Source: Thermoprotei archaeon (lineage in GTDB: Archaea; Thermoproteota; Thermoprotei; QMSL01). Taken from it: 42,435 bases of DNA. Below are positions 1-42,435 of this stretch, in pieces (position 1 is the first letter of the stretch; the number at the start of each line of letters is the position of its first letter). The DNA lies in assembly GCA_003650925.1 (NCBI GenBank), contig QMSP01000016.1:1-42435 (forward strand). The letters run 5' to 3'. Made by a program: the position numbers and the translations under genes. The notes beneath the pieces were generated by a model. That model was not told the DNA's origin, searched no databases, and was given only the letters and a program-made list of their open reading frames with translations.

Positions 1-35
1 AAAGACTTATTTATGCTCAGCTAGAGAGTATCACT

Positions 36-131
36 ATGGCTGAGAAGGGAAGCATGCTGAGACTATGGGGGGCTGAGTCACTGAATGATGAGCCCCCCGT
101 TCCTGAACTATATCAGGCAACTTCTGAGTAG
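36..131 (+). CDS. Possible 31-codon leaderless small ORF, or small RNA
   Basis: A TATA-like element (ttatttatg, 7-15) sits about 25 bases before an ATG at 36, the spacing of an archaeal leaderless mRNA. The frame runs 31 codons to TAG at 129-131 and overlaps the convergent rnp2 stop. Inside it, ggggggct (67-74) can pair with agcccccc (91-98) around a 16-base loop. The same stretch contains CTGA and TGATGA, so a C/D-type RNA is an alternative reading, although its two guide segments would pair with each other and no terminal stem is visible. The peptide resembles nothing I know. Confidence 0.3.
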   Translation: MAEKGSMLRLWGAESLNDEPPVPELYQATSE

Positions 132-451
132 CTCCTGAGTAGTTCAAGAGCTCTTTTCCGAGTACCCGTAACTTTTATAACTCTAATTATGACCTTCACA
201 CCATCTAGTTCCCTTATAGATGCGAGTGATGACCTCACGATGTGTAGGTATCTGTGTTTACACCTGATGAGTCCTCGCTTCATCATCTTATCATAGTAGA
301 CGAGTCTGGCGCTAGTCTCCATGAGTCCTCTTAGACCCCATAGCTCTTTGATGCTTCTTACTAGTGCTTCAGATAGGGCATTTTTGTCAATATCAAGTTC
401 TTCTTGGCTTATAATCTCGAATACCATGTACCTCCACCTTATCCTCTTCAT
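113..451 (-). CDS. rnp2: RNase P protein component 2 (Pop5)
   Basis: Pop5-family protein of archaeal RNase P, which helps the catalytic RNA remove 5' leaders from pre-tRNAs as a complex with Rnp3. The protein is 112 residues from the ATG at 451 and opens with the family-typical basic stretch KRIRWRYMVFE. Its C-terminal half (HRYLHIVRSSLASI, then VKVIIRVIKVTGT) fits the Pop5 alpha/beta fold. I prefer the ATG at 451 over the GTG at 469 because a ribosome-binding sequence (gaggtga) lies just ahead of it. The start overlaps the 3' end of rnp3 by 59 bases, so the two binding partners are translationally coupled. Family assignment is from recalled sequence pattern. Confidence 0.9.
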   Translation of the reverse strand: MKRIRWRYMVFEIISQEELDIDKNALSEALVRSIKELWGLRGLMETSARLVYYDKMMKRGLIRCKHRYLHIVRSSLASIRELDGVKVIIRVIKVTGTRKRALELLRSYSEVA

Positions 452-1178
452 AAGGCTCACCTCTACCACTTATCAGCACACCTGGCATAACAAAGCTGGG
501 CGACCTCTTAACTCTGCTTCTTTCAACGATGCTGAGAGGGTTCTTCGAGATAGAATCCAGCGCTTCTTCACTACTAAGGCCGAAGAACATGGCTAAAGAA
601 GCTAATTCCCGTGGAGCACGCACATCGTACAAGGATCTGGAAGAGCTTGTGGTCACTATGGGAACCTCATACTCCCTTGCCAGTTGAATCCATTCAAGCA
701 CAAGACCTGAGAGCATATGCTCTTTTCCTATCTGCTCAAACAACTCCCATATAGGCAGTTCAAGGAAGGCATTTCCCTGTTCCTTGATGAGATTAGCTTC
801 TACTTCGTCAAATGTAGGCTCTTTCACCAGGTTGAATGATACCAAGTCGACTCTGCCATCCCTGGCAGCTAATCTCGCTACAGCATTACTTAGGCACTTT
901 ACTCCTATTACATCAACATGTCCTCGGTACTTTCTGAGGAGGGCTTTGACCCTTTCAGGATCACTCTCAACTATGGTAAGTCTTGTCACTACGTTCACTT
1001 CACCACTATCAAGCCTTTTTGAAATTCGATCAAGGTCATGGAGAAACTTGGGATTAGTTACTGATAGTGCTATGCAGTCAAATCCAAGTTTCCGCATCAT
1101 GTCAATGAGTCTCTTGACTTCCTCTATATCGTCCAAGAAGCCTTCGACGTATACCCCTAAGTCGGCAAATCTTCTCAT
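393..1178 (-). CDS. rnp3: RNase P protein component 3 (Rpp30)
   Basis: Rpp30-type RNase P subunit with a TIM-barrel-like (PHP-related) fold, the known partner of Pop5 in pre-tRNA processing. Family-like stretches are FADLGVYVEG at the N-terminus, FDCIALSVTNPKF, VDVIGVKCLSNAVARLAARD and the C-terminal IVTTSSSRSLYDVRAPRELASLA. A longer frame opens at 1202, but the ATG at 1178 overlaps the upstream stop codon as ATGA, so I take 1178 and 261 residues. It is the middle gene of the cluster COG1325 protein - rnp3 - rnp2, a neighbourhood known from other archaea. Confidence 0.92.
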   Translation of the reverse strand: MRRFADLGVYVEGFLDDIEEVKRLIDMMRKLGFDCIALSVTNPKFLHDLDRISKRLDSGEVNVVTRLTIVESDPERVKALLRKYRGHVDVIGVKCLSNAVARLAARDGRVDLVSFNLVKEPTFDEVEANLIKEQGNAFLELPIWELFEQIGKEHMLSGLVLEWIQLAREYEVPIVTTSSSRSLYDVRAPRELASLAMFFGLSSEEALDSISKNPLSIVERSRVKRSPSFVMPGVLISGRGEPYEEDKVEVHGIRDYKPRRT

Positions 1179-1603
1179 CTTATCAGCCCTAGCCTTCTGC
1201 ACTCTTCAATTACATCATTGGTAAATGCTATCTTCACCTTTATTACATCCCCTCTATCTTTTAGGTGTAAACTTCCTTTATACGCATCCTGCTTGGAGAA
1301 TCTCAGGTATAGATTACCACTTTCATCTATCCTCAGGGCTATGGTATTCTTGAGGAACTCTTTATCCTCCTTACTCAACCTTTCTGCTATCCACCTTACT
1401 GTAGACTCTACAAGAGCCTTATCACTCAAGATAAGACGTACTATGGTTATGGTGTCACCATAGTGTCCTTCGACTTTCTCTAATCTTATATTCGCTCTTG
1501 CTGTAGCCTCAGGAGGCAGAATATTCATGATGGCTCTTCTTACCTTACGTAGATTCTCAGTGGCGTAAGCAAATGCCTCCATGTATAGTGATGACACCGG
1601 CAT
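1175..1603 (-). CDS. COG1325-type RNA-binding protein (exosome-associated candidate)
   Basis: Protein of about 142 residues resembling archaeal COG1325, annotated as an RNA-binding domain protein possibly linked to the exosome; its biochemical role is not established. Recognisable segments are YMEAFAYATENLRKVRRAI, EKVEGHYGDTITIVRLIL and RIDESGNLYLRFSKQDAYKG. A much longer frame extends to 1882, but the TATA element at 1632-1641 lies inside that extension. The predicted transcription start near 1611 makes the ATG at 1603 (MPVSSLYMEAF) the best start. The stop overlaps the rnp3 start, so it heads the RNase P operon. Confidence 0.8.
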   Translation of the reverse strand: MPVSSLYMEAFAYATENLRKVRRAIMNILPPEATARANIRLEKVEGHYGDTITIVRLILSDKALVESTVRWIAERLSKEDKEFLKNTIALRIDESGNLYLRFSKQDAYKGSLHLKDRGDVIKVKIAFTNDVIEECRRLGLIR

Positions 1604-1630
1604 TATGTCACCACATATTAAGATAGTGTG

Positions 1631-1641
1631 CATATTTAAAT
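1631..1641. promoter_or_regulatory. TATA box of the RNase P operon
   Basis: The nearly symmetric element catatttaaat lies about 34 bases before the 1603 start on the minus strand, a good fit for TATA plus a short leader. On the plus strand it is too close to the 1655 start of the cysteine-cluster gene to serve it well, which more likely uses an element further upstream. Confidence 0.55.
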
Positions 1642-1654
1642 CGGAGAGGGCTTG

Positions 1655-2056
1655 ATGAGAGGCATTAAAGTCGATTGTAAGATGGGAGATGTCTACTGTG
1701 GTATATGTTGTGTCAACACTGAGATGCCCTTGACACTTGAGGATATAGCAAGGATAAGAAAGCTTGGATTCAAGACCTCCTCTTTCGTCATCATGAAGGA
1801 TGGCATACCTCGCGTGAGAAATGTACATGGTAAATGTGTATTTCTCGACAGAAGCAACAATAGATGCGTTATCTATCAACAAAGGCCAGAAGGATGCCGC
1901 TTCTATCCACTAGTCCTCATGAATAATATCGTCACAGTTGATCAATTGTGCCCCAAGGCAAGACAAGTTAAGAGGAGGATTTCAAGAGACCAGAAAGCTA
2001 AGCTCATGGGCCTTATTAGAAGGCTTGAAGAGGAGTACCTAGTACGAATCAGGTGA
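1655..2056 (+). CDS. YkgJ-type cysteine-cluster protein
   Basis: Small protein (133 residues) of the YkgJ/CxxCxxCC family, thought to bind zinc or an iron-sulfur centre through a cysteine cluster; the reaction is unknown. Visible are VDCKMGDVYCGICC near the N-terminus, CVFLDRSNNRCVIYQQRPEGCRFYPL in the middle (described here as C-x8-C-x9-C, the usual C...C...RP..C..FP pattern) and a late cysteine in QLCPKA. A ribosome-binding sequence (ggagaggg, 1643-1650) precedes the ATG at 1655; a TTG at 1652 is also possible. The first cysteine belongs to the motif, so the internal ATG at 1682 is less likely. Confidence 0.75.
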   Translation: MRGIKVDCKMGDVYCGICCVNTEMPLTLEDIARIRKLGFKTSSFVIMKDGIPRVRNVHGKCVFLDRSNNRCVIYQQRPEGCRFYPLVLMNNIVTVDQLCPKARQVKRRISRDQKAKLMGLIRRLEEEYLVRIR

Positions 2057-2103
2057 GAAATAGGCTTAAAGTTTATTAGTGAATTATGATTAAGAATACT
2101 AAC

Positions 2104-2165
2104 TGGCGATGAGCTACGAGGGCGAGCCTGATAGGTGATGAGCCCCTTTCGGTTGACGTGAGCCA
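2104..2165 (+). ncRNA. Box C/D sRNA candidate, antisense to the end of the LOR/SDH gene
   Basis: In order: C-like box cgatga (2107-2112), 15-nt guide gctacgagggcgagc, D' ctga (2128-2131), 4-nt spacer, perfect C' tgatga (2136-2141), 11-nt guide gcccctttcgg, D-like ttga (2153-2156). Flanks tggc (2104-2107) and gcca (2162-2165) can form a short terminal stem. A TATA-like tttattag at 2072-2079 is correctly spaced. The RNA would be antisense to the last codons of the minus-strand gene ending at 2114. The D box is not canonical. Guide targets were not identified. Confidence 0.55.
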
Positions 2166-3133
2166 CTCATCAGAGCTTTTAGTGCTTCTTGAAGACATCT
2201 AAGGAAGAGGCCTACATCTGTCACTACACCAATCACCTGTTCTGAGCCTCGATCATGCACCTTAGCTATGACCATAGGGTTTATATCCACTACCACAACC
2301 CGAACATTGTATGGTAGCATGTTGCATACTCCTATGGCCAAGAGCATGGTTGCCAACACTAGCACAAGATCGACTCCTTTCTTGATCTCCTCCCTGATGA
2401 GGTCTTGAGCTAGGAGCATGTCCATTATGGTGTCTGGCAGTGGGCCATCATCTCTTATAGAGCCCACAAGTATGAACTTTACTCCTTTTCTAATACACTC
2501 ATACATTATGCCATCTTTGATGAGTCCTTCCTTGACGGCTCTTGCTATCGAGCCGTAAGCTCTGACCTTATTTATTGCCCACATATGGTGTGAATGCTCC
2601 ACATACCTGCTAGTGGCCAAGGAAAGGCCTAGTGAAGTGCCATAGAGGGATGCTTCTATGTCATGTACTGCAAAGCCATTCCCTGCTATTAGTACATCAA
2701 CAAGCCCCATTCTGACTATATCAGCCAGAGCTTCTCTACCGCCTGCGTGTATGACTGCGGGGCCAGCTACTACAAATATTCTACCACCTTTCCTCTTTAT
2801 CTCAAGCATTTTCCTAGCTATCTCCTCTATGGCTACATAGGCAGGCCTCTCAGGTGATATTTGCTCCTTCATGAACCTGAAGAGACCCTCTTCTCTTACA
2901 CCTTCCTTGCCTACAACAACCAACATACCTTTCTTAACTTTTCTTGGCTCCATACAGATAGCCAACTTTTTGTCTTCATCTACGACTATGCAACAGTCCA
3001 TTCTAATGTCCTTAACCTCGATCTCTTCTCCCTTTAGTTTAATCCATGTTCTCCTGTTACTGGTGACGAAGAAGCCATCGGGGAGAATTCCATCCGCTGG
3101 TGCAGGCACGAGCCTTACAGAGCTGACACCCAT
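2114..3133 (-). CDS. LOR/SDH-family protein (TIGR00300; ornithine cyclodeaminase type), short form
   Basis: Member of the archaeal LOR/SDH family; some relatives act as ornithine cyclodeaminase or form part of arginine-degrading enzymes, so an amino-acid role is likely but not proven here. The match begins at LVPAPADGILPDGFFVTSN and continues with the family's MDCCIVVD. Nucleotide-binding-like segments follow: VVAGPAVIHAGG, VDVLIAGNGFAVHDIEASLYGTSLG (quoted in part as VLIAGNGFAVHDIE) and ILVGSIRDDGPLPD. At 339 residues it lacks the roughly 70-residue N-terminal segment that I recall preceding this motif. A TATA box (cttaatatatg, 3164-3174) lies about 35 bases before the ATG at 3133, so the short form looks genuine. 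Confidence 0.8.
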   Translation of the reverse strand: MGVSSVRLVPAPADGILPDGFFVTSNRRTWIKLKGEEIEVKDIRMDCCIVVDEDKKLAICMEPRKVKKGMLVVVGKEGVREEGLFRFMKEQISPERPAYVAIEEIARKMLEIKRKGGRIFVVAGPAVIHAGGREALADIVRMGLVDVLIAGNGFAVHDIEASLYGTSLGLSLATSRYVEHSHHMWAINKVRAYGSIARAVKEGLIKDGIMYECIRKGVKFILVGSIRDDGPLPDTIMDMLLAQDLIREEIKKGVDLVLVLATMLLAIGVCNMLPYNVRVVVVDINPMVIAKVHDRGSEQVIGVVTDVGLFLRCLQEALKALMSGSRQPKGAHHLSGSPS

Positions 3134-3163
3134 CACGATCCCTCTACTACCTACATCAAAGGC

Positions 3164-3174
3164 CTTAATATATG
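3164..3174 (-). promoter_or_regulatory. TATA box of the LOR/SDH gene
   Basis: The minus strand reads catatattaag, about 35 bases before the ATG at 3133. This predicts a short leader of around 10 nt and argues against a longer protein N-terminus. Confidence 0.55.
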
Positions 3175-3214
3175 TGTGATTATGTTAATAAGGAGGCTTA
3201 GAGAAGAGAATCGA

Positions 3215-3276
3215 GAGGCAATGAGGAAGTCCGCATCTACTGATATGTGATGAACGAAAGCGGGCTTTCTGAGCCC
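3215..3276 (+). ncRNA. Box C/D sRNA
   Basis: Complete archaeal C/D layout: C atgagga (3221-3227, one mismatch to RUGAUGA), 12-nt guide agtccgcatcta, D' ctga (3240-3243), 4-nt spacer, C' tgatga (3248-3253), 15-nt guide acgaaagcgggcttt, D ctga (3269-3272). The flanks ggc and gcc close a short terminal stem. A TATA-like element gttaataag (3184-3192) predicts a start near 3213. It would guide fibrillarin-dependent 2'-O-methylation, with both fibrillarin and Nop5 encoded in this window. Targets not determined. Confidence 0.72.
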
Positions 3277-3331
3277 TATGTTGGAATGTTAAAAACGTAG
3301 TGTTTGTTATAGATTAAGCGGTGAGAGGTCC

Positions 3332-4261
3332 GTGAAGTATAAAGTGCTAGTAGTTGAGCCTATACATGAAGAGGGACTGAGAGTCCTTAGAGAGAAGGGA
3401 TATGAAGTAGTAGTGGCGACCGATATAGCCAGAGATGAGCTGCTTGAGATGATAGGGAAATTCGAAGTTCTGATAGTTAGGGGTAGAACGAAAGTTGATA
3501 AGGAGGTGATAGATGCAGGAAGGAGATTAAGGCTTATATGTAGAGCTGGTGTAGGGCTCGATAACATAGATGTGGACTATGCTAGGAGGAAGGGCGTAGA
3601 GGTCATTAATACGCCTGAGGCCACGAGCATAGCTGTGGCTGAATTAGTGTTCGGTCTTCTGCTGTGTCTCTATAGGAGAATATATGATGCCGTTAGAGGA
3701 ATGAAAGAGGGAGTATGGCTTAAACGTAAGCTAAGTGGGTTTGAACTATACGGTAAAACCATGGGCATCATAGGGCTGGGTAGAATAGGAAGTGAAGTGG
3801 CAAAAAGGGCTAAAGCATTTGGGATGCATGTTATAGGCTATAGGCGGCACAGACTTCTAGAGACAGCTAAGAGGTTGGGCATTGAGCCAGCCAAGAGCAT
3901 AGATTATCTGCTTGAGCGGTCAGACATTGTGAGCCTGCATGTACCCCTCACTAAGGAGACCTACCACATGATAGGTGAGAGGGAGCTTAGAATAATGAAG
4001 CCTACAGCTGTGCTCATAAACACCTCAAGAGGAGCTGTTGTTGATACGAAGGCTCTGCTAAGAGCTCTGAGGGAGGGATGGATATCTGGTGCAGCTCTAG
4101 ACGTTCTAGAACATGAGCCTCCTAAGGAGTCTTGGGAGTGGGAGCTGGTAAGACTACCTAATGTAGTGGTAACACCCCATATTGGCGCACAGACTATAGA
4201 GGCTCAAAGAAGAGTAAGCTTGGAATTAGCCCATAAAATAATCTCCCTTCTTGAAGGGTAG
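3332..4261 (+). CDS. D-isomer-specific 2-hydroxyacid dehydrogenase (phosphoglycerate dehydrogenase-like)
   Basis: NAD-dependent D-2-hydroxyacid dehydrogenase of 309 residues. The substrate domain (1-100) is followed by the nucleotide motif GLGRIG (148-153). The usual Arg-Glu-His active site is visible as R233 (NTSRGAVVD), E262 (LDVLEHEP) and H283 (TPHIGAQT). VGLDNID near 75-80 is typical of SerA-like proteins. There is no C-terminal ACT domain, so it could act in serine synthesis as a short PGDH or reduce glyoxylate or hydroxypyruvate; sequence alone does not decide. The start is a GTG preceded by a purine-rich ribosome-binding stretch (gtgagagg). Confidence 0.88.
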   Translation: MKYKVLVVEPIHEEGLRVLREKGYEVVVATDIARDELLEMIGKFEVLIVRGRTKVDKEVIDAGRRLRLICRAGVGLDNIDVDYARRKGVEVINTPEATSIAVAELVFGLLLCLYRRIYDAVRGMKEGVWLKRKLSGFELYGKTMGIIGLGRIGSEVAKRAKAFGMHVIGYRRHRLLETAKRLGIEPAKSIDYLLERSDIVSLHVPLTKETYHMIGERELRIMKPTAVLINTSRGAVVDTKALLRALREGWISGAALDVLEHEPPKESWEWELVRLPNVVVTPHIGAQTIEAQRRVSLELAHKIISLLEG

Positions 4262-4272
4262 GTTTATTAATT
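4261..4272 (+). promoter_or_regulatory. TATA box of the L15e gene
   Basis: ggtttattaatt lies directly after the preceding gene's stop. A start about 26 bases on, near 4292, leaves a short leader before the ATG at 4305. Confidence 0.5.
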
Positions 4273-4304
4273 GGAGTAAGAACCATTAAGTGCTGGTGCA
4301 GGAA

Positions 4305-4889
4305 ATGGCCAAGACAATACATTCCATGTATGCATGGCTGAGGAAGATATGGAAAAGACCTTTCGATGAGCCACTAGGACCTTTACTAAGGCAGAGGATG
4401 ATGGAGTGGCGTAGACAGCCATCCATAGTAAGGATCCCAAAGCCCACAAGGCTAGATAGAGCAAGAGCTCTTGGATACAAGGCCAAGCAGGGGATCATAG
4501 TTGTGAGAGTGAGAGTGAGGAAGGGAGGGCTTAATAAGCCCAGGCCAAGAAGCGGAAGAAGGCCCAAGAGGATGGGAGTGTACGGCCATACTCCAAAAAA
4601 GAGCTTACAGCTTATAGCCGAGGAGAGAGCAGCAAGAAAGTATCCCAATCTTGAAGTGCTAGGAAGCTACTGGGTTGGTGATGATGGATACTACAAGTAC
4701 TTCGAAGTCATAATGGTTGATCCACATCATCCAGTTATAAGAAGTGATCCACACTTCAGATGGCTGGTAGGATATGAGAGGAGGGTAAAGCGGAAGGCTA
4801 AAGTGTCAAAAGAGCTCTTGGAGAAGGTGAGAAAAGCCATAGAGGAGAATATGGGAGAAGGCCATGAGGAGCAGGGAGCTGGTTCTTAG
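4305..4889 (+). CDS. rpl15e: Large-subunit ribosomal protein L15e
   Basis: Ribosomal protein L15e, an rRNA-binding component of the archaeal and eukaryotic large subunit. The N-terminus [19 protein letters not shown] is family-typical. Diagnostic segments follow: [36 protein letters not shown] and [20 protein letters not shown]. The protein is 194 residues from the ATG at 4305, the usual length. A GTG at 4290 would add five residues but sits too close to the predicted transcript start. The final codons overlap the next gene by 26 bases. Confidence 0.95.
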
Positions 4890-5895
4890 GGCCATAGATA
4901 ATGATGAGGTTCCTAGAGTTCCTATTCATATAGAGGCAGGAGATCCAGACATAGAGAGCTCCTTGGGTGATGTAGTTGCAATATCAGCCAGGATAAGAGA
5001 ACTGAGAGATTTTGAGAATGGAGGACCTTTTGCCCGTGGAGAGATGAGCTTAAAGAGATGGATTGAGAGCTTAGAGCTTGACTCCTTCCCCTGGCCTGAA
5101 CCTCATGAGGTAGCTGAAAGGATCTCTAGAAGGATAAGTCGCCTGGCAAAAGAATACTCGGCTAAAGGCAGATTCATCATGTGTAAAGTGCTTGGCCCTA
5201 CAGAGACTTGTGAAAGCCTATGCATGCCTCCTAGAGGTGAAGCAGGTAGAAGATTAGGCCAAATATACCATGAATTTGACTATGCTAAACTTGTCATACT
5301 TGATTACACAAAGGCCAGAGGGATGTTTGAGAGAGTCTACAGGGTTATAAGAGAAGTTGTTAGAGCAGCTGCTGAGATAGAAAGTGTAGATGCTGTTAGA
5401 ATAGCTGATGACGCCTGTGACTACGGTGGATATCTTTATCCAAGAAGATTCATAGAGGAGTTATATCTTCCTCGTCATAAGGAGCTGGCAATGATCATAA
5501 GAAGAGGGGGAAAGGCTCCGATACTACATTGTGATGGAGACATAGTGAGCTCAGGCCTTGCTGAAAGGCTAAAAGATTACTACAAGGCATTTCATCCCTT
5601 AGACCTCGTGAGGAAGAGTACTCAGCATTCGGTGAAGGTATGGCTTAAAAGAGTGGAGGAGGCAAAGGCTATTCTCAAGGAAAACGCCTTCTTCACAGGG
5701 CTTTTGATAGAGCTTCTATATGATGATACAGTCGAGGTTGAGGATTTTGTGCTGGTAGTGGGAGAGTTGATGAAAAGGATACCAAGGGGCCTTGTGCTCT
5801 CCACAACCCATAGGCCATATCCAGGCAGGTCAGTTCTTGAGAGGAAAGTCTTATTGAAAATTAATGCAGTAAAGAGCTTACTTTTGAAAGTATAG
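4864..5895 (+). CDS. Uroporphyrinogen decarboxylase-like (UroD/MtaA superfamily) protein
   Basis: Protein of 343 residues resembling the UroD-fold superfamily, which includes uroporphyrinogen decarboxylase and corrinoid or cobalamin methyltransferases. Family-like segments are the opening [20 protein letters not shown], the central [28 protein letters not shown] (quoted here as [15 protein letters not shown]), PILHCDGDI with a possible metal-binding His-x-x pattern, and HRPYPGRSV near the C-terminus. Conservation is weak and I cannot tell decarboxylase from methyltransferase; no haem or corrinoid genes are nearby. It starts inside the last codons of rpl15e and is probably co-transcribed with it. 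Confidence 0.6.
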
Positions 5896-6016
5896 AAAAA
5901 GAGTATAAATTGAATGTCAACACATTTTAGAATAGCGTAAAGGATAAGTGATATATTGAGAAAGCCATGTGATTAGCTTTAAGTTCCCAAATATAGCTTA
6001 GTGACAGGGGGTATAC

Positions 6017-6421
6017 TTGAGGAGATTCATAGAGGAATATTTCAAAGGAAAACTTGAGCTAGTAGGCGATATATGCGATGTAAAAATACTGAAAGTGGAA
6101 GATGAATGGATGGAAATAGAGCTAGAGTACTATGCAGTAAGGCCACTTGAGGACTATGATAAAGACCAGGTAGGTCTGACAATAACAGATTTAATAGAGA
6201 AATATGGAAGATTGCCCTCAACCGCACCCAGCCCTTGTCTTGAACTGCTGGACTTAATATTCGGCAACGGCGATAGGAAGGTAAAGATAAGACTGAGGGT
6301 CAGGATACCTTATGGACTAAGAGTTCTAGATGCCATAAACGCTCTCTTCATAGATAGAATGAGTAACATCCTTACACTAGATCGTGATCCTACATTTTAC
6401 CCTAGTACATTTCGGTTATAG
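6017..6421 (+). CDS. Uncharacterised protein, 134 residues
   Basis: I do not recognise this protein. It starts at TTG 6017 just after a strong ribosome-binding stretch (cagggggt) and encodes an acidic, soluble alpha/beta-looking protein without membrane segments. Notable stretches are EDEWMEIELEYYAVRPLED and DRKVKIRLRVRIPYGLRVLD, both suggestive of beta strands. It ends converging on the membrane-protein gene, overlapping by 25 bases. Credible as a gene because of the ribosome-binding site, the clean frame and codon use like its neighbours. Confidence 0.55.
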   Translation: MRRFIEEYFKGKLELVGDICDVKILKVEDEWMEIELEYYAVRPLEDYDKDQVGLTITDLIEKYGRLPSTAPSPCLELLDLIFGNGDRKVKIRLRVRIPYGLRVLDAINALFIDRMSNILTLDRDPTFYPSTFRL

Positions 6422-7275
6422 AGACTATTTTTGGTTGAAATATGCATTATTTTACTTAAACACTTATAAATTTTCGAATCCTCATTCTCATGATTCACTA
6501 TATCCTTGAATATCACTGCGTAAACCCAGTATATCTTGAAGAGCCCTAGTGTGAGCATGGTCAGTATTATGTAGAGCAGTGTACTCCTCCTGGGTATAGA
6601 GTAGTCCCTTCTCGGAGTGCTGATGCTAAGTTTATCAAACAAAGGCTTGAGCATAGAGATGAGTTCATCCTCTACCTCTTCAATCTCATTCATATCTCGA
6701 TTCAGTATATGGAGTACATACACGCTTACAACCTCAGCTGTGAGGAGCAGAAACCCTCCTAGGAGAAGGAGTGCTGATAGCAACATTATCTCTTCCATTC
6801 TTTGAAGTAGAGCTGTTGGTTCAAGTTCTGGGAGCTGTTTTCCAGCTATCTCAACTAGCATGAATCCTATGATGAAGGGAAGTACTATGAGGAGGAAGAA
6901 GGTCATGGGTTCTCTCCTTGAGGGGCTATGCCGGACTCTGCTTTCTACCATGCTCATAGCCACTGTGAAGTGTTCTTCAACTCTGGTATTCACCTTAGCA
7001 GTCTCCGCTAAATTAGCTCTTCTAACCATACTCCACAAGCTCATTTTATGTTCTTTAACATAATGTAGAGCAAGGTACAGTATGTACGCGAGAATAAGTG
7101 TTGAAAATATGTGAGAAGCGCTTGAAATCATGTCTAGGATGAGTTTCTCAGCATTTCTTAACATGGCGCTAGACCAAGATATTCCAGCTGATAACAATGA
7201 TGAAAACATGTAAGTGTAGAATAGAAACTTGGGAATCACATTATTGTTGTTTGCATTTCTTGACATATCAGGCAC
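6397..7275 (-). CDS. Multi-spanning membrane protein with DUF4234-like C-terminus
   Basis: Integral membrane protein of 292 residues with about four to five hydrophobic segments, near residues 15-35, 55-72, 125-145, 165-190 and 235-255. The segment STLLYIILTMLTLGLFKIYWVY resembles DUF4234 (pattern LTxxTLGxxxxYW), a small membrane domain of unknown function, so the C-terminal third may belong there. The start is only 6 bases after the sppA-like stop, so the two are very likely co-transcribed and the protein may be a partner or substrate of that peptidase. This link is inference. Confidence 0.65.
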   Translation of the reverse strand: MPDMSRNANNNNVIPKFLFYTYMFSSLLSAGISWSSAMLRNAEKLILDMISSASHIFSTLILAYILYLALHYVKEHKMSLWSMVRRANLAETAKVNTRVEEHFTVAMSMVESRVRHSPSRREPMTFFLLIVLPFIIGFMLVEIAGKQLPELEPTALLQRMEEIMLLSALLLLGGFLLLTAEVVSVYVLHILNRDMNEIEEVEDELISMLKPLFDKLSISTPRRDYSIPRRSTLLYIILTMLTLGLFKIYWVYAVIFKDIVNHENEDSKIYKCLSKIMHISTKNSLYNRNVLG

Positions 7276-7281
7276 CTCTTT

Positions 7282-8232
7282 TTATGAAGGTGCATAGAGT
7301 AGCTTAAACGCTTTGAGGGGAGACAATGGGATAGTTGTGCCTAGTAGACGCTCTAGCAATATGGGCCATGATGCTATAAAGGGCCAACTAGGCCTTGCCC
7401 TGGGCTTCAACTCCACTACGGGAGCCGATTCAGGCAAGCCAGCTAATTCCTGAGCAACAACCTTTGCTCTTTCAAGTGTGCCTATTTCATCCACCAGCCC
7501 TACTTCAAGAGCTTCATCTCCTAGATACACCATAGCGTTTAGGATATCTGTCATGTTCTCCTTCTTTATTTTATCGCCTCTGCTCATCAATAGTACCTGC
7601 TTGAAGTGTTCGTATATACCGCTGACAAGACGCTTCATGACCTTCAAGTCCTCCCTACTTAACTCCTTGGCGGGACTTCCTAAGTCCTTGTATCTTCCAG
7701 ATTTTATAATTTCCACTTCTATGCCTATTTTATCAAGGAGCTCGTGATAGGAGAAAACCATACTAACAGCTCCTACAGACCCCACTAGAGCGTTGGGATT
7801 AGCTACTATCCTATCAGCAGCTAGAGATATGTAGTAGCCTCCTGAGCAGGCCATCGATGGGATGTATGCTACTATGGGTATCTCATGAGCCTCTCTAAAT
7901 CTTTGTATTATGTGATATATCTCATAGCATGCAGATGGATCGCCTCCTGGGCTATCTATGACCATGACTATGGCCCCAGCGTTTTCTTGAAGAGCATCTT
8001 GAAGTAGCTCGTCAACTGTTTTAGGCGTTATGAACTCAACTACGGGCAGGGTGTAGCTTTCCCGATATGCTATGACACCAGACAGGTAGATTATTGCTAC
8101 AGACTTAGGTCTGAGAGTCCTTATAAACCCTTTCAGGTCTTTGACCCCAGTGTAGCTGATGTAGAGTATCGAAAGCGATAGAATCACAGCCACTATGCTC
8201 GCAAATATGATGAACAACAGGTGCCTTCTCAT
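7282..8232 (-). CDS. sppA: Signal peptide peptidase SppA-like serine protease (family S49)
   Basis: Membrane-anchored S49 protease expected to degrade signal peptides or membrane-protein fragments. From the ATG at 8232 (MRRHLLFIIF) the 316-residue protein has an N-terminal transmembrane anchor (about 5-27). The catalytic serine is S130 in MACSGGYY and the general-base lysine is K182 in SGRYKDLGSP. The substrate-side motif IDSPGGDP (92-99) is intact. A GTG-proximal extension opens at 8283 but gaggtgat lies just before 8232, which also places the anchor at the N-terminus. It forms an operon with the downstream membrane protein. Confidence 0.88.
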   Translation of the reverse strand: MRRHLLFIIFASIVAVILSLSILYISYTGVKDLKGFIRTLRPKSVAIIYLSGVIAYRESYTLPVVEFITPKTVDELLQDALQENAGAIVMVIDSPGGDPSACYEIYHIIQRFREAHEIPIVAYIPSMACSGGYYISLAADRIVANPNALVGSVGAVSMVFSYHELLDKIGIEVEIIKSGRYKDLGSPAKELSREDLKVMKRLVSGIYEHFKQVLLMSRGDKIKKENMTDILNAMVYLGDEALEVGLVDEIGTLERAKVVAQELAGLPESAPVVELKPRARPSWPFIASWPILLERLLGTTIPLSPLKAFKLLYAPS

Positions 8233-8331
8233 ACTATCACCTCGCTCTAATGATGGAGAATGGAGCAAAATATTCTTAACCATCCCTGCTTTTTCTGAAG
8301 TATACGATAATACTATTCCTCAAATTAGAAA

Positions 8332-8345
8332 AATTTATATATACC
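8332..8345 (+). promoter_or_regulatory. TATA box of the TRAM-domain gene
   Basis: The AT-rich element aaatttatatatac lies about 45 bases before the GTG start at 8386, predicting a leader of about 20 nt. Confidence 0.55.
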
Positions 8346-8385
8346 TAAGCGGAGTAGTGAGTAACACAACATAGAAGATGGGAAT

Positions 8386-8628
8386 GTGGAGAGAAGGAGA
8401 AGCAGACCTGGAAGAAGAATAGGAGCGACTAGAGGCTGGAAGCCTAGACTTGGAGAAACCTATGTTGTCAAAATCGTAGAGATATCAAAGAGAGGAGACG
8501 GTATAGCCAGGATAAGAGGGCTTGTAGTATTCGTTCCGGGAGCCTCCCTGGGAAGTACCGTAAAGGTTAGGATAACCCGAGTAGGACGAAGACACGCTGA
8601 GGCCGAAGTAGTACCCGTAGAAGAGTAG
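8386..8628 (+). CDS. Single-domain TRAM protein
   Basis: Protein of 80 residues made of a basic N-terminal tail and one TRAM domain (about 22-78): GETYVVKIVEISKRGDGIARI, LVVFVPGASLGSTVKVRITRVG and a closing HAEAEVV (first segment quoted at its maximum as GETYVVKIVEISKRGDG). Stand-alone TRAM proteins are common in archaea, bind RNA without strict sequence preference and have been proposed to act as RNA chaperones. The start is a GTG; the nearby ATG at 8384 is out of frame. It has its own TATA box and is monocistronic. Confidence 0.88.
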   Translation: MERRRSRPGRRIGATRGWKPRLGETYVVKIVEISKRGDGIARIRGLVVFVPGASLGSTVKVRITRVGRRHAEAEVVPVEE

Positions 8629-8690
8629 ATTAAAAGCAGATACCGAGTAATTTTCCGTAATTTTTGTTTTGCCCTCTTATTAATTAATAA

Positions 8691-8751
8691 TGGTCTCCGT
8701 TCTGCCAGCGTTCATCATATGTCAGTGAGGGGGCCTATCTCTTCATAGCCC
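8691..8751 (-). ncRNA. Box C/D sRNA candidate (weaker of a tandem pair)
   Basis: Minus-strand reading: C-like atgaaga (8746-8740), 14-nt guide gataggccccctca, D' ctga (8725-8722), 4-nt spacer, perfect C' tgatga (8717-8712), 12-nt guide acgctggcagaa, D-like cgga (8699-8696). Guide lengths and spacer match the better candidates, but the C and D boxes each carry one mismatch and the terminal stem is poor. It lies downstream of a second candidate on the same strand, in a 345-base gap that holds no open frame of note. Confidence 0.42.
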
Positions 8752-8810
8752 ATAGGTGATTATGCAACATGAGCTTATTATCCTTAACTGCTCAATTAAA
8801 AGGTCTCTGA

Positions 8811-8872
8811 GAAGTCAGTGGGACTACTGCGCATCATCCCCTTAATCAATCGCCCCTAGGTCATCATCCAAG
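8811..8872 (-). ncRNA. Box C/D sRNA
   Basis: Minus-strand reading: perfect C atgatga (8867-8861), 11-nt guide cctaggggcga, D'-like ttga, 8-nt spacer, C' atgatgc (8837-8831, one mismatch), 12-nt guide gcagtagtccca, perfect D ctga (8818-8815). A minus-strand TATA element (gtatatagta, 8901-8910) predicts a start near 8880, about a dozen bases before the C box. The canonical C and D boxes plus the correctly placed promoter make this one of the stronger candidates. Confidence 0.62.
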
Positions 8873-8900
8873 AGCTTGCCTTAACTGAAAGTTCTTAGGC

Positions 8901-8910
8901 TACTATATAC
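8901..8910. promoter_or_regulatory. Candidate TATA box between the sRNA and the DHDPS-like gene
   Basis: tactatatac is nearly symmetric. On the minus strand it is ideally placed for the C/D sRNA at 8811-8872. On the plus strand it could start transcription near 8932 for the DHDPS-family gene beginning at 8974, although gttaatag at 8951 is an alternative element. Confidence 0.45.
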
Positions 8911-8973
8911 GCTTAGCTCATCGAAATCACTAAATTCTATGTCAATCGCAGTTAATAGTGAGGAACTGATACG

Positions 8974-9876
8974 ATGCCAAGAAGAGATGAGCGTCTGAAA
9001 GGTGTTATAGCCTTATCGATAACTCCCTTTACTAAGGAGAAGGAAATTGATGAAGAAGGGCTTAGGGAGAACATCAGCTTCCTAGTTGAGAGTGGGGTTG
9101 ATGTGATAGTCGTGAATGGAAGCTGTGGAGAGTGCTATGCACTGAGTCTTGAGGAGCAGAAGAAGATCATAAAGATAGCTGTGGATGAGGTCAATGGTAA
9201 AATCCCTGTATATGCTGGAACGTCTCATACAGGAACGAAGATCGTCGTGGAGCTTAGCAAGTACGCTGAGGATGTAGGGGCTGATGGAGTTCAAATATTA
9301 CCGCCTTACTATTACTTGGCCGATGTTGTAGCTCACTATCGAGAGATAGGAAAAGCCATCGACATAGGCATAATAATATACAACAACCCTGAAGTAGTAC
9401 ACGTAAAGCTATCACCTGATGTAATAAAGAACATAGTCGATGAAGTGGAGAACGTAGTTGGCATAAAGGACTGCACTGAGGATCTAAGAATGGTCAGCAA
9501 AGTTATGAGGCTAGTAGGCGATGAGGTAGCAGTCTTGTGTGGTACGGGAGAGTCATTGGCACCTTTCTTCTACCTACTCGGCTCACCAGGTACATACTCT
9601 AGCATAGTCAACTTCGCTCCTCAGTTCCCCATCGAGATGCACAAGGCTGCCATGAGAGGTGATTATGAGAAGGTCATGGAGATCCATAGAAAGATCTCAC
9701 CATTGATGGATTTCATAGCCGAGCATGGCCCCTTCATAAGAGTGATAAAGGGTGCTATGAACATTCTAGGCAGGCCAGCAGGGCCTGTTAGGTATCCTCT
9801 AACGCCCCTCACTAAGGAAGAAGAGAGGATGCTTAAGAGCATACTGAAGGAGCTAGGTCTTCTAGAGGCTGTGTAG
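8974..9876 (+). CDS. Dihydrodipicolinate synthase/KDG aldolase-family protein
   Basis: Class I aldolase/lyase of the DHDPS (N-acetylneuraminate lyase) superfamily, 300 residues. The substrate-carboxylate motif appears as NGSCGECYAL (near 48). The conserved tyrosine is in YNNP (near 136) and the Schiff-base lysine in GIKDCTED (near 164). The family includes DapA for lysine synthesis and keto-deoxy-gluconate aldolases for sugar breakdown. The GSCGE variant of the usual GTTGE motif and the absence of lysine genes nearby leave the substrate open; a keto-acid aldolase is plausible given the glycosidase and larBC genes downstream. Monocistronic, ATG start. Confidence 0.85.
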   Translation: MPRRDERLKGVIALSITPFTKEKEIDEEGLRENISFLVESGVDVIVVNGSCGECYALSLEEQKKIIKIAVDEVNGKIPVYAGTSHTGTKIVVELSKYAEDVGADGVQILPPYYYLADVVAHYREIGKAIDIGIIIYNNPEVVHVKLSPDVIKNIVDEVENVVGIKDCTEDLRMVSKVMRLVGDEVAVLCGTGESLAPFFYLLGSPGTYSSIVNFAPQFPIEMHKAAMRGDYEKVMEIHRKISPLMDFIAEHGPFIRVIKGAMNILGRPAGPVRYPLTPLTKEEERMLKSILKELGLLEAV

Positions 9877-9885
9877 CAATGTGTT

Positions 9886-9897
9886 AAATTATTTAAG
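9886..9897 (+). promoter_or_regulatory. TATA box of the C/D-H/ACA RNA cluster
   Basis: aaattatttaag lies ten bases after the preceding stop codon. Transcription would start near 9916, immediately before the first box of the C/D RNA. Confidence 0.55.
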
Positions 9898-9919
9898 CCT
9901 GAAGAGTTATAGAGAGCAT

Positions 9920-9977
9920 GGCGATGAGGAGCTCAGGCGACGCTGAGTGATGAAGATATGGCAGGTAGGCTGATGCC
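9920..9977 (+). ncRNA. Box C/D sRNA candidate, directly joined to an H/ACA RNA
   Basis: C-like gcgatga (9921-9927), 15-nt guide ggagctcaggcgacg, D' ctga (9943-9946), C' tgatga (9948-9953), 16-nt guide agatatggcaggtagg, D ctga (9970-9973). ggc (9920-9922) and gcc (9975-9977) can close a terminal stem. The D'-C' spacer is only one nucleotide, shorter than usual, and the C box has one mismatch. A well-spaced TATA box supports transcription from this point. Confidence 0.6.
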
Positions 9978-10052
9978 CGCCCCGTATCTCACAGCCTGCT
10001 GAGGAAGCTATAGCTGATGACTATGATGCAGGTTGCGGTTAACGGGGCGACA
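9978..10052 (+). ncRNA. H/ACA box sRNA
   Basis: A single hairpin fitting the archaeal pseudouridylation-guide design. Lower stem CGCCCCG (9978-9984) pairs perfectly with CGGGGCG (10043-10049), and ACA follows at once (10050-10052). Upper stem CAGCCUGC (9992-9999) pairs with GCAGGUUG (10028-10035, one G-U). Between them is an internal loop with guide arms tatctca (9985-9991) and cggttaa (10036-10042). The upper-stem base is 14 nt from ACA, the expected distance. The apical part contains UGAGGA and UGAUGA, where an L7Ae-type kink-turn or k-loop would sit. Gar1, an H/ACA protein, is encoded at 40701. Target not identified. Confidence 0.75.
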
Positions 10053-10361
10053 GGGTTCATCAAGGTCAGCTCCTCACAAACCCCACCTTCGGTCATCAAC
10101 TCCACAAAGGGAGAGTATGGTCATCGGAGCTTCATCCTCATGCCTGAATACTCTGAAAGTGCTTGATAAAACTAACTACATGTTTAGGTCTGTGTGAAGA
10201 TGAAGCCTTAGGTAGTGGAAGGTCAGTAAAGCATTGGATAGAGACCACTTCATGACCCTCTGGGGCAGATCTACCATCCCTAGTGATGAGCTCACGTTAT
10301 TACAACATCCTTTCCTAAGCTTCTTTATGATTGTGTCCCAATGACTTCTCCAGTACTGATG
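10053..10361. other. Noncoding stretch without a clear feature
   Basis: No convincing open frame is seen between the H/ACA RNA and the larC stop. It contains several isolated TGATGA- or CTGA-like words on both strands, and a possible 60-base hairpin closed by ggtct (10187-10191) and agacc (10242-10246) downstream of a TATA-like gataaaac. None forms a complete guide RNA layout. It may hold a degenerate or unfamiliar small RNA. Confidence 0.4.
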
Positions 10362-11609
10362 TCAGTAGAGTTCATGACCCCACTCTTCCAATAGTTTCTT
10401 TGAGACTTGATAGTATAGGCTTAGTAGTGGCTTACTGGTCTCTTTAGCTATCTTCACTATGTCATCGTGTTCTGGCTTAATTCTGACTATTCTGCCTTCA
10501 TCATCTCGTACGATCTTTACTCTGAGTGGATAAGCTATGCCATTCACCTCTAGATCGATAGTTCTGACTTCTCTTTTGATGAACCTTATGCGTGAAGTTC
10601 TTGATATCCTAACGCCAAGTGTGCCTAGGTCTCTTAACAGCACTTTACATAGCCTCTCGTAGTTTATAACAGGACATAAGACCTTCACAATATATGCTGG
10701 CCTTCCCTTCTTGCCAAGAGCTGGTATTACGCTTACATCAAGAGCTCCCTCCCTCATAAGCTTGTCCACCACATATCCGATAGCCTCTCCTGTCACATCG
10801 TCTACGTTGGTCTCTAAGACCACGATGTACTCCTGTGTGAGATGTGATAATAGTTCACCTTCCACAATTCTCAATACGTTTGGATGGCCAGGGATGTCTC
10901 TAGCCCCTCCTCCATAGCCTACTCTATATGGCTTCATAGGAGGCAAAAACTCAACAAATTCATCGACAAGGCTGACCAAGATAGCAACACCAGTAGGGGT
11001 ACTTAGCTCGTAGCTGACAGGACCTCCCAGCATAGGAGCCTTCTTCATGCGTAGTATCTCCAGTGTTGCATAGGATGGAGCTGATATTGTGCCATGGGAG
11101 AACCTCATAAGCCCTCCTCCTACGGCTATAGGCGTCGAATACTTGATAGTACTGTCCAGATTTAGAACCTGCAGCATAATTGCGCTACCTACGACGTCAA
11201 TCACAGTATCAGCGGAGCCGAGTTCATGTAAGTGTACTTCTCTCTCATCCCCATGTATCTTTCTCTCAGCTGCTTCTAGGGTGGAGAACACCTTGGTGAT
11301 GAAGTTGATGAGGTTCTCTTTGAGACCCATGTAGTCAGCTAATTTAAGAGATGCTGCAAGCAGTTCATTAAGACTTCTTTCGCTTACCTTCTCCTTTAGA
11401 CGTATTTCCACTCTCCTAGCTTTTATTCCACTCCTTGTCACAGTTTGATCAGTTACCTCTATACTTTCTACACCGTTCAAGTACTTAGGCAGAACTCTAG
11501 CTATCTCCACTATATGGCTAACATCATCGGCCAAGTCAACTAGAGCTGAGAGAAACATGTCTCCAGATATACCTGATGTCTGAGGGTCTACTACAAGGCA
11601 TCTCGTCAT
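10362..11609 (-). CDS. larC: Nickel-pincer cofactor biosynthesis protein LarC
   Basis: LarC inserts nickel into the pyridinium dithiodicarboxylate mononucleotide to finish the nickel-pincer nucleotide used by lactate racemase and related LarA enzymes. The signature VDPQTSGISGDMFLSALVDL sits at the N-terminus. Typical segments follow: HLHELGSADTVIDVVGSA, VLETNVDDVTGEAIGYVVD and ALGKKGRPAYIVKVLC. I choose the ATG at 11609 (MTRCLVVDP, 415 residues) because the longer TTG start at 11660 falls within the promoter. No frameshift of the kind that splits larC in some bacteria is seen. Divergent from larB; no larA is in the window. Confidence 0.93.
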   Translation of the reverse strand: MTRCLVVDPQTSGISGDMFLSALVDLADDVSHIVEIARVLPKYLNGVESIEVTDQTVTRSGIKARRVEIRLKEKVSERSLNELLAASLKLADYMGLKENLINFITKVFSTLEAAERKIHGDEREVHLHELGSADTVIDVVGSAIMLQVLNLDSTIKYSTPIAVGGGLMRFSHGTISAPSYATLEILRMKKAPMLGGPVSYELSTPTGVAILVSLVDEFVEFLPPMKPYRVGYGGGARDIPGHPNVLRIVEGELLSHLTQEYIVVLETNVDDVTGEAIGYVVDKLMREGALDVSVIPALGKKGRPAYIVKVLCPVINYERLCKVLLRDLGTLGVRISRTSRIRFIKREVRTIDLEVNGIAYPLRVKIVRDDEGRIVRIKPEHDDIVKIAKETSKPLLSLYYQVSKKLLEEWGHELY

Positions 11610-11658
11610 GACTTTACACCCATTGGCTGGTCTGCTACTAGCTTTATCCTCGAAACTC

Positions 11659-11676
11659 AAATATAATTGTCACGAA
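11659..11676. promoter_or_regulatory. Shared divergent promoter of larC and larB
   Basis: The minus strand reads acaattatatttg and the plus strand caaatataattg, giving TATA-like elements on both strands. Predicted starts are about 11645 for larC and about 11690 for larB. Shared control would suit two genes of one cofactor pathway. Confidence 0.55.
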
Positions 11677-11701
11677 TACTTATCCACAGGTCGGAGACCA
11701 T

Positions 11702-12502
11702 ATGGACCTAAGGAGAATTCTGGAGAGGCTTCGTCGAGGGGAGATAGATATAGATGAAGCTGAAAGAATCATAAGGCTCTGGGGCATAGAGGAGATAGAG
11801 AACATAGTCAAGTATGACATAGGACGTCATCTACGAAGAGACGTACCCGAGATAATATATGGAGAAGGAAAAAGTGAGGAAGTAGTTCTGAGAACAGTTA
11901 GAAGAGTCTTAGAACATGTAGATAGAGTATTGATTTCGAGGGTAGAGGAGGGCCATATCGCCAAATTGCTAAGCCTGAAAAGGGATGGATATGAGGTCAA
12001 GGTAAATAAGGTGGCGAGAATAGTTGTGGTAAGAAGAAAAGATGCAGAGAGGAAGCACATTCCATGTAAAGTGGGATTAGTGACTGGAGGCACTGCTGAT
12101 GTCAAAGTAGCGGAGGAGGTGCGAACTATACTTGAGGAGTATGGTTGTGAGGTAATTACACTTTACGATGTAGGCATAGCTGGGCTCCATAGAGCTATTG
12201 AGGCTGTAAGGAGATTGAAAAAGGAAGATGTCGATCTCGTTATAGTCATAGCAGGGATGGAAGGTGCTCTTCCATCGATCATTGCCACTCTCATAGATGT
12301 GCCCGTAATAGGAGTTCCTACATCAGTAGGCTATGGTGCTGGTGGTAAAGGGCAAGCTGCTCTCCTATCCATGCTTCAATCATGTCCACTTGGTGTAGCT
12401 GTGGTTAACATAGATGGCGGAGTAGCAGCTGCTATCTTTGCCCTTCTCGTCTGTAATAGGCTAGCTAGAAGGTTAAGCAGAGTTTCTAAAAAGAAGACTT
12501 AA
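11702..12502 (+). CDS. larB: Nickel-pincer cofactor biosynthesis protein LarB
   Basis: LarB carboxylates and hydrolyses nicotinic acid adenine dinucleotide in the first step of nickel-pincer nucleotide synthesis. The C-terminal part (about 120-255) is PurE-like: VGLVTGGTADVKVAEEVRTI, VIVIAGMEGALPSIIATLID and GVPTSVGYGAGGKGQAALLS. The N-terminus LRRGEIDIDEAERIIR matches the family's helical region. Length 266 is normal for the family. It probably heads an operon with the GH172-like gene 28 bases downstream. Confidence 0.93.
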   Translation: MDLRRILERLRRGEIDIDEAERIIRLWGIEEIENIVKYDIGRHLRRDVPEIIYGEGKSEEVVLRTVRRVLEHVDRVLISRVEEGHIAKLLSLKRDGYEVKVNKVARIVVVRRKDAERKHIPCKVGLVTGGTADVKVAEEVRTILEEYGCEVITLYDVGIAGLHRAIEAVRRLKKEDVDLVIVIAGMEGALPSIIATLIDVPVIGVPTSVGYGAGGKGQAALLSMLQSCPLGVAVVNIDGGVAAAIFALLVCNRLARRLSRVSKKKT

Positions 12503-12530
12503 CTAACCAACAGCTTCTAAGAGTACTTCG

Positions 12531-13475
12531 GTGAAATGTATGCTCTATGACTTGCCCAGGTTCAAGAAGTGGAGGATGAAGTACATCTCAAGCACCCATA
12601 AGGTGAATAAGAGGCACGCCGATAGTTACATAGTGAAGGCTGGTGAGACCTTCACTATGGCTGAGATAGAGGGGCCAGGAATCATAGCTAGCTTGTGGCT
12701 TACCATAAGCTCACCTGACAAAAACATCCTGAGGAGAGCTATACTGAGGATTTATTGGGATCATGAAGAGCATCCCAGCGTAGAGTGTCCCGTAGGTGAC
12801 TTCTTTGGCGCAGGCTTTTCTCAATACATACACTATCACGCTATACCCTTGGGCATGACTAGTGGAGGCTACTACTGCTTCTTCCCCATGCCTTTCAACT
12901 CAGCAAGGATTGAGCTTATCAACATGAGCGAGCTAGACATAAGAGCCTTATTCTACATGATAGGATACTATCAAGTGGAAAGCGTTGACGATATGGGAAG
13001 ATTCCATGCGGTATGGAGACGAGAGAGAGTTGTGAAGAGGGGAGAACCTTACTTAATCCTAGACGCAGAAGGCAGAGGCCACTTGGTTGGCGTGGTTCTA
13101 TCCATGGAGGGTTACGATAGAGAAGTAGGAGGAGGACTTGGATTCTTGGAGGGAAATATGGAGATATTAGCCGATGGGGAGTTAGCTTATGGGTCAACAG
13201 GAACAGAAGATTACTTCCTGAGCGGATGGTACTTCGAGAAGGGGACCTTCAATGCACCCTTCCATGGGCTCTTGATAAAGGACACGAAGAACCTGAGGAT
13301 AGTAGCTTATAGGTTTCACATACCTGACCCTATACCTTTCGAGAAGAGCCTTCTCGTTAGAATACACCATGGTGAGTGGGATGAAGTCATGGCAGACTAC
13401 TCTAGTGTTGCCTATTGGTATCAGACCGAGCCTCATAAAGTCTTCACGAGTATTAGAGGAGAAGATCTCGTGTGA
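12531..13475 (+). CDS. DUF2961/GH172-family glycoside hydrolase
   Basis: Protein of 314 residues matching the DUF2961 family, now classed as GH172, whose characterised members act on alpha-D-fructofuranosides or alpha-D-arabinofuranosides. Family marks are VGDFFGAGFSQYIHYHAIPLG, the aromatic YYCFFPMPFNSARIELIN, and GSTGTEDYFLSGWYF with its conserved glutamate (each quoted to at most 20 residues, e.g. DFFGAG, PMPF, GTEDYF). No signal peptide is visible, so it should act inside the cell on imported glycosides. The start is GTG 12531 or ATG 12540. It lies between larB and a second glycosidase, implying a joint role in sugar use. Confidence 0.85.
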   Translation: MKCMLYDLPRFKKWRMKYISSTHKVNKRHADSYIVKAGETFTMAEIEGPGIIASLWLTISSPDKNILRRAILRIYWDHEEHPSVECPVGDFFGAGFSQYIHYHAIPLGMTSGGYYCFFPMPFNSARIELINMSELDIRALFYMIGYYQVESVDDMGRFHAVWRRERVVKRGEPYLILDAEGRGHLVGVVLSMEGYDREVGGGLGFLEGNMEILADGELAYGSTGTEDYFLSGWYFEKGTFNAPFHGLLIKDTKNLRIVAYRFHIPDPIPFEKSLLVRIHHGEWDEVMADYSSVAYWYQTEPHKVFTSIRGEDLV

Positions 13476-13527
13476 GAGGATATGTCAAGCGATAGTGTAA
13501 AATTAAGATGCGTAAAATATTGGTCTG

Positions 13528-15696
13528 ATGAAGCTCAGTGAAGTCATGGAGGCACTAGCCAGAAGAGACTGCAGGAAGTTGAAGGAAATTCCTTTCATAT
13601 GGTTTAAAGAGAATGTAAAAGGCCTCTCAGTAGTCAAGGGCTGGAGGGCTCACTTCATAACTAAGCAGAATGGAGATGTTGAACAGATTAGAGGCGAGGG
13701 AGAAGGACGTGATAGGATAGGTTTTTGGGTTGAAGATCTCAGGTGTATAAGAACCTTGAGAACATATCTACAGCCGAGGAGCCTGCCCTTAGGAGAACGA
13801 GCCTCAGGATATGCCTATGGTCTAGGATGGAAAGCTCACCTGTATAGCGTAGCACCAGACGTGGAAATTGTAAGGCTAGACTTCGTATCGCTTGACAAGC
13901 CCTTGCTCTTCATGAACTATTATAGCTCAGAGAACCTCGAAGTGACTGTTGAGATAGAGGTGAAGGTAATCGATATGTGGCCTCATAGCACGTTATATAG
14001 AATAGAGGGCGTTTCATGTAATGAGGGGCAAGTCCTTTTAAGAACTAGAAGAGGAGTTGTAGGTTTTTCAGTAAAACAAGGTGAGATAGAATGTTCTGGA
14101 GAGGGAGAAGTTCGCGTACTAGCTGAGAATTCCTCATTGATAGTGGCTTGTCTCGCAAGGGAGGAAAGTCTTTGTAAACGCTTACTAGATCATGCCATCA
14201 GAAGATACGAGGAGGAGTTTGAACATGTAACTAAATACTATGAGGACTTGGTCTTGAAGGGCACTGTCGTGAGGACTCCTGACGATGAGCTTAATAAGGT
14301 CTTCTTGACCAGCAAATACGTTCTGGCCATGTTGTATTCGCATACTCCTGTAGGTCGAGGCATATTTGCAGGTATGCCGAGATTTTCATGGTTCTTTACA
14401 GGAGACGTGGGGCTAATGGCAAGCGCGTATTTGGCAGTATGTTTCAAGAACATGGTAAGGGAACATCTGAAAACAATGGTTAAGTACGCAAAGGATGATG
14501 GACAGATACCTCATGAAGTAGTACTCATCCCTAGCATCAATGCAAGGAAACTAGCTACTGGATATTGGCACATAGATGCCACACCCTTGTGGATCCTCAC
14601 TCTTCACAAATTGTACAAGTGGACTGGCGATGAAAGCTTTGTCAAGGAGTTCAGTGAACGTGTGGACAAGGCTATTAGCTTTTTGAGAGGATTAGATCTA
14701 AACCATGACGGATTCATAGAGACTCAGCCTGAGAAGGGGCTTATAGCCATGGATGAAGTCCTAGCTGAGGAAAGAAAGGGTGCCTGCGTAGAGTTAAATG
14801 CTCTCTATATCAAGGCCTTGGAGAGCGCTTCTGAGCTCATGCATGTCACCGGGTTTGATGATAAGGCCATAGAGCTCAAGGAAGAGGCACATGTATTGAG
14901 GGAGAAGTTTACAAAGGAGTTCTGGGATGATTTCTGCATTGATGTAATACTTAATGGAGAGAAGGTGAGGCGTGTCATGCCCTATCTCGCTATGCTGACC
15001 TATCTAGAGATTATTGATGGTGAGAGAGGCAGAGCTCTTGTTAGGAAATTATTTGATGAGCTAGTAACTCCTTATGGAGTTTCACTAGGGAAGTTCTCAG
15101 GCCCTAAAGAGGGCTACTATCTGGGGTCTGTCTGGCCTCTTTATACAGGTCTTCTAGCTGTGAGTGCTTTCAAATATGGCCTTCATAGGCTAGGATTCAA
15201 GCTGCTCAATATCCTGAGGAGCTTAGCCATTAAGGCTTCAGATCCAGGCAAGATAAGCGAATATTATGAACATGATACAGGATGTGAGAGAGGACAGTTT
15301 GTTCAAGGGTTCTCATCCTCGCAGATAATAGACATCATACTAACGGGTATACTTGGTGTTGATGTAGATGCAGCAAAGCCAAGGATAACCTTCAACATTA
15401 GAATGCCTGAGAAATGGGCATGGATTGAGGTCAAGGGGCTGAGAATAGGACATGAGGTCTTAGACGTAAAGTTGAAGAGAACTGAGGAAGGATATAGGTA
15501 TGAGGTCTTTCACGCAAGTGGGAAAAAGAACTTGCTAGTTGAGATCTTCCTCGCATCCAATGGATACGTTCCTCTAGGAAGATACGAGGAAAAGATTATT
15601 CACGGATGTAGGATGTATGGCGCCAAACTATACCTTGCCGTGAATGAGAGAGCAGTAGGCGTCATAAGATTAAGACCTGTCGGAGATACTACCTGA
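13528..15696 (+). CDS. Glycogen-debranching/amylo-1,6-glucosidase-like (alpha/alpha)6 glycosidase
   Basis: Large protein of 722 residues with an N-terminal beta-rich region (about 1-240) and an (alpha/alpha)6-barrel catalytic region resembling amylo-alpha-1,6-glucosidases and GH63/GH15-like enzymes. Recognisable parts are PRFSWFFTGDVGLMASAYL, GYWHIDATPLWILTLHKLYKW, IAMDEVLAEERKGACVELNALYIKAL (quoted as GACVELNALYIKAL) and YYLGSVWPLYTGLLAVSAF. The aspartate of HIDATPLW and the glutamate of VELNALY match conserved positions. The substrate is not predictable; a furanoside-containing polymer is suggested only by the GH172 neighbour. No signal peptide. Confidence 0.75.
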   Translation: MKLSEVMEALARRDCRKLKEIPFIWFKENVKGLSVVKGWRAHFITKQNGDVEQIRGEGEGRDRIGFWVEDLRCIRTLRTYLQPRSLPLGERASGYAYGLGWKAHLYSVAPDVEIVRLDFVSLDKPLLFMNYYSSENLEVTVEIEVKVIDMWPHSTLYRIEGVSCNEGQVLLRTRRGVVGFSVKQGEIECSGEGEVRVLAENSSLIVACLAREESLCKRLLDHAIRRYEEEFEHVTKYYEDLVLKGTVVRTPDDELNKVFLTSKYVLAMLYSHTPVGRGIFAGMPRFSWFFTGDVGLMASAYLAVCFKNMVREHLKTMVKYAKDDGQIPHEVVLIPSINARKLATGYWHIDATPLWILTLHKLYKWTGDESFVKEFSERVDKAISFLRGLDLNHDGFIETQPEKGLIAMDEVLAEERKGACVELNALYIKALESASELMHVTGFDDKAIELKEEAHVLREKFTKEFWDDFCIDVILNGEKVRRVMPYLAMLTYLEIIDGERGRALVRKLFDELVTPYGVSLGKFSGPKEGYYLGSVWPLYTGLLAVSAFKYGLHRLGFKLLNILRSLAIKASDPGKISEYYEHDTGCERGQFVQGFSSSQIIDIILTGILGVDVDAAKPRITFNIRMPEKWAWIEVKGLRIGHEVLDVKLKRTEEGYRYEVFHASGKKNLLVEIFLASNGYVPLGRYEEKIIHGCRMYGAKLYLAVNERAVGVIRLRPVGDTT

Positions 15697-15754
15697 TATA
15701 TCATAGTGTTATTATGTATTCTGAGGAGGAAGGCGATGAACGCTAGTTGTGAAA

Positions 15755-15764
15755 CGTTTAATTA
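15755..15764 (+). promoter_or_regulatory. TATA box of the ATPase F-H-E-A-B-D-C operon
   Basis: cgtttaatta predicts a start near 15786, giving a leader of about 16 nt with the ribosome-binding sequence agggaga ahead of atpF at 15802. This argues against the longer frame that opens at 15706. Confidence 0.5.
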
Positions 15765-15801
15765 CTTCCCAGCTCATGGATTTTGGGAGCAGGGAGATCT
15801 G

Positions 15802-16131
15802 ATGACATTAGTTGTCATCTCGATGAGTGAAGTAGCTCGAGTGTTTGAACTCATAGGTGCTGACTGTGTAATAGTGAGGAACACTGATGAGGCCATAAAG
15901 GCTTTTAGGGAGGCTTTGGACAAGGGCTATGATGTGCTAGTGCTGGATGAAGATGTAGCTGAGTTAGTGGAGGAGATGAGAGTTAAGATTTTTAGAGAGA
16001 TGAAGGAGCCTCCTGCCTACATGGTTATACCAAGCTTTACTAAAATGAAGGGAATAAGGCTTAATCAATTATATAATATGGTGAGTAAGGCCGTGGGGGT
16101 GAGGCTGAGATGGCAGAGTGGGCAGAGTTAG
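15802..16131 (+). CDS. atpF: A/V-type ATPase subunit F
   Basis: Central-stalk subunit F, part of the rotor joining the catalytic head to the membrane ring. The ATG at 15802 gives MTLVVISMSEVARVFELIGA, with the family's Rossmann-like opening (VVIS...FELIGAD) and the following VLVLDEDVAELVEEMR. Length about 109 residues is normal. A longer frame from 15706 would add a cysteine- and aromatic-rich extension that is unlike the family and overlaps the promoter. The stop lies 22 bases inside atpH. Confidence 0.85.
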   Translation: MTLVVISMSEVARVFELIGADCVIVRNTDEAIKAFREALDKGYDVLVLDEDVAELVEEMRVKIFREMKEPPAYMVIPSFTKMKGIRLNQLYNMVSKAVGVRLRWQSGQS

Positions 16132-16439
16132 ATATCATGGAGTTAATGGAGGAGGAGAAAAAGGCTGAGAAGATAGTAGAAGAAGCAAGAAGAAGAGCAG
16201 AGGAGATAGTAAAGCAGGCTGAGGAGGAGGCTAAGAGGATAGTTGAAGAAGCTGAGAAATCAAAGGAGCCAGAGGAGTATAAAAAGGTAGAGTACGAAAA
16301 ATTGCTCAAGGAGCTGAAGAGAGTAGAGGAAGATCATCAAAAGAGGCTTGACAGGCTTAAAAGAATAGCTGAAAGAAATCTTGATGATGTGGTAAAGTTC
16401 ATCATGAGGGTGGTACTCTATGGGGAGGAAGGGAGTTGA
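16110..16439 (+). CDS. atpH: A/V-type ATPase subunit H (peripheral stalk)
   Basis: Peripheral-stalk subunit H (G-like), 109 residues, almost entirely a charged helix: KKAEKIVEEARRRAEEIVKQ shows the right-handed coiled-coil pattern of alternating Glu/Lys/Arg and small residues typical of this subunit. It pairs with subunit E to form the stator that resists rotation. Overlaps its neighbours on both sides (22 and 20 bases), so translation is coupled in the operon. Assignment rests on composition and operon position. Confidence 0.8.
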   Translation: MAEWAELDIMELMEEEKKAEKIVEEARRRAEEIVKQAEEEAKRIVEEAEKSKEPEEYKKVEYEKLLKELKRVEEDHQKRLDRLKRIAERNLDDVVKFIMRVVLYGEEGS

Positions 16440-17064
16440 ACCCCTAAAGCTAGAGATAAGAAGGCTAGCAGAGGAAGAGGCTAAGAAAATCCTGGATGAG
16501 GCAAAGAGAAAAGCTAACAGCATTATAGAGGAAGCTAAGAGAAAAGCTGAGGAAATATTACGTCGCAGAACAGAACAAGCTCTCAAGGAGGCTAGGAGAG
16601 AAATTGAGCTGAAAATGGCCTCGGCAAGGATAAAGCATAAAGTGGACTTGATAAGATTACGTCAGGAGTATACTGAGAAAGCCTTCAGTGAAGCTCTGAA
16701 TAGAATAAGGACGTTGGTAGATGAGAATAGAGAGGAATATGAGAAGATCTTCATAAAGCTAGCTCTTGATGCTATAAGCAAGCTTGAGGACTATGATGAA
16801 TATGTGCTCATTGTCAGAGAGAAGGATCTTGACATCGCAAGAAGAGCTCTAGGGACGATAGAGGAGGAAGCATCTAGAATAAAGAGGAGGAATGTTAAAA
16901 TAACTATAGGAGAGGAGAGAATAGAATGCGTTGGAGGTATGATTGTGTGCACTGGCAATAGAAGGGTGTACTACAATAATACTGTAGAGGCTAGGATTGA
17001 TTACGTTAAAAAGGTCATGCTCGATAAAGTCCATGAGATACTCTTTAGAGAGGTGAGGACATGA
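16420..17064 (+). CDS. atpE: A/V-type ATPase subunit E (peripheral stalk)
   Basis: Stator subunit E, 214 residues. The N-terminal half is a long charged coiled coil (EEEAKKILDEAKRKANSIIE and onwards) that pairs with subunit H. The C-terminal globular domain contains VGGMIVCTGNRRVYYNNTVEARID, the family's conserved end (quoted as GGMIVCTGNRRVYYNNT). The stop codon overlaps the atpA start as ATGA. The extreme N-terminal residues before the coil are not conserved, so an internal start is possible. Confidence 0.9.
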   Translation: MGRKGVEPLKLEIRRLAEEEAKKILDEAKRKANSIIEEAKRKAEEILRRRTEQALKEARREIELKMASARIKHKVDLIRLRQEYTEKAFSEALNRIRTLVDENREEYEKIFIKLALDAISKLEDYDEYVLIVREKDLDIARRALGTIEEEASRIKRRNVKITIGEERIECVGGMIVCTGNRRVYYNNTVEARIDYVKKVMLDKVHEILFREVRT

Positions 17065-18860
17065 GAGTAGGTGTTATTGAAAGGATAAAGGGACCTGTGG
17101 TCATAGCCTCTGGAATAAAGGATGTACAGATAGGAGAAGTAATAGAGGTGGGGGAGGAGAGGCTCATAGGGGAAGTAGTCAGGGTCACTAGTGATAATTT
17201 CACCATTCAGGTATATGAATCTACAAGCGGTCTTAGGCCAGGGGAGAAGGTCTACGCAACTGGAAAAAGACTTGTAGCCGAACTCGGGCCAGGGCTCATG
17301 AGTCGAATATTTGATGGTATCCAGAGGCCACTTGAGGAAATTCTGAGGAGAACAGGGCCCTTCATAAGAAGAGGCGTCAAGCTCAATGCTCTTCCAAGGG
17401 ATAAGAAGTGGTACTTTAAGCCACTAGTGAAGAAGGGAGATGTGGTTGAGGGAGGAAGCATAATCGGTATAGTTCCAGAAACTAGAATTATTGAGCATAG
17501 AGTATTGGTACCTCCTGACATAAAGGGCGAAATAGTAAAGATAGAGGAGGGGGAGTTCAAAGTTGACGAAACCGTTGCCATAGTGCGAGATAAGAGAGGA
17601 AGGGAGCATGAAATTAAACTCATGCAGGAGTGGCCTGTAAGAGTGCCAAGGCCCTTCAAGTCAAGACTTCCACTTACAGAGCCACTCATAACAGGCCAGA
17701 GGGTCATCGATACCTTCTTCCCTGTGGCCAAAGGAGGCGCAGCTTGTATCCCTGGAGGCTTTGGCACTGGAAAGACTGTCACACTTCACAAAATAGCCAT
17801 GTGGAGTGATTCAGAGATCGTGGTCTACATAGGCTGTGGAGAGAGAGGAAATGAGATGTGTGAGCTACTGACGGAGTTCCCTAAGCTAATAGACCCTAGG
17901 AAGAAGGTGCCCATGATTGAGAGGAGCATAATGATAGCCAATACTAGCAACATGCCTGTCTCCGCTAGAGAGGCTAGCATATACATGGGCATTACCATAG
18001 CTGAGTACTATAGGGATCAAGGTTATCACGTAACGCTCATAGCAGACTCTACCTCGAGGTGGGCTGAGGCTGTTAGGGAGATCTCAGGAAGGCTTGAGGA
18101 AATGCCTGTTGAAGAGGGCTTTCCAGCCTACTTACCAGATAGGCTTGCTGAGTTCTATGAAAGAGCGGGCAGGGTTGTAGCCCTTGGCACTCCTGAAAGA
18201 GAGGGGTCTGTCACAATACTTGCCGCTGTATCTCCACCTGGAGGAGACTTCAATGAGCCCGTTACCATACACACCCTAAGATTCGTTGGAGCCATGTGGG
18301 CTCTTGATACTGACCTAGCTTATCGAAGACACTTCCCTGCTATAAACTGGCTAAGAAGCTTTAGCCAGTACGCTGAGCCTCTTGAGAAGTGGTGGGTTGA
18401 GAAGTTCCCTGAATTTCCAAACTATAGGAGAAGAGCGCTCAGGCTTCTCACTGTGGCTTCAGAGATTGAGGCTATAGCTAGCGTCATAGGCGAAGGAGCT
18501 CTTCCAGATGATCAAAGGCTAATACTTCTGACTGCTGAGATCATAAAGGAGGGCTTTCTGAGGCAAGTTGCTATGGAGGGTGAAGACACATTCTGCAAGC
18601 CTGAGAAACAGTACCTAATGTTGAAGATGATCATGGACTTCTACGATAGAGCATACATACTTGTCAGGCATAGAGTCCCTGTCGATGATATAGCGAATCT
18701 TCCAGAAGTGTTTGAGATGATGAGAGTAAAAGAGGACGAGAGAGGCGTGGAAGCTGTAAAGGAGGTGTACGAAAAAGTCATTAAGGCGCTTGACAATATA
18801 GCTAGAAAGTATGGTATAGATCTTGAGGGAGAGTTGAGAGGATGGAGGAAAGGGGAGTAG
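17061..18860 (+). CDS. atpA: A/V-type ATPase catalytic subunit A
   Basis: Catalytic nucleotide-binding subunit A, 599 residues. The P-loop is GGFGTGKT (near 231-238) and the catalytic-glutamate region is [15 protein letters not shown]. The non-homologous insertion typical of V/A-type A subunits lies at about 110-190, and [20 protein letters not shown] and [12 protein letters not shown] are intact. Together with subunit B it forms the hexameric head that couples ATP to ion movement. The residue after GG in the P-loop is Phe as usual for the family; no intein is present. ATGA overlap with atpE. Confidence 0.97.
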
Positions 18861-20281
18861 ACGTAATCTCATTAGTAAAGGGAATGTATGGTAAGGTATA
18901 TCGTGGAGTAAAGGAGATACGCGGCTCACTAATGGTAGTGGAGGGCATCAGTGGAGTAAGCTATGAGGAAGTAGTGAAAATAGTAGGAACCGATGGAGTT
19001 GAGAGGCTGGGCAGAGTGCTTGAAGTAAGCAAAGATATGGCTGTGGTTCAGGTATTAGGTGATGAGGAGGGGCTTGATACAAGCTGTTTAGTACAATTCA
19101 CAGGAACAACATTCAAGATTCCAGTATCCGATGAAGTTCTAGGAAGGATCTTCAATGGTAGATTTGAGCCCATAGATGGACTACCTCCCATAGTATCTGG
19201 CGATAAGAGGGACATCTATGGCTCGCCAATAAATCCCTGTGCTAGAGTACATCCCCATGAATTCATACAGACAGGGATCTCAGCTATAGATGGCATGTTG
19301 TCCCTGATAAGAGGGCAAAAGCTTCCCATATTCTCTCATAGCGGCCTTCCCCACAACGTATTAGCAGCACAGATAGCAAGACAGGCTACTGTTCCTGGTA
19401 AAGAGGAGGAGTTCGCTGTGGTCTTCGGAGGAATAGGCCTTAGAAATGTTGAGGCTCGATATTTCATTGAAGAGTTCAGGAAGACTGGAGCACTTGAGAG
19501 ATCAGTTCTGGTCATAAATCTTGCTGATGATCCAGCTGTAGAGAGGATATTAACTCCAAGGATAGCTCTCACAGTAGCTGAGTACTTGGCCTTTGACCTT
19601 GAGCTTCACGTGCTGGTCATATTAACTGACATGACCAATTATTGTGAGGCTCTTAGAGAGATTAGCACAGCAAGAGAAGAGGTTCCTGGCAGAGGAGGAT
19701 ATCCAGGCTACATGTACAGCGACCTAGCCACAATATATGAGAGAGCTGGCGTCATTGTAGGAAAGAAGGGTTCATTAACGCTCATGCCTATTCTAACCAT
19801 GCCTGGAGGTGACCTGAGACATCCAATTCCAGATTTAACTGGCTACATAACAGAGGGACAGATTATACTAAGCCCTGAGCTTCACGCAAAGGGCATATAT
19901 CCACCAATAAACGTACTTCCATCACTCAGCAGGCTAATGCGAGGTGGAGTAGGGCCTGGTAAGACTAGAGATGACCACAGATATTTATCTGACCAGCTCT
20001 ATGATGCCTATTCAAGAGGAGTAAAGGCAAGAGACCTAGCTAAGATCGTAGGTGAGGTAGGCCTGAGTCCCAGGATGAGGAGATACCTGAGGTTTGCCGA
20101 TGAGTTTGAGAGAAAATTCCTTAGCCAAGGAGTCTACGAGAATAGAACCCTTGAGGAAACGCTTGACCTTGCCTGGGAAGTATTGTCAATAATACCTGAG
20201 GATGAGCTTGTGAGAATACCTAGAGAATACATAGAGAAGTATCATCCTAAATACAGAGGGCGTGAGCTTGAGTCTTCCTAG
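18842..20281 (+). CDS. atpB: A/V-type ATPase regulatory subunit B
   Basis: Non-catalytic nucleotide-binding subunit B, 479 residues. It lacks a P-loop: [12 protein letters not shown] replaces it, as expected for this subunit. Family segments include [21 protein letters not shown]-like [20 protein letters not shown] and [21 protein letters not shown]. The ATG at 18842 overlaps atpA by 19 bases. A second ATG at 18884 ([14 protein letters not shown]), preceded by aaaggga, better matches the N-termini I recall and may be the true start. Confidence 0.96.
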
Positions 20282-20885
20282 CCAAGCCTCAGCCACTTTA
20301 GGCACCTTGTTAAGGCTGAGAGAACAATTACAACTAGTTAGAAGAGGTAAGGAAATCCTAGAGATGAAGCGTGATCAGCTGATAAGAGAGATCTATAGAC
20401 TACTCGATGAGATTAAGAGGAGAAGCGAGCTGGATGAGGAATTCACGGCGCTTTATTCTAGGATGAAGGAGGCGTACATGGTAAGAGGCCCCGATGAGAT
20501 CAGTAGCTACTCAAGGGCAGTGTCAAAACCCAGCTTCAGGGTACTCTATGAGAGCTTAATGGGAGTCAGGATACCACATATTGATATACTCAAGGAGCCT
20601 GATCTCGACAAGATCACAGACCCTGCCCTCAGAGAGCTAGCTAAAGAATTGTGGGAACTTATGAAGAAGACCATAGCGATAGGGTCAAAGGAGATGGCTG
20701 TCGAGAACTTGAGTCATGAACTAGCATACATAAACAGAGTGGTTAATTCTCTCGAGAAGAACATAATACCACAGTTGCAGGAGAACATTAGGTACATAGA
20801 GGTCAGGATACAGGAGATAACACTTAGTGAATTCGTTCGAATAAAGAAGATAAGAGACCTACTACACAAGAGGAGGGGCATCTAA
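20262..20885 (+). CDS. atpD: A/V-type ATPase subunit D
   Basis: Central rotor shaft subunit D (gamma-like), 207 residues, mostly helical: [20 protein letters not shown] near the N-terminus and [20 protein letters not shown] in the C-terminal coil are family signatures (RR.NALE..iiP). GTG start within the end of atpB; its stop overlaps the atpC start as TAATG. Confidence 0.92.
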
Positions 20886-21910
20886 TGGAGACATACGTGG
20901 TCGTTAGAGCTCATGGGCTGAGAACACACCTTCTGAAGCCTGAGGATTATGAAAAGTTGCTGGGCACTGCTAACGTGAAGGAGTTCATCTACGTGCTCAG
21001 TGATACGGACTATCGCAACGTAGTGGAACAGCTTCCTGAGGAAGTCGAAGCTTCAGATTTCAGAAAGGCGCTCTTCAAGAAGTACATGGAAAGAGTCAAC
21101 ATACTTGAGAAGAACTCTCCTGATGGTCTTCGACAGTTTTTAAGAAACTATGCTCTAGGAAGGTTTGAAGTAGTCAATATCAAGCACGTTTTAAGAGCGA
21201 AGGCAGGAGGCAGCTCCATATCTGTACATGAGCTCTTCCCAGTGAAGCTAAATGTCGTTAAGTGGAATGAGCCTCTAGGACTAGAGAGGCTTGACGACGT
21301 CGTGAGGTACCTTGCTCGAAGAGGTTATCCGACCCTGGACATCGCTTTTTCAATATACAGAAGAAATAGGCTCCTTGACGTTCTAGAGTGTGCTCTTGAA
21401 GCAGATTATTATGATAGCCTCCATCGCCTCATAGAGAAGCTGAAGCTTAGGGAATTGGAGGATATCGTAAGGGAGGAGGCTGACATAAGATGGCTCTATT
21501 GGATCATAGACCTGAAGGCTAGGAGAGCTAACTTGAGTGAAGTAAAATCCATACTTGATAAATACGGGGGCAAAGCCAGTGAGGAATTATGGTCTCACGC
21601 CTTGAAGTATGAGCTAGAGGACTTCATATTCTTCCTCTCAAGGTTTAGAAGATACCGTAGGATCATACCTCAACTAAGGAGAGGCCTCAGAGCAAGGGAC
21701 TATTTACTCGTGGAGGACCTACTCAGGAAGAGGCTATATGATATGGCTGTTCACTATCTACTATATGAGCCTGTAAGCCTGACGTATGTACTCTCGTTCC
21801 TACTATTATGCGAAGCGGAGATGTGCAATCTTATGATTTTGTTCTCCGGCAAAAAAGCTAGACTTCATGCCCATGAGCTCAGGCCCTTTATTTTCCTTCC
21901 CTTAGTGTAG
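20885..21910 (+). CDS. atpC: A/V-type ATPase subunit C
   Basis: Funnel-shaped subunit C that links the rotor shaft to the membrane ring, 341 residues. Family-like features are the N-terminal VRAHGLRTHLLKPEDYEKLL, the paired helices around EFIYVLSDTDYRNVV, and NYALGRFEVVNIKHVLRAK (matching the family's .D..NI...LRAK). It ends the plus-strand operon and overlaps the convergent atpK stop by 9 bases. Confidence 0.88.
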   Translation: METYVVVRAHGLRTHLLKPEDYEKLLGTANVKEFIYVLSDTDYRNVVEQLPEEVEASDFRKALFKKYMERVNILEKNSPDGLRQFLRNYALGRFEVVNIKHVLRAKAGGSSISVHELFPVKLNVVKWNEPLGLERLDDVVRYLARRGYPTLDIAFSIYRRNRLLDVLECALEADYYDSLHRLIEKLKLRELEDIVREEADIRWLYWIIDLKARRANLSEVKSILDKYGGKASEELWSHALKYELEDFIFFLSRFRRYRRIIPQLRRGLRARDYLLVEDLLRKRLYDMAVHYLLYEPVSLTYVLSFLLLCEAEMCNLMILFSGKKARLHAHELRPFIFLPLV

Positions 21911-22297
21911 TGCCATCAGTATCAGTATGGCCACTAGCAGTCCATATATGGCTATGCCTTCAGCTAGGCCACCCATTATCATCACTAGACCTCTGAGCTC
22001 AGGCCTTTCCGCAGAGGCGGCGAAGCCAGCAGTTACTACGGCTCTAAGAGCTAAGCCTGCTGCAAGGCAGCTCACGCTAACGGCCATGGCTGCTGCAAGA
22101 CATGTTAGCGGTATGGTTAAGACTTCCTGAGAGCTTATGAATCTCTTGGTTCCTGCATTGTATAACATGAATGCGCTGATGCTGGCTGTAGTTGCTGAGG
22201 TCAGTGCCAATATTAGTGCAAGGGTCACTAGAAGCACAGGCTTTTGCATATTTTTATGTCTATGATCCTTTCCACGAGTGATGGTCATGACATTCAC
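21902..22297 (-). CDS. atpK: A/V-type ATPase subunit K (membrane ring)
   Basis: Proteolipid that forms the ion-carrying ring. From the ATG at 22297 it has 131 residues: a short charged N-terminus, one hydrophobic segment (about 18-45) that may be a signal-type leader, then the two ring helices. The second ring helix, GGLAEGIAIYGLLVAILILM, holds the ion-binding glutamate. Internal starts (codon 4, or MQKPVLL) would shorten it. Transcribed away from atpI on the minus strand and overlapping the end of atpC; it has its own TATA box. Confidence 0.9.
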   Translation of the reverse strand: MNVMTITRGKDHRHKNMQKPVLLVTLALILALTSATTASISAFMLYNAGTKRFISSQEVLTIPLTCLAAAMAVSVSCLAAGLALRAVVTAGFAASAERPELRGLVMIMGGLAEGIAIYGLLVAILILMALH

Positions 22298-22320
22298 CTT
22301 TCTATAGGTATTGTGAGAGT

Positions 22321-22331
22321 CTTAATAAGTT
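22321..22331 (-). promoter_or_regulatory. TATA box of atpK
   Basis: The minus strand reads aacttattaag, about 28 bases before the ATG at 22297, predicting a nearly leaderless mRNA. It lies between the atpI stop and atpK, so the ring subunit, needed in many copies, can be made independently of atpI. Confidence 0.6.
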
Positions 22332-22338
22332 TACACTT

Positions 22339-24588
22339 CTAGGCACTTAATATCTCGCTCTTTAGAGGCCTGTATAGTATTCCTCCACCCTTGAGGAATT
22401 TTGTCGAGAACTCATAGTAGACCAGCCTGAGGGCTTGTATGCCTACAGCGAAGCCCTCTATGCCCAACACTAGTATATTGGAGAATAGATAGCTTGGTAT
22501 GAGACCTATCATTCCTGCCAGTGCCTCTGCTAGGAGGCCAAAGGCCTCATGAGCTATAGCGAAGGCCGCTAGCCTTATGTATGATAGAGAGTTGGCTGGA
22601 TAGGCTACGAGTAGCTCTAGGAACTCCACGAGGCCCTCCATCAGACAGGCACCTATTGGCTCATGTTCCTCAAAATGTCTGTAGAGGGGGCCTAGCATTA
22701 CTGTCACCATCATTGCAAGCGCTACTGCCACGAACATTACATTATCTCCTTCAAGTAGAGCTCCCCAGTTGAAGTTGGTCTTAAGGAGTACAATAGCTAT
22801 ATTTATTCCAGCTATGTAGTATAGGAGACCTGCTAAGCCACGTCCACTGAGGAAGATCTCATAGATATCTCTCCTTATAACGCCATTCACGATGTTCAGG
22901 ACCATGCTTAATATCAGCTGTATTATCCCGAATATCAAGGCCACCCTTATTATGCCGAAGATGTCGTGTATGGGGCTTAGCAGAAGAGGCTTCATGATCT
23001 CCTTGAGGAAAGCTACACCATACAATACTCCGAAGGCTGTAGTGGAGATGCCACAGAGTGACATAAGGACTCCAAGGGTCTTGACTCCCTCAGGTGATAT
23101 CCCTAAGAATGGCTTTGCTGAGCGATAGCACAACAGTCCAAGCAAAGCGAGTACTGGGCCAAGCCCCATGTCCCCGAACATTAGTCCATACATGAGTATG
23201 AAGAGGACTGTGAAGAATGGTGTGGGGTTGATCTCCCAGTATGATGGTATGTCTCTTCCAAGAGTAAGCGCGAGCAGATATTTCATAGGCCCTTTATACT
23301 CCATCCTCACAGGCACTCTGTCCTCACGAGATGGACGGGCTATGATGAAGTCTATGATCCTAGGGACTGACTCCTTGATGGTGGCCTCGAGTGTCTTTGC
23401 ATATTCAGATGGTATCCAGCCCTCTATTATGCTGACATAGTGCCTTCTGAAGATCCTCAGCTTGTACACAGTGCCCTTCATGTACCTCATAGCGGCTACG
23501 AAGGGCTCGTACCTACACACCTCGGCATAAGAGCTTGATAGCTTGTCCGCCAGCTCGAGAAGCCTTTCCCTGGCTTTGCTAAGCTGTTCCTCTATGGGTT
23601 TTCTCATCTCAGGACTTAGCTCCTTCATGCTTGCTTCAAGACTATGTAAGGTTGAGAGCTCAGCGCTTATCTCTCTATACTCACTTCTGAGGGAGTCTAA
23701 AATGCTGGAGAGCTGTTCTATAAGTCCCTGAAGCTTGTCCACGCTTATAATCTCAGCAACGATCTTCCTTTCAAGAGCTCTCTTCAGAGGCTCGGGTACC
23801 TCGAGCTTCTCCCTTTCGAGAAGGTTCTCTACAGATGTTGCTAGCTGATGGAACTCCTTGGAAATCTCCAGAAATCTCTCTAAGAGAGATGCACGTCTCA
23901 TCCATTCCCTTTCTTCACTCTCTTTTATCTTAGTGATCATCTCAGATGCTATGTTAGCTAACTCTTCATACAGCCTTCTTTCATTAGTCTCAAGCATCTT
24001 TTTGGCTTTTATTGGATCAGGGTCTAGTCCCTCGGGAAGTCTAAGTAGTCTGAAGCCATACTGTCCAAGAAGAGCCTTGACTTTCTCCTCCTGCTGAGGG
24101 ACTCCTGACACGACTAAAAGGACTTTATCATCAAGTGTCCTACTCCAGTATGCGATATTATTCTTTCTGAGCATTGACTTAAGTTCAGATGCGAACTCCT
24201 TGTCCACAGTACCTGCATACACAAAGGTGTACTCGTGTCTACCGATCATATCGAGCTTTATCTTCATGTCAGCGAGGGCTTGAAGACACCTTTGTAACTC
24301 TCTTATTCTGAGTACTTTATGGTGTATTTCCCTTGCTCGCTCAATATACTCTCTCATCTCTCCACCAATAGCCTCCATGAGAACAATTACTTTATCTATG
24401 CCGAGATCCTCAATAGAGAGCTTTCTCTCAGCTATAAGTCTTAGTTCCCTTGGGATGGCTTTTGCTTCGGCTTCCTCAGGCTCTGCTATGTGTATTGCAC
24501 CTACTTTTACAAGGGCTTCTAAAGCTCTCTCCTCATGTTCTGGGGACACTATTATCCTGAACTTCATCATTGGAGGTGGCCTTAGCAC
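22339..24588 (-). CDS. atpI: A/V-type ATPase subunit I (membrane stator, a-like)
   Basis: Membrane subunit I forms the ion half-channels beside the K ring. The 749-residue protein has a cytoplasmic helical N-terminal half (1-420) and about seven to eight transmembrane segments after FFTVLFILMYGLMFGDMGLG. The essential arginine lies in YIRLAAFAIAHEAFGLL near the C-terminus. The start is GTG 24588 (MLRPPPMMKFRII), which fits the family's opening LRPEPM-KVRI pattern; ATG 24570 is an alternative. Promoter at 24617-24629 and a C/D sRNA candidate further upstream on the same strand. Confidence 0.94.
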   Translation of the reverse strand: MLRPPPMMKFRIIVSPEHEERALEALVKVGAIHIAEPEEAEAKAIPRELRLIAERKLSIEDLGIDKVIVLMEAIGGEMREYIERAREIHHKVLRIRELQRCLQALADMKIKLDMIGRHEYTFVYAGTVDKEFASELKSMLRKNNIAYWSRTLDDKVLLVVSGVPQQEEKVKALLGQYGFRLLRLPEGLDPDPIKAKKMLETNERRLYEELANIASEMITKIKESEEREWMRRASLLERFLEISKEFHQLATSVENLLEREKLEVPEPLKRALERKIVAEIISVDKLQGLIEQLSSILDSLRSEYREISAELSTLHSLEASMKELSPEMRKPIEEQLSKARERLLELADKLSSSYAEVCRYEPFVAAMRYMKGTVYKLRIFRRHYVSIIEGWIPSEYAKTLEATIKESVPRIIDFIIARPSREDRVPVRMEYKGPMKYLLALTLGRDIPSYWEINPTPFFTVLFILMYGLMFGDMGLGPVLALLGLLCYRSAKPFLGISPEGVKTLGVLMSLCGISTTAFGVLYGVAFLKEIMKPLLLSPIHDIFGIIRVALIFGIIQLILSMVLNIVNGVIRRDIYEIFLSGRGLAGLLYYIAGINIAIVLLKTNFNWGALLEGDNVMFVAVALAMMVTVMLGPLYRHFEEHEPIGACLMEGLVEFLELLVAYPANSLSYIRLAAFAIAHEAFGLLAEALAGMIGLIPSYLFSNILVLGIEGFAVGIQALRLVYYEFSTKFLKGGGILYRPLKSEILSA

Positions 24589-24616
24589 AGCAGAGCCCCA
24601 GTATGATTATAGTTAT

Positions 24617-24629
24617 CACTTAATAAGTC
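24617..24629 (-). promoter_or_regulatory. TATA box of atpI
   Basis: The minus strand reads gacttattaagtg, nearly the same as the atpK element (aacttattaag). It predicts a start near 24597, just before GTG 24588. The shared element may coordinate the two membrane subunits; that is inference. Confidence 0.55.
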
Positions 24630-24649
24630 TTCTTTCGGAAGTTGACAAA

Positions 24650-24712
24650 GTGACTCCGAGATCGAAGGCTTCATCACCAATCAGCCGCGTGCTGCTTCTT
24701 CATCGTCAACTG
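24650..24712 (-). ncRNA. Box C/D sRNA candidate upstream of atpI
   Basis: Minus-strand reading: C-like acgatga (24706-24700), 15-nt guide agaagcagcacgcgg, D' ctga (24684-24681), 4-nt spacer ttgg, C' tgatga (24676-24671), 12-nt guide agccttcgatct, D-like cgga (24658-24655). The flanks gac and gtc form a terminal stem. A TATA element gatttaatag (24731-24740) predicts a start near 24710, right before the C box. The D box is one base from CTGA, as in the candidate at 8691. Confidence 0.55.
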
Positions 24713-24776
24713 TCAGTATGAGCAAAGTAGCTATTAAATCTACTCGCTAGAGGAACTTCATCCAACGAGTTGAGGC

Positions 24777-25493
24777 CTAGATGAAGGACAAAATTCCTCT
24801 CTTCAAGGACACTTCTATTCTGAATATTCTCTTGAAGGCTGCAAAGGACACATTATATATTGGAACACCATTAAAGTCTATGGAGAACACCTTGCTTCTG
24901 TGAGCATGAGCGTGGATCGCAAGAATGGGCTTATACCTGCTTATCAATACTTCCACTTTTCTTGAGCCAAGCTCAGGCCATATTCGCCTATCCTCGCCAC
25001 TCAGAGTCCTATAGGTTACAGAGTAGTGAGAGACCAGGATTGTTGGATGTGGAGAACGCTTCAGCATATCCTCTAGCTTCATTAGGCGGTCAGAGTATCT
25101 TTTCTCGATATCGGGTATATTCTTGGCCTGCCATCTAGTAGGCCTGTCAAGCACTCCTCTAGTGCCAATGATGCGTATAACTTGGTCATTCGTCTTCAAG
25201 TCATGATATTCATCGCTTAGCCATATAACCTCAGGATAGAGCTTCCTGAATCTGTCCTCTAGGTCCTCATAGTCTTCATTTCCAAAGACCACTATTAAAG
25301 GGCCCTTGTATCTTCGTCTAATGGCTGAGAAGACATGTGAAGCAGCTCCTACGTTGCCTTTATATACTACATCACCAGCTATGATGAAGGCTACACAATC
25401 AGAGAGAGGGGTTCTGTCCAAGGCCTTGATGAAGTCTGTGAGGTACTTGGGAGAATGTATGTCTGCTGTAGCAGCTATGACGAACTTCTGCAA
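24777..25493 (-). CDS. Calcineurin-like metallophosphoesterase
   Basis: Binuclear-metal phosphoesterase of 238 residues. Motifs in order: D11-I-H13 (TADIHS), GD at 40-41 (IIAGDVV), GNED at 71-74 in place of the more usual GNH[DE], SHYS (near 157) and HAHAH (near 196). The metal ligands are therefore present, with the GNED variant lacking the catalytic histidine of many family members. Substrate unknown; relatives include phosphodiesterases and nucleases. TTG start after aggtg. Convergent with nothing close; it faces away from the deaminase gene. Confidence 0.82.
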   Translation of the reverse strand: MQKFVIAATADIHSPKYLTDFIKALDRTPLSDCVAFIIAGDVVYKGNVGAASHVFSAIRRRYKGPLIVVFGNEDYEDLEDRFRKLYPEVIWLSDEYHDLKTNDQVIRIIGTRGVLDRPTRWQAKNIPDIEKRYSDRLMKLEDMLKRSPHPTILVSHYSVTYRTLSGEDRRIWPELGSRKVEVLISRYKPILAIHAHAHRSKVFSIDFNGVPIYNVSFAAFKRIFRIEVSLKRGILSFI

Positions 25494-25587
25494 GCATAGA
25501 CACCTGTTCGCTTAGGATTAGTGAGTAGAGTGTGATATATCTCTTTTTAACCCTCAAGAAGTCTCTAATCTATTATGGGGAGGCATT

Positions 25588-26898
25588 TTGGTCAGCATAT
25601 TACTCAAGGATTGTAGCTGGATCCTGACAATGAATCCCCCCGACAAGGTATTGAAGAATGTCTCCATCTACATCGAGGACAGTTTCATAGTTGAGATAGG
25701 GCCTGCAAAGCCTGAAGCTGAGTATGTTATTGACTGTAGAGGATGCGCTGTGATGCCAGGTCTTGTCAATCTTCACACTCATGCTGCTATGAGCCTTCTA
25801 AGGGGATATGCAGATGATATGCCGCTGGACGTGTGGCTTAAGGAGAAGATATGGCCCATTGAGGAGAAAATGAGAGCAGAAGATGTCTATATAGGGTCAT
25901 TGCTCAGCTGTGTGGAGATGGTCAAGGCAGGCATAACATGTTTCGTCGACATGTACTGGTTTAGTGAGGAAGTATGCAAGGCAGCTTCGAAGGTGGGCAT
26001 AAGAGCACTAGTTACATGCGGAACTCTTGACCTAGGGCAGCCAGAAAGGGCTGAGAAGGAGATTGAACGAGTCAAGAAATTCCTGGAGTTTGTCAAGGGA
26101 CTTAAAGATCCCAAGATAAAGGCAGGCATAGGGCCTCATGCTCCATATACCTGCTCAAAGGACTTCCTTGAGAAGCTCAGGTCCATTGCCGAGAAAGAGA
26201 AGGTACCTATCCACATACACGTAGCTGAGACTCAGGAGGAGCAAACGAAGTTCGAGAAGGAACAAGGCATGAGAGAGGTTGAATATCTGGAGAAGCTGGG
26301 TCTTCTAGGGCCTGATGTCATAATGGCTCACTGTATATGGTTGAGTAAGGAGGAGCTCGATATAATGGCTAAATACGGAGTTAAAGTAGCCCATTGCCCG
26401 ATAGCCAACATGAAGATAGGTCAGGGAGGCGTAGCTCCCATTCCTGAGATGTTAAGAAAGGGGATAAAAGTAGGGCTTGGAACTGATGGGCCTGCAAGCA
26501 ATAATGACTTAGACCTGCTCGAGACCATGAAGTTTGCAGCTCTTCTACACAAGCTTCACCTACGTAATCCAGCCATCATGAGGGCTCAGGACGTCCTCGT
26601 CATGGCCACTAGAAATGGATACGAAGCTGTAGGTTTCGAAGGAGTGAAAGGTGTTGTAGAGGAGGGTGTTAAGGCCGATATCATAGTGATCGACATGAGG
26701 AAAGCTCGATTCACGCCTGTACATGAGGTAAGCACCGTGCTCTCGCACCTGGTATATGTCGCTAAAGGTAATGATGTGAGGGATGTCATAGTGGATGGTA
26801 AAGTCGTAGTCAAGGATGGCAAAGTAGTCACGGTAAATGAGGAAGATGTATTGAACTTAGCTCAGAAAACAGCCCTAGACTTGGTCACAAGGAGGTAG
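25588..26898 (+). CDS. mtaD: 5'-methylthioadenosine/S-adenosylhomocysteine deaminase-type amidohydrolase
   Basis: Amidohydrolase of 436 residues, most like MTA/SAH deaminases that recycle the by-products of S-adenosylmethionine use. Metal and active-site motifs are NLHTHAAMSLLRG (His63, His65), HIHVAETQEE (near 209), MAHCIWL (near 247) and LGTDGPASNNDLDLL (near 298). The window encodes several SAM-dependent methyltransferases (fibrillarin, Trm1) that produce SAH, which fits the role. Start is TTG 25588 after ggggagg, or GTG 25591. Related enzymes deaminate guanine or atrazine-like compounds, but the SAH-type motifs fit best. Confidence 0.87.
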   Translation: MVSILLKDCSWILTMNPPDKVLKNVSIYIEDSFIVEIGPAKPEAEYVIDCRGCAVMPGLVNLHTHAAMSLLRGYADDMPLDVWLKEKIWPIEEKMRAEDVYIGSLLSCVEMVKAGITCFVDMYWFSEEVCKAASKVGIRALVTCGTLDLGQPERAEKEIERVKKFLEFVKGLKDPKIKAGIGPHAPYTCSKDFLEKLRSIAEKEKVPIHIHVAETQEEQTKFEKEQGMREVEYLEKLGLLGPDVIMAHCIWLSKEELDIMAKYGVKVAHCPIANMKIGQGGVAPIPEMLRKGIKVGLGTDGPASNNDLDLLETMKFAALLHKLHLRNPAIMRAQDVLVMATRNGYEAVGFEGVKGVVEEGVKADIIVIDMRKARFTPVHEVSTVLSHLVYVAKGNDVRDVIVDGKVVVKDGKVVTVNEEDVLNLAQKTALDLVTRR

Positions 26899-27234
26899 CT
26901 CCAGGATCTCAAGAAGTTCCTCCTGGACTTCGTCATCGGGCTTATTGCTTTCTATGAGCTGATATTCGGCATAGCCAGGCTTCCTCTTCTCAAGCTTTAC
27001 ACCCACCAGTTCCATGGCCTTCACAAGAGGGTGTGTCTTTACCGTGACGAAGGCCCTTAAGATGTTAGAGATCGTGGCTTCTTGAAGCTCTATGATGATG
27101 CCTTGCTTCAACTCAAGCACAACTCTTACGTGCTGGTGACCTTTAGGCACCCCTACCAATACACGTTTTACATTACAGTTTCGTACAAGGACCTTTCTAT
27201 GGCCCCTGTGTGAATGCTTATCCAGCTCATGCAT
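26875..27234 (-). CDS. Uncharacterised conserved-looking protein, 119 residues
   Basis: I do not recognise a family. The protein is soluble, with a His/Arg-rich start (HELDKHSHRGHRKVLVRN), alternating hydrophobic strands (VRVVLELKQGIIIELQEATI), a central FVTVKTHPLVKAMELVGVKL and a C-terminal acidic helix. The well-placed TATA element at 27270-27280, a leader of about 15 nt and an ATG start support a real gene. Its end overlaps the convergent deaminase gene by 24 bases. Confidence 0.6.
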   Translation of the reverse strand: MHELDKHSHRGHRKVLVRNCNVKRVLVGVPKGHQHVRVVLELKQGIIIELQEATISNILRAFVTVKTHPLVKAMELVGVKLEKRKPGYAEYQLIESNKPDDEVQEELLEILELPPCDQV

Positions 27235-27269
27235 ATTGACACACTGAATAGTCCTTGGCTGAGGAAGTC

Positions 27270-27280
27270 TTTAAATATCA
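27270..27280. promoter_or_regulatory. Symmetric TATA box between a protein gene and a C/D sRNA
   Basis: tttaaatatca reads as a TATA box both ways. On the minus strand it predicts a start near 27249 for the gene at 27234. On the plus strand it predicts a start near 27300, at the terminal stem of the C/D sRNA. Confidence 0.5.
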
Positions 27281-27297
27281 CGTGATGCTATCTCCTA

Positions 27298-27362
27298 GAT
27301 GAATGATGAGACGATGGTAAAGTGAGCGAAAGCAATGAACGATAATGGGCGGACTGACCATC
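27298..27362 (+). ncRNA. Box C/D sRNA candidate
   Basis: Perfect C atgatga (27303-27309), 12-nt guide gacgatggtaaa, D'-like gtga (27322-27325), a degenerate C' region, guide ending in taatgggcgga, perfect D ctga (27354-27357). gatg (27298-27301) and catc (27359-27362) form a terminal stem. The TATA element at 27270-27280 is correctly placed. The internal boxes are poor, so possibly only the D guide is functional. Confidence 0.55.
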
Positions 27363-27367
27363 GAGTG

Positions 27368-27652
27368 TCAGCCCCTCTCTACGCGCTTGATTATGCCACT
27401 TAAGCTCTGACTCGATAGGAACTCCTTCATGGCCTTATACACTCCCTCCTTTATCGCTTCATATATTATGTTAAGCAGCACAGCCTCCTTACTTATATGA
27501 GGATTTCTACGACTAAGGTTTCTATAGGCCTCTTCCAAGGCACTCTGGAAGGTATCTCTTATGGCCCAATATATGGCCTCGTATACCTTCTCCGGCTCTA
27601 TATCACTTAGGCCTATACCCCTTGGCCTTTCACTCGACATCAATTCCACCAT
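27368..27652 (-). CDS. Uncharacterised small helical protein, 94 residues
   Basis: No recognised family. Predicted mostly alpha-helical (EKVYEAIYWAIRDTFQSALE and LNIIYEAIKEGVYKAMKEFL) with no membrane segment or cysteine. It has its own TATA-like element (aaatatag, about 27675-27682), which predicts an essentially leaderless start at the ATG 27652. The repeated aromatic/alanine spacing in the two helices suggests a helical bundle or dimer. Role unknown. Confidence 0.55.
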   Translation of the reverse strand: MVELMSSERPRGIGLSDIEPEKVYEAIYWAIRDTFQSALEEAYRNLSRRNPHISKEAVLLNIIYEAIKEGVYKAMKEFLSSQSLSGIIKRVERG

Positions 27653-27775
27653 AACTTCATTGAAATAAGAGCTGAAATATAGTTGGCTGTCATGTCATTA
27701 TTTCAAACTCTTATTTTAAAATAGTCAACGCTTATTAGGTTAGCTGTTTTTCTAATTCTAATCGGTGAAAAGCTC

Positions 27776-28792
27776 ATGACATTAACTGTAGTCGTAGGTG
27801 GCTTCTTTGGTGATGAGGGCAAGGGCAAGATAGTATCCTATCTCGCCTTAAAGGATAAAATTGATGTGGCCGTTAGGACGGGATCGGTGAATGCAGGACA
27901 CACAGTGGTCTTTCAAGGAAAGACGATAAAGCTGAGAATGATACCTAGCGCCTTTGTCTACGATAAATGTAGATTATTAATAGGGCCTGGAGCTAACGTA
28001 AATCCCAAGATATTCCTTAAGGAAGTAGAGGCTCTAAAGGTTCACGATAGAGTCGGACTTGATGCTCAATGCTCAATAATAGAGGAGAAGCACATTGTAA
28101 GAGATAGGACAGATGAACATCTAGCCAAGAAGATTGGAAGCACAGGACAGGGAGTAGGGCCAGCCATAGAGGATAGAGTTCGAAGAGTAGCCAAGCTTGC
28201 TAAAGACGTAGAGGAGCTCAAGCCTTATATAACTGATGTCCCCTATGAAGTGAATAAAGCACTCGATGAAGGAAAGAAAGTGTTGCTTGAAGGTACTCAA
28301 GGCCTGTTCTTATCATTATACCATGGAACATACCCCTATGTTACCAGTCGTGACACAAGCGCTGCAGCAGTCTGTAGTGAAGTGGGAGTCGGACCTAGAA
28401 GAGTTGATGAGGTGATAGTGGTATTCAAGGCTTATGTTACTCGAGTAGGAGGAGGACCTCTTGAGGGTGAGCTGCCAATGGAAGAAGCCAAGAGAAGGGG
28501 ATGGTTGGAGATAGCTACAGTCACGGGTAGAATAAGGAGAGCAGCACCTTTCAACTTCAAGATGGCCAAGAGAGCAGTTATGATTAATAGCGCTACACAG
28601 ATAGCTTTAACAAAGATGGACGTGCTGTTCCCTGAGTGTAAGGGCGTTAGAGAATATGATGAACTGTCAAGAGAGGCGAAAGAGTTCATAGAGCGAATAG
28701 AAAAGGAGACTGGAGTTAAGGTTACCTTAATTGGTACAGGCGCTGATGTCTTTGATATAATAGATAGAAGAGGCGAGTTCATGAGGAGGTAG
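27776..28792 (+). CDS. purA: Adenylosuccinate synthetase
   Basis: Catalyses the GTP-dependent joining of IMP and aspartate, the first step from IMP to AMP. The active-site motif GDEGKGK is at 12-18 and NAGHT at 40-44. GSTGQGVGPAIEDRVRR (near 122), EGTQGLFLSLYHGTYPYVTSRD (quoted as EGTQGLFLSLYHGTYPYVTS) and GGGPLEGELP are also conserved. At 338 residues it is the short archaeal form, missing segments present in the roughly 430-residue bacterial enzymes. Its end overlaps the convergent gatE end by 14 bases. Confidence 0.95.
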   Translation: MTLTVVVGGFFGDEGKGKIVSYLALKDKIDVAVRTGSVNAGHTVVFQGKTIKLRMIPSAFVYDKCRLLIGPGANVNPKIFLKEVEALKVHDRVGLDAQCSIIEEKHIVRDRTDEHLAKKIGSTGQGVGPAIEDRVRRVAKLAKDVEELKPYITDVPYEVNKALDEGKKVLLEGTQGLFLSLYHGTYPYVTSRDTSAAAVCSEVGVGPRRVDEVIVVFKAYVTRVGGGPLEGELPMEEAKRRGWLEIATVTGRIRRAAPFNFKMAKRAVMINSATQIALTKMDVLFPECKGVREYDELSREAKEFIERIEKETGVKVTLIGTGADVFDIIDRRGEFMRR

Positions 28793-30698
28793 AGGACTTT
28801 ATCTTCTCTGATACAATTCTTCTGACTGTTTCTGCTACTATCCTTCCATCAATTCTTCCACGCACTCTTTTCATCACCATGCCCATAATGGGCTTCCAGG
28901 CTCTCTCACCAAGTTTATTTATAAGTGCTATGTTTGCATCCACGATCTCCTTGACAAGCGACTCCAGCTCCTCTCTAGTGATGGCCTTAATGCCTAGCTT
29001 CTCTATTGCCTTCAATACTGTGCACTCAGGATTTCTAGCAACGTATTCAAGGATCTTGGGGATGGCCTCCTTAGCTATAAGACCCTTCTCTAGACACTCA
29101 AAGAGCTCTTCCAGGTGCTCATCCATTATGTTATCAACTGGAACTCCATCTCTAGCAAGGCTCTTAATGGTTTGTTCTAAGGTAGTAGCTATGAGCGTAG
29201 GCGAGACCGATTTATGTCTTGAAACTAATTTCTCGAAGAGGTCAAGCCTGTAGGAGGCAAGCATTTGCTTGGCTAACTCCCTGCTCAGACCATAGACTTT
29301 AACAAATTTCTCAAATTTCTTCTCAGGTGGCTCAGGCAGCATTTTCCTTATTTTCTCCAGCCTCTCTATGGTTATGAATATAGGCCTTACATCAGTCTCA
29401 GGATACATCCTAGCTGCTCCTGGTCTCGGCCTACTGTAGTGAGTTGTACCATCAGGATTGTAGCCTCTCGTCTCTTCTGGAACTCCTTTTAGCGCCATTT
29501 TAGCTCTCCTGGCCACAGCTTTAAGGGCTTCTATCACCTTGCTCTCCTCATCGGCTATGATTACAACAGCATCACTTAGATTGGCATGAACTCTTGTACG
29601 AAGTTTCGATACCTCATCTGAGGATATGCCATATCCAGGTAGCTCATCGGTATGGAATAGGCCTTTAACACCTCCCCAGAATCTAGCATAATCGGCCAGT
29701 TCTGTTCCAAATCTTCTTCCTGGCTGAAGTTCAAAGCCAAGGAGGCCAGAGAATTTGGGAAGCTTCAATGCATAGACTACATGACCTCTTTTGATGGCGT
29801 TTGCTATTATTCTGCACTTGGTGTTCTGAAATACATCAGTAATATCCACGAACTCATCAACTATGTCATCTTCCCTCACTCCTCTTTTGAGGAGCTCATC
29901 TCTTATCTTGAGGAGATTTACCTGTCTTAGCACCTCATATTCCACAATCTTGGCAAGGAGACCAAGCTCCTGGACGCCTTTTATTTCTATCTTAGCTCCT
30001 CCTTTGATGGATATGTTCAGGTCTTGCCTTATGGTTCCAATACCTCTCTTGACCTTACCTGTCATTCTCAAGATCTGCCCTATTTTGTAGGCTACTCGTT
30101 CAACCTGCTCAGGGTTTTTGAGCACAGGGGCTGTGGCTATCTCAATGAGAGGAATACCTAGCCTGTCAAGTCTATAATATACCTCTTTCTCTTTTTCGCC
30201 CATCTTCCTGGCGGCATCTTCCTCTAAACATATCGTCTGTATAGGAACCTTCCCCTCTATATCATCCACATAACCTCCAAGGGCTATGATTGCTGTTCGT
30301 TGAAAACCTGTAGTATTTGAGCCGTCTATCACTATCTTTCTCATAACGTGGATCTCATCGACAGGCCTAGCATGCAGCATTAAGGCTACCATCAGGGCAA
30401 TATCAATTGCTTCTGGGTTCAGATCATGAGGAGGCTCCTCATCGTGCTCAACAAGACATACGCTATCATCATATGACTCATATACATAAACCCTACCTCT
30501 CTTAAATTCAAACAATGCTGCAGGATCCACTTCGCCTAGCTCGCTCTGAGTAGGTCTGAGGTAGCGCCTGAAGTTGACCGAGGGACTCTCCTTCCTAAGC
30601 CTTGTGGGACATGCACAGAAGAGTTTGTGTTTCGTATCCAGCTGTTGGTGCATTTCAAGGCCAACCTTCAGACCAAGAGCAGAGTAGTCAAGCTTCAT
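28779..30698 (-). CDS. gatE: Glu-tRNA(Gln) amidotransferase subunit E
   Basis: GatE is the kinase/amidotransferase subunit of archaeal GatDE, which converts Glu-tRNA(Gln) to Gln-tRNA(Gln), needed when no glutaminyl-tRNA synthetase is present. The N-terminal cradle opens GLKVGLEMHQQLDTKHKLFC. Family motifs include KIVIDGSNTTGFQRTAIIALGG (quoted as IDGSNTTGFQRT), VKRGIGTIRQDLNISI and ARMYPETDVRPI. The C-terminal YqeY-like tail ends in WKPIMGMVMKRVRGRIDGR. Length 639 is normal. Two bases separate it from gatD, so both subunits are co-transcribed. Confidence 0.97.
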   Translation of the reverse strand: MKLDYSALGLKVGLEMHQQLDTKHKLFCACPTRLRKESPSVNFRRYLRPTQSELGEVDPAALFEFKRGRVYVYESYDDSVCLVEHDEEPPHDLNPEAIDIALMVALMLHARPVDEIHVMRKIVIDGSNTTGFQRTAIIALGGYVDDIEGKVPIQTICLEEDAARKMGEKEKEVYYRLDRLGIPLIEIATAPVLKNPEQVERVAYKIGQILRMTGKVKRGIGTIRQDLNISIKGGAKIEIKGVQELGLLAKIVEYEVLRQVNLLKIRDELLKRGVREDDIVDEFVDITDVFQNTKCRIIANAIKRGHVVYALKLPKFSGLLGFELQPGRRFGTELADYARFWGGVKGLFHTDELPGYGISSDEVSKLRTRVHANLSDAVVIIADEESKVIEALKAVARRAKMALKGVPEETRGYNPDGTTHYSRPRPGAARMYPETDVRPIFITIERLEKIRKMLPEPPEKKFEKFVKVYGLSRELAKQMLASYRLDLFEKLVSRHKSVSPTLIATTLEQTIKSLARDGVPVDNIMDEHLEELFECLEKGLIAKEAIPKILEYVARNPECTVLKAIEKLGIKAITREELESLVKEIVDANIALINKLGERAWKPIMGMVMKRVRGRIDGRIVAETVRRIVSEKIKSSTSS

Positions 30699-30700
30699 GT

Positions 30701-32044
30701 TTACACCTCCATCGGGGGATAGCTTAGAGGCTCAGTTCTTGGATTTATCTCCCCCGCTATGTTAGTCAGCATCAGCCTTCTAACTTCCTTAAGGTCTCTC
30801 GTATGAGCTAAAACCCACATAAGCTTGACGAGAGCTGTCTCAGGAAGCATATCCTCTCCAGGTATAACTCCCATCTTTAGAAGCTCCACTCCTCTTCGGT
30901 AGACGTTCATGTTAATCCTTCCCCAGAGGCACTGTGAAGTCATGACAACAGCTACTCCCTCCTCAATAGCCCGTTTTATAGAAGGAAGGATATACTCAGG
31001 AGCGTGACCTAGTCCTGTTCCCTCAAGTACAATGCCATGATATCCTTTATCGACGAGGAAATCTATTATCTCAGGGTCTATTCCTGGGAAAGTTTTAATG
31101 AGTTGAACCTTTTCATCGAACTTAGCTTCCAACTTCAGCTGCCTATTGGGATCTCTCCTTCTATAACTGCTCGTTAACATGACTATCCTGTCCTTATAGA
31201 CCTTTGCTAAAGGCCTCGCGTTAATTGATCTAAAGGCATCTCTTCGGCTGGTATGGCACTTCCTCACCTTAGTGCCTCTATGAACTAAGCAATAGGTATC
31301 TCCCGTTTCACCATGCATAACTACTACAACCTCTGCTATGGGTGATTGGGCTGCAATCTTGACAGCTGATATGAGGTTAAGGGCTGCATCGCTGGAGGGT
31401 CTATCAGATGATCTCTGAGCACCCACAAGCACTACGGGGATAGGAAGGTCTTGTAGAGCGAAGCTTAATGCTGCAGCAGTATATCCCATGGTATCTGTTC
31501 CATGAGTTATCACCACACCAGCGACTCCCTCCTCTACATACTTAGCAACTGTTCTAGCAATGGCTTCCCAGCGTTTAGGGGTCATATCCTCGCTAAATAT
31601 GTTGAAGAGGACGTCCATCTTTAACCTGGCTATATCGCTCAGCTCAGGTACTATGTTGTAGAGGTCTCTTGCGGTGAGAGCAGGATAGACAGCTCCAGTC
31701 TTGTAGTCGACACGGCTGGCAATGGTTCCTCCAGTGCCAATTATCACTACTTCGGGGAGGTCTTCCCTTATTTTCAAAGGAACCGGAGGTAGCTCTGGCT
31801 TGGCAGGTCTACCCTTGGCTACAAGCTCTATCTTGGTCTCCGAGGTTATTGATATGCCCACGTTGTAGCCATTATCAAGCTTCAGGATTATGCAAGATGG
31901 GTGGCTAAGCTCAGGTTTGGGCATGAGCACTCCTTCATATAAGAAGCCGTTCTTGACAACTCTTATCCTATCGTATACTTCTATGCCTCTATCTCTCAAT
32001 ACCTTAAGCAGTTTCCCCGCGTATCCAGCCTCTTCAAGCCTCAA
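30701..32044 (-). CDS. gatD: Glu-tRNA(Gln) amidotransferase subunit D
   Basis: GatD is the asparaginase-like subunit that releases ammonia from glutamine or asparagine for GatE. An N-terminal domain (1-95) precedes the asparaginase domain, with the catalytic threonines in IGTGGTIAS (103-110) and THGTDTM (180-186) and a conserved lysine/serine region in VGAQRSSDRPSSD. Length 447 is normal. The start is TTG 32044, preceded by gaggagaga. It leads the gatDE operon and is divergent from rps30e. Confidence 0.96.
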   Translation of the reverse strand: MRLEEAGYAGKLLKVLRDRGIEVYDRIRVVKNGFLYEGVLMPKPELSHPSCIILKLDNGYNVGISITSETKIELVAKGRPAKPELPPVPLKIREDLPEVVIIGTGGTIASRVDYKTGAVYPALTARDLYNIVPELSDIARLKMDVLFNIFSEDMTPKRWEAIARTVAKYVEEGVAGVVITHGTDTMGYTAAALSFALQDLPIPVVLVGAQRSSDRPSSDAALNLISAVKIAAQSPIAEVVVVMHGETGDTYCLVHRGTKVRKCHTSRRDAFRSINARPLAKVYKDRIVMLTSSYRRRDPNRQLKLEAKFDEKVQLIKTFPGIDPEIIDFLVDKGYHGIVLEGTGLGHAPEYILPSIKRAIEEGVAVVMTSQCLWGRINMNVYRRGVELLKMGVIPGEDMLPETALVKLMWVLAHTRDLKEVRRLMLTNIAGEINPRTEPLSYPPMEV

Positions 32045-32126
32045 GATATCTCTCCTCTGTGAAGTTTATGAATGAAGGGAGTAAGAAAAACTTACTCAAG
32101 ATAAGTTGACCAGCTTGAGGTGGATA

Positions 32127-32138
32127 AGTATTTAAATG
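32127..32138 (+). promoter_or_regulatory. TATA box of the S30e gene
   Basis: agtatttaaatg predicts a start near 32158 and a leader of about 11 nt before the ATG at 32169. Confidence 0.6.
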
Positions 32139-32168
32139 ACTGAAATCTAAAAGTCCTGGGGTATAGAT

Positions 32169-32363
32169 ATGCCATCACACGGATCACTAACTAAGGCTGG
32201 TAAGGTCAGAAGTCAAACTCCTAAGATACCTCCAAAGCCAAAGAAGAACCTAGTGCCAAGGAGGAGAAATAGAAGGAATTACCTAAGGAGAATAGTATAC
32301 CCAAGTCAAGGCAAGCCATGGCCCATAGTGCAGAGCAGGGTCATGAAGAAATGGGCTGCATAG
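32169..32363 (+). CDS. rps30e: Small-subunit ribosomal protein S30e
   Basis: Basic 64-residue protein matching S30e: [18 protein letters not shown] at the start and [16 protein letters not shown] in the middle. This small-subunit protein is found in eukaryotes and in part of the archaea, mainly the TACK and Asgard groups, and helps place the organism. Monocistronic with its own TATA box; no ubiquitin-like fusion partner as in eukaryotes. Confidence 0.93.
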
Positions 32364-32460
32364 GCAGTGGGCACTAGGATTAACGAAGTTCACGCACCTG
32401 GCTCTTATTGCATCTTCTGATTAGGTTTAGGAACTGTTTCTTTGTTGTAGGTCTTCGATA

Positions 32461-32471
32461 AGCTTATATAC
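32461..32471 (+). promoter_or_regulatory. TATA box of structured RNA copy 1
   Basis: agcttatatac lies about 26 bases before the region where strong conservation with copy 2 begins (ggtgac, about 32493). Confidence 0.65.
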
Positions 32472-32491
32472 CTATACTCTACATAAGGCAA

Positions 32492-32600
32492 GTGGTGACT
32501 CCCAGTTTCCGCTACCTGCTCCTTGGTTGGGCGGGGAGGGGGCTGGGAGAAACCGTGATGAACCGACTTACGGAAAGAAGACCGTAGGCGGAGAACGGTA
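32492..32600 (+). ncRNA. Structured RNA of unrecognised family, copy 1 (two hairpins, kink-turn)
   Basis: Hairpin 1 is closed by CUCCCAG (32499-32505) and CUGGGAG (32543-32549). Hairpin 2 has outer stem ACCGU (32552-32556)/ACGGU (32595-32599), a 3-nt bulge GAU, tandem G-A/A-G pairs (60-61 with 93-94), an A-A pair, then CCG/CGG, one bulged A, and CUUACGG (32567-32573)/CCGUAGG (32582-32588) around an 8-nt loop. That is a textbook kink-turn, the L7Ae binding motif. No complete C/D or H/ACA layout and no open frame of note. It precedes nop5 by 65 bases on the same strand and could be a separate RNA or part of a leader. Confidence 0.75.
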
Positions 32601-32664
32601 GAAGTATAAGGACAAAAAAACTTAACTCTATCTACGCTCTTGAAAAACTGAAGAGGAGGGCAGT

Positions 32665-33885
32665 ATGATGAAGGCGTATCTTGTTGAAAACATCTTCGGA
32701 GTGTTTGCATGCGATGAAGAAGGTAAGGTGATTGACAAGGAACTATTCAAAGGAGAGATAAGCGAAATAGCTGATAAACTCTTCAAGCTGGAGGAAGGAA
32801 AGCTCATAGACGAGGTTAAAGCCTTATGTATGAGACTGAAGGAGAAAGGGATTGAGAAAGTAGTGGTTGAGAATGAAGAGTTGGGAAGAGCTATCTCAAA
32901 AGAGCTAGGTCTAGATGTCTCCTTTGAACTACCAAGCAAAGGAGGAAAAGCTCTGAGAGCAAGAGTGATAGAGCTGGGCAAGGAGCTCAACTTGATAAAA
33001 GAGCCAGAGGAGTACATAAGGAGAGTTCAAGAGGTATCAGTGATAATAACCAGGCTTAAAGTAAAAGCAGCAGCTGAGAAAAGAGACCTATTCGTAGCCC
33101 AAGCTGTTACAGCTATAGACGAGTTGGATAGGACATTAAACCTGTTCGCTTCTAGGATAAGGGAGTGGTATAGTTTACACTTCCCTGAGCTCAATGATCT
33201 CGTAAAGGAGCATAAGGACTATATAAAGCTCGTAGCTGAGCTAGGACTCAGAAGTAATTTCACTAAGGAGAATCTTGAGAAATGTGGAATACCCCCCAGA
33301 AAAGCTGAGCAAATAGCAGAGGCTGCTTCAAAAAGTATGGGTGCAGAAATAGCTGAATTTGACATGGAACCTATAAAGATGCTTGCTCTAGCTGCTCTCC
33401 AACTCTTTGAAATGAGGAGCAGATTCCGTAGCTATGTTGACGAAGCAATGAAGGAAGTAGCGCCTAACATAAGAGAACTAGTAGGCCCACTCCTTGGCGC
33501 CAGGCTAATAGCCTTAGCAGGAGGACTACGAAGATTAGCTATGCTTCCAGCCAGTACTATACAAGTTCTAGGTGCTGAGAAAGCCCTCTTCAGAGCTTTA
33601 AGAACAGGTGGCAAGCCTCCAAAGCATGGCGTGATATTCCAGTTCCCTGCTATTCATAGAGCTCCAAGATGGCAAAGAGGCAAGATAGCAAGAGCTCTAG
33701 CAGGTAAACTAGCCATAGCAGCAAGAGTAGACGCCTTCACAGGAGAGTTCATCGCAAGAGAGCTAAAGGAGCAGCTCATGAAAAGAATTGACGAGATAAA
33801 GAAGCTCTATGCAAAGCCTCCAAGAAGAAGACCTGCTAGAGCTAGACCTCCAAGGAGAAGAAGAAAAACTGAAAAGAGAGGTTAG
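32665..33885 (+). CDS. nop5: Nop5/Nop56-58 protein, box C/D RNP core
   Basis: Scaffold of the C/D sRNP that bridges L7Ae-bound kink-turns and fibrillarin for rRNA and tRNA 2'-O-methylation. Visible are the N-terminal fibrillarin-binding domain, the coiled-coil ITRLKVKAAAEKRDLFVAQA region, and the Nop domain with LVGPLLGARLIALAGGLRRLA, STIQVLGAEKALFRAL and KHGVIFQFPAIHRAPRWQRG. A Lys/Arg-rich tail follows. Length 406 is typical. The ATG at 32665 follows a strong ribosome-binding site (gaggaggg). Fifteen or so bases separate it from the fibrillarin gene. The upstream kink-turn RNA suggests L7Ae-dependent control. Confidence 0.96.
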   Translation: MMKAYLVENIFGVFACDEEGKVIDKELFKGEISEIADKLFKLEEGKLIDEVKALCMRLKEKGIEKVVVENEELGRAISKELGLDVSFELPSKGGKALRARVIELGKELNLIKEPEEYIRRVQEVSVIITRLKVKAAAEKRDLFVAQAVTAIDELDRTLNLFASRIREWYSLHFPELNDLVKEHKDYIKLVAELGLRSNFTKENLEKCGIPPRKAEQIAEAASKSMGAEIAEFDMEPIKMLALAALQLFEMRSRFRSYVDEAMKEVAPNIRELVGPLLGARLIALAGGLRRLAMLPASTIQVLGAEKALFRALRTGGKPPKHGVIFQFPAIHRAPRWQRGKIARALAGKLAIAARVDAFTGEFIARELKEQLMKRIDEIKKLYAKPPRRRPARARPPRRRRKTEKRG

Positions 33886-33906
33886 TAAAGGATAGAGGGG
33901 GTGTGT

Positions 33907-34611
33907 ATGAGTATAGCAGTTATCGATGTCAAACCTCATGAGAAGTTTGAAGGTGTCTATTGGGTTAAATTTGAAGATGGAAGTGAAAAACTAGCCACGA
34001 GGAATCTAGCCCCTGGTCATAGAGTGTATGGAGAGCAGCTCATAAGGTGGGAAGGAGTAGAGTACAGGATATGGAATCCATATAGGAGCAAACTTGCAGC
34101 AGCCATATTAAAGGGCATAAAAGAAGTCCCCATAAAAAGAGGCTACAAGGTATTGTATCTAGGTGCAGCATCAGGGACTACAGCTAGTCATGTATCAGAT
34201 ATCGTGGGTCCTGAGGGAGTAGTGTATTGTGTTGAGTTCGCCCCTAGGGTCATGAGAGAACTTGTTGAGAGATGTTGTGAAGTAAGGAAAAACATGGTTC
34301 CTATATTAGCTGATGCACAATTTCCAAGTCTATATAGAATGATAGTGGATGAGGTGGATGCAGTCTACGCTGACATAGCCCAGCCCTTCCAGAGCAAGAT
34401 ATTGGCGGATAATGCAGATGTATTTCTAAAGGATAAGGGATGGATAATGATAGCCATCAAGGCCATGAGCATTGATGTCACTCAGAAGCCATCTGAGACC
34501 TACAAGCGAGAGATTGATACCCTAAAGGATAGAGGCTTTGACATAGTAGACGTTGTTCATTTAGAGCCCTTTGATGAAGCTCATGCTTTCGTCGTTGCAA
34601 AAAGAGCATAG
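33907..34611 (+). CDS. flpA: Fibrillarin-like rRNA/tRNA 2'-O-methyltransferase
   Basis: SAM-dependent methyltransferase of the C/D sRNP. After the N-terminal domain (with the family's [20 protein letters not shown]) the SAM-binding motif is [43 protein letters not shown] and the catalytic lysine in [10 protein letters not shown] are in place. From ATG 33907 it has 234 residues. A GTG two codons earlier is possible, but gaggggg fits 33907. In an operon with nop5. Confidence 0.96.
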
Positions 34612-34662
34612 CAAGCAGACTTTAATATCCCATTTTAACTTATTTATTATCCTGAGGAAAGC

Positions 34663-35598
34663 ATGAGAAAGGACCGTTTAGGGCTGGTCAGTGTAATAGT
34701 CAATACACTAAAAGAACATGGATTCAGAGTTAGTGAGTGTACTAGATTACATGAAGATGTCTGCTTTGATGTAGCTGCTAAAAGGAACAATCTTACTCTC
34801 CTTATAAAAGCCTTGATAAACATAGACAATTATTCAAAAAGCCAGGCTGAGGACTTGAGGAAGATGACGAAGACCTTGTCAGCTGTTCCTCTCATAGTAG
34901 GACTTAAGACGAAGAGAGGCGCTATAGTCGAAGGTGTCGTTCATGAGAGATTTGGAATACGTGTCGTAGGAGTGACAACGTTTGTAAGAGCTCTTAGCAA
35001 TGAGCACCCCATAGCCTATGTGAAGAGAGGGGGCGTATATGTTAAAATAGATGGCGAAGCGCTAAGAAGAGCTCGATCAAACAAGGGGTTATCATTGGGT
35101 GAACTGGCTAAGATGGTTGGCGTGACTAGAAAAACCATTTACGAGTATGAGAGATGTACCATGGATGCTACCGTAGAGGTGGCTGCTCGACTAGAGGAGG
35201 CGCTCGGTGTGTCGATCGTGAAGCCCTTGAACATATTTGACGTAGAATGGTCGATAAAAGAGGAGAGAGCACAGTATGAGGTGGAGAATACTAACGAGAC
35301 TTTGAATAAGGCGAGAAGACTACTGCTCAGACTTGGATTTAGAGTAGCTACACTCAGGAGAGCACCCTTCAATATAGTAGCCTCCTCAAGCAGCGTGAAA
35401 GTAGTAGCAGAAGTTACAAGAGGTGTAGAGGAGGTGAGGAGAAGAGAGGTCAGGCTAGTGAAGGAGATAGCAGATGTCATAGAATCAAAGGCTCTAATCA
35501 TGGTTGAAGAGAAGAGTGATGTTGACAGAGTAGAAGGTGTGCCAGTCGTTAGCATAGAGAGTGTAAGAGAGGTAAAGAGTGTTCTTAGAAAGAGCTAG
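34663..35598 (+). CDS. HTH-type transcriptional regulator of the COG1395 type
   Basis: Archaeal DNA-binding protein of 311 residues with a central Xre/Cro-type helix-turn-helix (about 131-180): EALRRARSNKGLSLGELAKM followed by VGVTRKTIYEYERC. The N-terminal domain (1-125) resembles a nuclease-like fold seen in this family (DVCFDVAAKR, PLIVGLKTKRGAIVEGVV). The C-terminal region is alpha/beta of unknown role. Target genes are unknown. Its TATA-like element lies after flpA, so it is probably a separate unit; its stop overlaps the convergent rnhB stop by 4 bases. Confidence 0.82.
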   Translation: MRKDRLGLVSVIVNTLKEHGFRVSECTRLHEDVCFDVAAKRNNLTLLIKALINIDNYSKSQAEDLRKMTKTLSAVPLIVGLKTKRGAIVEGVVHERFGIRVVGVTTFVRALSNEHPIAYVKRGGVYVKIDGEALRRARSNKGLSLGELAKMVGVTRKTIYEYERCTMDATVEVAARLEEALGVSIVKPLNIFDVEWSIKEERAQYEVENTNETLNKARRLLLRLGFRVATLRRAPFNIVASSSSVKVVAEVTRGVEEVRRREVRLVKEIADVIESKALIMVEEKSDVDRVEGVPVVSIESVREVKSVLRKS

Positions 35599-36263
35599 AG
35601 AAGCCTTCTAGTCTTCTTCATATCGACCATACGCCTTATCCTATCAAGAGTAGCCCAGCTTCTTCTAACTATAGGTGGGAAATCTCCATGCTCTTCATAC
35701 CACCTAGTTAGAAAGTCTACGGTTCTGGGGTCGCTTGGATAGCCTGAGCCGAAGTCACCATAGGTGGCCTTTAGTTGCTCAATGACTCTATCGCGTTCAA
35801 CCTTAGCTATTATGCTCGCAGCTGCAACTATAACATACCTAGCATCAGCATGATTCTCTACTACTAGCTTTACCTTTGAAGTATGACTCATAAAGCTTAG
35901 TATCCTTCTTTTATAGCGGTCTGGATTTATGTCTGGCGAGTCTATGTACACGACATCTGCGCCTAGCTCTTCCACTATCCTAGCCATGACTTTAGCTTCA
36001 AGAGCATTTAATTTGCCCATGCTAGTCCTGCCTACATATTTATCTATCTCATCGGGCTCTACCTTGGCTATGCATACTTTAAGGGCAAGCCTTCTAATTT
36101 CTCTCGATAAGAACTCTCTCTGACTAGGTGAGAGAGTCTTGGAATCTCTTACTCCTAGCTCTTGTAGGCTGGACATAGCACCTTCATCCACACATACTCC
36201 AGCTATGACAAGAGGTCCTATAATAGGACCCCTTCCAGCATCATCTACTCCTCCTAATCTCAA
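35595..36263 (-). CDS. rnhB: Ribonuclease HII
   Basis: Cleaves RNA in RNA-DNA hybrids and at single ribonucleotides in DNA. N-terminal GGVDDAGRGPIIGPLVIAGV is the family signature, but reads D7-D8 where most enzymes have Asp-Glu. VYIDSPD and VAAASIIAKVERDRVI supply the other catalytic region, and FGSGYPSDPRTVDFL is typical. Length 222 is normal. The TTG start overlaps the THEP1 stop (TTGA), so the two are translationally coupled. Confidence 0.94.
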   Translation of the reverse strand: MRLGGVDDAGRGPIIGPLVIAGVCVDEGAMSSLQELGVRDSKTLSPSQREFLSREIRRLALKVCIAKVEPDEIDKYVGRTSMGKLNALEAKVMARIVEELGADVVYIDSPDINPDRYKRRILSFMSHTSKVKLVVENHADARYVIVAAASIIAKVERDRVIEQLKATYGDFGSGYPSDPRTVDFLTRWYEEHGDFPPIVRRSWATLDRIRRMVDMKKTRRLL

Positions 36264-36805
36264 GGTTTATCACCTAGAAGTTCACGTAGTATAACCAGAT
36301 GAAGATTTCTTCTATTACGCTCATCAACCACATACACCTTTACATTAGGCATCCTCCCTTCCCTAATGGATCTAGCCAGAGGGTGATAGGCACGGAGATG
36401 TACAGTACCTAGGACTATCTTCTCTGTATGAAGAGCTCTTTTCACGGCATCTACAAATCTACTGGAGAAGAGCTCCATTTTGCCCACTTCGTCTATCACA
36501 ATCACATCACATTCATTTATAGCGCGTTCTATAGCTCTGACTCCCACCTCGTTAAGATCCTTCAGATTAACTCGATACCTGCCCACTCTTGGGCCTGTTT
36601 TCTGCTCTACATGGGCTAGAACTCCTCTAGTGCCATTGTATATATCGACTATCTCAAACCCCACTCTTCTTCCACCTTCTCTCACTTCTCGAGAGATCAT
36701 TCCACCAACCTTGAATCCTCTCTTCTTCAGCTCCTCCACTATCTTCATCAACACCGTTGTCTTACCCACACCAGGCCTTCCAGTGAGGAATATCGCTCTA
36801 GGCAA
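36260..36805 (-). CDS. THEP1-family nucleoside-triphosphatase
   Basis: P-loop NTPase of 181 residues resembling Aquifex aeolicus THEP1, which hydrolyses several NTPs; the cellular role is unknown. Walker A is FLTGRPGVGKTTVLMKI at the N-terminus and Walker B VIVIDEVGKMELFS. The segment GGMISREVREGGRRVGFEIVD (about 34-54) and VLGTVHLRAYHPLAR are also family-like (quoted as MISREVREGG and VLGTVH). A TATA element (atatatagtt, 36821-36830) lies just upstream. Operon with rnhB. Confidence 0.9.
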   Translation of the reverse strand: MPRAIFLTGRPGVGKTTVLMKIVEELKKRGFKVGGMISREVREGGRRVGFEIVDIYNGTRGVLAHVEQKTGPRVGRYRVNLKDLNEVGVRAIERAINECDVIVIDEVGKMELFSSRFVDAVKRALHTEKIVLGTVHLRAYHPLARSIREGRMPNVKVYVVDERNRRNLHLVILRELLGDKP

Positions 36806-36866
36806 CTTCTACACCGCTTGAACTATATATTGGATACGAGATAATTTTGACGGTGAGAAATAGATT

Positions 36867-38114
36867 ATGGAGAAGTGCCTGAGAGAAGCAGAGGAGGAGA
36901 TGGGATTCCCTTTAAAGGTTGTGAAGGAAGGGAGAGTCATCATCCTAGCACCTGATCCAGATTACTTCAAGAACTCCATGGGACATTTTGATCCAGCTCA
37001 TGCTCCAGTATTCTACAATCCTAGAATGGAGATGAACAGAGACATAGCCATCATAGCTGCTAATGTGTTTAGAAGAATATTCTTCAAGAAAGGCCTCAAG
37101 ATATGTGAGCCCTTCTGTTCAACAGGAGTTAGAGGAATCAGATATGCAGTTGAGGTTGAGGATGTAGATGAGGTGATAATGGGAGATATAAGCGAGAAGG
37201 CCGTGAAGTTAGCCAAGATCAACGTAAAAATCAATGAAGTCAAGGACAAGGTTAAGGTGCTATGTATAGAGGCTAATGTGCTATTGAGCCTACATGCGAA
37301 AAGAGGAAGGAGATTTTCAATAATAGATCTCGATCCCTTCGGGTCTCCTATGCCCTTCATGAGCAATGCCATAAGGGCCATAGAGCGAGGGGGAATGATC
37401 TGCGCAACAGCAACTGACCTACCTCCTCTATTTGGTGCTCATCCTAAGGCATGTTTGAGAAAATATCATAGTCTTCCTCTTCGATGTGAGTTCTCTCCTG
37501 AGATAGGAGCTAGAATATTATTGGGAGCTATGTGTCGTGAAGCAGCTAAGTATGAGGCTGGAATAGAAGTACTCTTCACATACTATGCAGACCACTACGT
37601 GAGAACCTACGTCAGGTTGAGTTTTGGAGCAAGTAGAGCTGATGAAAGCCTAAGCCATCTAGGATTCATTGCTAAGTGTAGTAGCTGTGCGTGGAGAGGT
37701 ATGATGAGAGGATTTATTCCAGTCATTCCCACTAAGTGTCCAAGCTGTGGAGATGATGTGCTTGTAGCAGGCCCCCTTTGGTGTGGACCCCTTGTGGACT
37801 ATGAGTACTGCAAGAAGATGCTGGAGGAGGTGATGCTAACTAAAGTGAACACACGGAAGAGGATCATTAAGCTCCTCAGCCTGATACTTGAGGAGGCCAG
37901 GAGTCCAGGCCTGTACTATACTACTGAGGAATTCGCCAGTAAAATGGGGGTGTCTGAGCCCAGCCCACGTAAGGTAGTAGAAGAGCTAAGGGATAGGGGA
38001 TTCATAGCAACTCTTACACACTATGATCCGAAGGGATTTAGAACTAATGCTGAAGTAAAGGATATAGAGGAGGTTATTCTTGACTTAAGTCGCCGTCTTA
38101 GTGGTAAGAGATAG
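36867..38114 (+). CDS. trm1: tRNA (guanine26-N2)-dimethyltransferase Trm1
   Basis: Dimethylates G26 of tRNA using S-adenosylmethionine. Signatures are HAPVFYNPRMEMNRDIAI, EPFCSTGVRGIRYAVEV (SAM motif), IIDLDPFGSPMPFM (the DPFG catalytic motif) and CATATDLPPLFGAHPKACLR. A zinc-binding region holds cysteine pairs CSSC (near 271) and CPSC (near 291), and the C-terminus carries a winged-helix-like domain. Length 415 is normal. Its end overlaps the convergent TFE-beta-like gene by 30 bases. Confidence 0.96.
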   Translation: MEKCLREAEEEMGFPLKVVKEGRVIILAPDPDYFKNSMGHFDPAHAPVFYNPRMEMNRDIAIIAANVFRRIFFKKGLKICEPFCSTGVRGIRYAVEVEDVDEVIMGDISEKAVKLAKINVKINEVKDKVKVLCIEANVLLSLHAKRGRRFSIIDLDPFGSPMPFMSNAIRAIERGGMICATATDLPPLFGAHPKACLRKYHSLPLRCEFSPEIGARILLGAMCREAAKYEAGIEVLFTYYADHYVRTYVRLSFGASRADESLSHLGFIAKCSSCAWRGMMRGFIPVIPTKCPSCGDDVLVAGPLWCGPLVDYEYCKKMLEEVMLTKVNTRKRIIKLLSLILEEARSPGLYYTTEEFASKMGVSEPSPRKVVEELRDRGFIATLTHYDPKGFRTNAEVKDIEEVILDLSRRLSGKR

Positions 38115-38447
38115 TAGCCACTCAGTGAGTTTCCTACATGTACTAGGATCGTGTTCCTGCTTCTCTCCGCACATCTCAAGATAGGGGCATGAAAAGCAAG
38201 GACATTCGAGGAGAGCATCAAGAGGCTCTGCCTCCCTCAGAGGAAACACCTTGAATGTCCTTCTTCCCTTCATGATTACTTTCTCTCGTTTGATAACTCC
38301 CTTCTTTTCAAGCTTGGCCAAGATCCTGGATACGTCACGAGATGATACGTTGAGTCTTCGTGCAATCTCTGGCTGGATTATGGGTTCATCTATCTCTCTT
38401 AGAAATCGAAGTATTCTTTCCTCTAGGAGACTACTCTTGCTAACCAC
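38085..38447 (-). CDS. Winged-helix Fe-S protein of the TFE-beta/RPC39 type
   Basis: Protein of 120 residues. The N-terminal winged helix (about 5-70, with IIQPEIARRLNVSSRDVSRI and LEKKGVIKRE) is followed by a cysteine cluster C82-x-C84-x2-C87-x5-C93-x10-C104 and LTEWLL. This layout matches the [4Fe-4S]-carrying archaeal TFE-beta/hRPC39 family, which works with TFE-alpha in transcription initiation. Some Fe-S winged-helix regulators look alike, so TFE-beta is likely rather than certain. GTG start, TATA-like ttttattc at about 38470-38477. Confidence 0.7.
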   Translation of the reverse strand: MVSKSSLLEERILRFLREIDEPIIQPEIARRLNVSSRDVSRILAKLEKKGVIKREKVIMKGRRTFKVFPLREAEPLDALLECPCFSCPYLEMCGEKQEHDPSTCRKLTEWLLSLTTKTAT

Positions 38448-38507
38448 AGTTACTAGAGCTGGTTAGTTGAATAAAAGGGTTATGAGGCTGTTCCCTGTAT
38501 AGGTCTT

Positions 38508-39632
38508 TTAAGGTCTTTGTAGGTTTCTTCTTGCTCTAAGAGCTATTAGGTATGCACTAGCTGTATGTTCATCTAACCCACATTTTCTCATAACGTATTC
38601 GTGGTTATTTGAGTGTGTTGTTCCCTTTGGGTTAACAGTTATTACTTGTAATCCATATAGTGCTGCTTTCCACATAATCCTTTCAATGATCGAGTTCCTA
38701 AAGATGGATACTTTGTAGTTGTAGTTCTTTGTTTTTCTTTCACCATTCCTTATCCAGTAGTACCTTAAGTAACCTATTATTTCTGGGTTTTCCACAGCTA
38801 TAACGGATGCTCCATGACTGTAGGCGTTCCTAAGTATTTCATGTATTCTCTCACCTATGATGCTCCATGCCCTCTTTCTTTTGTAACCTCTAGATGTTAC
38901 TTGGGGGAATCTGGCTGTATATCTCCAAACTATATCTCCACTTCTATTAATGACCACAAGGTTGAGTCTATCAACATTAACATCTATACCAGCTATGTTA
39001 TTCCCTGGAGGCTTATCGTATCTCTTCATAGCCTCTAAGTAGAAATCGTACTTCACCATAACCTGTATCTCCCCATAGAGGTGTTCTAATCCACCACCAT
39101 AGTCCGTGATGTAGATTCTAGCTGGGTAACCTATTTCCTTTCTAAGTGCCTTCTCAACCAAGCTCCTAGTTAGCTTAGCATAACCCTTAGGTATAACTGG
39201 CTTCATAGTTATCTTCCTACTTGATTTGTCCTTATCGAAGACTAGTACCCTTACCTTATTGTAATCTATGAACTGTATGTTTAGGTTTCCCTTAGCCCAA
39301 GGTTCTGCCTCACTCTGGAATAGTAGCCAAGGTTTAAGCTCCAGCTTGGTGATGTCTACTTTTAATGCTTTAGCACTTTGAAGAGATGCATGTAGAAGAG
39401 TGGAGATGCCGTCTATGTATCTACGGTTAGGGATGATATCATAGCATAACCTCCTACTAAACTTGATGAAATCGTACTGAGATAAATCGGCTAATAATGG
39501 GTTCTCTTTAATAATGTTAAGTAGTCTATGAGCACATATCTTACAAAGCCATGCAGTCCAGTAAATGAGCTTAGCATTCCCCCCAGTAACATGGAATGGT
39601 AGCCTTAATGTGATGTACTCAATTTGCTTCAT
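38508..39632 (-). mobile_element. TnpB-related RuvC nuclease gene without zinc ribbon
   Basis: Protein of 374 residues with the RuvC triad of TnpB/OrfB proteins: D217 (GIDVNVDRLNLV), E281 (VIAVENPEIIGYL) and D354 (GLDEHTASAYLIAL). The zinc-ribbon cysteines that usually separate the last two motifs are absent; VNPKGTTHSNNHEYVMRKCG occupies the place. I recall a crenarchaeal TnpB-related group with this GTTHS...GLDxHTASAY pattern. TnpB proteins are RNA-guided nucleases linked to IS200/IS605 elements; no tnpA is present. The intact triad suggests it is or recently was active. Its promoter overlaps that of a structured RNA on the other strand. Confidence 0.82.
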
Positions 39633-39647
39633 AGGGATATACCCAAT

Positions 39648-39678
39648 AAACTTATATACTCAGACTCTATATAAGTTT
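39648..39678. repeat. Perfect inverted repeat with divergent TATA boxes
   Basis: AAACTTATATA (39648-39658) and TATATAAGTTT (39668-39678) are exact inverted repeats with a 9-base spacer. The left arm serves as TATA box for the plus-strand RNA at 39680. The right arm, read on the minus strand, is well placed for the TnpB-related gene starting at 39632. In copy 1 the left arm is kept and the right arm is degenerate (tacataagg). Confidence 0.8.
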
Positions 39679-39679
39679 A

Positions 39680-39791
39680 ATTGGTGACCCCTAGTTTCCG
39701 CTACCTGCTCCTTGGTTGGGCGGGGAGGGGGCTGGGAGAAACCGTGATGAACCGACTTACGGAAAGAAGACCGTAGGCGGGGAGCGGTTTC
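39680..39791 (+). ncRNA. Structured RNA of unrecognised family, copy 2
   Basis: Nearly identical to 32492-32600. Hairpin 2 here has a longer stem GAAACCG (39738-39744)/CGGUUUC (39785-39791) continued by U39745-G39784, bulge GAU (39746-39748), tandem G-A pairs (49-50 with 82-83), CCG/CGG and CUUACGG (39756-39762)/CCGUAGG (39771-39777). Relative to copy 1, U-A becomes U-G and A-A becomes A-G, so the kink-turn is kept. Hairpin 1 is less perfect (CCCCUAG against CUGGGAG). Its 3' end meets the stop codon of the convergent tfb gene at 39790. Confidence 0.75.
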
Positions 39792-40725
39792 AGAGTATTA
39801 TGATGAAGTTTAATTGCTCCACGAGCTCCTTATATCTGTTCCTAACGGTAACCTCTGTCACTCCTGCTACTTGAGCTATCTCTCTCTGAGTCTTCTTATA
39901 GTTGAGAAGTGTACATGCCAAATATATGGCAGCAGCAGCTAATCCCACTGGACCCCTGCCGCTGGTCAGGCCGAGCTTGCTAGCAGCCTCTATTATCTCA
40001 ATGGCCTTCGTCTGTACTTCGCCTGGAAGTCTAAGCTGATTTACCAGCCTGGGGACGTAGTCAGTGGGCTTAGCGGGCGGTACTCTGGAGATCTTGGGGA
40101 GTATGGTTTTGGCTAGCGAGCGATAGCTCCTGCCTACTTCTTTCTTGGTGGCTCTAGCTGCATGAGCTATTTCATCAAGGGTTCTAGGTATCTTAGCTAA
40201 TCTACAGGCAGCATATACGCAGGCAGCGGCCATGCTCTCTATGGAGCGTCCCTTGGCTATACGGTCCTGAATAGCCCTGCGATAAATCAATGCAGCAGTC
40301 TCGGTTACATTTCGAGGAAGTTCAAGAATTGATGCTATTCGATCTATCTCAGCTAGTGCTAGAGCCATATTACGCTCAACGGAATCCGACACTCTAACTC
40401 TCCTCTGCCACTTCCTCAACCTATAAGCAGTTATCCTCTTCTCTAGGTTCAGGTTCTTGCCGGTACTATCCTTATTCCTCCAGTCTATGACTGTAGATAG
40501 GCCTTTGTCATGTATCATGAGAGTTGTGGGCGCTCCTGTCCTAGTTCTTCTCTCCCTTTGCTCTTCATCAAAAGCTCTCCATTCTGGGCCAGGATCAACC
40601 ATGTGATCCTTTATGACCAGACCACAGTTAAGGCATATTATCTCAGCTCTATCATAGTCTCTTATTATCCTAGTGCTACCACATTCAGGGCATCTCTCAA
40701 TCATCTCCTCCCTACCTTCCGCCAT
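39790..40725 (-). CDS. tfb: Transcription initiation factor TFB
   Basis: TFIIB homologue that binds TBP-DNA and recruits RNA polymerase. N-terminal zinc ribbon with C12, C15, C31 and C34 (RCPECGSTRI, CLNCGLVI), B-reader/linker with EWRAFDEEQRERRTRTGAP, then two cyclin repeats; the second holds VGLAAAAIYLACTLL and the DNA-reading helix VAGVTEVTVRNRYKELVEQL. Length 311 is normal. It overlaps gar1 by 25 bases and ends against the 3' end of the structured RNA copy 2. Confidence 0.97.
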   Translation of the reverse strand: MAEGREEMIERCPECGSTRIIRDYDRAEIICLNCGLVIKDHMVDPGPEWRAFDEEQRERRTRTGAPTTLMIHDKGLSTVIDWRNKDSTGKNLNLEKRITAYRLRKWQRRVRVSDSVERNMALALAEIDRIASILELPRNVTETAALIYRRAIQDRIAKGRSIESMAAACVYAACRLAKIPRTLDEIAHAARATKKEVGRSYRSLAKTILPKISRVPPAKPTDYVPRLVNQLRLPGEVQTKAIEIIEAASKLGLTSGRGPVGLAAAAIYLACTLLNYKKTQREIAQVAGVTEVTVRNRYKELVEQLNFIIIL

Positions 40726-40997
40726 CCTCTACGACCTCCTCTTCTAGGTCTAGAGGTCCTCCTGGGAGGCTTGAACAAAAGGATTTTGCCTATATACTTA
40801 TGTGCATCAACCCCCGGGTCAGGCTTCACAGCAACGTAGGGAGACTTAACAGGGCCAAGAACATCAGAGACAATTCCTATGTGTTCAAGGTCAGGTCCCA
40901 GGACATCAGACATTAGGGGGGCAGCAACTTCAGCCTTAACTATAAGCCTCTTAGACTTCGAGACGTGTAAGGCTAAGCCTAAGCGACGCACCTTCAT
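40701..40997 (-). CDS. gar1: H/ACA RNP protein Gar1
   Basis: Component of the H/ACA pseudouridylation complex that contacts Cbf5. The 98-residue protein has the Gar1 beta-barrel (MSDVLGPDLEHIGIVSDVLG, then GPVKSPYVAVKPD with the conserved GPVxxPY) and a short Arg/Gly-rich tail. The ATG at 40997 lies about 40 bases after a TATA element (gagatataag, about 41036-41045). Upstream of tfb with a 25-base overlap, a common archaeal pair. An H/ACA RNA is encoded at 9978. Confidence 0.93.
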   Translation of the reverse strand: MKVRRLGLALHVSKSKRLIVKAEVAAPLMSDVLGPDLEHIGIVSDVLGPVKSPYVAVKPDPGVDAHKYIGKILLFKPPRRTSRPRRGGRRGWRKVGRR

Positions 40998-41121
40998 CCC
41001 CGCGAGGTCTTACTTAGAAAAGCGAAGGCATGTCTTATATCTCTTTCGCTACTTGTCATGAGCTTACCTTTCGCTTCAACTTCCATCGGCTTTTGCAAGC
41101 ATAATTGAGGAGTAAAAAGTA

Positions 41122-41460
41122 CTACTTCCTCGCAGAGCGCTTCTCAGATCTTATCCTTATCAATTCCTCTGCTACCATTCGTATTATCTTAGTCTTACTC
41201 AAGCCCTTCACCTTTCTTATAAGAACTCTACCTTCTCTTCTCCACCATGTGGAGGGGTAACATTTATCAGCCTCAACAATAGCTTCCAATCCTAGCCTCC
41301 GAGCAGCATCAGATATCTCATCTACAGAAGGATTGATAACAGCTAAGTTCAGGGGGACTCTTCTGCCTTCACTCCAGCTTCTTGCACTATCAAAATAGGC
41401 AGGCCACAATACTATGTAGTTACGTCTGTGAAGAAGTGGTTTCCTCGATGAGGATAGCAT
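41122..41460 (-). CDS. srp19: Signal recognition particle protein SRP19
   Basis: SRP19 binds 7S RNA and helps assemble SRP54. The 112-residue protein contains [20 protein letters not shown] (the family's WP.Y.D...s..eGRr.p), [16 protein letters not shown] and a basic C-terminus. The N-terminus overlaps the end of rps8e by 41 bases; a start at this ATG adds about a dozen residues before the conserved part. Operon with rps8e. Confidence 0.94.
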
Positions 41461-41827
41461 TTATGACACCATCCTGACCAGGGCGTGAAGTCACACGGGC
41501 TCTTCCAATCTCCGTCTCGATTACGGCACTCTTCGTTATGACTCCTCTTCTCGAATAATCCTGGTTCACAGGATTCTCTACAACTCTAAGTATTCTAACT
41601 CTCTTAGTGATTCCCTTTGAGGGTATGGTAACGTTTGCATAAAGCGCCCTTACTAGCCTTATCTTGAAGTTGCCTCCTCGAACTCTAATCCTCTTCCTTT
41701 CCTCCTCAACGCCCATTAAGGTCTCAGTAGGAGGTCTGCCCATATGGCACTTTAGCTTCTTCTTTCTATGCGGACGTTTTCTCCCTCCACTTGGTTTTCG
41801 AAGGTCATTTCCTTGATAGATCACCAT
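41420..41827 (-). CDS. rps8e: Small-subunit ribosomal protein S8e
   Basis: Ribosomal protein S8e, 135 residues. The start [20 protein letters not shown] is typical. [29 protein letters not shown] and [20 protein letters not shown] confirm it. The ATG at 41827 has a TATA box at 41861-41870 and a short leader. Its start overlaps the stop of the TnpB gene entering from the window edge. Confidence 0.96.
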
Positions 41828-42435
41828 AGATACACCATTTCTAACCGTTTGTTCCTACCGCTATTTAAAGCTATAGCATAGTATATCTGCGGTAGGGACT
41901 TCCACCTCGCCCATAAGGATTTAGGTATCCCTATGGGGTCATGGGTGGCATTCGAGGACAACGGCACAGCCCTCACATCTACGTCTAGCCCTACGAGGTG
42001 ATGGGAGCTATGCTCCAAGCCTCGTAGGGCTTTAAGGAGAAGATTCCAACAAGCAACAACATCTCTATGCCATAGTTCTCCACCTTTACCACATTTACCT
42101 ATCCTAGAGCTGTTGTTGTAGTTTATTGGGGTGCCATGGACAGGGCATAGTCTTGATGTATTCTTTGGATCAACGTAGATTACTGTTACGCCATGTTCTT
42201 TTGCCTTTTCCTCTATTGCTCTCTGAATACCTCTAAAAGAAGCTTGGAATATTCTGTGTCGTAATTGCTTATCTTTAATTCTGGCTATCATGTTGTTGGC
42301 AGGTTTCTTACCGAGCTTCTCAAGAACAATAGAATATCGCTTCTCATAAGCAGTTTTAACAATTATATTTGCTATCTTCCATCTAATATCAAGCTTCTTC
42401 TTCCTCTCTTTCAGCTTCCTCATAGTTTTCCTCTT
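41821..42435 (-). mobile_element. tnpB: TnpB (IS200/IS605 OrfB) nuclease gene, N-terminal part outside the window
   Basis: C-terminal part of a TnpB: RuvC-II glutamate in YSIVLEKLGKKPANN, the helix LRHRIFQASFRGIQRAIEEK, YVDPKNTSRLCPVHGTPI and RDVVACWNLLLKAL with the RuvC-III aspartate. The zinc ribbon is degenerate (CPVH and CGKG rather than two CxxC). The tail SSNATHDPIGIPKSLWARWK resembles tails of other archaeal TnpBs. About 20 further residues ([20 protein letters not shown]) read through the S8e TATA box to a stop overlapping the S8e start, as if the gene's own stop had been lost. The reading frame is open at the window edge. Confidence 0.85.
41861..41870 (-). promoter_or_regulatory. TATA box of the S8e-SRP19 transcript
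   Basis: The minus strand reads ctttaaatag, about 38 bases before the ATG at 41827, predicting a leader of about 12 nt. The element lies within the 3' coding frame of the TnpB gene. Confidence 0.6.

Follow-up and report, generated by a model that had tools for sequence, protein, structure and literature searches.

A conserved tandem of a box C/D and an H/ACA guide RNA behind one TATA-like element in a Thermoprotei archaeon

In archaea, the C/D and H/ACA guide RNAs are commonly regarded as two distinct sets of genes. A preliminary description of positions 9886–10052 of the stretch of Thermoprotei DNA analysed here (contig QMSP01000016.1, 42,435 nt, hereafter the window) had placed an RNA of the C/D type directly in front of an H/ACA hairpin, with a single TATA box before both. 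This locus raises the question of whether such a mixed unit is real and, if so, whether it would give two guide RNAs or one.

The C/D sRNA (9919–9977) was recognized from its box order, its homologues and sub-threshold Rfam matches; this and all other features of the window are on the plus strand unless stated otherwise. It consists of the C box CGAUGA (9922–9927), the D′ guide GGAGCUCAGGCGACG (9928–9942), the D′ box CUGA (9943–9946), the C′ box GUGAUGA (9947–9953), the D guide AGAUAUGGCAGGUAGG (9954–9969) and the D box CUGA (9970–9973), i.e. the four boxes are in the archaeal C/D order with the guides between them. No Rfam family reached its gathering score anywhere in the window; the best sub-threshold matches were archaeal C/D sRNAs (sR1, E = 0.00037) and covered the C/D half only. 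A TATA-like promoter element, TTATTTAAG (9889–9897), is located ∼25 nt upstream of the C/D sRNA, which itself contains no TATA-like site. The window's own genome (G000) also has another C/D sRNA, GAGUUCAGCCUUGGCUGA (L111, G000:C39:14938-15002, minus strand), with the D guide GGAUCAACCGG, which is like the Rfam sR60 consensus.

That the two parts abut was borne out, and the four nucleotides UGCC (9974–9977) link the D box to the H/ACA stem. The H/ACA sRNA (9978–10052), identified by folding and covariation, is a single hairpin terminated by ACA. Its lower stem pairs 9978–9985 with 10042–10049 (8 bp, CGCCCCGU/ACGGGGCG). The upper stem, 7–8 bp in length, pairs 9992–9999 with 10028–10035 and belongs to a region with a K-turn-like apical part (9992–10035), where a conserved AUGA is found at 10023–10026. 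The pocket is formed by the left arm AUCUCAC (9986–9992), whose final C (9992) also opens the upper stem, and the right arm CGGUUA (10036–10041). The ACA box (10050–10052) abuts the lower stem and is 14 nt from the upper stem, so that the pocket and the exact 14-nt spacing of the preliminary description both hold. The stems had been given there as complementary helices of 7 and 8 bp; the complementarity stands, and the lower stem has 8 bp rather than 7. The hairpin has a minimum energy of −33.2 kcal/mol (z = −3.35) and beats 199 of 200 shuffled sequences.

On the minus strand, boxes resembling those of a C/D sRNA (GTTGATGA, GCTGA and TTGATGA, within 10046–10110) overlap the 3′ end of the H/ACA sRNA without a valid D box, and are probably due to chance. 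A minus-strand match at 9978–10104 (17 bits) was rejected as a near-palindromic image of the H/ACA stem, in which no valid D box was seen.

Relatives were compared first by DNA search among four genomes of the order, namely G000 and three others (G001, G002 and G003). The whole unit was present in G001, a member of a different family, with 71% identity over the matched stretch, and the search also indicated a further copy in G000, on C43. The G001 tandem adjoins a Gfo/Idh-like oxidoreductase gene and the window tandem a DapA-like gene; when the DapA-like neighbour was searched against contigs, the sole match was distant and bacterial. No tandem was found in G002 or G003, and the C/D sRNA of G003 was rejected as a candidate because the hairpin behind it is weak and lacks ACA.

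A covariance model built from G000 and G001 only recovered tandems that it had not seen: a second copy in G000 (G000:C43:12204-12335, L069; also L005, minus strand, 1540-1407) and full-length copies in f4, the latter with E-values of 1.8e-7 to 9e-5 per genome. The C43 copy has the same D′ guide as the window copy; its D guide (GCGGUAACAU) and H/ACA arms differ. With a wider second model, the tandem was found in 7 of 17 f4 genomes (72–116 bits), and matches of 55–65 bits were obtained in G030 and G044 of f8, two genomes left out of that model; the two G044 matches appear to be one locus, represented twice by overlapping contig ends. Families f4 and f8 belong to one second order. The halves thus occur in the same order twice in G000, in G001, in f4 and in f8, and the distance from the D box to the H/ACA stem is 1–4 nt in all 12 tandem loci. 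Elsewhere, no match of tandem strength was seen in 250 genomes sampled across the phylum under strict filters. Model matches in f40 (27–30 bits) were rejected as tandems: downstream, the sequence resembles the conserved terminal part of an adjacent coding gene, and the stems are probably fortuitous.

The 12 aligned tandem loci were used to examine base pairing in the two H/ACA stems, 15 pairs in all. Pairing was found in 97.2% of cells, compared with 74.7% for shuffled and 37–48% for slid alignments, where the alignments had been fitted to the model and so favour the structure. Two-sided changes occurred in 12 of the 15 pairs, and the pairing result was similar with 6 and with 11 sequences. 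RNAalifold recovered both stems; of its 21 pairs, 15 were compensated. The sliding control, together with the finding of the f4 and f8 copies before their inclusion, argues that the signal is not a product of the model-fitted alignment. ACA is present in 11 of the 12 aligned copies (AUA in L098), and in the apical part the 3′ strand carries a conserved (A/G)UGA. Judged by these comparisons of sequence, the H/ACA structure is under selection; conservation of the stems in relatives, one of the points on which the preliminary description had staked its claim, was found with strong covariation. A tandem conserved with compensatory changes in 12 loci is beyond chance, and we therefore regard the C/D (9919–9977) and H/ACA (9978–10052) tandem behind one TATA-like element as confirmed.

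These data also bear on whether the hairpin is a guide at all. If only the C/D sRNA were functional, the hairpin could be a transcription terminator or an mRNA structure; its GC-rich sequence and its position directly 3′ of the C/D sRNA speak for this. However, no T-run lies behind the hairpin, ACA is found right behind the lower stem in nearly all copies, the two stems covary with the pocket kept, and the pocket arms fit an rRNA site and change along with it (see below). This explanation is hardly credible.

In 9 of the 12 tandem loci, the C/D part is preceded at 26–36 nt by a TATA-like octamer that outscores ∼91–99% of its surroundings; in 11 of the 12, no comparable site exists inside the C/D part. 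This fits one putative promoter for both RNAs, in keeping with the single TATA box of the preliminary description. The possibility that two independently transcribed sRNA genes abut by chance draws on the occurrence of each half alone. Free-standing H/ACA sRNAs, without an Rfam match, were found at L102:1499-1571 (f7) and L117:1501-1575 (f47) in two distant families of the phylum, both with the arms UCUCAC and CGGUCA; solo C/D sRNAs were found at L056, L058 and L060, and solo C/D relatives that share guide sequences occur in f9, f10, f12, f14 and G003. Against two genes stand the position of the TATA-like elements, upstream and not internal, and the same order and near-zero spacing repeated in 12 loci of two orders. 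We consider an accidental juxtaposition very unlikely.

To predict targets, 23S rRNA sequences were needed, and with the archaeal LSU model no 23S match was obtained in G000, G001, G002 or G003. Two of these genomes are at least 94% complete despite this absence, and only G001 yielded a (partial) 16S. The missing 23S is probably a binning loss, or possibly reflects intron-rich rRNA. As a consequence, the guides of the window were ranked against the LSUs of sister families rather than of its own order, and its targets are inferred from these. Positions follow Escherichia coli numbering, which we derived ourselves by counting backwards with the sarcin-ricin loop and the peptidyl-transferase centre as reference points. 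In these sister LSUs, the search for rRNA targets proposed in the preliminary description led to 23S U2593 for the H/ACA arms, ∼2615 for the D guide and ∼2634 for the D′ guide.

For the G000 pocket, the best site was GACCG-[U C]-GUGAGA in helix 93, with the right arm pairing to GACCG 5′ of the target U and the left arm to GUGAGA 3′ of it. This site ranked first in L035 and L045, the closest-fitting LSUs for this guide, and with shuffled arms it ranked first or second in 6 of 400 trials. In the G001 guide several arm positions have changed, and its left arm mismatches the common GUGAGA at one position; the U2593 site still ranked 1–2. In f8, the left arm of G030 (UCUCGC) matches GCGAGA in its own LSU, again at rank 1 and by a wide margin (29.5 versus 20.5); guide and rRNA have changed together here, the latter from GUGAGA to GCGAGA. 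Of the two solo H/ACA sRNAs, that of L102 had the site at rank 1 (31 versus 22), and that of L117, with the same arm motifs, had it at rank 3–5 among the registers scored in LSUs of other families. The f4 arms fit 16S GCCGGC-[U C]-GUGC (∼U1070) better than 23S U2593. Another candidate was U2586, which by our own numbering conversion is the target of P. abyssi Pab91; it was rejected because CGGU is on the wrong arm for that site. The H/ACA sRNA of the window is therefore predicted to direct pseudouridine formation at 23S U2593.

The D guide has an AGGUAG core, for which the CUACCU site at ∼2615 was ranked first in five of six genomes and second in the sixth, each searched against its own rRNA; the corresponding predicted target of the window D guide is CUACCUGCC. 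The D′ guide sequence CUCAGGCGAC matches 23S GUCGCCUGAG at ∼2634, a site that is exact only in the f5 LSU (L035). Solo C/D relatives with CUCAGGCGGC match LSUs reading GCCGCCUGAG. Alternatively, the D′ guide can pair over 11 bp within the L045 rRNA locus, apparently with 16S, and the f4 D′ guide fits AAGGGGAACG (∼2566) instead, at rank 1–3 in five of five cases. The predicted activity of the window C/D sRNA is thus 2′-O-methylation of 23S at ∼2615 and ∼2634.

The predicted 23S sites fall within one stretch of ∼80 nt just 5′ of the sarcin-ricin loop, so that the three guides of the window would all act on a single 23S stretch beside the peptidyl-transferase centre. C/D hot spots are known in helices 90–93 (PMC4644070). 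The f4 H/ACA arms favour 16S, so that not every tandem has all its guides converging on a single 23S stretch. If the predictions are true, 23S rRNA from the window's own order should contain GACCGUCGUGAGA, CUACCUGCC and GUCGCCUGAG.

How, then, might the tandem be used? We favour, with a probability of about 0.72, one gene with its own promoter, in which a putative C/D 2′-O-methylation guide is followed, head to tail, by a putative H/ACA pseudouridylation guide of one hairpin, and whose transcript would be split into two RNAs by trimming. L7Ae would recognize the putative K-turns in each half; the C/D half would recruit Nop5 and fibrillarin, the H/ACA half Cbf5, Nop10 and Gar1. Nucleases could then trim the unprotected RNA at the 1–4 nt junction to release two separate guides. 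Maturation of archaeal C/D sRNAs has been described to proceed by RNP protection and trimming of their exposed ends (PMC7994747).

With no spacer, junction trimming, the internal processing called for in the preliminary description, is one of two possibilities; the other is composite retention. An uncut, stable composite guide of ∼134 nt could hold C/D and H/ACA particles together on neighbouring rRNA sites, by analogy with the eukaryotic scaRNA U85. The 1–4 nt spacer in all 12 loci has no room for a processing signal, the unit has been kept in two orders and duplicated whole in G000, and its predicted 23S targets adjoin each other. However, coupled modification is made less plausible by f4, whose H/ACA half seems to be directed at 16S, and trimming to the RNP footprint is the general rule for archaeal C/D sRNAs (PMC7994747). 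We therefore think a composite unlikely, though with more in its favour than the two explanations discarded above. Similarly tentative is the proposal that such an RNA might be an archaeal counterpart of the scaRNAs, with coupled modification, and perhaps chaperoning, of 23S from helix 93 to the sarcin-ricin loop.

The domains of U85 have a nested layout. Eukaryotic composite scaRNAs of the U85 type, the functional analogue, are like the window tandem in that both guide classes are in one RNA (PMC4041459), and neighbouring nucleotides are also the predicted targets of the tandem. The tandem differs in that it has no nuclear targeting, its predicted target is rRNA and not snRNA, and its domains follow one another. 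Free-standing archaeal H/ACA sRNAs share the single hairpin, pocket, K-turn-like part and ACA, but have no fused C/D sRNA. Archaeal C/D clusters and tRNA–C/D fusions (N. equitans, I. hospitalis, T. tenax) are likewise multi-RNA transcripts with little or no spacing; in the accounts of them used here, C/D is paired with C/D or tRNA and never with H/ACA (PMC3491384, PMC7994747).

The closest precedent is in Pyrococcus abyssi, where the H/ACA RNA Pab21 is at the 5′ end of a transcript annotated as the C/D RNA snoR9 (PMC4652768). As here, one archaeal transcript has H/ACA and C/D guides, but there the H/ACA part comes first, here the C/D part does, and the phylum is another. No Rfam match to snoR9 (RF00065) was seen in the window or the homologous loci tested. 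Mixed transcripts had been called uncommon in archaea, a fair statement, although they are not unprecedented given Pab21/snoR9. In the H/ACA literature, of which our coverage was partial, we found no second archaeal report of a mixed gene, and no such unit is mentioned in the review passages on archaeal C/D and H/ACA genes drawn on here. The window tandem is a conserved, C/D-first form of a mixed transcript and, as Pab21/snoR9 has the opposite order and was already reported, is new only as a variant.

On the most parsimonious reading, the tandem was probably born by the joining of H/ACA and C/D guides that are separate elsewhere in Thermoproteota. Since then the fused pair would have stayed together in one transcription unit, with single guides drifting or acquiring new targets, as in f4 and C43. 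The series of solo C/D, solo H/ACA, fused, and fused and retargeted forms may show how guide genes combine. The tandem would be a natural substrate for studying the separation of guide RNAs where no space is left for a processing signal. A conserved, duplicated unit apparently aimed mainly at one rRNA neighbourhood would also make spatial or temporal coupling of the two modification machineries testable.

Follow-up and report, generated by a model that had tools for sequence, protein, structure and literature searches.

What are two nearly identical structured RNAs, each preceded by a TATA box, doing in the genome of a Thermoprotei archaeon? Both lie in the window, the whole 42,435-nt stretch of contig QMSP01000016.1 analysed here (Table 1). 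The earlier note had placed the two units at 32459-32600 and 39646-39791 and described a near-identical RNA of about 105 nt with a kink-turn (K-turn), and these descriptions hold. Both units carry the TATA-like sequence CTTATATA, and the copies are 95% identical over 110 nt. Each RNA folds into two hairpins (copy 1, -52.7 kcal/mol, z -4.2; copy 2, -52.8 kcal/mol, z -3.5), and in neither case does any shuffle fold equally well. The K-turn consists of a C-stem (CCG/CGG), a GAU bulge, tandem G.A pairs and a C/G stem beyond them. The position before the bulge is U-A in copy 1 and U-G in copy 2, and an A-A or A-G position lies between the tandem G.A and the C/G stem, as the note had it. The extra stem it assigned to copy 2 exists, but is built with flanking bases 3' of the scaffold. 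The statement that no open frame runs through the RNA fails on an antisense ORF of 101 aa that crosses copy 1 (32405-32710, minus strand), which is probably spurious. A C/D layout was rightly denied: box C/D sRNAs carry C, D, C' and D' boxes with guides between them, whereas a single K-turn is present here and no C/D family in Rfam matches the window copies. A probable box C/D sRNA is located elsewhere in the window, at 3217-3274 on the plus strand (sR1 model, E 2.7e-6, under the gathering score).

Table 1. Position and basis of the RNA units, their elements and the divergent gene in the window
Feature	Position	Strand	Basis and remarks
Solo element, copy 1 (tnpB-end motif, TATA box and RNA)	32426..32598	+	left boundary approximate; right end by covariance model
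TATA box, RNA copy 1	32463..32470	+	sequence, kept among copies
RNA scaffold, copy 1	32491..32598	+	fold; covariance model R1 match 32474-32598, 68 bits; putative start about 25 nt past the TATA box, end at the conserved GAACGG
K-turn hairpin, copy 1 (CCG-U-GAU-GA ... GA-A-CGG)	32553..32598	+	fold, pair analysis
Putative guide, copy 1 (flanking DNA)	32599..32618	+	inter-copy similarity stops here; presumed length
Full element, copy 2, about 1.3 kb	38480..39787	+	conserved left end 38480-38530 plus RNA end; left boundary approximate
TnpB/Cas12f-like RuvC nuclease, 374 aa, no zinc finger, D217/E281/D354 kept	38508..39632	-	profile searches, alignment, model
TATA box, RNA copy 2	39651..39658	+	sequence
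RNA scaffold, copy 2	39681..39787	+	fold; R1 match 39662-39787, 64 bits
Putative guide, copy 2	39788..39807	+	enters the 3' end of the TFB gene; presumed length

The RNA is more numerous than the two copies first noticed. Nucleotide search recovers 4 close copies in this genome and further ones in relatives, and a covariance model (R1) built from 23 RNAs and run on 81 genomes of the class finds about 150 copies in 24 of them, including 19 in this genome. The earlier note had asked for compensatory changes in relatives; these are found and support the RNA structure. Double changes occur in 8 of the 11 RNAalifold consensus pairs. When sequences are anchored on the K-turn, position 3 of the distal stem is paired in 27 of 31 (shuffle mean 13.4) and position 7 in 28 of 31 (shuffle mean 15.5), each with six pair types, in a set that was chosen with the pairing score and includes one probably spurious entry (the second L089). 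The C-stem shows CG-to-GC swaps among relatives, and the U-A position also appears as U-G and C-G. As judged from these alignments, the structure is conserved as RNA. At two contig starts (L090 and L091; G000:C8 and C57), the RNAs are identical up to the K-turn and differ in their apical hairpins; as repeats, they interrupted the assembly.

In the window, no match to Rfam attains the gathering score of its family, and around copy 1 none is found at E<=5. The description of the family as unrecognised therefore stands for the window sequences, which also have no match to RF02814 (Sso133), but not for their sisters. Two RNAs used in the covariance model, L165 and L184, match RF02814 at 37-38 bits (E about 5e-6 to 8e-6; cut-off 44 bits), L065 matches it at E 0.005, and the full relatives L158, L161, L172, L174 and L179 pass the 44-bit gathering cut-off. 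Sso133 matches in Sulfolobaceae and other genomes are followed by the same K-turn, and at several loci the same protein is encoded divergently. By sequence comparison, Sso133 (Sulfolobus sRNA133) is the 5' half of this guide-like RNA; the Rfam model spans the 5' hairpin half alone, with no function assigned there, in the same type of locus as here. This orphan RNA thereby gains a testable function. Contig G178:C1 holds eight near-identical copies of the Sso133 type, some retaining just the last 30 tnpB codons, in a genome with no matches to Y1 or serine transposases.

Copy 2 lies directly upstream of, and divergent from, an ORF of 374 aa, and the same arrangement with homologues of this ORF is repeated at G003:C16, G059:C59, G058:C58 and G003:C303. 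Across all RNA-gene pairs within 700 nt, the RNA is upstream and divergent in 28 of 30; both exceptions are formed by one RNA inside a disrupted gene. Inspection of the 5' side of the homologue genes shows GTGATGAACC...GAACGG, intact or diverged, at most of them. The covariance model matches an adjoining RNA at 28 of 43 genes checked, and among the remaining 15 several are at contig ends (G000:C46, G046:C99, G055:C33) while others have a diverged RNA by eye. Protein search finds homologues in 25 of the 81 genomes, with 9 matches in this one. RNA and protein occur together in 18 genomes, against 7.4 expected (hypergeometric p 7e-8), and 6 genomes have a covariance model match without a protein match. 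The TATA box of copy 2 could also drive tnpB on the opposite strand. In one subfamily (L070, L071, L124, L116), the distance between RNA and tnpB is 216-224 nt, and the gap contains a short conserved reading frame that resembles an AbrB-type protein by eye and has no Pfam match.

The product of this ORF matches profile libraries weakly, with best E values of 0.00015 (Cas12f2 model) and 0.00042 (TnpB-related model), and its PF07282 score of 18 bits is under that family's cut-off; TnpB-related models do, however, recognise 13-16 of the 33 family members. Among the 33 homologues, D217 and E281 of the RuvC D/E/D triad are invariant and D354 is nearly so, and no CxxC motif of a zinc-finger insert (TNB domain) is present. 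The AlphaFold2 model has a mean pLDDT of 87.8, and Foldseek places it closest to Cas12f (1.1e-10), followed by ISFba1 TnpB (1.3e-5). The protein is a compact TnpB/Cas12f-type nuclease, presumed active, and points to a set of small nucleases from thermophiles, about 360-375 aa long, that lack a zinc finger. No viral, phage or plasmid relatives of the protein were found. A second TnpB reading frame, of the zinc-finger type, occupies 41821-42423 on the minus strand of the window (PF07282, E 3.5e-14); at 200 aa it is below full TnpB length.

The RNA and the gene are enclosed in a mobile element whose boundary on one side is the end of the RNA scaffold, past which the copies have nothing in common. 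Since the structured RNA stops at this boundary, any 3' extension of it consists of flanking DNA. On the other side, the tnpB stop codon is only about 30-60 nt from the element end. Copy 1 has no adjoining tnpB-like gene. On its left it carries AACTGTTTC..GTAGGTCTT, which corresponds to the end that full elements have on their tnpB side, and by this sequence match copy 1 is a solo element from which the internal part, including tnpB, has been deleted. Solo copies keep both element ends, the promoter and the RNA, those of the window type retaining about 35 nt of the tnpB-side end and the whole divergent RNA; they are internal deletion derivatives, since the tnpB-side end is joined directly to the TATA box and RNA. 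L104 (G003:C102) is apparently inserted within the tnpB of another element, and L112 (G003:C227, 1152-1437) has a solo copy immediately preceded by a piece of an RNA 3' end in inverted orientation, which looks like two neighbouring insertions. At L004 (G000:C6, 1501-2361), a solo RNA adjoins a LAGLIDADG homing-endonuclease ORF (PF14528, E 5e-9) in a locus flanked by a gene for a KH-domain protein and a gene resembling rps12.

Joined element flanks were searched in related genomes for uninterrupted alleles, and empty alleles were found for six elements (L125, L097, L084, L098, L071 and L061). In these six, the insertion point follows a G-rich stretch and target duplication is absent. The G-rich motif borders the tnpB side, and the flank that resembles a guide comes immediately past the scaffold on the RNA side. 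Within the G run, joined flanks and empty alleles disagree at 0-2 nt; the motif is therefore inexact, and the cut can be placed in more than one way. In L125, the stretch of 29 nt past the scaffold recurs without a difference in the empty allele of the relative G027, another species, where GGGGG stands just before it; motif and guide are therefore adjacent only in the empty allele. Retention of TnpB-based elements needs exactly this arrangement. For the subfamily of the window, no empty site was found in the relatives searched, and the flank there is (G)GG or GGGTT. At L060 (G037) and L062 (G071), about 650-680 bp of host gene are absent between the element flanks, relative to related genomes.

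As a mobiliser, the Y1 HUH transposase was rejected, with 0 matches in the own genome and none in G003, G055, G046, G027, G040, G056 and G178. No serine TnpA is encoded inside the copy 2 element; serine recombinases are present elsewhere in the genome and in 11 of 12 genomes tested, with none in G178. IS607 targets (G)GG, has GG at its termini and inserts without target duplication (PMC6188088). The elements here insert at G runs without duplication, but with the 0-2 nt offset from empty alleles given above.

Taken together, the RNA most likely serves as guide to the zinc-finger-less TnpB/Cas12f-like nuclease of its mobile element, in which RNA and gene are laid out in inverted fashion, a reading drawn from the sequences. 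It is supported by the predominance of upstream-divergent pairs, the co-occurrence with the protein, the covariation, the RuvC triad, the Cas12f fold, the six empty sites and the solo copies, and has K-turn precedents in the RAGATH-18 guide RNA of TnpB and the OrfB-related RNAs of Pyrococcus. Against it stand the 3', same-strand guide of known TnpB, the weak TnpB sequence similarity, the inexact motif, the lack of an empty site for the own subfamily and the 6 genomes with RNA alone. The earlier note had left the choice between a stable RNA with a function and a small mobile unit; both are right at once, the RNA being a conserved mobile-element end, but the divergent nuclease gene was missed.

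Could the conserved end instead act as DNA, in the manner of IS200/IS605 ends, with hairpins recognized by a transposase in trans and an incidental RNA? The structure does lie at the element end and is kept by solo copies, and IS ends commonly bear hairpins. This is nevertheless unlikely, as what is conserved is the base pattern of a K-turn in RNA (UGAUGA / GA, sheared G.A), with G-U pairs, a TATA box is present at constant spacing, and the 5' half is listed in Rfam as a Sulfolobus sRNA. Still less credit is due to a canonical guide taken by the TnpB-like protein from the 3' end of its own gene, which would leave the divergent RNA to regulate tnpB or transposition. Such a guide is the rule among known TnpB (PMC8612924, PMC12817955), but the space between stop codon and element end is very short, solo copies of the window type save the entire divergent RNA and little of the tnpB end, and the G-rich motif is on the tnpB side with the guide-like flank on the RNA side. 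The slightest chance is given to a domesticated, TldR-like system, with chromosomal genes, nop5-fibrillarin for instance, repressed or otherwise regulated by the protein and the solo RNAs. RNAs (19) do outnumber protein matches (9) in this genome, and copy 1 is 67 nt before nop5; the RuvC triad, however, is intact, the copy 1 guide has no second genomic target above the reversed-pattern control, and the RNA is absent upstream of nop5 in 32 relatives.

With the guide-RNA reading preferred, the element is closest to TnpB-omegaRNA (OMEGA) systems of IS200/IS605 such as ISDra2, in which a compact RuvC nuclease is likewise carried by a mobile element, a structured RNA reads out of one end and a short motif flanks the other. 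The OMEGA features of a RuvC D/E/D triad in a Cas12/TnpB fold, and, by sequence at the six empty sites, of a guide from flanking DNA with the motif at the other end, are found here. A zinc-finger insert in RuvC and a guide overlapping the tnpB 3' end on the same strand are not, as 28 of 30 pairs are upstream-divergent. In known systems the guide RNA derives from the 3' end of tnpB on the same strand (PMC8612924, PMC12817955), and cleavage by ISDra2 TnpB depends on the motif (PMC8612924). The RNA here is instead 5' of tnpB, on the opposite strand and under its own promoter, with a K-turn, a G-rich motif and a protein without a zinc finger. An inverted architecture of the TnpB-omegaRNA kind, with a divergent RNA, its own promoter and a K-turn, is most likely what is new. 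A literature search covering few subscription papers found no account of Sso133 and none of a TnpB guide RNA placed divergently 5' of its gene.

Other known systems share some of these traits. The IS607 TnpB RNA derived from RAGATH-18 is a reRNA with a possible kink-turn (PMC11061315) and a purine-rich motif; it is downstream of its gene on the same strand, unlike the upstream-divergent RNA here, and RAGATH-18 in Rfam has no match to the present RNAs. Cas12f (CRISPR type V-F), the best structural match of the protein, uses a CRISPR array, whereas each mobile element here has one RNA, a comparison that covers element layout only. TIGR-Tas (PMC12045711) also combines RNA-guided DNA targeting with C/D-like motifs and, in some members, RuvC, but has a Nop-domain protein and tandem arrays in place of a Cas12f fold and single RNAs.

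In the proposed mechanism, the RNA would be transcribed from its own TATA promoter, on the strand opposite to tnpB, outward through the element end. Transcription would continue into the flank, so that each copy carries the adjacent 16-20 nt as its guide. The resulting RNP would recognize the motif and the guide where they are adjacent, in the empty site, and cut there, whereupon repair of the break would restore the element by copying; a filled site would escape because the element keeps motif and guide apart. Solo copies would use the nuclease in trans. By analogy, the K-turn may be bound by host L7Ae, suggesting that a host K-turn protein participates in such an RNP. This binding is plausible because L7Ae shifts the OrfB-related K-turn RNAs sRkB, sRkC and sRk52 of Pyrococcus abyssi and is reported to bind small RNAs linked to transposases in Sulfolobus (PMC3124441). 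The Pyrococcus RNAs match the sense 3' end of orfB, the likeness being that of transposase-related archaeal RNAs with K-turns.

Guides taken from the 3' end of the nuclease message, as in known TnpB systems, are physically tied to the nuclease. Here the two are uncoupled: the RNA has a separate promoter on the opposite strand, and derivatives that consist of the RNA without the nuclease could work in trans. The RNA cassette would then be a free-standing mobile guide, plausibly an intermediate on the way to guides encoded apart from the nuclease, as CRISPR has them. A more tentative extension, on balance rather doubtful, is a widespread archaeal system of RNA-guided nucleases whose guide RNAs move as independent cassettes, each with its promoter; many solo RNAs would share one TnpB-like protein in trans, gain a new guide with each transposition and have L7Ae as an RNP subunit.

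Copy 1 stands before nop5-fibrillarin, its end (32598) separated from nop5 (32665) by 67 nt. A leader element of nop5 was considered and rejected: no equivalent RNA occurs upstream of nop5 in 32 relatives, where just three weak minus-strand matches are seen. Matches of the copy 1 guide elsewhere in the genome are no more than those of the reversed-pattern control, giving no second target. The position before nop5 is an incidental insertion, and in this lineage nop5-fibrillarin might be transcribed in part from the copy 1 promoter.
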